Of a stretch of 31,929 nucleotides of DNA, positions 1 to 31,929 are shown one piece after another. The notes below the pieces were generated by a model. The model searched no databases. It saw nothing but the letters and a program-made list of their open reading frames with translations, and was not told the origin of the DNA. This stretch comes from a virus: the IMG/VR virus record IMGVR_UViG_3300029448_000212, positions 1-31,929 of that record, one strand, 5' to 3'. How positions within the stretch are numbered: the stretch's first letter is position 1; each line of letters opens with the position of its first letter. Made by a program: the position numbers and the translations under genes.

Positions 1-726
1 AGTTCCTAAGATAGCCATATCTGCTACAGCATCTGAAGTACCTAGTCTACCTATCTCTGTAGCTTTACCAGCTACAGTACCTATATCCGTTGCATCAGCA
101 GCAACAGCATTGATATTAGTTGCATTACCAGCAACAGCTGTAACATTAGATGCTATACCACTAACTGTAGTAATATCACTAGCAATACCAGCAACAGTTG
201 CTACATCTGTAATTGATTGACTAAACTCAATACCATTACCAGAACTATTAACTGTTAGTATCTTATTAGCTACTAATTCAGGAAATATTAATCCATATGC
301 AGTAGATGTTGTAGAAGCAGCTCTTGGTGATAAGTTAATATCAACACCTTGTTGTTGCATCATTGCAACAATTTTATCTAATTCTGTGTTTAAAGATTCA
401 ATAGGAAATATACCAGTACTAGCAAAATCAGTACTTCTAGCTATAGGTAAATTTCTAGTAATTGTATATTTATCATTAACAGTAGCACCACCACCTAATG
501 TTATTGATCCACCACCAGTTACACCAGCACCAGTTACAGAATACTGAGTAGCACTAGATGGACTAGCTGCTAATGTTAATGTAGTAATAGCACCATCAGA
601 TATAGCAGTTTTTTTAACTACTAAATCAGAATCAGCAAAAAATTCAAACGCAACTGTAAATGAAGTTTGCCCAGCTGTAGCTGTATATTGTACTCTAGGT
701 GAGGTGTCTGATATTGCTATTGCCAT
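1..726 (-). CDS. Tail fibre protein, N-terminal part (cut by window edge)
   Basis: My own translation gives an open frame of 242 codons from an ATG at 726 to base 1 with no stop, so the C-terminus lies outside the window. Residues 1 to about 130 resemble the T7 gp17-type fibre N-terminal domain: a beta-rich start, a Gly-rich turn, an ITRNLP segment and a 'LNTELDKIVAMMQQQ' helix. That domain anchors the fibre to the tail. Residues 178-227 form five 10-residue repeats of the pattern V-x-G-x-A-[ST]-[DN]-[IV]-x-x, as in trimeric fibre shafts. The ATG follows directly on the stop of the large internal virion gene. It probably carries or supports the receptor-binding tip. The anchor call is good; the tip is not visible. 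Confidence 0.85.
   Translation of the reverse strand, partial: MAIAISDTSPRVQYTATAGQTSFTVAFEFFADSDLVVKKTAISDGAITTLTLAASPSSATQYSVTGAGVTGGGSITLGGGATVNDKYTITRNLPIARSTDFASTGIFPIESLNTELDKIVAMMQQQGVDINLSPRAASTTSTAYGLIFPELVANKILTVNSSGNGIEFSQSITDVATVAGIASDITTVSGIASNVTAVAGNATNINAVAADATDIGTVAGKATEIGRLGTSDAVADMAILGT
46..195 (-). repeat. Five 10-residue (30-base) shaft repeats in the tail fibre gene
   Basis: The translated repeat units are VAGIASDITT, VSGIASNVTA, VAGNATNINA, VAADATDIGT and VAGKATEIGR. They are tandem, in frame and diverged at the DNA level. They probably form a trimeric beta or coiled-coil shaft. Confidence 0.8.
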
Positions 727-3700
727 TTATCTTAATACATCTTTTTCTAATTTATCAAATACTGAATCCAAAAACCATACATTCTGGAAAGGTACAAGTC
801 TACGCACATTCCTTGCTGTGTGATGATTGTATTTACCAGTTCCCCATGTCCACATAATATCTGCTATATTTGTTATTTGGTTAGCAGTTGGACCTAATAC
901 ATCAGGAATAGGATTATTCAATATATCTTTGTATGTTCCATAAGGTTTTTTACCACCTAATAATGGTCTTAAACCTACTTGATTATTACCTAATCTTTCT
1001 ATTGCATTATTAATATCAGAAAAAATACCACCTAATCCTGATCTATCAAAACCATCTACTATCTTTTGACCAAAAGGTTTTTTACTATAATCTCTATTAA
1101 ATTGTTTTTGTCTAAATGCATCTACCATCATACCAGCACCCATCAATAACAATATTCCTTGCATAAAATTTGTATCTTTTTCTTGTAATCCACGCATTAA
1201 CATTCTTTGTGTAGCAGCAGCACCAAATTTTTTAAACTGTGCTAAAGCACCACCCATTTCACTATTTGCCCAGAGAGGTACATCTCCTTTACTTGGAGTA
1301 ACAATATCTACATTTACTTGTTTAGATAATCCTTGATGATATATTTCAGCAGCTTTACGAGCTTCTACAGTATCATCCCAAGAATCACTATTAGCAACAC
1401 GCATATGTTTAAAATCATTGCCATCTGCTTTTGTTGATATTTTACCATTTTTACCAACACCATGTTTTTGATATTGTTTATATATCTCTCTAGCAATCGT
1501 ATCATCTATTCCTAAAAAGTTTAATCTAGCTCTATTTAATTTAGATATACTTTTTCCTAATGCTATTTTTTCTACATTTTCTATTATTCTAGTACCATTA
1601 AAAAATCCAGCCATAGTTTTTACTGAAGCGTTCCACGGATTACTAGCGTTTAGAAATGTAAAATAGACATTTCCTACCTTACTCATTCCTCTTTCCATTT
1701 TATTAAATACACCGAAAGCATCTTCCATACCATACATACCCATAGCTCTTGAGCTATCTATCATGTCTAATGCTTCACCACCTAATTGTGTAGAGTTTTT
1801 AGACATTTTAAGTATTTCTTTAGCCATGCCACTTTGGAACATTTCTGTTTGTATTTTAAATGTTTTACCCATACCATTAATCATAACCAATCTAGCTGTA
1901 TCTACTACTTGTGCTATACCAGTAAGCATAGTTGTAGCATTATACAGCTTCATCATTCTTAGACCTCTACTAAAAGTCCTATTGGGATCTTGTGCTAAAC
2001 CATATGTGCCTCTAGTTAAATGTATAGAAGCATCTAAATCTTTTATGTTTTGTATTTGTTGTTTTGTTAAAAAATTTTGTAAAGGTTCTTCATTTATATC
2101 TCCTAGTTGATTGTAATACTTATCGTATTTACCATTTTTTCTTAACATATTATCTACAATTTGTAATATACCTTGTTGATAATTACCATCAGCAGACCAA
2201 CGACTACCATAACCCATAGGATCACCAAATACTTTTGTAAGTTCTATATCAGGAACTACTTGATTGAAGTAATGTCTTTGTAAAAGCATTACATCATCTT
2301 CCATAAATCCTTCTTTCATTAATCTTGTATAATCAATATTTAATTCTCTACCTAAAAATCTACTAGATATTTTATTAACTTCTTCTATTCCTTCATCAGT
2401 AAACTTTGCTACGCTTGATAATTGTTCATCAATGCTTTTTAAACGCAAAGTTGGTTGATATTGCATAAAAGATTCTATTATGTCGTCAATAATAACCTTA
2501 GATAATCCTTGTTTTTCTAATTCTTCTTGCATTATTCTTTTGAATAATTCAGGGTTAGCATCAATAGCATCTCTTTTATATAAAGGATTAATATAATTTT
2601 TTCTTAAAATTTTACCTTTCTTTAACAGTTCTAATTTATTTTCTATTTTTCTTTTTGTTGTAATTAGTTTATTAAGCTGTTCTAATTTTTTAGGATTTGT
2701 TACTGCTTTTCTTCCTTTAATACTACCATCCATAAAAGATATATATTTTTCTATTTGACTTAAATGCCATGTATGCCATGAAATAGAAATTTCTGATTCA
2801 GCATATTCTTTACCCAATGGACCATAAAATAAATCTTCAGTATGTTTTGCAGCAGCTCTAACTTCTGGTTCTACTGCTAAGTTAGGATCTAATCTAGCTC
2901 TAGTTACAGCAGAAGAAAATTCTCTTGGTGTCATTACACCAGTTTTATTCATTCCTGTACCTATTTTAGTATTAATAGTTTTTTCAAAAATATTCTGTTC
3001 ATTTTTGCCAAGTCTTTTTAAATAAGTATTGTATTCAGACATAACTGCATCATCACTTATTTTAATCATGTAATGTCTTGATTTTATTTTTCTTTCAATA
3101 GTTGCACCAGAAACTACTCCTTCAAAATTACCTTTAGTTAGTAAAGGACTTTCTAATACAGTAGTAATAAAGTCTTGCTCATCTAAACCACCTTTATTTA
3201 ACACTCTAAATATTGGTGTAAATCCAGACTTTTCTCCAAGTATACCCATACCAGTAGGTTTTATTTGATTGGCTGCAATCCATTCTGCTTCTGTTCTAAT
3301 TGGTCCTGTAGCACCAGCACCAACAGATCCATCTTTATATAAACCACCACCAACATATTGACTATTAGAATAATGTGTGTCCATGTTATCTAGTTTATTT
3401 GCTGTATCATCAAACTGTTTACCAGCTAATTTATTATTAATAGCTGGAAATATAGCTGGTAATAAAAAACCACTAGCAGATATAATAGCAGTTTCTTCCC
3501 ATGTTCTTGTATCGCTTAGTCCTTGTTTTGCAAATTCTTCAGTAGTTATTAAACTACCTACTTTTCCTGATCTTAATAATCTACTACCAGTAAATAAAAA
3601 ACTACCACCTTTAGTAAACATAAATAAACTAGAAGGATCTGTTAAACCACCTAATACTCTACCTACAATGTAAGATGGAGATCCATTTGCTTTTTTAGAA

Positions 3701-4023
3701 TCTTCTACAAAATCTGTAATTAATCTTTTAGTTTGTTTTGCACTTTTACTATGTAAAAAATTACCAACATAAGGTTCAAATCCTTTAATTTGGAAATCAT
3801 TAAATATATTATAATTAGGATCTTCTACAAATTCTGTATCGTTTTGTGCAACACTAGCATCAACTATATATTTAAAACCAAGACCAAATATATTTTCATC
3901 TGCCCATCCAGCACCTACATCTCTTACATCTTGAAAATAATTTAATGGTTCTGTTGGATCTGGTCTACCATTAATAATAGGTTTTTTAGCACCTATATCT
4001 CCTATAGTAGATACATCACCCAT
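727..4023 (-). CDS. Large internal virion protein (T7 gp16-like position), 1098 aa
   Basis: This is the largest protein in the window. It sits last among the ejection proteins and directly before the tail fibre, the position of T7 gp16. Such proteins are stored in the capsid and ejected to build a channel across the host envelope. The sequence is mostly helical and charged. A Gly/Leu/Phe-rich patch lies near residues 120-150, and a hydrophobic segment near residue 970 (QGILLLMGAGMMVDAF) could touch membrane. I see no transglycosylase motif; a lysozyme-like domain is instead in the neighbouring 520-residue protein. The C-terminus contains Pro/Trp-rich segments (WTWGTGKYNHH). The call rests on size and gene order rather than a recognised domain. 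Confidence 0.7.
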   Translation of the reverse strand: MGDVSTIGDIGAKKPIINGRPDPTEPLNYFQDVRDVGAGWADENIFGLGFKYIVDASVAQNDTEFVEDPNYNIFNDFQIKGFEPYVGNFLHSKSAKQTKRLITDFVEDSKKANGSPSYIVGRVLGGLTDPSSLFMFTKGGSFLFTGSRLLRSGKVGSLITTEEFAKQGLSDTRTWEETAIISASGFLLPAIFPAINNKLAGKQFDDTANKLDNMDTHYSNSQYVGGGLYKDGSVGAGATGPIRTEAEWIAANQIKPTGMGILGEKSGFTPIFRVLNKGGLDEQDFITTVLESPLLTKGNFEGVVSGATIERKIKSRHYMIKISDDAVMSEYNTYLKRLGKNEQNIFEKTINTKIGTGMNKTGVMTPREFSSAVTRARLDPNLAVEPEVRAAAKHTEDLFYGPLGKEYAESEISISWHTWHLSQIEKYISFMDGSIKGRKAVTNPKKLEQLNKLITTKRKIENKLELLKKGKILRKNYINPLYKRDAIDANPELFKRIMQEELEKQGLSKVIIDDIIESFMQYQPTLRLKSIDEQLSSVAKFTDEGIEEVNKISSRFLGRELNIDYTRLMKEGFMEDDVMLLQRHYFNQVVPDIELTKVFGDPMGYGSRWSADGNYQQGILQIVDNMLRKNGKYDKYYNQLGDINEEPLQNFLTKQQIQNIKDLDASIHLTRGTYGLAQDPNRTFSRGLRMMKLYNATTMLTGIAQVVDTARLVMINGMGKTFKIQTEMFQSGMAKEILKMSKNSTQLGGEALDMIDSSRAMGMYGMEDAFGVFNKMERGMSKVGNVYFTFLNASNPWNASVKTMAGFFNGTRIIENVEKIALGKSISKLNRARLNFLGIDDTIAREIYKQYQKHGVGKNGKISTKADGNDFKHMRVANSDSWDDTVEARKAAEIYHQGLSKQVNVDIVTPSKGDVPLWANSEMGGALAQFKKFGAAATQRMLMRGLQEKDTNFMQGILLLMGAGMMVDAFRQKQFNRDYSKKPFGQKIVDGFDRSGLGGIFSDINNAIERLGNNQVGLRPLLGGKKPYGTYKDILNNPIPDVLGPTANQITNIADIMWTWGTGKYNHHTARNVRRLVPFQNVWFLDSVFDKLEKDVLR

Positions 4024-4024
4024 A

Positions 4025-5587
4025 TTAATCTAATACAGACTTACTTTTTTTACTAATTTGTGGAGATGTTACTTTTTGTAAATCTGGAAAATATGTCATT
4101 TGTCCTTGCGACCATGCAGATATAAATCCAGATACATCTCTCATCATTGTTCTAAAACCACCATATCCTATTGCAGCTTGACCTTCTGCATCATTCCATA
4201 ATTCATTTAATAAAGCTGGTTCATATTGTTTTACTTGAGCAGCAGTTGATCCTGAGTAAAACTCATCTGTTCCTTCTTTATAACTACCAAAGTTGCCAAT
4301 ATATTTCATATCTCCAGTTTCTATAAAGTTTTTTAATGCTTCTTGGAATCTTGGTCCAATCCATGTAGAACTATTATAAGCTAATTTAACTAATGCTACT
4401 GCAAGATATGCATTTTTGTTAGAAGTTAAATCATCAATACCAGTAATATTTTTTACCATTTGTAATTTATCATCTAACATTTTCATCATTACAATGTTAT
4501 TAACTTCTCTTGTAATTGTTTCTTCACCAGTCATTAATTTTTCAATGTCATAACCTAAGTTTGTTAATTCTTTAATAACAGTAGGATCTTTTAAAGATAA
4601 TCCAGTTCCAATAGTAGGATCACCATTATCTGATTTCATAAGATCATATTCTGCTTTTTGTATTTTACTATCTTGAGCAGCCATTTCTACTGGTCCACCA
4701 CCACCACCTCTTGTTCCAACATTAAATGTTTTATTTCTATCTCCTGTAAAACCAGAATCATATGCCTGTGCATAAAATCCACCTTCTTGTTTTGTAACGG
4801 AATCCATTAATAAATTAGTTGCTGTGTTTTGATATCCCATGCCTGTTTGCTCCTTACCTTCAAATTGTGAAGCTAGATTATCATCAAATACTCCAGCTTG
4901 TTTTTGTTCTTGATATGTTAAAAAATTAATTTGATTTTCTTGTAACTGTCTTTCAACAGTATTCATATCTATATTAACATCAGGTAACCATTCAATGTCA
5001 TTAAACATTCTACCTAAATCTTCTATTCCATTTTTTCCTTTGTTATAACCATTATAAACAAGATTAAACATTCCTTTTAAAGTTTGCATAACTAATGGTT
5101 GTTCTTCTACATTAGCAAAACCATATGTTTTAAAAAATGTTTGTGCTGCAATATTTTGTGAACTCCAATTTTGCCATGCTTCATTTTGAAAGTCCGCTCT
5201 TACACCACTCAATGTTAATGATGAATTTAATTCTCTATTAACTTCTGGTTTAAAAGATGCATCAGGATCATTAGGATTATTTAATGCCATAAAAATACCA
5301 TCACCATCTGTATCTATAGATATTCTATAAGTTGGATCTCCTATACTAGCTGGATCATAATCAAATCTAATTCTTTTATTATCCATCATTCCTAAAATAT
5401 TTTCAGCTGTAAAAAAATCAGAGCTAAGACCTAATGCTGCTCTTTCTCCATCATTTAAATTTAAACCTCTATTTATAATAGTCATAGTAGCGTCTGTTTT
5501 AATTTCATCAGCACTCATACCTTTTTTAGTATAAGTTTGAAACATAGGATATTTTACTAATTCTTTAACCATTTTCATCAGGTCCAT
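4025..5587 (-). CDS. Virion-associated lysozyme-domain protein, 520 aa
   Basis: The C-terminal half contains a degenerate phage-lysozyme signature: EGGFY with Glu268, then NGDPTIGTG (321-329), which resembles the TIGxG loop of T4-type lysozymes (GH24). The Glu and the TIG loop are normally about 15 residues apart. Here about 57 separate them, including a Gly-rich stretch at 292-299, so the domain carries an insertion or is diverged. Residues 92-97 (DTDGDG) look like a Ca-binding DxDxDG loop. It lies between the gp15-like and gp16-like genes, so a role in local peptidoglycan opening during DNA entry is inferred. The first 23 bases overlap the previous gene; ATGs at 5587, 5578 and 5572 are all possible starts and none has a strong ribosome binding site. 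Confidence 0.6.
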   Translation of the reverse strand: MDLMKMVKELVKYPMFQTYTKKGMSADEIKTDATMTIINRGLNLNDGERAALGLSSDFFTAENILGMMDNKRIRFDYDPASIGDPTYRISIDTDGDGIFMALNNPNDPDASFKPEVNRELNSSLTLSGVRADFQNEAWQNWSSQNIAAQTFFKTYGFANVEEQPLVMQTLKGMFNLVYNGYNKGKNGIEDLGRMFNDIEWLPDVNIDMNTVERQLQENQINFLTYQEQKQAGVFDDNLASQFEGKEQTGMGYQNTATNLLMDSVTKQEGGFYAQAYDSGFTGDRNKTFNVGTRGGGGGPVEMAAQDSKIQKAEYDLMKSDNGDPTIGTGLSLKDPTVIKELTNLGYDIEKLMTGEETITREVNNIVMMKMLDDKLQMVKNITGIDDLTSNKNAYLAVALVKLAYNSSTWIGPRFQEALKNFIETGDMKYIGNFGSYKEGTDEFYSGSTAAQVKQYEPALLNELWNDAEGQAAIGYGGFRTMMRDVSGFISAWSQGQMTYFPDLQKVTSPQISKKSKSVLD

Positions 5588-7742
5588 AACCAGCAGTTCT
5601 TATTGTATTTAAAATGTAAGGTAATTGTTTTTTTAAATTTTCTTTAATAGTACTTTCTGTCATAGTTGATTTATATGTTGAACCAAACATACTTGCTACT
5701 CTCATATCAAACATTTCTTTTGCTTCTTGCAAAACTAATCTAAAAGATGGTTCTAAATCTTTATCATCTCCAAATAAATTGAACTCTACTTCCCCAGTTA
5801 ATAAATCTTGATCTGTAAAAAATAAACCCCACCACGGACCATCTTCTTCTCTATCTTTAAAAAAGTCATACATTATTTCATTTACATCTAAACCAGAATC
5901 TTGAATTACTTGATTCATATATAATATTTTATCATCTAAAATTGTTTGTTCTGGATATACACCACTAATCCATTTTTCTACTACTAATGATTGGTATTTA
6001 CCAATAGTATTTTTACCTAATATGTCATTAATTTCCTTTTCAGTTCTATTAGCTAAATTAATATCTAATCTACCCATTCTTTCAAATTCTTTATGTAATT
6101 CTAAAAGATGAGGAAACAAATAATTTGCTTCATCACTACTAAAAGCTGGCGCTCTCCCCGGTGTTATGCTTAAATTATTAGCAAATTGAGCCATATTTCT
6201 AAGTTCTTCTATATCATTAGGTTGTTCAAAATCAAATGTTCCAGCACTAGCAAAATATTGTTCTAATTTATCAGGAACTGCTCCATATGTTTTTGATAAC
6301 TCTAATAATGATGTTAAAAATAAATTATTACTTGATGCTCCATCTTTAGCTATAGTAGACATAGGCATATTATTAAATATTTTTCTTGTCATTTGATCTC
6401 CAAATTCAATTTCTACTAGTTCATACATTTGTTGCATCATTGCTTCATCTTTTAATTTATCTACTGTTATAGTACCTTCACCAAATTTATTATTTAAAGT
6501 TCTAACTCTTGAATTAATTAATTGGTCAACATTAAATTTATTCATTGTAGTTACAATTTTACCACTATCAAAATAAGTAATTTGTTTACTTATATCTTGT
6601 ATAGCTTTCATAAGAGTATTTTCTTTAACTAACTCATTTAATTGATCCATATTTAAATTATATTGATTAGCTAATACTCTAATATCTTCTACACTTTCAA
6701 AAACATTTCCATCTTTTATTCCAACAATAGTATTTTCAACTACCTCTTTTTTATCTTGATCTAATATTATTTCTTGTTTTTTTACATTTTTTTCATTAGC
6801 ACTATTCCAGTCTCCAATATATTTTTTAACTTCTGAAGATATAAATGCTCTTTCTTCTCTATTAGTATCTTTATATACACTAGCATCATCTTTATCATGT
6901 AGAGGATTATCTAAATAGTTTGTACCCCATTTTTGTAATTCAGCATTAATTTTAGATACTTCTGTAATATAATTTGCTGGTATACCACCAGCACTTTGTA
7001 TAAACAAACTGTCTGCTAATTGTGCTGCATCTAAATCCTGTTTAGCTAAACTAATTAATCTTTGTGTTTCAAATCCTATTAAAAGAGTTTTGTTAAATGT
7101 TCCTTTTTGTAATTTACCATTTTTATCTATCCTATCAGGAGTTCCTAAAGTTTTTGCTAATTGGTCTTGTATAGCAGCTGGATAAGAATTATATAATTTT
7201 TCATAATCAACCATAGTATCTGAAATTTCAGGTAATAGATTTTCAGTCCAATATGATTGCATTTCATCAGGAGTTAATCCCATTATAGATTCATTTCTTT
7301 GTGCAATAAAATCGTTATGATTAGTAGTAAAGCCATCTATAACTAAAATATCTTTTTGTGCTTTAGCTTCTTGAAATATTTTATCTCCGTATTCAAAAGC
7401 TATATTGCCAGTAAATGATTTAGCATAATCTTTAAATCTATTAGGAGCTTTTTCTACTAAAGTATTAATGTAGCTATTAGTTGCTTTAGTAAAACCATCT
7501 GGATCATCATAATGTTTTCTAGAAAGTTCTAATAAAGTTTGTCTTGATTTTAATTTTAAATCAGTTTTGTATGCTACTTCTTCTTTGTTAGCTTCTCTTT
7601 CTGCAAATATATCTATAACAGCAGAAGCATTTTTTGCTGCTAAACCTATAGCATCTTCGCTATAGGTAGGCTGAACACCCATTCTACTTTGTATAGAACT
7701 AACTGTTGCTTTGTTTTGTTTTTCGCCTGATGTAAGTGCCAT
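5565..7742 (-). CDS. Internal virion protein (T7 gp15-like position), 725 aa
   Basis: A long, largely alpha-helical, charged protein without signal peptide or obvious membrane segment. It sits between a gp14-sized protein and the lysozyme/gp16-like proteins, as T7 gp15 does. By analogy it would be part of the capsid core and of the ejected DNA-translocation channel. Its N-terminus (MALTSGEKQNKATVSSIQSR) has an Ala/Ser-rich helix followed by heptad-like charged segments to about residue 120. The start ATG overlaps the previous stop as TAATG. No enzymatic motif is visible, so the call rests mainly on order and size. Confidence 0.65.
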   Translation of the reverse strand: MALTSGEKQNKATVSSIQSRMGVQPTYSEDAIGLAAKNASAVIDIFAEREANKEEVAYKTDLKLKSRQTLLELSRKHYDDPDGFTKATNSYINTLVEKAPNRFKDYAKSFTGNIAFEYGDKIFQEAKAQKDILVIDGFTTNHNDFIAQRNESIMGLTPDEMQSYWTENLLPEISDTMVDYEKLYNSYPAAIQDQLAKTLGTPDRIDKNGKLQKGTFNKTLLIGFETQRLISLAKQDLDAAQLADSLFIQSAGGIPANYITEVSKINAELQKWGTNYLDNPLHDKDDASVYKDTNREERAFISSEVKKYIGDWNSANEKNVKKQEIILDQDKKEVVENTIVGIKDGNVFESVEDIRVLANQYNLNMDQLNELVKENTLMKAIQDISKQITYFDSGKIVTTMNKFNVDQLINSRVRTLNNKFGEGTITVDKLKDEAMMQQMYELVEIEFGDQMTRKIFNNMPMSTIAKDGASSNNLFLTSLLELSKTYGAVPDKLEQYFASAGTFDFEQPNDIEELRNMAQFANNLSITPGRAPAFSSDEANYLFPHLLELHKEFERMGRLDINLANRTEKEINDILGKNTIGKYQSLVVEKWISGVYPEQTILDDKILYMNQVIQDSGLDVNEIMYDFFKDREEDGPWWGLFFTDQDLLTGEVEFNLFGDDKDLEPSFRLVLQEAKEMFDMRVASMFGSTYKSTMTESTIKENLKKQLPYILNTIRTAGYGPDENG

Positions 7743-8191
7743 TAGCTATAATATCTATAATTTCCATATCCATTTACTAAACCAGCTATAGCAGAAGTAT
7801 AGCCACCAAAAGTAACTGCATCCATTTTAGCTTGGTTTTCAAATGCCATTTGTCTATATTTTAAATCAACAGATTTACCCATTAATCTAATATCTGATAT
7901 ATCTTTATTTCTATTAGATATAACTTGTTTGTTCATATTTAGAAAAGACATACTATCATCTGCATACCCAGCTATAGATTGATAAGCTAAATTATTAGCT
8001 ATTTCTTTTTGAGCATATTGATTTCTAGCATTTTCTTCTTGAGCAGCTGCTAGTTCAGCCATCTTTGATTCTGTTTCTAATCTATAATTTTCTCTATTGA
8101 GTGCAGCTTGTTGCGATCTCATAGATGATATTGTTCCTACAGCTGATACTCCAGCTGATATTAACATTAATGTTGCAGCATTAGCGGTCAT
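7742..8191 (-). CDS. Small internal virion protein (T7 gp14-like position), 149 aa
   Basis: The N-terminus is hydrophobic (AATLMLISAGVSAVGTISSM), followed by a long Ala/Glu/Gln-rich amphipathic helix (about residues 25-75) and a Gly/Tyr-rich end (GLVNGYGNYRYYS). This plan matches gp14-type ejection proteins, which insert into the outer membrane. It is directly downstream of tail tube B, with an ATGA overlap, and upstream of the gp15-like protein by a TAATG overlap. T7 gp14 is somewhat longer (about 196 residues). Function is inferred from layout and composition. Confidence 0.65.
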   Translation of the reverse strand: MTANAATLMLISAGVSAVGTISSMRSQQAALNRENYRLETESKMAELAAAQEENARNQYAQKEIANNLAYQSIAGYADDSMSFLNMNKQVISNRNKDISDIRLMGKSVDLKYRQMAFENQAKMDAVTFGGYTSAIAGLVNGYGNYRYYS

Positions 8192-10404
8192 GCAAATTGT
8201 ATCTCCATTGCTAATCCTAATACTTTTAAAGGTAGAGGACTATCTTGCGATATTGTTATTGTTGGTGATTTACTATATCCCAGAAAAGTAAATTCTTTTT
8301 TACCACCTACTGATGATAAATCTGTACCAATATTAAAATCTGCTTGTTGTATAATTAACTCTTTGGATGTTAAGTCAGCAGCTTTCATTGTTACATCTAA
8401 TCCCCCTGAAATATCTATTATAGCTTTATTAATCCTTCTTGGCTGTCCTGTCAATGGTCCAGTATCAATTTCTTTGTCTATAGGCATTGTTTCTAATATA
8501 GGCGTAAAATTATATCCTACTCTAACGCCTGTAGGTTGTGGAGCATTATCTAAAGTAATTCTATTAGAAGCTCCAACAGTATATGATCCTAAAGCACCAT
8601 TACCAAAAACAGCTTCAATTACATTATTTTGTTCATAAATACTATTAACAGTATGTATAAAACCTTTTACAATAGTAATTACAGCATTGTCTGAAGGAGT
8701 AGCAGCTAAAGTTTTATTTAATTGTAAATTGTATTCATTAGTAGCAGTATTAGTTACAGCTTGTATAGTATATTCTGTGGCATTCCCAGCAATGGTAAAT
8801 GTTTCTTGTATAGCTGGAGCAGTAGTAATGCCATCTATTAAAAGAGTTGTTCCTGATTGGCTACCACCTTTTACAGCTGGTGATCCTTTTTGGAATACTG
8901 TTGTAGTTGTACTACAATCTACTGTTATAGAATCATCATTAGCAAATTTTTCTAATAAATATTTAGTTCCAGAAGGTAATATTCTTTTAGTAACTACAAA
9001 TAAGAACTCATTAACAGATGTTATGCTATGAAATTTATCATTTGTTTTAGTATTCCAAATAGTCCAACCAGCTATTTTTTCATCTCTAATACTATGAAAA
9101 ACACCTATTTGACCATCTAATGTAGTACCACTATTAAGGAAGTAAGCAAATTGTTCTGGTCTTTCTTCATTACCAGTCATCATTGTAATGTCTTTAGGAT
9201 TATCAATTACTTGAGATGACAGTACAGAAATACTATTAGATTTATATGCTTGTTCTAAATCAGAAAAAACATACTCACGAATTGACTTGCCATTTTTAGA
9301 TGTAAAAATAGTAGCACCATCAAAAGGGGTTGGCTTTGCTCTATTACATCCATAAGGTGTTTGTCTAAGAAAAGAAATACTTGCTGGTGTAATTGCACTA
9401 TCTGTACTTTGGGGAATATAGTATTCACCAGAATCAGTAAATATTTGTAAATTTCTACCAGATATAAAATGTCTTATTTCATTTACAGTATCAGCAGTAA
9501 TATTAACATTAATAGCTTCATTAGCTAATCCTGTACCTAAATCAAAACTAAAGTATGCTCCTATTTCAGAAGCAATAACAGATGAAGGATTATCTCTTAC
9601 TCCACCAAACCAAATTCTATTATCATGGAATGTAACTGCTTGAGGAAATCCTCTAACAGTAGAAATTAATTGTTCTTGCCAATCTGCGTGAGGACCAACA
9701 GTAACAGCATCTTCTAATACTGTAACTGTAACTACAGTTGCACTTGTATAACCAGTAACAAAACATTGTTTACCATTAACTTTTAAATATGTGTTTACAT
9801 AAGAAGCACTAAAAGCATTAGCACTTGCAGTTAATGTTCTTCCTGTACCAGTAGCGTGAGCAGATAAAGTAACAGTAACGCTAGAATCAGCATATTTATA
9901 AAAAGGTTGTAAGGTCTTACTTACACCACCTACAGTTACATCATCATTAGTTTCAAAAGAATATAGACTTACTGAAAATGCAGAAGCACCAGTTCTTTTT
10001 ATTTGAACAATAGGATTATTTCTATGACAGATAAATACAGTATCAGCAAACTGAGCATAACTTAATTCAAATAGTTGTGCTGTAGTCCAGTTACAATTAC
10101 TTGTAATATTAGCTGATATTGCAGTACCACTAGAATTATAAACATCTAATCTATTATTAGATAAAGCAAAAATTGCTACTTCATCTTCTGCAAAAATAAA
10201 AGGAATGATTCTAGATTCTGCTGGTAGTTCTGCTGTAAATTGTGTAGCTGGTCTACGCATAACACCACCTTCATCTAAAAGATACCAGTTCTTACATTGT
10301 CTAGCACCTTCAAAATATGCTTTAGCATCTGTCCTTGCGTTAAGTAAAGGGTTAAGTTCTCCAGCTGAGAAGTTGGTAAATACTTGTCTGACTTTTCTTG
10401 GCAT
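8188..10404 (-). CDS. Tail tubular protein B / nozzle (T7 gp12-like), 738 aa
   Basis: The N-terminus (VFTNFSAGELNPLLNARTD, then YFEGARQCKNWYLLDEGGV and RRPATQF) is the characteristic start of gp12-type podoviral nozzle proteins. The rest is beta-rich with many Thr/Val/Ile strands, as expected for a beta-propeller nozzle. The protein forms the distal tail tube through which DNA leaves and onto which fibres dock. The length is close to T7 gp12 (794). Its ATG overlaps the tail tube A stop as TAATG, so the two are probably coupled in translation. Confidence 0.9.
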   Translation of the reverse strand: MPRKVRQVFTNFSAGELNPLLNARTDAKAYFEGARQCKNWYLLDEGGVMRRPATQFTAELPAESRIIPFIFAEDEVAIFALSNNRLDVYNSSGTAISANITSNCNWTTAQLFELSYAQFADTVFICHRNNPIVQIKRTGASAFSVSLYSFETNDDVTVGGVSKTLQPFYKYADSSVTVTLSAHATGTGRTLTASANAFSASYVNTYLKVNGKQCFVTGYTSATVVTVTVLEDAVTVGPHADWQEQLISTVRGFPQAVTFHDNRIWFGGVRDNPSSVIASEIGAYFSFDLGTGLANEAINVNITADTVNEIRHFISGRNLQIFTDSGEYYIPQSTDSAITPASISFLRQTPYGCNRAKPTPFDGATIFTSKNGKSIREYVFSDLEQAYKSNSISVLSSQVIDNPKDITMMTGNEERPEQFAYFLNSGTTLDGQIGVFHSIRDEKIAGWTIWNTKTNDKFHSITSVNEFLFVVTKRILPSGTKYLLEKFANDDSITVDCSTTTTVFQKGSPAVKGGSQSGTTLLIDGITTAPAIQETFTIAGNATEYTIQAVTNTATNEYNLQLNKTLAATPSDNAVITIVKGFIHTVNSIYEQNNVIEAVFGNGALGSYTVGASNRITLDNAPQPTGVRVGYNFTPILETMPIDKEIDTGPLTGQPRRINKAIIDISGGLDVTMKAADLTSKELIIQQADFNIGTDLSSVGGKKEFTFLGYSKSPTITISQDSPLPLKVLGLAMEIQFA

Positions 10405-11012
10405 TAATAATTAACAAGTCCACTTCGACTGCTCCTTCTCTCAGCTATAAATCTTGTAGTATTTAACTTCTGTGTAGTAGTTTCTTGAGAAGCAATATTT
10501 CTAGCTTTGATTAACTGTCTTTCTGCTTTTGTTTCATAAGAATTAATTAAGTCTGCATCTCTACCTAAAGAACCACCATAAGCACTAGCTAATTTATAAA
10601 TTAAAGCTAATCTAAAATATGTTGGAAACAGAGATTCATCCTGTCTAAATACATAATCCATATATACTTTACTACTAGAACCATAACCATTTAAATAAAT
10701 TTTATCTTCATATCTAGCATAGGGAATAGGGTTGTCATTATTAGTTACAGTCATAATTGTAATCACTGCTGGATCACTAGGCATTTGATATGCATATTCA
10801 TATCTAGTTGTAGGAGCGTCAGCTAATAAAGATAATTGTTTTTGACCCATTGCAAATCTCCAATGGGATTCTGCTAAGGTAGATTCTACTACTTCTTCAT
10901 AAATAGTATTTGTAATTAACGCTTCTGTAGAGTTATCAGTAAAAGAAGATATAGGATTAGCTCCTACTAATACTAATGCTCTTGATGCTATATCTACTTT
11001 AGTTACTGCCAT
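10404..11012 (-). CDS. Tail tubular protein A / adaptor (T7 gp11-like), 202 aa
   Basis: The start (VDIASRALVLVGANPISSF, then TLAESHWRFAMGQKQLSLL) is typical of gp11-type tail tube A proteins, which form the ring between portal and nozzle. The length matches T7 gp11 (196). It lies directly upstream of tail tube B. The C-terminal segment is rich in Arg/Lys/Thr, probably a flexible contact to the portal. The start ATG lies next to the stop of the Lys-rich protein upstream. Confidence 0.88.
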   Translation of the reverse strand: MAVTKVDIASRALVLVGANPISSFTDNSTEALITNTIYEEVVESTLAESHWRFAMGQKQLSLLADAPTTRYEYAYQMPSDPAVITIMTVTNNDNPIPYARYEDKIYLNGYGSSSKVYMDYVFRQDESLFPTYFRLALIYKLASAYGGSLGRDADLINSYETKAERQLIKARNIASQETTTQKLNTTRFIAERRSSRSGLVNY

Positions 11013-11795
11013 TTATACTTTTGGAATTAATATTGATAAATTTTTACCAGTAATATTTGTTATTCCATATTTATCATTTAAATAATTAAGTCTTGCCATA
11101 AATTCTTGTTTTTCAAGATAGGATGGATTATTTGATAAAACTACACTTTCTAATACAGCTAAATTTTTTCTAACATCATTTATTTCTTTTTCTGATAATT
11201 GTTTAGATGAAAATACTGCATTTCTACTATTATCTTTAAATGTTGTACTAAATCTACCATCATTCATTCTTTTAATATCATACTCTGATTCTTTGGGTGT
11301 AGAAGATTTTAATAAAGAAGATGTTAATCCAGCTAATCCTATAGCACCAGCAGCACCAACAACTATACCAGCTCCTTCTGCTTTGCTCATTGGACCACCA
11401 AGAGAATCTATTATTTTATCTTTATCTAACGATTTAACTTTGTTTGTTGCTTTAGTTGCTGTTGTTTTTGCTGCTGTTGCAGCAACCCCTACACCAGTAG
11501 CAACTTTAGCTTTTGTTGTTTTTGCTACATCTTTAACTTTTTCAATTACTGGTTTTGTTTTTTCTTTAACTTTATCAATAGATGGTTTGGTTTTTTCTTT
11601 AATTTTTTTTACAGCTGGTTTTGCTTTAGCTACTGCACCAGTTACTGCGGCAGATCCAGCAACTTTTTTTGTGTTTACTTTTACTGCTTCTTTTAATTTG
11701 CTTGTTTGTTTTGTAGTTACATTGATAGCTTTTTTAAGACTTTTATTTTTGAGTAATTTTTTTGCTAATGCTTTTGCTGCTATACCTATTGCCAT
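11013..11795 (-). CDS. Lys/Ala-rich protein with 11-residue repeats, head-tail region, 260 aa
   Basis: I do not recognise a family. The N-terminal 100 residues are strongly basic and Lys/Ala-rich, like histone H1 tails or LEA-type proteins. Three tandem 11-mers lie at residues 60-92 (PAVKKIKEKTK, PSIDKVKEKTK, PVIEKVKDVAK). A Gly/Ala hydrophobic stretch follows near 140-161 (AGIVVGAAGAIGLAGLTSSL), and the C-terminal 80 residues look like an ordinary helical domain. It lies between the capsid/head genes and tail tube A, so a virion role is plausible: DNA-associated core, head completion or an ejected protein. The ribosome binding site AAAGGAT sits close to the ATG. A stable hairpin lies just upstream. 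Confidence 0.6.
   Translation of the reverse strand: MAIGIAAKALAKKLLKNKSLKKAINVTTKQTSKLKEAVKVNTKKVAGSAAVTGAVAKAKPAVKKIKEKTKPSIDKVKEKTKPVIEKVKDVAKTTKAKVATGVGVAATAAKTTATKATNKVKSLDKDKIIDSLGGPMSKAEGAGIVVGAAGAIGLAGLTSSLLKSSTPKESEYDIKRMNDGRFSTTFKDNSRNAVFSSKQLSEKEINDVRKNLAVLESVVLSNNPSYLEKQEFMARLNYLNDKYGITNITGKNLSILIPKV
11520..11618 (-). repeat. Three tandem 11-residue Lys-rich repeats
   Basis: Residues 60-70, 71-81 and 82-92 of the 260-residue protein share P-x-[VI]-x-K-[VI]-K-[ED]-x-x-K. An 11-residue period fits an amphipathic 3-11 helix as in LEA group 3 proteins. The DNA copies are similar but not identical. Confidence 0.8.
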
Positions 11796-11812
11796 TTTTT
11801 TATCCTTTTATC

Positions 11813-11834
11813 AGTGGGGGATTTCTCCCCCACT
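11813..11834 (-). terminator. GAAA-capped 9-bp hairpin between head genes
   Basis: On the minus strand AGTGGGGGA pairs perfectly with TCCCCCACT across a GAAA (GNRA-type) tetraloop. It starts 12 bases after the stop of the 82-residue gene and ends 17 bases before the next ATG. No U-run follows in the direction of transcription, so it may be an RNA-stabilising or processing hairpin, or a leaky terminator after capsid expression, rather than a full intrinsic terminator. Confidence 0.6.
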
Positions 11835-11845
11835 TCGTAATTATA

Positions 11846-12094
11846 TTATGCTAGTAACGCAGATCTTACTTGCGTTGCACTAGAAGTAGTTATGATAAGA
11901 ATATCTACTACTCCGTTTGATCCACCACTATTTACTATTATAACATCACCAGCAGTTAATTCTTTTTCTGAAAGAAGAAAATACTCGTTGTCATCAATAG
12001 TTCCAATAGCGTCGCCATCTGTGTAATACCACATAGAGTTGGAATCACCCATTTGACTTATTTTTTTAACAGGGTTTGCTAATTCATATGCCAT
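11846..12094 (-). CDS. Small head-region protein, decoration/minor capsid candidate, 82 aa
   Basis: A short protein (start MAYELANPVKKISQMGDSNS, then YYTDGDAIGTIDD) encoded 9 bases after the capsid gene, with a good GGAG ribosome binding site. It is beta-rich and acidic in the middle. Small proteins next to the capsid gene in podoviruses are often decoration or stabilising proteins, but I cannot show that here. It ends just before the GAAA-capped hairpin, so it probably shares the capsid transcript. Confidence 0.7.
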   Translation of the reverse strand: MAYELANPVKKISQMGDSNSMWYYTDGDAIGTIDDNEYFLLSEKELTAGDVIIVNSGGSNGVVDILIITTSSATQVRSALLA

Positions 12095-12103
12095 TGATTA
12101 CTC

Positions 12104-12952
12104 CTATTCTGCACACTTCTGTATACGAATACCATTGGTATCAATTAAGATTGAACCCATTGATAGGTATGATGTTAATAGATGAGCTACTTTCTCAGGA
12201 ATGTAGTTTACTTCAGTTCTTACTTCTGAACCTACGCCTAAACCCATTGAGGATTTATGCCAACAAACAGTATGTCTATCTGTTGATCCAGATGTATCAA
12301 GACCTGAGTGAACAAAAGTTAAGAATCCTAAGAATCTTTTAGCTGTGTAGTTCATTCCAGCGAAAGGTAATTGGCTTGGACCAATATAGTCAAGGTTTGA
12401 CCAGTTATCTTCTGCTAGTAGATCGCCCCATTGATTTGGACCTATTGCCCAATATCTCTGGTCATCATCAGGAACTTCGTTTGTTCCAAATAATGCTTGC
12501 ATATCTTTGAACTTAGCTACATTCATGTCAGTTGCTAATGAAGTTGAACCATTTGCACCAGCGTTGTTTGCTACTTTAGTAGCAGAATCCATAGCTGTTG
12601 TAATGATACTGTCAGTCTTACGACCAAGAGCATAAGCTGCGTTGTTTGCAATTACTGCTCTTTCGTCAATGTTGGTTTTCAACTCGTCTAATTTATCCAC
12701 ATAGTCAGATGCATAGTAGTCAGCAAGTGTTGCTGTTACATTTGTGTGTGAAATGTTCATCGCTACAACCTCAGCATGTCTAGCTTTAGTTGTTGCTTCT
12801 CCTGTTCCTACTTTTTGGAACTTAACAGATTCACCTGATACACCATTAACTGTACGAATTAAATTTTTAAGTTTACTACCCATTCTTTGGTATGCCATAT
12901 GTACTTCAGCTTCAAACTGAGTAATAAAGGCATTGTTTATAGATGCACTCAT
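12104..12952 (-). CDS. Major capsid protein, 282 aa
   Basis: It follows the scaffold gene and has the features of the short podoviral capsid proteins of the Bbp17/BPP-1-like type: N-terminal helix (NNAFITQFEAEVHMAYQRM), a middle Ala-rich spine helix with Asp/Glu (KTNIDERAVIANNAAYALGR), and 'WAIGPNQWGDLL' and 'FLGFLTFVHSGL' segments. The HK97 fold is assumed from the family. The gene has the best ribosome binding site of the late block (AAAGGAG, five bases before ATG), and its base composition is richer in GC than its neighbours (22 of 60 at 12301-12360, against 14 of 60 at 6001-6060), as expected of a highly expressed gene. Confidence 0.85.
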   Translation of the reverse strand: MSASINNAFITQFEAEVHMAYQRMGSKLKNLIRTVNGVSGESVKFQKVGTGEATTKARHAEVVAMNISHTNVTATLADYYASDYVDKLDELKTNIDERAVIANNAAYALGRKTDSIITTAMDSATKVANNAGANGSTSLATDMNVAKFKDMQALFGTNEVPDDDQRYWAIGPNQWGDLLAEDNWSNLDYIGPSQLPFAGMNYTAKRFLGFLTFVHSGLDTSGSTDRHTVCWHKSSMGLGVGSEVRTEVNYIPEKVAHLLTSYLSMGSILIDTNGIRIQKCAE

Positions 12953-13085
12953 TTTAACTCCTTTAAGTTAGTTAGTTTATGTAAAAAGATTATCTCTTTT
13001 GGAAGCAATCGTTATCCTAATTAGGGCGATCCTAATGCCATCTGAGGTCTTATTAAGATATCAGTTACATAGATAACTTACTAAT
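12953..13085 (-). promoter_or_regulatory. Leader upstream of the capsid gene with hairpin and repeats
   Basis: This is the longest gap inside the structural block. It holds a stem AAAAGA/TCTTTT (12984-12989 with 12995-13000) just before the capsid ribosome binding site, the palindrome CCTAATTAGG, and two copies of ATCCTAAT. I see no convincing -35/-10 pair. It is probably a capsid leader that tunes message level or translation. Confidence 0.4.
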
Positions 13086-13397
13086 TCAACGCACAAATTT
13101 AAATGATTTTATATTTTCTGTAGGAATAACAGTTAAGTCGCCAATATCCGTATCATTGTAAGACATATAAACTATTGTAGACTGTTCATTTTCTTCTAAT
13201 AAGAAACCTTCTGTAGTATTTATAGCTGGTTTATAATGTTTAGCTTCTGTAGGAGAGAGCCATTCAGAATGACTAATAGCGTCTCTCCAAAGTATTTTAA
13301 CTCTTTTACGCTTTGTTTGCGTATTTCTCGTAGAGGTCTGTAACTTTTTTGATGTATGCTGGATCTTTTGCTCCATCTTTCCAATACCTTTCATCAT
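13086..13397 (-). CDS. Small head-region protein overlapping the scaffold end, up to 103 aa
   Basis: Its conserved-looking body begins around KRVKILWRDAISHSEWLSP and ends in a short beta-rich domain (VIYMSYN-like strand, then IPTENIKSFKFV). Short phage proteins of this look (a WxDA motif, a middle 'GFLLEE' strand, a terminal 'IP..I' strand) normally start right before the first motif. Here no ATG, GTG or TTG exists at that place. The available ATGs (13397, 13394, 13376) lie 70-90 bases inside the scaffold gene in another frame. So it either has a long overlapping N-terminus or is reached by a +1 shift from the scaffold. Function unknown. Confidence 0.6.
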   Translation of the reverse strand: MMKGIGKMEQKIQHTSKKLQTSTRNTQTKRKRVKILWRDAISHSEWLSPTEAKHYKPAINTTEGFLLEENEQSTIVYMSYNDTDIGDLTVIPTENIKSFKFVR

Positions 13398-14046
13398 TCA
13401 TCATTGATCTTAAGTCTAAGGGATCTAAAGACACATCTATTTTTGTTTCTGTACTTGGTATAGGAGCATCTTTATTTAAACTCATAATTTCTTCTATAGC
13501 TTTTACACCATCAGCAGTACTAGCTATATTAGCCATAGCTGCATAACTTGATTCACTTAAATTTTTTTTTGCCCATAAGTCAGCAGATTCAATTCTTTGT
13601 GTAGCATTTTCTCCTAATAAATTTATTTGTGTATCTCTATCAGGCAATCCAGATATTTCATTTTGTACAAATGCTTCAATACCTTTGTTAAAATCTTCAT
13701 TACTTAATCCTTTAGACTTTGCTGTTTCTTGCCACCATTGTAGTAAAGGTTGTTCTGGATCTACATCTACTTGAACACCATCAGGTAATTCAGGCATTTT
13801 TATTTCATATGCATCAGGTGCTTGACCTTTAATGTCTGCTAATACTTCTTCTCTAATAGTACCAGCTAGTTCATCTGTTCTTTGACCTAATCTTTTTTCT
13901 AATGCTTTGTAAGAAGCACCCATTTCTTCTACATTAACTTCATTCAAATCTTTGTTCCAAAATTTTTCAGGAACATAAGAAGGAATATCTGTTGTGGCTT
14001 CTTCTGTTTTTGTTTCTGTATTTTCAGTAGTCTGATCTTCACTCAT
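13306..14046 (-). CDS. Capsid assembly scaffolding protein, 246 aa
   Basis: A very acidic, helical protein directly upstream of the capsid region. The N-terminus is Thr/Glu-rich (MSEDQTTENTETKTEE), followed by the 'YVPEKFWNKDLNEVNVEEM..SYKALEKRLG' type segment common to podoviral scaffolds. The C-terminus is short and basic (ITDLYEKYANKA-like), the part that contacts capsid subunits. It guides procapsid assembly and then leaves or is degraded. The ribosome binding site AGAGGT lies close to the ATG. It overlaps the Bbp19-like gene by 8 bases and the following small gene in another frame. Confidence 0.85.
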   Translation of the reverse strand: MSEDQTTENTETKTEEATTDIPSYVPEKFWNKDLNEVNVEEMGASYKALEKRLGQRTDELAGTIREEVLADIKGQAPDAYEIKMPELPDGVQVDVDPEQPLLQWWQETAKSKGLSNEDFNKGIEAFVQNEISGLPDRDTQINLLGENATQRIESADLWAKKNLSESSYAAMANIASTADGVKAIEEIMSLNKDAPIPSTETKIDVSLDPLDLRSMMNDERYWKDGAKDPAYIKKVTDLYEKYANKA

Positions 14047-14284
14047 TTTTAGTACCTCTTTTTATTTTACTTTTAATTATTTGTAATAAATATCTTTGTC
14101 CTTCCAAATGCCATAGTGTTGAATCACTAGCTTGTGGAGTACAAATACTATTTATAGTTATAGATTCTAAATACTCAATTACTTTTTTACCATTTACTTG
14201 ATTAAATACAGAGGTAAATATCTTATCTATTTCTGTAGATTCTGATTTATTAGACTTCTTGTTCTGAAGATTCTGCCAACTCAT
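14039..14284 (-). CDS. Bbp19-like small protein, 81 aa
   Basis: The pattern 'IFTSVFNQVNGKKVIEYLES' followed by 'LWHLEGQRYLLQIIKSKI' matches the short Bbp19-type proteins of BPP-1-like and other podoviruses (F..vF....G..vL..L, then EGqR.l...I). They lie between portal and scaffold genes. The exact role is not settled; a packaging or assembly role is usual by position. I chose the ATG at 14284 (MSWQNLQ), which overlaps the portal end by 35 bases. An upstream ATG at 14332 would lengthen the overlap. No clear ribosome binding site. Confidence 0.7.
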   Translation of the reverse strand: MSWQNLQNKKSNKSESTEIDKIFTSVFNQVNGKKVIEYLESITINSICTPQASDSTLWHLEGQRYLLQIIKSKIKRGTKNE

Positions 14285-15845
14285 TTGGTTGGATATTAGC
14301 TTGTTGCTGTTGTGATTGCAACCTTGAAACAACTTCTGCTTGTTCTTCTGCTGTTCTTACTAATTTTTCAGGTAGATTCATTTTATCTACCAAATATCTA
14401 GCTATTTCGTCTTGTTTAACTACCATGTTTAACATCTCAGGACCAAAAGTAGTTCCTAATATTTCTGAGAATCTCATAACATCAGCTATATCTTGTTGAT
14501 GTTGTGCTTTAGAAAGAGGAGAAGTAGATACAACTTTTACTTCTCTATCATTAACTGTAGGTATTTTTATTTTACCTTGTTTAGTTAATATTCTAATTAC
14601 CCTTCTTAATAAGGGTGTTACAAACTCTGATTGTAATCTTCCGAATGATGATCCTATTTGTCGTGATAGATCAGACATTCTTTCTGCTACTTCAGTAGCT
14701 GACATTGGTGTACCTTCAGGTCTACCTAATGTTTCCATATATAAAGCCTTTTTAATATTTGCTCTCATATCTCCTAAGATTAACTGAGCTACATCAAATC
14801 TACCAGCTGCTGGTAGTGCTTGTAATCCTCTGCTGTTTGGTGCTACAGGGATTAGACTACCGGGCTGTAGTACAATATTTTCAGGATTTATTACCCCATC
14901 ATCTTCAAAAGTATAGATACCAGATATACTCATTTGAGCATTTTGTAAGATGAGTTCTACTGTTAGGTTTGTAGTTTTAATTGCAGCCATAGCATTAAAT
15001 ACTGGACCACGACCATAAACTTCTCCTGATGCTTTATTCCATCTAAAAGCAATATAAGGATTTGAACCAATACCTTTTAGTTCTTTTTCAAAAATCATTT
15101 CTTGCATACTCATACAAACTACACAGTACTTAAATCTTTCTTCGTTAGGCTTATCGTATAATTTAAAAACTCCTTCAACTATCTTAGCTCTATCATGTCC
15201 ATCATCTGAAATTTTTTTCATCATTTCAGGAGACATTTCTGCATTAGGATATGCTGTCATAATCTGATTATAATTCATGTATCTAGTTCTAAAGACTGTA
15301 TCTATTTTATTGTCAGGTCCATTGTTCAGCATAACTCTTGGTAAAGGTATAGCTTGAAAATTTATAGGATTAAGACTATCTCCTTCTTCTACTAACAGAA
15401 CAGAAGTTCCAATAGCTAAGTCCATAAATGCTTCGTGTACTTCTTGATTAAAATTAGACCCACCTAATATTTCAAAGACATACTCAGTTATAGCATCTAG
15501 TTGTTCATTGACTTCAGGGATTGCTTCTTCTGGTATTTCTGATCCAGCTTCAAAGTTTGCCCAACGACCATATGTTGGAACCATTCCAGCTTGTAGTCTT
15601 GAGGCAAATTCTTGTATTCCTACTACAGCTGTTTCATCAAATATTTTATCTGTTCTTCTTTCCCCTATAGTTTCATCATAAAATGATTCTCTTTGAGGCA
15701 TAGTATATTCATATGCTTCTTCATATTTGTCTTTCCAATTATCAAATATATATTCTGCATCTCTAAATCTTTTAATAAAAGAAGCTACTCTAGGATCATT
15801 ACCACTATAAGGTGTATCATCTTCAGGTACTGGTAAATAAGGCAT
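14250..15845 (-). CDS. Portal (head-to-tail connector) protein, 531 aa
   Basis: Matches the podoviral head-tail connecting protein family: N-terminal helix with 'IFDNWKDKYEEAYEYTMPQRE', then 'FASRLQAGMVP', 'NFNQEVHEAFMDLAIGTSVLL', 'GRGPVFNAMAAIKTTN', and the crown segment 'GRPEGTPMSATEVAERM'. The length equals T7 gp8 (536). It forms the dodecamer at the capsid vertex through which DNA is pumped. The C-terminus is Gln/Glu-rich. Its ATG overlaps the preceding stop as TAATG. Confidence 0.92.
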   Translation of the reverse strand: MPYLPVPEDDTPYSGNDPRVASFIKRFRDAEYIFDNWKDKYEEAYEYTMPQRESFYDETIGERRTDKIFDETAVVGIQEFASRLQAGMVPTYGRWANFEAGSEIPEEAIPEVNEQLDAITEYVFEILGGSNFNQEVHEAFMDLAIGTSVLLVEEGDSLNPINFQAIPLPRVMLNNGPDNKIDTVFRTRYMNYNQIMTAYPNAEMSPEMMKKISDDGHDRAKIVEGVFKLYDKPNEERFKYCVVCMSMQEMIFEKELKGIGSNPYIAFRWNKASGEVYGRGPVFNAMAAIKTTNLTVELILQNAQMSISGIYTFEDDGVINPENIVLQPGSLIPVAPNSRGLQALPAAGRFDVAQLILGDMRANIKKALYMETLGRPEGTPMSATEVAERMSDLSRQIGSSFGRLQSEFVTPLLRRVIRILTKQGKIKIPTVNDREVKVVSTSPLSKAQHQQDIADVMRFSEILGTTFGPEMLNMVVKQDEIARYLVDKMNLPEKLVRTAEEQAEVVSRLQSQQQQANIQPNELAESSEQEV

Positions 15846-16609
15846 TATTTCATTTTACCTAAAAATGTTTGAGCCGAAGATTGTAGAAATTTTCTATTAG
15901 GACTACCACTATCACTTTTAGCTAAATTAGCTAATCTATTTTTTGCTGTTTGATTTCCAGCAGATGCTTGTGTCATATTTTCTGTCATTTGATTGGTGTT
16001 TGTAATACGTCCTTCTGTTTTATTTGTTGATACATTGTTTTGTCCTGTACCAACTCCTCTTTTAGAACCACTATAATAATCTGCAACATATTGAGAATAA
16101 GGTTTTTTACTAGTATAATAAGCAGCTGAAAAAAAAGAAGGCATACCACTTAATCCAGTAGCTAAAGCTCCAGCTATTGTTTTAAATTTTTGTTGAGAAT
16201 CATACATTTGTCTTGACAAAGGCATAGGTTCTCTTTTAGCTGCTTCCATTGCACCTCTAGTTGTATTTGTATATGTTAATCCTTTATCTGTTTGTACTGC
16301 TGGATCATATGTTGTAAAAGTTTTTCCTGTAGCATCAGTAACTGTACGAGCAGTTGCTAATCCTTGTGAAGCTAAATATTCTCCTCTTGCTGCTTGGTAT
16401 TCTGCACCATACATTTGATTAGATGATGTAGTAGAATAAAATCCTGTTGGTGTTGTATTAGCACCAGCAACAGGACCAGCCACTGTAGTTGTAATACCTA
16501 ATTTTTTTTGAGCATATTGATCTGCTTTTATACCTTGTACTACTGCACTTGATTGTGCAGTCTTATTAGACATTCCACCTTTTGATGATGATGGTGTATT
16601 ACTACTCAA
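15845..16609 (-). CDS. Hypothetical Ser/Thr/Gln-rich protein upstream of portal, 254 aa
   Basis: I do not recognise a family. It is low in complexity and rich in Ser, Thr, Gln, Asn and Gly, with Tyr-rich patches (QYVADYYSGSK) and an Ala/Gly hydrophobic stretch (FKTIAGALATGLSGMPSFF). This composition fits a flexible virion or ejected protein. The start is TTG at 16609, with a good GGAG seven bases before it and a two-base overlap with the previous TGA. It is coupled to the portal by TAATG. Confidence 0.65.
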   Translation of the reverse strand: MSSNTPSSSKGGMSNKTAQSSAVVQGIKADQYAQKKLGITTTVAGPVAGANTTPTGFYSTTSSNQMYGAEYQAARGEYLASQGLATARTVTDATGKTFTTYDPAVQTDKGLTYTNTTRGAMEAAKREPMPLSRQMYDSQQKFKTIAGALATGLSGMPSFFSAAYYTSKKPYSQYVADYYSGSKRGVGTGQNNVSTNKTEGRITNTNQMTENMTQASAGNQTAKNRLANLAKSDSGSPNRKFLQSSAQTFLGKMK

Positions 16610-16830
16610 ATTTCTTCTCCATCTCTAAAAAATCCTTGTTGTCCTGACTTAGAAAATAAACTTCTAGTTCCTAACATACCTTTGGATTTTCTTTTCTTTT
16701 GTCTTTTTTCTTTAGCTTCTGCTTCTGCTTTTAATCTTTCTTCTTCAGCACGCTTTCTTTCAATATCTTCACGCAGAGCCTTGTCTGCTGGTGTTTCTTT
16801 ATATTTAGTTGAGCCGAATAAATTTCCCAT
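16606..16830 (-). CDS. Small charged helical protein, 74 aa
   Basis: An N-terminal MGNLFGSTKY is followed by a long Glu/Lys/Arg helix (residues 18-50) and a Gly/Phe-rich end. It carries an N-terminal MGxxxxS/T context, but that means nothing in bacteria. It lies between the papain-like candidate and the 254-residue protein in a tight series. No known domain recognised; probably a small virion or assembly protein. Confidence 0.6.
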   Translation of the reverse strand: MGNLFGSTKYKETPADKALREDIERKRAEEERLKAEAEAKEKRQKKRKSKGMLGTRSLFSKSGQQGFFRDGEEI

Positions 16831-16834
16831 GGGT

Positions 16835-17248
16835 TTATAGATCTATCTCAGAATATCCTTCTTTTTTCAACGCACAATATAATTGATATGGCGTAAAGAT
16901 CCACCATTTATTATAACCTATTAATCTTTGTACATAACTCACACAGCTATGTTCTTTGATCCATGATCCCATAAAACTAGGAAAGCCTGTTTTCTTTTGT
17001 GGCATTTCTCCTTGTAATACAACACCATTTTTCATTCTAATCATTCTAAAAAAAGCCTCTGCTGTTTGATCTGTAATTGTTTCAACCAATAATTGTCCAA
17101 ATATATACTCAATAAGAATCCAATGTTTACTTGAGGGATCATAACTTATAACTCCACAATGTTTATAACCTTTTTTAAATTTTCTTGTATGTCTATGTCC
17201 ATCTTCGTTTTCAAAGAAGTATATTAAAAATTTGATCTGTTTTGCCAT
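16835..17248 (-). CDS. Permuted papain-like (YiiX/NlpC-P60-like) candidate, 137 aa
   Basis: His30 lies in 'GYKHCGVISYD' and Cys102 in 'EHSCVSYVQRLIG', followed by 'WIFTPYQLYCAL'. A His in a strand before a Cys at a helix start is the order of circularly permuted NlpC/P60 (YiiX-type) proteins, and a 'TP.qLy..L' tail is common in phage members next to the terminase. If active, it would cut peptide or amide bonds, for example in peptidoglycan. It overlaps the TerL end by 25 bases. The fold is suggested by motif spacing only. Confidence 0.5.
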   Translation of the reverse strand: MAKQIKFLIYFFENEDGHRHTRKFKKGYKHCGVISYDPSSKHWILIEYIFGQLLVETITDQTAEAFFRMIRMKNGVVLQGEMPQKKTGFPSFMGSWIKEHSCVSYVQRLIGYNKWWIFTPYQLYCALKKEGYSEIDL

Positions 17249-18738
17249 ATAGATTTCTTTTTCTTTTTGTCAAAAATATTCCATCCTCTAGTTTTAACTA
17301 CAGAACTAGGTGTTGATATTCCTACTGTTAGCTGTTTACCTTCTCCAGCACCCATTAACATATACTGTAAAGCATCATGTACATGGGAATATTTGTTTTT
17401 ATTTGGCTTTTCATCATAACGATCTCCAGATGTTTGTATTCTTCTGTAATGATAGCCACCATTAAAACCTTTTTTAAGGTTCACACAGCTATTGTTTAAT
17501 AAAAAACCAGACTTGCCTTCTACCAACCTACTCAAAGCTGTTTCTACAGCCTCTATACGCAGAGAAACATCATTACTTGGAGCTGGTCTAGCCTTAACTC
17601 CTTGTGATCTCATTATTTGGAACGGAGTAGCTTCATCTGTTTGCACTCTAAAGTCTCCAGCTGGATCACCATAGATATCTATGACTAAACCTTTGTATGT
17701 TTTTGCTATTTCATACTTTAATAACTCAGTAAATCTAACTATACCCATATCAAAGCATACAAGTTCTTGTAAGATTACCCATCTACCACTTGATAGCTTC
17801 TGTCCAAAAACTGCTGCTGGTGTTAATCCAAAGTCAATACCAATAAATACATCAGTAGGAAAGGGTGCTATAACTTCTTTACTAAGATGTATATCTTCAC
17901 TCCAGCTTGGATAAACAGGCTTACCTTCTTCTAGTGATCCTAGTTTATTCATAACATAAACATCAATCCATCCTTTAGTTTTACCTTTAACTATGTTTTC
18001 ATAGTAAGCATCTGTAATAAATTTTTTATTTTCGCATAAAGGATTTCTTTCATAACCAGTTAATTCACCTTTATCATCTTTAGTTTCTAATAATGCTGGT
18101 GGTTGTGTATGAAAACTCCAGTTGTCAGGCTTGACTAACATTAATGCTTCTTCTCTACCTATATGATCTGGTACTGGTACATCACCAGCCATGACTGCCC
18201 ACCAATGATCTTCTTCAGGTGCGTTAGTATCGGCTATAACACCATACCAAGATGCACCACCATCACGCATAGAAGGGAATCTACCTACACGCATAGTACA
18301 AGCATCAATAATTGACTTAGGTAATTCTCTTGCTTCATTAACCCAGACACCAGTAAGTTCTAATGACAGTAGTTTCTTTACATCCTCTGGTCTATCTAAT
18401 GCTAAGAAGATAACTTCAACATCTGCATCACCAATAGTTATATTATGTGTATAAGGAACTGACCATCTAAATGGTCCAAATGTATTTTCTGGAAACCAAT
18501 CCAGCCATGTTTTAATTGTTGTAGTTTTTAATTGAGGGTTCGTGTTCCTGATAACAGCCCAACGAGATTTTCTTCTTCCATCACTACCTTTAGACTGCTG
18601 AAGTGCTCTTCTAAATATTTCAATACAGCAAGCAACTGACTTACCGCTACCAACTGGTCCTCGAAGTCCTCTAAAGAAATCGTTTGATTTAAGAAAGCTT
18701 TTAAGTGTTCGTCCATCTGGTTTATAATTAAATTCCAT
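17224..18738 (-). CDS. terL: Terminase large subunit (TerL), 504 aa
   Basis: The DNA-packaging motor. The ATPase domain has Walker A GPVGSGKS (27-34) and Walker B with catalytic Glu in VWVNEARE (131-138). The RNase H-like nuclease has Asp302 in IGIDFG, Asp358 in YGDPAG and Asp455 in HVHDALQYM. All key residues are present and the length is normal. It docks on the portal and cuts concatemers. Its ATG overlaps the preceding stop as TAATG. Confidence 0.96.
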   Translation of the reverse strand: MEFNYKPDGRTLKSFLKSNDFFRGLRGPVGSGKSVACCIEIFRRALQQSKGSDGRRKSRWAVIRNTNPQLKTTTIKTWLDWFPENTFGPFRWSVPYTHNITIGDADVEVIFLALDRPEDVKKLLSLELTGVWVNEARELPKSIIDACTMRVGRFPSMRDGGASWYGVIADTNAPEEDHWWAVMAGDVPVPDHIGREEALMLVKPDNWSFHTQPPALLETKDDKGELTGYERNPLCENKKFITDAYYENIVKGKTKGWIDVYVMNKLGSLEEGKPVYPSWSEDIHLSKEVIAPFPTDVFIGIDFGLTPAAVFGQKLSSGRWVILQELVCFDMGIVRFTELLKYEIAKTYKGLVIDIYGDPAGDFRVQTDEATPFQIMRSQGVKARPAPSNDVSLRIEAVETALSRLVEGKSGFLLNNSCVNLKKGFNGGYHYRRIQTSGDRYDEKPNKNKYSHVHDALQYMLMGAGEGKQLTVGISTPSSVVKTRGWNIFDKKKKKSIWQNRSNF

Positions 18739-18986
18739 TACTTGACTTTTGCAATATGCTCAATCAGTAACTTCTCCCTAACACTTGGTCCTAATGCTTC
18801 AATCATCTTATCAGCTTCTTTATCAGTTAAAAACTCCTCAGGCAAGAACTTAAGGTGTACTTTCTTAACTATTTTTCTTAATCTTTGTCTATCTTGAAAA
18901 GATAGAGGAAACTGTTTTCTATTATCTATATCTACTTCAGCATCAATAGGATCGAAATCAGGTGGTCTTACAAAATTATCTGTCAT
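18738..18986 (-). CDS. Small acidic/basic helical protein upstream of TerL, 82 aa
   Basis: Its start (MTDNFVRPPDFDPIDAEVDI) is acidic and Pro-containing, followed by basic helices (RQRLRKIVKKVHLKFLP) and a C-terminal helix. I set the start at the ATG at 18986 because it makes a TAATG overlap with the previous stop, as at the other junctions of this run; an ATG at 18998 would give 86 residues. No family recognised. Its place directly before TerL suggests packaging. Confidence 0.7.
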   Translation of the reverse strand: MTDNFVRPPDFDPIDAEVDIDNRKQFPLSFQDRQRLRKIVKKVHLKFLPEEFLTDKEADKMIEALGPSVREKLLIEHIAKVK

Positions 18987-19222
18987 TAACATTTCCACTT
19001 TCTTAAAGCTAATGCTTTACGAGTTGGTCTACCTTTTGAATCTTTCATGGGTCCTTTTACTCCTGACATTCTAGCACAGAAACTTTTTTTTCTGCCTTTT
19101 GCTTTTTTAGTTTTAGGGTTAGGTGCTGGTGGTTTTAGATTAGAACCATCTTTGTTTTTAAAATATTTACGACCAGCAGCATTAAGTCCACCTGATGGAT
19201 TCTGATATTTTTTAGCAACCAT
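18986..19222 (-). CDS. DUF6321-like small basic protein, 78 aa
   Basis: The pattern 'SGGLNAAGRKYFK', 'NLKPPAP', 'KSFCARMSGVKGPMKDSKG' and 'PTRKALALRKWKC' is that of the DUF6321 family, found in marine phages and viruses. Function unknown. It is strongly basic, with two Cys, and lies in a run of tiny basic genes before TerL. Both junctions are TAATG overlaps. Confidence 0.75.
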   Translation of the reverse strand: MVAKKYQNPSGGLNAAGRKYFKNKDGSNLKPPAPNPKTKKAKGRKKSFCARMSGVKGPMKDSKGRPTRKALALRKWKC

Positions 19223-19470
19223 TAACTAAACTTTCTATAAGATGCTGTTTTTTTAGCTATTTTTTTAGGTTGTTTAGATACTTGTTTACCTTTAGCTTTT
19301 GCTTTTCTTTTAGCTTTGGTAGTGGCTGCATATTCTGATGCACTTAATGCGTTGATTGCTTTAGTAGGTAGATATCTTTCGCCTGTATCACTAGATCGTT
19401 TACCAGATTTAGTTCGCCATTTCTGGCTACCCCATGCTTTTAAACTTCTTTGTGATTTGGCGAGAGCCAT
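19222..19470 (-). CDS. DUF5872-like small basic protein, 82 aa
   Basis: The segments 'SLKAWGSQKWRTKSGKRSS', 'TGERYLPTKAINALS', 'EYAATTKAKRKAKAKGKQ' and 'SKQPKKIAKKTASYRK' fit DUF5872, a short, very basic protein seen in phages and large DNA viruses. Function unknown; nucleic-acid binding is a plausible guess from charge. Coupled on both sides by TAATG. Confidence 0.75.
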   Translation of the reverse strand: MALAKSQRSLKAWGSQKWRTKSGKRSSDTGERYLPTKAINALSASEYAATTKAKRKAKAKGKQVSKQPKKIAKKTASYRKFS

Positions 19471-19643
19471 TACTTATATCCACCGCCAGCTGCTTTATAT
19501 CTTTTAGCAAGTAGTTGTGCTTTTCTTGCTGACCACTTACCAGCACCAGTTCCTTGAACAGAACTAGATTTTATACTATTAAATAATCTTTTTCTCATAG
19601 CTGGCTTTGTATAATTACCAGCCTGATTAACTTTACTAGGCAT
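19470..19643 (-). CDS. Small basic protein, 57 aa
   Basis: My translation: starts MPSKVNQAGNYTKPAMRKRL, contains 'QGTGAGKWSARKAQLLAKRY' and ends KAAGGGYK. ATG at 19643 overlaps the previous stop (TAATG) and its own stop overlaps the next ATG (TAATG). Proteins with this 'KPGxWSARKAQxLAKxYK..GGGYK' look are common small phage proteins without known function. Strongly basic. Confidence 0.7.
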   Translation of the reverse strand: MPSKVNQAGNYTKPAMRKRLFNSIKSSSVQGTGAGKWSARKAQLLAKRYKAAGGGYK

Positions 19644-19765
19644 TACTTTTTCTTTTTCATTGTTTTCTTCATACTCATCTTTACACCTTTTTTGATAGCT
19701 TCTTTTTTAGCAGCTCTCATACCAGATGCATTATATGAAAAAGTTTTTTTTCCAACTTTAGGCAT
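19643..19765 (-). CDS. Tiny Lys-rich protein, 40 aa
   Basis: My translation: starts MPKVGKKTFSYNASGMRAAK and ends in a run of Lys and Met (MKKTMKKKK). A good ribosome binding site (GAAAGGA) precedes the ATG at 19765, which overlaps the previous gene by 8 bases. Its stop overlaps the next ATG as TAATG. Similar 'MPKVGKKxFxY...GMxAAKKxA' peptides occur in many phages; function unknown. Confidence 0.68.
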   Translation of the reverse strand: MPKVGKKTFSYNASGMRAAKKEAIKKGVKMSMKKTMKKKK

Positions 19766-19982
19766 TTGTTTTCCTTTCTATTAAATCATGTTTAAATTTA
19801 ATAAACTCATCAACGCTTTTGTTAATTGTTGCTGTTCTGAAATCAAATAACTGTTCATTCTTAAGCTCTAACCTTTCAGTTATAAACTTAACTTGTAAAG
19901 TTAATTCAGTTATTTCTTTTTTTAGTACCTTGTTCTCCTTACGAAGCTCATGGTATTTCTTTTCTGATGGTGTCATAGCCAT
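19758..19982 (-). CDS. Coiled-coil protein, 74 aa
   Basis: Nearly all of the sequence is a predicted coiled coil (KKYHELRKENKVLKKEITEL followed by heptads to residue 50). No domain recognised. The ATG at 19982 follows AAAAGG at a loose spacing; an ATG two codons later is possible. It leads the run of tiny genes before TerL. Confidence 0.6.
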   Translation of the reverse strand: MAMTPSEKKYHELRKENKVLKKEITELTLQVKFITERLELKNEQLFDFRTATINKSVDEFIKFKHDLIERKTNA

Positions 19983-20199
19983 ATACCTTTTCTATAAAAA
20001 TTTTTTACAAACTTCAAATAAAAAATCCAGCTGGATAAACACCATGTCATAACCTGACAAGCTAGAACTTATGTAAGTTCCTTTTTTGAAGTGTTGTTTA
20101 TGTAATATATCTATAAGGATAAACTAATCAATGCACATAAATTGTACCTTGACAGATTAGTAAGTGTCTGAACCTAAAAAAATTTCATGTTCGTCTTTC
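19983..20199. other. Gene-poor gap with a stem and T-run
   Basis: No convincing gene. GAACTT/AAGTTC (20065-20070 with 20075-20080) is followed on the plus strand by six T, so it could terminate plus-strand (antisense) transcripts. A 25-codon minus ORF (19973-20050, aromatic and hydrophobic) overlaps the next ATG but has no clear ribosome binding site; I do not call it. Confidence 0.35.
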
Positions 20200-20376
20200 T
20201 TAAGACGCTTTTTGCCCTTTATAATGTTTACCACAAAGGAAATAATAGCTATTATTCTCATTTATTCCGAAACTTCCCCACTCTCTACAGTCTTTAACCG
20301 AACAAACCTTATGTTTAACTTGTTCTTCTCTACTCCAGTTCAGGATTTGAACTATGTTGAAGTACTTTTTTGACAT
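20200..20376 (-). CDS. Small zinc-binding protein candidate, 58 aa
   Basis: My translation: starts MSKKYFNIVQILNWSREEQV, then 'HKVCSVKDCREWG' and 'YYFLCGKHYKGQKAS'. The spacing C-x4-C, 17 residues, C-x2-H suggests one zinc-binding site, as in short phage zinc-ribbon proteins or fragments of HNH-type proteins. No nuclease motif is visible. It lies alone between TerS and the basic-protein run. No strong ribosome binding site. Confidence 0.5.
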   Translation of the reverse strand: MSKKYFNIVQILNWSREEQVKHKVCSVKDCREWGSFGINENNSYYFLCGKHYKGQKAS

Positions 20377-20473
20377 CTAATGTTTGTTTAACACATGTTC
20401 ACTACTGAATCTAGTAGTTTTTAACCCTACCCCCCCTCAGTTGTGAACCTAACGCTGTTGTCTGCGTTGCAAA

Positions 20474-20887
20474 CTATGACAGGTCTATGTTGATCTTCAG
20501 TTGTCCTTCTACGCTGTGTTGTACCTTGTCGGGGGTGCGTAGTCCTACCCTGTCAAGTACATCCCTACTAGCTTCTAATTGCACATACTCGCTCTTGGCA
20601 CTACCAGCTAAATGGACAAGTTTGTTGGACGCAACTACAGCACCTAGTCCTAGTGTTCTCGCACACTGATCCATCATGTACTTTTGTACCTTGGCAGTTC
20701 GTAGTGTTCGTGACGCCTGTACTCTACCACCATCTTTCGTTGAATATCCAGCCTTTATGGATGCTTCTTTGATGCTACATCCTGTGGCTACAAGTGTATC
20801 TACCAGCCTTACTTGCTTGGGTGTTAGTCCATACTTTGATGTAGCTGATTTTTCTTTATCGGTCAGATTCGTTTCTTGCGTAGACAC
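20474..20887 (-). CDS. Terminase small subunit candidate (TerS), 137 aa
   Basis: The helix-turn-helix region 'LTPKQVRLVDTLVATGCSIKEASIKAGYS' followed by 'ASRTLRTAKVQKYM' is typical of small terminases, which recognise the packaging site and feed DNA to TerL. A C-terminal helix (ASRDVLDRVGLRTPDKVQ) is also usual. The start is GTG at 20887. Composition stands apart: 30 and 29 of 60 bases are G or C at 20521-20580 and 20581-20640, against about a quarter in most of the window, so this gene may be a recent arrival or under other constraints. Confidence 0.75.
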   Translation of the reverse strand: MSTQETNLTDKEKSATSKYGLTPKQVRLVDTLVATGCSIKEASIKAGYSTKDGGRVQASRTLRTAKVQKYMMDQCARTLGLGAVVASNKLVHLAGSAKSEYVQLEASRDVLDRVGLRTPDKVQHSVEGQLKINIDLS

Positions 20888-20896
20888 CTCTTGTTA

Positions 20897-20923
20897 GTTA
20901 TAGATACGAAATATTGATGTCAA
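20897..20923 (-). promoter_or_regulatory. Sigma70-like promoter candidate for the late block
   Basis: On the minus strand TTGACA (20923-20918) is followed after 15 bases by TATAAC (20902-20897). The spacer is two bases short of ideal. A start about seven bases further would fall at 20889-20891, only 2-4 bases before the GTG of TerS, giving a nearly leaderless message. Confidence 0.4.
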
Positions 20924-20989
20924 GAACAAAATGTAGACATTAAATATATAACTGAATCTACTGTATATATTTTACTCATTACATACTCC

Positions 20990-21038
20990 ATTTAAGAATG
21001 AAGCTCGCTTCAACCTTGCTTTGCAAGGATTCTTAAAT
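20990..21038. promoter_or_regulatory. Perfect three-way-junction inverted repeat
   Basis: The outer arms ATTTAAGAAT (20990-20999) and ATTCTTAAAT (21029-21038) are exact complements. Inside lie two hairpins, GAAG-CTCG-CTTC (21000-21011) and CCTTGC-TTT-GCAAGG (21014-21028), with only two unpaired bases between them. It can fold equally on either strand or extrude as a DNA cruciform. Confidence 0.7.
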
Positions 21039-21069
21039 ACGTATTACATTCAATTCAGTTCATCTTTTG

Positions 21070-21129
21070 TTGGGGGTACACAACCCCCAAACCCCCACAT
21101 GTTCCATAAAGGATGTCTTAAATCCTTTA
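21070..21129. promoter_or_regulatory. Two 8-bp hairpins in the divergent hub
   Basis: TTGGGGGT (21070-21077) pairs with ACCCCCAA (21083-21090), and a further ACCCCCAC follows as an alternative partner. TAAAGGAT (21107-21114) pairs with ATCCTTTA (21122-21129). Neither is followed by a T-run, so they are not obvious intrinsic terminators. Confidence 0.55.
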
Positions 21130-21163
21130 CAACCTAGCTGGGAAAACTAAGTAAAAATAATAC

Positions 21164-21264
21164 GAAAGACGGACAACTTGTCGATGCTTACATTATTACG
21201 CTGGGACCCAACCCAGCGATACATTAGAATAACAAGTGGTCGCAGTAACTGCCAAGCATCTTTC
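21164..21264. ncRNA. Branched folded element, about 100 bases (candidate RNA or DNA site)
   Basis: GATGCTT (21183-21189) pairs with AAGCATC (21254-21260), and GAAA (21164-21167) with TTTC (21261-21264). Enclosed or flanking hairpins are GACA/TGTC (21172-21182), CGCTGGG/CCCAGCG (21199-21218) and GCAG/CTGC (21242-21252). The strand is unknown. It could be an early leader RNA, an operator complex, an origin or a packaging site near TerS. Confidence 0.5.
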
Positions 21265-21299
21265 ATATTATTTGTATTAGTTTATTTGGTCATCAAGGC

Positions 21300-21316
21300 G
21301 TTATCATGGAGATAAC
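21300..21316 (+). promoter_or_regulatory. Hairpin and AT-rich leader before the first early gene
   Basis: GTTATC (21300-21305) pairs with GATAAC (21311-21316). It is followed by an AT-only stretch with a TATATAA/TTATATA inverted repeat, then the ribosome binding site AAGGAG, seven bases before the ATG at 21374. The AT tract probably holds the early promoter or an unwinding element, but I see no clear -35 box. Confidence 0.45.
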
Positions 21317-21373
21317 ACCAATAACAATATATATAAATAATATAAATTATATATACTTTATAAGGAGAACTAA

Positions 21374-21913
21374 ATGACTACAATAGAACAAAAAGAAACT
21401 GAAATACTTGCTACTGTAAGAACAAATACATTGGCTTCATTAGAAACTATGTATAGAGATTTTGTCAAATTTGATGATATCTTCAATCTTAAGTGTGAGT
21501 TAGGGAGTGAGTTATCTCGTATAACTTACAGAGTTAATAATCAAAAATCCAAAATGGATGAGAAAGAAATTGAGTACAAAAAACTCAAAGAAATCAATGG
21601 CTCTAACATCAATAGTGTTAAGGCATCATTTCAAGGTCAAGAAACATATGCCCAACAATTAGGTAGAATTGAATGGTCAGTTGAGAGAATGATGTACACT
21701 CTAGAAATCTTAGAAACTAAATATTTAGTGACTAAAGAATTTTATGAGAGAGTTGTCGGAGAGAAGTATGTACCATACTCATCAGGCAAGGTAAAAGATA
21801 CCAAGAAGCTACAAGCTGAAAGTAAAAAAGGCAAAGAATGGTTAGCAAAGAATAACCATGAATTGCCATCTATCATTGAAGGTAGTGAACTAATACCAGC
21901 TATAGCTGAATAA
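21374..21913 (+). CDS. First early gene, coiled-coil protein of unknown function, 179 aa
   Basis: An excellent ribosome binding site (AAGGAG) precedes the ATG. The protein is charged and helical throughout, with long coiled-coil-like segments (about residues 45-75 and 90-125) and a Lys-rich patch near residue 140-160. No enzymatic motif or membrane segment. As the first gene of the early block it may act on the host or on regulation, but that is position-based inference. It is set apart from the rest by the double hairpin downstream. Confidence 0.75.
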   Translation: MTTIEQKETEILATVRTNTLASLETMYRDFVKFDDIFNLKCELGSELSRITYRVNNQKSKMDEKEIEYKKLKEINGSNINSVKASFQGQETYAQQLGRIEWSVERMMYTLEILETKYLVTKEFYERVVGEKYVPYSSGKVKDTKKLQAESKKGKEWLAKNNHELPSIIEGSELIPAIAE

Positions 21914-21940
21914 GGTTTTTTCATAATAATAAACATTTAT

Positions 21941-21992
21941 GATAAGGCGTTAATACGCCTTATCTGGTGATAGTCATCACCAAAAAAAAAAA
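21941..21992 (+). terminator. Double hairpin followed by an A-run after the first early gene
   Basis: GATAAGGCG (21941-21949) pairs exactly with CGCCTTATC (21956-21964), then GGTGAT (21966-21971) with ATCACC (21976-21981), followed by eleven A (21982-21992). There is no T-run after the stems on the plus strand, so this may be a processing or attenuating structure. On the minus strand the T-run precedes the stems, so it is not a normal terminator there either. Confidence 0.5.
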
Positions 21993-22049
21993 TGGCTCGC
22001 ATCCGCTCGCTATTATATAAACCGAATAAGATCAACCGAAAGGATATAA

Positions 22050-22136
22050 ATGATACTAGCAATAATATGGTTACTATTAATATATGTTATGTTAAAATTT
22101 CAATTAACTATAGAAAAGAGGAAAAACTATGACTAA
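22050..22136 (+). CDS. Tiny membrane peptide, 28 aa
   Basis: My translation starts MILAIIWLLLIYVMLKFQLT and ends EKRKNYD. One hydrophobic helix is followed by a basic tail, so the C-terminus probably stays in the cytoplasm. A good ribosome binding site (AAAGGA) lies six to seven bases before the ATG at 22050. The stop overlaps the next gene by 8 bases. Function unknown; it could be an early membrane-acting host-takeover peptide. Confidence 0.55.
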   Translation: MILAIIWLLLIYVMLKFQLTIEKRKNYD

Positions 22137-22380
22137 TAAAGAGAAATTAACCGAACAATTAAAAGCATTTGAAGCAGTAAAACATCAATTAAAACATGAT
22201 AATGAAGGTATGGATCTAAAAACTGTAGATCATTATTATGAATGGGTTTCAAATGCAATTACATTAATTGAGTTTGCAATAAAAAAAGAGGAAGAATTTG
22301 ATTTAATAAAAGAAAAGTTATCTCAAGGAGATACAGATATTAAATTTCCATTTGTCGAAAGGAGTAATAACAATGATTAA
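22129..22380 (+). CDS. Early hypothetical protein, 83 aa
   Basis: A small charged helical protein (two long helices, residues 2-24 and 33-66) ending in an Asn/Asp tail. It has a good AGAGGAAA ribosome binding site. It overlaps its neighbours by 8 bases on both sides, typical of a coupled early operon. No family recognised. Confidence 0.7.
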   Translation: MTNKEKLTEQLKAFEAVKHQLKHDNEGMDLKTVDHYYEWVSNAITLIEFAIKKEEEFDLIKEKLSQGDTDIKFPFVERSNNND

Positions 22381-22720
22381 ATGGACTTTACGATTAGCAC
22401 CAAAGGTTGCTAGAGCTGTTGCTACTACAATAGTATACAAATATGCAAAGGATAGAGCAGTATGGTATTATCATAATGCAGTAAATCCTAGATATTCAGA
22501 AACTATGCTGAATTTATATAAAGTAAATAAAGCAGAGCAACAAATGAATAGAGCAGAAGCATATGGTATCAGAAAGAAAGTCTTTCATATATCAAAAGAA
22601 GGCTATGTTTATGATGTAGCTACTGGAGCAATATATGGAAACATAGATGAGCCAACAGGCAATAAGTATGAATTTGATGATAAGTATAAAACAGAAATCA
22701 GAGAGGAACAAACAGCATGA
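22373..22720 (+). CDS. Early hypothetical protein, 115 aa
   Basis: I chose ATG 22373 because AAAGGAG lies eight bases before it; an in-frame TTG at 22352 has no such signal. The N-terminal 35 residues are amphipathic or hydrophobic and basic (LRLAPKVARAVATTIVYKYA), possibly a membrane-associated helix. The rest is charged, with 'YVYDVATGAIYG' repeats of Tyr/Gly turns. Function unknown. Confidence 0.65.
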   Translation: MIKWTLRLAPKVARAVATTIVYKYAKDRAVWYYHNAVNPRYSETMLNLYKVNKAEQQMNRAEAYGIRKKVFHISKEGYVYDVATGAIYGNIDEPTGNKYEFDDKYKTEIREEQTA

Positions 22721-22977
22721 TTAATCGTATGAACCAAGAACAACAGAAAGCATTTCTGGAATGGAGTACTGGCATTGTTGAATCAATAAAGTCATTACAT
22801 AAAGAAGTAATAGAGCTATCAGATATGGTGATGAAACATAGAAAGTTTAATATGGAACAGAGCAAGAAGGTAGCTGATTTATTTATGGCATTAGGAAAAC
22901 ATACTGGTGCTATGACAGAAAAAGAAGTGAATGAATTGAAAGGAGAATACTATGGGAAAAGTAAAAGCAATGTATGA
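22717..22977 (+). CDS. Early hypothetical helical protein, 86 aa
   Basis: The ATG overlaps the previous TGA as ATGA. The protein is almost wholly helical, with a coiled-coil character (residues 5-60), and ends in a basic Gly/Ser tail. No domain recognised. It overlaps the next gene by 26 bases. Confidence 0.65.
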   Translation: MINRMNQEQQKAFLEWSTGIVESIKSLHKEVIELSDMVMKHRKFNMEQSKKVADLFMALGKHTGAMTEKEVNELKGEYYGKSKSNV

Positions 22978-23203
22978 AGAAATGAAAACAGTGCTAGAAG
23001 AAACTACGAGCAATCTAGAAGATGATCGTAATAAACTAAAAGAAGCATATGTGCTTCTAAATTCTGTAAGCAAAGCTAAGATAGTAAGAGGTCCAAACTT
23101 GGATTTATCTATCTCTCTTGTAGATAAGATCATCAAAGAATGTGATGTAGCTATTGATATAAATTATGCTGAGCTAGATGATAACCCACTAACTACCATC
23201 TAG
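22952..23203 (+). CDS. Early hypothetical helical protein, 83 aa
   Basis: AAAGGAG lies six bases before the ATG. Two long helices dominate (about 5-32 and 52-70) and the end is acidic. No known motif. It ends 27 bases before the DUF932-like gene. Confidence 0.65.
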   Translation: MGKVKAMYEEMKTVLEETTSNLEDDRNKLKEAYVLLNSVSKAKIVRGPNLDLSISLVDKIIKECDVAIDINYAELDDNPLTTI

Positions 23204-23230
23204 CTCTTGTATAAGAGGAAAGGACTATAC

Positions 23231-24049
23231 ATGAACACACTAATACAAACCGAACTAGAAAACAATGCACATTTGTTTTTTCCAGTTCAAGAAATGCCTA
23301 TCTATAACCAACAAGGTGAACTCATCAAAGGTTATAAACAGTTAAGAAATGGTACAACAGATCAGTTGTTAGCTGTACAAAAGCAGTCATATCAAGTGTT
23401 TACTAATGAAGAATGTCTAGTAAATACAATGACTTATTTGGATAATAACTTTGATACTGAGGGTATGATAATTACTCCTCATGCATCACCAGATGGTACT
23501 GTACTCAGGTATGATTTTACATTACCAAAGTATCAACAACCTTTTAAAGATAGTAAAATATTATTAAAAGGATCTATGTTTAATAGTTTGAATGGTACTA
23601 GATCGTATATATTACTACTAAGTTATGTATATGAAATATGTTCTAATGGTTTAGGTCATAAACTATGGGATATATACATTACTAAAAGACATAGTAGTAA
23701 GAAAGATTTTGTCTTAGATAGTAATCAAAATACTACTGATATTAAAAACTTAGGCAAAGTTACTACATATTTAAATGATTGGTATAATGAGAAAGTATCA
23801 CAAAATGATATTAAAGATCATATCAATATATTATGTTTTCAGCCAACTGCTAAAGATAAAAGTCATGTTAATCAGGCAATGGCACAATACATAGATAAAG
23901 AATATACCAAATATCGTAGTAGATATGGTGATAATTTGTTTACTGCATATCAAGCATACACTCATTGGGCAACACATTACCCAAGTGCATCTATCAATAC
24001 AGTATATGATAGACAAAGAAAAGTTGCTAATATGACAGTATTTAATTAA
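23231..24049 (+). CDS. DUF932-like phage protein, 272 aa
   Basis: The segments 'YKQLRNGTTDQLLAVQKQSYQVFTNEE', 'LRYDFTLPKY', 'SMFNSLNGTRSYILLLSYVYEICSNG' and the C-terminal 'NLFTAYQAYTHWATH' resemble DUF932 proteins found in phages and plasmids near recombination and replication genes. Their exact activity is unknown. I chose ATG 23231, preceded by AAAGGA, over an in-frame TTG at 23207. It ends just before the structured 24057-24409 region. Confidence 0.7.
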   Translation: MNTLIQTELENNAHLFFPVQEMPIYNQQGELIKGYKQLRNGTTDQLLAVQKQSYQVFTNEECLVNTMTYLDNNFDTEGMIITPHASPDGTVLRYDFTLPKYQQPFKDSKILLKGSMFNSLNGTRSYILLLSYVYEICSNGLGHKLWDIYITKRHSSKKDFVLDSNQNTTDIKNLGKVTTYLNDWYNEKVSQNDIKDHINILCFQPTAKDKSHVNQAMAQYIDKEYTKYRSRYGDNLFTAYQAYTHWATHYPSASINTVYDRQRKVANMTVFN

Positions 24050-24056
24050 AAATTTT

Positions 24057-24409
24057 GGGGTGCATACGCACCCCATAAAAGTTTCCATATGGAACTGTGT
24101 AGGAAAGACATAAGGTAGTGAGCGTAAAGCATTGAGCCACAGGGTGGCTAAGGAAATCAAAAGCTGGTGACTACACGCCTACACAGAAAGTTCCCTATAG
24201 GGAGAGGGTGTTGCTATTTAGTGGATTGATCCCCACCAACACAGATATAAAAGTAGCTTTCTGTACGCCCTCGAAGTTTTGTCATAGTGGTTTGTGTGCA
24301 TTTATAAAAATACGTTTCCACTATTACAATTGAGTTTTGATACAAGCCTCCTAATGTATCAAAAGACCTAGGGCAAGGTAGCAGCCTTAATGAGATATCA
24401 TCCTTGCCT
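24057..24409 (+). ncRNA. Large structured RNA or origin candidate, about 350 bases
   Basis: This gene-free stretch holds a chain of long exact stems. GGGGTGC/GCACCCC is at 24057-24074. CTGTGTAGG/CCTACACAG (24095-24103 with 24178-24186) encloses GTAGT/ACTAC and AGCCAC/GTGGCT (24135-24149). TCCC/GGGA spans 24192-24203. GAGGG/CCCTC (24204-24208 with 24268-24272) encloses TGTTG/CAACA, GTGG/CCAC and CAGA/TCTG. ATAGTGG/CCACTAT joins 24284-24290 with 24318-24324. TTTTGATACA/TGTATCAAAA joins 24335-24344 with 24355-24364. GGCAAGG/CCTTGCC joins 24372-24378 with 24402-24408. The strand is assumed from the early genes. The family is unknown to me. Confidence 0.6.
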
Positions 24410-24438
24410 TTCGTCAAAAAAAATATTACTTCTTGAAT

Positions 24439-24684
24439 ATGGAATATGCTCTTGGTAAAAAGTTTTTTGCAAAAGTTATTCCTCAATTCGTAGAAGCAAG
24501 AAACCGTAAGAATATTACACAAGCAAACTTAGATGATATTCTTGGAGTAGCTAAAGGCTTAGTATCAAAATGGGAAGTCGGTATACGGAAACCGAGTGGC
24601 TATTTATTTTGTTGCTGGGCTGATGCATTAGATTGTGATATTGTATTAGAATTGAGGAATGATGAGGATAATATATCAAGATAG
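24439..24684 (+). CDS. XRE-family helix-turn-helix regulator, 81 aa
   Basis: The segment 'RNRKNITQANLDDILGVAKGLVSKWEVGIRKPSG' is a classic XRE/Cro-type helix-turn-helix: scaffold helix, recognition helix with VSKWE, and the 'G.R.PSG' turn. It probably represses or activates phage or host promoters, perhaps the inverted repeats around it. I chose ATG 24439; TTG 24433 is in frame, and neither has a ribosome binding site. It directly follows the structured region and overlaps the next gene by 26 bases. Confidence 0.8.
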   Translation: MEYALGKKFFAKVIPQFVEARNRKNITQANLDDILGVAKGLVSKWEVGIRKPSGYLFCCWADALDCDIVLELRNDEDNISR

Positions 24685-24847
24685 AAAACTATTTATTTCA
24701 TTAACTAAAGATGAGATAAAACAAGTTAATAATAATGTTGGAAGTCCAACACAAATTCACATAGGTAATTTAAAAGTTTTACATGAAGATGTAAATAAAG
24801 CTGTTTTTGAAAACTGGAAGGACTTAATTCATGAAGATTATAAGTGA
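24659..24847 (+). CDS. Early hypothetical protein, 62 aa
   Basis: A short protein beginning with ATG ATG, so 24662 is an alternative start. It has a beta-hairpin-like start (RIIYQDRKLFISLTKDEI) and a helical end. No family recognised. It overlaps the XRE gene and the next gene, as usual in this operon. Confidence 0.6.
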   Translation: MMRIIYQDRKLFISLTKDEIKQVNNNVGSPTQIHIGNLKVLHEDVNKAVFENWKDLIHEDYK

Positions 24848-25121
24848 ACTGTTAAAAAAACTAGCAAGACAAACAGAAGATAATAAACTTTCTCCAATGG
24901 AGCGTAAGCAAAAGAAAAGAGAGTTTGTTACTAAACTTGGTTACAAGTATTTAGAATTAAATAAAGCTAAATGGTTTGACTATTTATATAATTCAAAAAA
25001 AGTAGCCGAAAATAAAATTGTGTATTACGAAGCCGAATTGTTATACGCAAAATATCGAGAGGACATACAGAAATGGAAAGACTACAAGTACAAAAAAAGG
25101 GAACGCAGTTTAAAGTCTTAA
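24831..25121 (+). CDS. Early hypothetical basic protein, 96 aa
   Basis: Highly charged and helical, rich in Lys, Glu and Tyr (ELLYAKYREDIQKWKDYKYK). A GGAAGGA ribosome binding site is close to the ATG at 24831. Its last 49 bases overlap the exonuclease gene in another frame. Function unknown. Confidence 0.65.
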   Translation: MKIISELLKKLARQTEDNKLSPMERKQKKREFVTKLGYKYLELNKAKWFDYLYNSKKVAENKIVYYEAELLYAKYREDIQKWKDYKYKKRERSLKS

Positions 25122-25705
25122 AAACTATTGGTGGTAGTGATGCTAACAACTTAGTTTTAGGAACTTTAGCTGAGTGGCGTAAAATAGTAGACGACAAAAT
25201 GAATGGTGAAACTGTTGATTTATCTCATGTTTTACCTGTTCAAATGGGAATTGTAACTGAAGAACTAAATCGTAAATGGTTTACTAAAATTACTGGATTG
25301 TCAGTTACAACACATGAAGATATTTTCTTCAATGATAAAAAACCTCATGCTCATGCAAGAGTAGATGGTACAATAAATAATGAGATAGTATTTGAAGCTA
25401 AACATACTAATCCATTCAAACCAATAGCAGATCAAGTAGCTAAATATTATGGTCAGCTACAACATTATATGATGGTGCTAAATTATGACTTAGCTTATTT
25501 ATCTATATTTGTTGGTAATATGAATCATCATATCTTTAAAATACAAAAAGATAAAAGTTATATAAATGATTTAGAAATTGTAGAAAAGTATTTATATGAT
25601 TGTATTGATTCTTGTTTTTCACCAGAGCCAAAGTTTTATGATTGGTTTCAAAACAGAAGAAATACTAAATTAAATATAAAGGAGATTACTGATGAAATAT
25701 CCTAA
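25073..25705 (+). CDS. YqaJ-type recombination exonuclease (lambda Exo-like), 210 aa
   Basis: The pattern GGSDA (20-24), Glu64 in 'MGIVTEELNRKWF', Asp98 in 'ARVDGT', 'VFEAKH' with Glu108 and Lys110, and 'YYGQLQHYM' (126-133) is that of the YqaJ/lambda exonuclease PD-(D/E)xK family. It would degrade one strand of a DNA end to prepare it for the annealing protein 0.3 kb downstream. The length is near the family size. The start lies inside the previous gene, with GAGG about 11 bases upstream. Confidence 0.88.
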   Translation: MERLQVQKKGTQFKVLKTIGGSDANNLVLGTLAEWRKIVDDKMNGETVDLSHVLPVQMGIVTEELNRKWFTKITGLSVTTHEDIFFNDKKPHAHARVDGTINNEIVFEAKHTNPFKPIADQVAKYYGQLQHYMMVLNYDLAYLSIFVGNMNHHIFKIQKDKSYINDLEIVEKYLYDCIDSCFSPEPKFYDWFQNRRNTKLNIKEITDEIS

Positions 25706-26006
25706 TAAAGCTGGCTATACTAATGACAGCACAAGTAAAGAAGCAGCAGAAAAAATTGGTTCTTATAAAAGAGCCAAGCTCTTACATAGAGTTGAAGATG
25801 TATTGTCTTACTATAAATTAGGTATGACAGCTGAAGAACTTGCAATATATTTAGAAGAAGATTTACTAAATATAAGACCAAGACTAACAGAATTATCAGA
25901 ACTAAATAAAGCAGTTGATTCTGGTAATAGAAGAAAAAATCATAATAACAGAAATGTTATTGTGTGGATTCATAAAGCAAATCAGGAAAGGATATGGTTT
26001 AAATGA
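25692..26006 (+). CDS. Winged-helix DNA-binding protein, 104 aa
   Basis: After a basic start, 'EDVLSYYKLGMTAEELAIYLEED' and 'IRPRLTELSEL' form the helix-turn-helix, followed by a wing-like 'VDSGNRRKNHNNRNVIVWIHK'. This is the plan of small phage wHTH proteins found in recombination/replication modules. It starts with AAAGGAG and overlaps the exonuclease by 14 bases. It may regulate the module or recruit replication; inference from position. Confidence 0.7.
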   Translation: MKYPNKAGYTNDSTSKEAAEKIGSYKRAKLLHRVEDVLSYYKLGMTAEELAIYLEEDLLNIRPRLTELSELNKAVDSGNRRKNHNNRNVIVWIHKANQERIWFK

Positions 26007-26467
26007 GTGAAGATAAGAAAACAAATAAGAATATATGGGATCAGTTAAAAGTTACAGATCCTAGATTTACAAAAGAAGTTACGTTTGGTCGTGGCTTTAC
26101 AAGCATAGATCCTATGTATCAAATAGGTAAAATGACAGACATCTTTGGTCCAGTTGGACATGGCTGGGGTTATGATGTAAAATATCATTACGCTGATGAT
26201 TATATATCAGCCGAAGTATCTGTGTGGACAAAACACCATGAAGGTACTTTTGGTCCTGTCTGTTCATTACTACCTTTAAAGAATACTAAAGGTAAGTTTG
26301 ATGACGAAGCTGGCAAGAAAGTAATGACAGATGCATTGACAAAAGCATTTAGTCATCTTGGTATGTCAGCAGATGTATTTTTAGGATTGTTCGAAAGTAG
26401 TAAATACGTTGAACAAGTCAAAAAGGATTTAGGTATTACTTCTGCTAAAATAGAAAAAATATCTTAA
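26003..26467 (+). CDS. Single-strand annealing protein (Rad52/Erf-like), 154 aa
   Basis: The segments 'TDPRFTKEVTFGRGFTSIDPMYQIGKMTDIFGPVGHGWGYDV' (in pieces) and 'KKVMTDALTKAFSHLGMSADVFLG' are the signature of a phage single-strand annealing family related to Rad52/Erf. It would coat and anneal single strands made by the YqaJ exonuclease. ATGA-type overlap with the wHTH gene. The length is short to normal. Confidence 0.8.
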   Translation: MSEDKKTNKNIWDQLKVTDPRFTKEVTFGRGFTSIDPMYQIGKMTDIFGPVGHGWGYDVKYHYADDYISAEVSVWTKHHEGTFGPVCSLLPLKNTKGKFDDEAGKKVMTDALTKAFSHLGMSADVFLGLFESSKYVEQVKKDLGITSAKIEKIS

Positions 26468-26483
26468 CCAGTTGGGTCCTGAG

Positions 26484-26720
26484 ATGTTCTTCGCAAAAAG
26501 TGGGGATGGTGTATCTCAGTGTACCCAATGTTCTTTTACATCATCCCCTTTTAAAATAATGAATCATGTAACTAAATTAGAATCTTATAATTTTATCATT
26601 AAATCTTGTAGCAAGTGTAAAAAAAAATACACAGTAGCTATGATGATTAAATCAAAATGTATTCGTTGTTATAACAGAAAGGTAAAAAATGCGAACAATT
26701 CCAGATATGTTACACCATGA
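26484..26720 (+). CDS. Small protein with three CxxC knuckles, 78 aa
   Basis: Three CxxC pairs (CTQC, CSKC, CIRC at about 13-16, 42-45 and 59-62 from ATG 26484) suggest two zinc-binding sites. The C-terminus is basic and Asn-rich. TTG 26472 is an alternative start; neither has a clear ribosome binding site. It sits between the annealing protein and SSB, so nucleic-acid binding is likely. Confidence 0.6.
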   Translation: MFFAKSGDGVSQCTQCSFTSSPFKIMNHVTKLESYNFIIKSCSKCKKKYTVAMMIKSKCIRCYNRKVKNANNSRYVTP

Positions 26721-26898
26721 TGTGTGTAACTCTTTAATTAAAAATTATGATGGTGATTCTCATTCAGAGATATGTCATAATGTTTACGAAGGTTTATCGT
26801 GGTACAAAAAAACTTTGTATCTGATAACACAAGGCAGATCATATTTAGATAGTGTGATTGATGAATGTGTCAGAGAGCGACACGACGAACTAAGATAG
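26689..26898 (+). CDS. Early hypothetical protein, 69 aa
   Basis: A small, helical, acidic/basic protein with His, Tyr and Cys. GAAAGG precedes the ATG at 26689. It overlaps the zinc-knuckle gene by 32 bases and lies 15 bases before SSB. No family recognised. Confidence 0.6.
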   Translation: MRTIPDMLHHDVCNSLIKNYDGDSHSEICHNVYEGLSWYKKTLYLITQGRSYLDSVIDECVRERHDELR

Positions 26899-26913
26899 TG
26901 AAAGGAAATAAAT

Positions 26914-27336
26914 ATGACTATTAACAAAGCAATCTTACTTGGTAATCTTGGAGCAGATCCTGAGATAAAAGAAACTACAGGGGGATCTAAGTTTGCTAGA
27001 TTAAATCTAGCTACCAATGAAAGATTTAAAACTAAAGATGGAGAGCAACAAGAAAAGACACAATGGCATAATGTTGTTGTGTTTGATCCTATGGTTGCCG
27101 ACACAGTTGAGAAATACTGTAAGAAAGGTCAGACACTTTATTTAGAAGGTCAGATCGAAACTAGAAAGTATGAACAAGATGGTGTTACTAAGTACACTAC
27201 AGAGATTGTCATAGCTAAATTTAAAGGTATGCTTAAAATGATAGGCAGACCAGAAGGTTCAGCTAAAACTTCTAAACCAGTAGATACAAAAGTATTGAAA
27301 TCTTTAGAAGAAGATGTATCAGATATACCTTTTTAG
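26914..27336 (+). CDS. ssb: Single-stranded DNA-binding protein, 140 aa
   Basis: A standard SSB OB-fold: 'NKAILLGNLGADPEIK', 'GSKFARLNLATNER', 'WHNVVVFDPMVADTVEKY', 'KGQTLYLEGQIETRKYEQDG'. The C-terminus is an acidic tip ending in DIPF, which binds SSB partner proteins. GAAAGGA before the ATG. It protects single strands during replication and recombination with the exonuclease/annealase pair. It is the last early gene. Confidence 0.96.
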   Translation: MTINKAILLGNLGADPEIKETTGGSKFARLNLATNERFKTKDGEQQEKTQWHNVVVFDPMVADTVEKYCKKGQTLYLEGQIETRKYEQDGVTKYTTEIVIAKFKGMLKMIGRPEGSAKTSKPVDTKVLKSLEEDVSDIPF

Positions 27337-27349
27337 ATAGCTACTTAAT

Positions 27350-27382
27350 CATACAGGGGAACATTTAAGTACCCCCTGTATG
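27350..27382. terminator. Convergent terminator hairpin
   Basis: CATACAGGGG (27350-27359) pairs exactly with CCCCTGTATG (27373-27382). A T-rich run (27397-27403) follows on the plus strand 14 bases later. It lies between the last early gene and the end of the holin gene, so it probably ends transcripts from both sides. Confidence 0.7.
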
Positions 27383-27394
27383 GCTCTTAAAAGA

Positions 27395-27796
27395 CTATTT
27401 TTTCCAGTTCTGAGCTATCTTTTCTCCACTTCTACCAGCAATATACCCACCGACACCGATTGTTAGTAAATTCCACATAGGATCAGGAATACTCAATTCA
27501 ACCGAAGCACCGAATATAATATTAGCAAAAGGAAGTAATATATAATTATTAAAAATTACTATAATGCAGATCCACATAAGAGCTGGTCGCCAAGTTGCAG
27601 TAAGCCAATGCTTACTACTTGCTTCAGCTTGTATAATGGAAGCTGCACTTTGTAATTCTTTACTATTGTTATCTAACATCTGTGATGTTATCTGTGATTT
27701 TAATTTTTCTGCTAAATCTTTATCTTCAACAGATTTATCCACAACACCTAAAGCTATTTTAGCAATAGGTCCAATAGCACCTAATAAATTTAACAT
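27395..27796 (-). CDS. Three-TM holin (GTA-type), 133 aa
   Basis: Charged N-terminal half (SVEDKDLAEKLKSQITSQML) and then hydrophobic segments 'PALMWICIIVIFNNYILLPF' and 'MWNLLTIGVGGYIAGRSGEK', with an amphipathic N-terminal helix. The pattern 'WLTATWRP' followed by TMs fits the holin family of alphaproteobacterial gene-transfer agents. It would open the inner membrane at the end of the cycle. Its ATG overlaps the upstream 35-residue gene as TAATG. Confidence 0.8.
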   Translation of the reverse strand: MLNLLGAIGPIAKIALGVVDKSVEDKDLAEKLKSQITSQMLDNNSKELQSAASIIQAEASSKHWLTATWRPALMWICIIVIFNNYILLPFANIIFGASVELSIPDPMWNLLTIGVGGYIAGRSGEKIAQNWKK

Positions 27797-27903
27797 TAGC
27801 TAAATAATATAATAGCTAGTAATACACCACTAACAATCATCCATATCTTATAATGACCTAATATTGGCTCATACTTTGCCCATAGTTTATTTAATATATT
27901 CAT
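27796..27903 (-). CDS. Tiny membrane protein upstream of holin, 35 aa
   Basis: My translation starts MNILNKLWAKYEPILGHYKI and ends in a hydrophobic helix (WMIVSGVLLAIILFS). A GGAG lies five bases before the ATG at 27903; its stop overlaps the holin ATG (TAATG). One C-terminal membrane segment. Position suggests a lysis accessory such as a pinholin, antiholin or spanin-like partner, but there is no proof. Confidence 0.65.
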   Translation of the reverse strand: MNILNKLWAKYEPILGHYKIWMIVSGVLLAIILFS

Positions 27904-27912
27904 GTCTACTCC

Positions 27913-28617
27913 TTATAAGTAAATATTATTATCCCAAGATCCATTACTATTAAGAACCATAGGAACAATGTAAGGTATACCTTCCGTAATAACTCCACAA
28001 GATAATACTGGCTTGGCTAAATTCACTTTCATATAAGCCATAGCTAGAGATTTCTTGTCAATAAGACATCCTGTACTCATACCCCAATTCAAATGAAAAT
28101 CATTGGCTACATACTTAATTTCTGACACAGTATGAAAATGTCCTTGTACACATGACATAGACGATTCTTTTACAGCTTTAGCAATATCTTTACTAAATTG
28201 ATGAGCAAACAAAATTCTACCTTTTTCAGTTTCAATAATATGTTTCTCTTTCCATACCCAACCCTTACCCACTTCTAGTATTTCATTGTAATCTTTAATA
28301 AAGAATTTAGACATACCCTTTGCCATTGCTCGTCTAAGTATCATTGATCCATGATTACTTTCTAATAAAGTTAATTTAGGAAATATTTTTTCTAATTGCT
28401 GACATAAAGAACGACCACCTAGTAACTCATCAGCTGGACTAGGTAAGTCTGGATTAATAACATGACTAACATTTATACTGTGCCAATCCATTTCATCTCC
28501 AATATGGACGACAGTATCTGGTTTATATTGTTTGTTTAATTTTTTAAGAAAAGGAAATAATGAATCATGATGATAAGGAAAATGACAATCTGATATAACT
28601 AAAATTCGTTTATTCAC
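27913..28617 (-). CDS. Calcineurin-like metallophosphoesterase, 234 aa
   Basis: Metal-binding motifs are complete: Asp10/His12 (SDCHFP), Asp41/Asp44 (GDEMDW), Asn88/His89 (SNHG), His139 (AHQ) and His160/His162 (QGHFHT). This is the two-metal phosphoesterase core, with full family length and the usual phage C-terminal 'GCGVI', 'VPMVLN'. Substrate unknown: nucleotide, cyclic nucleotide, DNA ends or a cell-wall phosphoester are all possible. It lies among lysis genes in the late block. Confidence 0.88.
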   Translation of the reverse strand: MNKRILVISDCHFPYHHDSLFPFLKKLNKQYKPDTVVHIGDEMDWHSINVSHVINPDLPSPADELLGGRSLCQQLEKIFPKLTLLESNHGSMILRRAMAKGMSKFFIKDYNEILEVGKGWVWKEKHIIETEKGRILFAHQFSKDIAKAVKESSMSCVQGHFHTVSEIKYVANDFHLNWGMSTGCLIDKKSLAMAYMKVNLAKPVLSCGVITEGIPYIVPMVLNSNGSWDNNIYL

Positions 28618-28636
28618 GAATTAAATTTAATTGATT

Positions 28637-28843
28637 TTATGTTTCTTGTATAGTTTTAGTTGTACAAAAACCAGTAGAATATAGTTGCTGTAAGTGATTT
28701 AAATCAGATCTAATGTTATTTATTTCTTGTATACATTCAGACACAGTTTCAAACTGTTGTTTTGTATCTTCAATTAAACAAGTATTTTCTATTTCTAATG
28801 ATGGATCTTGTAAACAAAATATCATTATAAGAAATACCTTCAT
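28637..28843 (-). CDS. Small secreted Cys-containing protein, 68 aa
   Basis: The start MKVFLIMIFCLQ is a short hydrophobic stretch like a signal peptide or membrane anchor. Cys residues follow at about 22, 37 and 59, suggesting a periplasmic disulfide protein. The rest is acidic and helical. Position in the lysis region suggests a spanin-like or envelope role, without a recognised family. ATGA overlap with the next upstream gene. Confidence 0.6.
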   Translation of the reverse strand: MKVFLIMIFCLQDPSLEIENTCLIEDTKQQFETVSECIQEINNIRSDLNHLQQLYSTGFCTTKTIQET

Positions 28844-29040
28844 TTGATACCTAATAGTTTAGTAATAAACATTGTTAATGCTATAACTATACCACCAAAT
28901 ATAGCTAATGCTTTTATACCACCAGCACCCATATTCATTTTTCTTTTAAGTTCTTCTATATCTTGTTTATTTTTAGTTAAATCCATATGCATAGATTCTA
29001 ACTTTTGTTCAATCTTTGCTAGTTTTTGTATAGTACTCAT
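28840..29040 (-). CDS. Coiled-coil protein with C-terminal TM (XhlA-like), 66 aa
   Basis: Residues 1-38 form a coiled coil (KIEQKLESMHMDLTKNKQDI), and residues 41-61 a membrane helix (IKALAIFGGIVIALTMFIT). This plan resembles hemolysin XhlA-type lysis accessories. Overlaps neighbours by ATGA on both sides. Function inferred. Confidence 0.6.
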   Translation of the reverse strand: MSTIQKLAKIEQKLESMHMDLTKNKQDIEELKRKMNMGAGGIKALAIFGGIVIALTMFITKLLGIK

Positions 29041-29306
29041 TTACAGACAGGACTATTCATATCCTTTTGGCAAAGACTTCTATACTCAGGATCTATCTGT
29101 AGTTTAATACCTTTGATTTTATAACCTAATTCTAATACTTCTTGCTTAATACTTAGTACATTCTGAGATTCTTCTAATGCAGATGTTCTGACTTTTAATA
29201 TTTCAAAATCAGAATGTACTTTACCTACTACAAAAACATTACCTATCAAAGCTGATAGCAATGTAATTGTCAAAGCAATAGATTTTAAGTTTAAATCAAC
29301 TTGCAT
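29037..29306 (-). CDS. Membrane-anchored coiled-coil protein, 89 aa
   Basis: N-terminal membrane segment (SIALTITLLSALIGNVFVVG), then a coiled coil (about 30-70) and a Cys pair near the C-terminus (CQKDMNSPVC). It could span the periplasm like an i-spanin. Its start follows the micro-ORF stop directly. The call is from architecture only. Confidence 0.6.
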   Translation of the reverse strand: MQVDLNLKSIALTITLLSALIGNVFVVGKVHSDFEILKVRTSALEESQNVLSIKQEVLELGYKIKGIKLQIDPEYRSLCQKDMNSPVCK

Positions 29307-29345
29307 TTACCTACAAACACATTCGCCATTACAGTATTCACACAT
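29307..29345 (-). CDS. 12-residue Cys-rich micro-ORF
   Basis: My translation: MCEYCNGECVCR, with four Cys. AAGGAG, made by the last codons of the preceding gene, lies six bases before the ATG at 29345. The stop is followed directly by the ATG of the next gene. The near-perfect signal and spacing argue for translation; the CxxC-x3-CxC spacing suggests metal binding. It could also only serve to couple translation. Confidence 0.5.
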   Translation of the reverse strand: MCEYCNGECVCR

Positions 29346-29348
29346 GAT

Positions 29349-29672
29349 TTACTCCTTTGGATTATCTGCTTTAACTTGTGCAATTCTAGCTGACCAAGCA
29401 TCTATGTCTTTATAGATCTCATCTAGCTGATCGCCAATATCACCATAAGCTGTTCTTCTTGTAGCTCTGACAACATTGTTAGCTTCTTCAGTATTACCAG
29501 CAGTTTCGTATGAAGCTAGTTGCTCATCAGTTGGTTGAGCTAAACCTGAAACATTCCATTCTTTTATGTATGCTCCTGATCCATCATCTTGAAGAAGTAC
29601 ATCTTTTGTAAAGTCCACTGTTTTAGAGTTTGCCTGACAATACAAAGATATTTTAGTTGATAGTTGTGCCAT
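29349..29672 (-). CDS. Tail-fibre assembly chaperone-like protein (XkdW-type end), 107 aa
   Basis: The middle 'YIKEWNVSGLAQPTDEQL' and the C-terminal 'YGDIGDQLDEIYKDIDAW' are seen in small phage proteins after fibre genes. The 'YG.I.DQLD..Y' element is shared with tail assembly chaperones and XkdW-like proteins. It probably helps fibre folding or attachment. AAGGAAAAA precedes the ATG. It follows the fibre-associated genes. Confidence 0.7.
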   Translation of the reverse strand: MAQLSTKISLYCQANSKTVDFTKDVLLQDDGSGAYIKEWNVSGLAQPTDEQLASYETAGNTEEANNVVRATRRTAYGDIGDQLDEIYKDIDAWSARIAQVKADNPKE

Positions 29673-29690
29673 TTGTTTTTCCTTTCTTTG

Positions 29691-30293
29691 TTATTTTATT
29701 CCAAAAACTCTTACTGTAGCTTGTTCTATATTTCCAGAACCACAAACAAATTGAAATCCATTACATACTATTGAAGCATTATAAAAAGTTGATGTGTTAA
29801 TATCAAATACATAAGCAGTTGTTGTGTTATCTCTATTACTTCCATGTGATTGTATTATTTGATAATTAGATACACTAGGTTTATCTATAAAAATTCTTGC
29901 AAAGCCTGTTTCAGTAGCAGTTGAGTCAAGGTTTTCTAAAACTTTGTGAGATGTTCCTGTGTTTAAAGTATCGACACTTGAACTTGAACCATTATATCCA
30001 GCTCTTGTTGATACACTTCTATAACTACTTGATTTAAAAGAACTTCCAGCATCATCTGATATGCGTAATAGTAAGTCTTGACCAGCACTACTAATATTTA
30101 CATCACTAATTATAATCTCATAAGTATTATATGTACTATCAAAAACTAAACCATCTACACCATTTGCAAAATCTATTGATGATACTGCACTAGAAATAGT
30201 TTTTGTTTTTAATAATTGTATTGGAGATTCTACAGCACTAGGTAAAGCAGTAATTGATGTTAATGAGTTGTTGTTTAATCTAGTTATTGCCAT
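29691..30293 (-). CDS. Fibre-associated beta-rich protein, 200 aa
   Basis: After a Ser/Thr-rich start (MAITRLNNNSLTSITALPSA), the sequence is beta-rich with 'FDSTYNTYEIIISDVNISS' and 'LLLRISDDAGSSFKS', a pattern common in marine phage tail-associated proteins. It does not match the three proteins upstream over its core, so it is a different fold or a diverged relative. Probably a fibre tip or accessory adhesin. Confidence 0.6.
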   Translation of the reverse strand: MAITRLNNNSLTSITALPSAVESPIQLLKTKTISSAVSSIDFANGVDGLVFDSTYNTYEIIISDVNISSAGQDLLLRISDDAGSSFKSSSYRSVSTRAGYNGSSSSVDTLNTGTSHKVLENLDSTATETGFARIFIDKPSVSNYQIIQSHGSNRDNTTTAYVFDINTSTFYNASIVCNGFQFVCGSGNIEQATVRVFGIK

Positions 30294-30294
30294 G

Positions 30295-30834
30295 CTATGC
30301 TCCTATTATTTTATATCCACTAAAGAATGTAAATCCACTAGAACTACCTGTAACAGTTAAACCACTTCCAAAATCTGTGTATGCGATAACTTGAAAATAA
30401 TCATCAGCATCACTATCTACAATACAAGCAGTAAATAAACTTGGATCTCTATCAGAACTACTATTTAAGGCAACATGCTTAAATCTTGATGATACAACAC
30501 TTCCATTTTTTTTAATATCAAATTCAGTTGTTGCTTGATCGTGCATATCTTGGATATTCATTTGTGCAAATAAAAAATATTTACCACTCGTAGCTGGTGT
30601 AAACTTTCCTGTCGATGTATCAAATGTATTATCTGAATCAAATTTTTCTGTATCAAATGTGATAAGAGTAGAAGTTGTAGCACTAACAGATTGGTTTGAA
30701 CTTTTACTAACAAAGAAAGCTGGAGTATTCTGACCACCTATATTGTTAGTAGTAATACTTCCTGATCCATTAGATATTAATAGGTTGTTTCCACCTACAT
30801 CTTGTATTGTGTTTACTTTAATAATTGATGTCAT
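30295..30834 (-). CDS. C1q-like fibre-associated protein, paralogue 3, 179 aa
   Basis: N-terminal anchor 'IIKVNTIQDVGGNNLLISNG', then a C1q/TNF-like jelly-roll pattern: 'PAFFVSKSS', 'ITFDTEKFDSDNTFDTSTG' and 'KFTPATSGKYFLFAQMNI', closing with 'FTFFSGYKIIGA'. C1q-like domains form trimeric binding heads. It is related to the two genes upstream. Candidate adhesin. Confidence 0.65.
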   Translation of the reverse strand: MTSIIKVNTIQDVGGNNLLISNGSGSITTNNIGGQNTPAFFVSKSSNQSVSATTSTLITFDTEKFDSDNTFDTSTGKFTPATSGKYFLFAQMNIQDMHDQATTEFDIKKNGSVVSSRFKHVALNSSSDRDPSLFTACIVDSDADDYFQVIAYTDFGSGLTVTGSSSGFTFFSGYKIIGA

Positions 30835-30835
30835 G

Positions 30836-31354
30836 TTATGCTCCTATTATCCTAACTGCTGAAAAGTATGATTGTTCTGTTCCAGCATATATTGTTTTAG
30901 AGCCACCAGTTTCTTGATATCCTTTTGCTTCGATATAATCTGAAGAACCATTAAAATCTATTAATGATGTGGTAATTGGATTTGATGTAGAACTTGATAA
31001 CACTATATTAGCTCTAGAATGTTCAGCTCCATTTTTAAAAATACTACAAATAAAAGTTCCTGTACTTGAGTTTGCGTTTAAAGCATAAGAAGCTATAACC
31101 AAATATTTACCAGCTACATTAGGAGTAAATTTATAGGTACTAGTGTTATAACAACTATCTGTATCGTAAGTTTCTGTGTTAAAATTAATTGTGGTCATTG
31201 TTGTATTTGCTATTGCTTGAGTTGTACTCATAGTAGCTCTAAAAGCTGGAGTATTAGTAATAGCACCACCACTAGAGATAACACCACTACCATTACTGGT
31301 TAGTAGTTCGTTACCCCCTAAGTCAGTTATTTGATTTGTTTTTAATATGCTCAT
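30836..31354 (-). CDS. C1q-like fibre-associated protein, paralogue 2, 172 aa
   Basis: Shares the N-terminal pattern with its neighbour (ILKTNQITDLGGNELLTSNG) and the same core landmarks: 'PAFRATMS', 'INFNTETYDTDSCYNTSTY', 'KFTPNVAGKYLVIASYA' and the end 'YFSAVRIIGA'. Between these it differs strongly from the other two copies, as expected for surface-exposed binding loops. Candidate trimeric adhesin. Confidence 0.65.
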   Translation of the reverse strand: MSILKTNQITDLGGNELLTSNGSGVISSGGAITNTPAFRATMSTTQAIANTTMTTINFNTETYDTDSCYNTSTYKFTPNVAGKYLVIASYALNANSSTGTFICSIFKNGAEHSRANIVLSSSTSNPITTSLIDFNGSSDYIEAKGYQETGGSKTIYAGTEQSYFSAVRIIGA

Positions 31355-31896
31355 GTTCCTATCCTATATCCAATAAAAGAACTTCTTTCATCATCAGCAC
31401 GAAATGAAACACCACTACCGCCTTCTAAATAACCAAAAAGCTGAACATAATCTCCAACTGCTAAATTCATTGTAGCTGATATTTGAATTGTTCCATATAA
31501 ATTACTAGTTCTTCCATTTTGTTCGTAGTAATATTCTTTTGATCCATTTTTAAAAAGAAGTAAGTGAACTGCTACAGCGGCAGAACTTGTGTAATTATCT
31601 GTAGCCATGCCATGAAAAAAATATTTTCCAGCTTTGCCACTGGGAACTGTAAAACGATAGTTGCTTGTATCATAAGCTGATTCTGTATCGTAAACTTCAG
31701 TATTATAAGGCATTACAGTATTAGTCGCATTTGACATTGTAATAGTGCTACTAGGATAAGCATGAAAAGCTGGATACATAAAATTACTTTGCACATCACC
31801 ACTACCTAAAGCTATGGTTGATGCGTTGCTAGATCCTAATGTTAGTGTACTCGTTCCTGAAACTGAGTCTATTGTGTTGGCTTCTATTTTACTCAT
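31351..31896 (-). CDS. C1q-like fibre-associated protein, paralogue 1, 181 aa
   Basis: Begins MSKIEANTIDSVSGTSTLTL, a diverged form of the shared anchor, then 'PAFHAYPSS', 'MPYNTEVYDTESAYDTSNY', 'RFTVPSGKAGKYFFHGMA' and ends 'SSFIGYRIGT'. Its start overlaps the stop of the fibre-like gene at the edge, and its stop overlaps paralogue 2 (ATGA). Candidate trimeric adhesin. Confidence 0.65.
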   Translation of the reverse strand: MSKIEANTIDSVSGTSTLTLGSSNASTIALGSGDVQSNFMYPAFHAYPSSTITMSNATNTVMPYNTEVYDTESAYDTSNYRFTVPSGKAGKYFFHGMATDNYTSSAAVAVHLLLFKNGSKEYYYEQNGRTSNLYGTIQISATMNLAVGDYVQLFGYLEGGSGVSFRADDERSSFIGYRIGT

Positions 31897-31929
31897 AATA
31901 CTACAAATGTACTCCCTGAAGGTATAGTC
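31893..31929 (-). CDS. C-terminal end of a fibre-like gene (cut by window edge)
   Basis: Only the last 11 codons are inside: TIPSGSTFVVL followed by TGA (31895-31893), which overlaps the next ATG. 'TIPSG.T' endings are common in phage fibre proteins. It may be the end of the fibre that starts at 726. Confidence 0.5.
   Translation of the reverse strand, partial: TIPSGSTFVVL

Follow-up and report, generated by a model that had tools for sequence, protein, structure and literature searches.

C1q genes of pelagiphages have been described near the fibre gene, with the C1q head under-recruiting more strongly than its own N-terminus (Mizuno et al. 2014, PMC3909814). The parts of that paper considered here deal with single genes, read coverage and metaviromic islands, in contrast to the ordered array presented in the following; its slot-specific anchors, cross-slot and cross-fold exchange and ribosome-site linkers do not appear in those parts. 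HTVC010P-type pelagiphages (Polarivirus skadi) carry a hypervariable stretch, itself conserved, near their tail fibre genes, which encodes a lectin-domain protein and was read as a hotspot of the arms race with the host (PMC10504331). It comprises two genes, is described by coverage only and comes without a modular anchor/head structure.

A related multi-gene system is found in Ackermannviridae, where a branched tailspike complex is encoded by four receptor-binding genes with gene-specific conserved N-termini and variable C-termini, and where the conserved 5' ends are sites of homologous recombination among the four tailspike genes (PMC11414711). The array resembles this system: it has several putative receptor-binding protein (RBP) genes, whose conserved N-termini are gene-specific and whose conserved 5' ends are sites of exchange. 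The Ackermannviridae proteins are, however, large tailspikes with enzymatic activity, contain XD and TD domains and have a known assembly (PMC11414711), while the array combines small heads of C1q or other folds with anchors of 20-40 residues, belongs to SAR11-type podoviruses and has heads that move between slots. For Klebsiella phages, a short peptide that is conserved at the N-terminus (29 residues in KP32 viruses) was proposed to dock a second RBP, along with horizontal transfer of the specificity domain (Latka et al. 2019, PMC6872550). The simple systems among them have one or two such RBPs, with depolymerase domains and T4 gp10-like docking domains (PMC6872550); unlike these, neither Pfam nor PHROGs reports an XD (T4 gp10-like) docking domain for any of slots 1-4. 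The C1q/TNF fold itself also occurs in the predicted receptor-binding protein gp30 of tectivirus Toil (PMC5773508) and in a phage virion protein, i.e., the central spike knob of phi812 (PDB 9eul), but both are single domains in otherwise unrelated proteins and not arrays of exchangeable heads.

That is, C1q heads in pelagiphages and tailspike exchange at conserved gene starts in Ackermannviridae are already known. An array that combines several ordered slots, slot-specific anchors and ribosome-site linkers with head exchange across slots and folds was not found described in the open-access papers searched, and such an array appears to be new.

Results

Layout of the array

The window, i.e., the whole stretch of DNA analysed, is an IMG/VR record of 31,929 bases with the array at 29691-31896. 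On the minus strand, this interval holds four abutting genes of 200, 179, 172 and 181 aa (by ascending coordinate), which are transcribed in the order slot 1, slot 2, slot 3, slot 4 and are followed by an XkdW-like gene. The features of the tail module are as follows.

1..726, minus strand: N-terminal part of the tail fibre (phrog_1640 'tail protein' 2.1e-23; phrog_6518 'tail fiber protein' 5.1e-16)
29349..29672, minus strand: XkdW-like gene closing the array (Pfam XkdW 7e-12; phrog_9114)
29691..30293, minus strand: slot 4, 200 aa; anchor residues 1 to ~22 (30228-30293), then a non-C1q beta-sandwich head
30295..30306, minus strand: slot 3/slot 4 junction; last codons IGA-stop contain the slot 4 ribosome site, ATG one base on
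30295..30834, minus strand: slot 3, 179 aa; anchor residues 1 to ~38 (30721-30834), then a C1q head
30836..30847, minus strand: slot 2/slot 3 junction; last codons IGA-stop (ATAGGAGCATAA) contain the slot 3 ribosome site, ATG one base on
30836..31354, minus strand: slot 2, 172 aa; anchor residues 1 to ~36 (31247-31354), then a C1q head
31351..31896, minus strand: slot 1, 181 aa; anchor residues 1 to ~41 (31774-31896), then a C1q head
31893..31929, minus strand: 3' end of a 150-aa tail-fibre-like gene (..TIPSGSTFVVL-stop) that precedes slot 1

An earlier reading of the letters alone (the sequence-only reading) had described three adjacent genes after the tail fibre. The three C1q genes are indeed adjacent, but the same interval holds a fourth gene (29691-30293), and the array does not directly follow the fibre, since the contig is cut there and the separate 150-aa gene precedes slot 1. 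The stop of the latter overlaps the slot 1 start (ATGA), and positions 31893-31929 are identical or near-identical to the ends of the 150-aa genes in loci L012, L120, L123 and L147. The 150-aa gene belongs to phrog_18673 'tail fiber protein' (E 1.2e-41), while its match to a baseplate-wedge family is weak.

Both contig ends (1 and 31929) lie inside the tail module. The fibre at 1..726 is interrupted by the contig end and is found upstream of the array in relatives; continuity of the fibre with slot 1 across the contig ends was ruled out because 31893-31929 is the 3' end of another gene. Longer relatives show the order fibre, MANTFK gene, further genes, 150-aa gene, slots 1-4, XkdW. The stretch missing from the contig should thus comprise a MANTFK-type gene, the remaining part of the fibre and the bulk of the 150-aa gene, and possibly another adhesin.

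Fold of the heads

Pfam C1q (PF00386) matches slot 1 (E 1.9e-5), slot 2 (1.1e-4) and slot 3 (6.9e-7), where slots 1 and 3 score above the curated cut-off and slot 2 just under it (22.8 vs 23.7 bits). A profile built from 50 relatives retrieves adiponectin (6e-13) and complement C1q (1e-8) from the PDB, so that the resemblance is not due to chance. Single-chain models were computed for the slot 3 and slot 4 proteins. Residues 36-179 of the slot 3 model (pLDDT 87) align to a C1q domain with Z 18.8 and rmsd 2.1 over 131 residues, and equally well to the phi812 central spike knob (Z 18.5, rmsd 2.1). Based on these matches, slots 1-3 are assigned to the C1q/TNF type, and slot 3 is predicted to adopt the jelly-roll fold of C1q domains. 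The C1q-like core formerly proposed for three genes is thereby borne out, as are its landmarks, i.e., slots 1-3 have NTPAF/PAF, FxTExxDxxxxxxTxxxxFT, GKY and a closing GYxIxG-type strand in common.

For slot 4, structure prediction gives a different picture. The protein is without a Pfam C1q match, belongs to phrog_14820 (E 1.5e-19) and is modelled (pLDDT 74) as a beta-sandwich whose best neighbours, at Z 7-8, are galectin- and levanase-like; scores of this size can reflect no more than a common arrangement. A C1q assignment of this head is therefore unsupported. Fold matches to giant-virus, animal and Bacillus proteins were taken as evidence of fold only, not of function or origin. Outside its C1q genes, HTVC019P carries three tandem genes of the head family of the window's slot 4 (L218, 6852-8687), which are 22-28% identical to the window's.

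Slot-specific anchors in a fixed order

Each slot has its own N-terminal anchor of about 21-41 residues. Among the IMG/VR loci, the anchors read MSKIExxxI (slot 1), MSILKTNQITDL (slot 2), MTSIIKVNTIQD (slot 3) and MAITRLNNNS (slot 4), and the window's slot 2 anchor MSILKTNQITDLGGNELLTSNGSGVISSGGAITNTP recurs word for word in many loci. We performed two anchor scans with degenerate DNA patterns that are blind to the heads. They yielded 24 stretches with the slot 2 anchor and 20 with the slot 3 anchor, with one match each, and 19/20 contigs with the slot 3 anchor also contain that of slot 2. For the window's array type, the anchor result holds for slots 2-4 when considering only residues outside the search pattern. 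Slot 1 anchors come in several divergent alleles and slot 2 anchors in two; the anchors of slots 2 and 3 resemble each other.

The order of slots 1 to 4 is kept in 23/23 distinct IMG/VR arrays showing at least two slots, where loci with a common gene were merged; the arrays remain related by ancestry and their pairs are not independent. The sequence-only reading had placed variable heads on one common mount with a shared N-terminal anchor. While C1q-like variable heads on conserved N-terminal mounts within the tail module are indeed found, there is no common mount: each slot has its own anchor, which occurs in one copy per fetched stretch.

No order violations are seen in two further array types, one with five and one with four slots, which follow the same rule with other anchors. 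Their anchors are 64-95% and their heads 19-45% identical, with overlapping loci left unmerged and with anchor identity inflated over residues 1-12, since those residues served to find the genes. Such arrays lie upstream of an XkdW-like gene in L167, L165, L183, L023 and L036. The five-slot type has the anchors MSTLEV, MGTIFVDNLEPQ, MSKILVDTIDTR, MSTLKVSTISPL and MAVTTIPTAGI, the four-slot type MATLFVDKIDPQ, MGTIKTTNIEPI, MASIIKANQLQD and MALSKIDxxN. The ordered-array principle thus seems general in this phage group.

The stretch SGTSTLTLGSSNASTIALGSGDVQSN follows two different tags formed by the first 12 residues, namely those of the window's slot 1 (31780-31896) and of the third genes of the five-slot type (anchor MSKILVDTIDTR). 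Its presence behind two tags suggests that the anchor may itself be bipartite, i.e., a short address plus a spacer. Finally, the cultured phage HTVC115P has a comparable array, in which a 150-aa-type gene is followed by three anchors, the first of slot 1 type, the second of another kind and the third of slot 3 type, and then by a glycine-rich head, which makes the model testable.

Linkers and silent sites

We refer to the ribosome site, the ATG and the anchor together as the linker. Linkers span roughly 60-140 bases and are conserved across phages including their silent sites. Nucleotide identity is high from about 12-24 bases 5' of the ATG to about +60 (slot 4) or +110-120 (slots 2 and 3) and mostly drops to 0.3-0.6 outside these limits, which results in a sharp conservation edge around the anchors. 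The conserved block starts within the last codons of the preceding gene, where ATA-GGA-GCA-TAR-C-ATG encodes the IGA-stop and at the same time provides the next ribosome site. Such an embedded site for the next gene is present in 20/20 slot 2 genes and in the last 15 bases of 29/33 slot 3 genes vs 3/30 for slot 4; behind slot 4 genes, it is commonly an 18-base spacer that contains the next ribosome site. The closing motif is therefore in part a translation signal; that is, the GYxIxG-type strand named in the sequence-only reading is common to slots 1-3, but its 'IGA' end is partly a DNA signal.

Silent-site agreement was measured as third-base agreement in same-codon four-fold families, with some near-duplicate contigs remaining in the set. 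Anchors reach.91-.92 (slots 2 and 3),.83 (slot 4) and.76 (slot 1), the backbone.72 (both XkdW gene and fibre N-terminus), and heads.53-.61 vs a chance level of.44, i.e., they are near saturation. These values indicate that the heads are old alleles brought together rather than recent copies and that the anchors are homogenised, or constrained, beyond the level of the backbone. Anchor conservation could partly be due to nucleotide-level constraint rather than exchange. In residues 13-21 of the slot 4 anchor, 90% of the residues are identical with 78% identical four-fold sites.

Head exchange within and across slots

Heads between the conserved linkers are mostly unrelated across phages. The clearest comparison is that of the window with L007, which is 97.1% identical to it over 5,376 bases of backbone up to the slot 4 stop. 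All four heads differ (20-34% identical), while the anchors are 100% (slot 3), 91% (slot 4), 65% (slot 2) and 33% (slot 1) identical.

Heads are also found in other slots. Between slot 1 of L091 and slot 2 of L116, the heads are 94% identical on anchors that are 27% alike; between slot 1 of L118 and slot 3 of L005, they are 91% identical on anchors 13% alike. DNA homology extends to the gene end in both pairs; it begins 10-20 residues before the head border in the former and at residues 42 and 36, i.e., at the NTP(A/S)F border, in the latter. Furthermore, L081 has the head of the window's slot 4 on a different anchor, MALSKIKPASID. Exchange is not confined to one fold: glycine-rich non-C1q heads occur in slot 1 of L129 and at the slot 4 position of HTVC115P, heads of an ADQWR-type family occupy slots 3 and 4, and those of a GKxLQV-type family are seen mostly in slot 4.

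On a tree of the heads, the slot labels need 36 changes vs 39.6 when shuffled (15/200 shuffles are as low), i.e., they are nearly randomly distributed; this is a quick tree with long branches, of which the supported ones alone force several slot changes. The window's three C1q heads are not each other's nearest relatives. Duplication and divergence, which had been put forward as the source of the variation, is not supported by these observations or by the near-saturated silent sites of the heads. Conserved linkers, unrelated heads, heads shared across slots and the L007 comparison together argue for cassette exchange from an old pool, not recent duplication, as the origin of head variation.

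Host, recombination genes and expression

Among public phages, the connector protein is nearest to that of Pelagibacter phage EXVC031P (56%), and the XkdW-like gene is found in public phage records of Pelagibacter phages only. Given these relatives, the host is probably SAR11. One profile scan of GTDB genomes gave no confirmed cellular copies and thus no prophage link to a host.

Two genes on the plus strand are of interest with regard to exchange.

25073..25705, plus strand: YqaJ/RecE-like exonuclease (PF09588 7.1e-8; phrog_434 1.5e-23), candidate driver of short-homology exchange
26914..27336, plus strand: single-strand DNA binding protein, SSB (PF00436 5.2e-31; phrog_44), same candidate recombination system

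Between them, 26003-26467 encodes a short protein of the 'exonuclease' family phrog_7838 (6.3e-36), which by its position may be a single-strand annealing protein. The RecE-like exonuclease, the second exonuclease-family protein and the SSB would fit recombination at short homologies. A metallophosphoesterase-like gene (27913-28617, PF00149) lies beside a 3-TM holin (27395-27796, GTA_holin_3TM), both between the array and the replication genes.

The record, which is incomplete, has no PF00078 match (reverse transcriptase), unlike targets of diversity-generating retroelements, and no PF00239 match (serine invertase), unlike invertible tail-fibre cassettes of Mu/P1 type. Inverted repeats within the array are weak (70-89% over 18-30 bases) and none is convincing. 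Internal promoters were considered and dismissed, as the 13 sites found show no excess over the 13.6 expected from shuffles. The sequence-only reading had left open whether the heads provide a mixed or a switchable host range. Given the missing reverse transcriptase and invertase matches, promoter-like sites at chance level and weak inverted repeats, and since each stop and the next start are a few bases apart with ribosome sites inside the preceding gene, joint expression is more likely than switching.

Discussion

We consider it probable that the four slots form a translationally coupled array and that its products are small receptor-binding heads attached to the virion of a SAR11-type podovirus. 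The comparisons show that each gene consists of a slot-specific anchor and an exchangeable beta-rich head and that whole heads are exchanged as cassettes, both within one slot and between slots. Slots 1-4 are tail-module genes that combine a conserved mount at the N-terminus with a variable head at the distal end, as in phage receptor-binding proteins. Their products are most likely co-expressed, virion-mounted putative receptor-binding heads, of which the variable head is probably the part that grips the host cell. In this arrangement, the anchor would give each head a docking site of its own, either on the tail or on the 150-aa adapter-like protein, with C1q heads presumably docked as trimers. 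All four heads would be made together, so that one virion would show four specificities, and would bind surface structures of SAR11 cells, while the phage's RecE-like exonuclease and SSB may aid exchange at the linkers.

Recent tandem duplication of one C1q gene in the lineage, with heads diverging in place under host pressure, could explain that slots 1-3 are related by fold and weak sequence similarity and that slot 2 and slot 3 anchors are alike, and the cultured HTVC019P does have three tandem genes of one other head family. However, the window's heads are not mutual nearest relatives, silent sites are near saturation in heads but not in anchors, near-identical heads occur in different slots, and L007 shows wholesale head replacement on a 97% identical backbone. 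Recent duplication is thus rejected by head tree, silent sites and cross-slot identity and seems very unlikely to us; with slots 1-3 related and the slot 2 and 3 anchors alike, an ancient duplication probably founded the array. It is still less credible, indeed extremely improbable, that a diversity-generating retroelement or an invertible cassette switches heads within one phage line. A sharp boundary between constant N-terminus and variable C-terminus would also be expected from such systems, but the (incomplete) record lacks a reverse transcriptase or serine invertase match, the inverted repeats are as weak as given above, and the differences between heads extend over the full length and include the fold, instead of being confined to scattered adenine-linked sites.

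Two further alternatives accept the modular structure or the conserved anchors and question their role. The exchanged modules might be structural decorations that do not bind the host, e.g., capsid or tail ornaments that make virions more stable or adhere to particles or other phages. Some PHROG relatives are indeed listed under 'head and packaging' (phrog_13989), and viral proteins of many kinds contain C1q folds. We regard this as unlikely, since the genes are placed among fibre and tail-fibre-like genes, the heads are of several unrelated folds as expected for adhesins, and the under-recruitment of C1q heads (PMC3909814) fits host recognition. Alternatively, anchor conservation might mainly reflect a nucleotide signal (ribosome, RNA or recombination sites), with an N-terminal peptide that has no docking role. 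The silent sites of the slot 2 and 3 anchors (.91-.92 vs.72 for the backbone) and the ribosome sites built into the junctions are in line with this, yet anchor residues are conserved where codons differ (slot 4, residues 13-21), anchors are slot-specific although all slots need a ribosome site equally, and in the model the anchor lies outside the C1q domain, such that a signal-only role appears quite unlikely.

Beyond the coupled array of receptor-binding heads, we tentatively propose a 'slot code', which we hold to be possible rather than probable. Here, the anchor of about 20-40 residues would be the address of one fixed tail site, into which many heads could be plugged by linker recombination, i.e., C1q, galectin-like sandwich and glycine-rich heads as well as two or more uncharacterised families.

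In the ocean, SAR11 bacteria rank among the most abundant cells, and to our knowledge, host choice by their phages is largely unknown. If the slot code is true, a single virion would carry at least four interchangeable specificities drawn from a shared oceanic pool. Anchors would become a readable code that tells which genes are receptor-binding heads and which slot they occupy. Heads could then be collected from metagenomes and tested singly, and their exchange could be traced in populations. It would also explain the under-recruitment observed in metaviromes, as heads would be replaced whole and not mutated in place.
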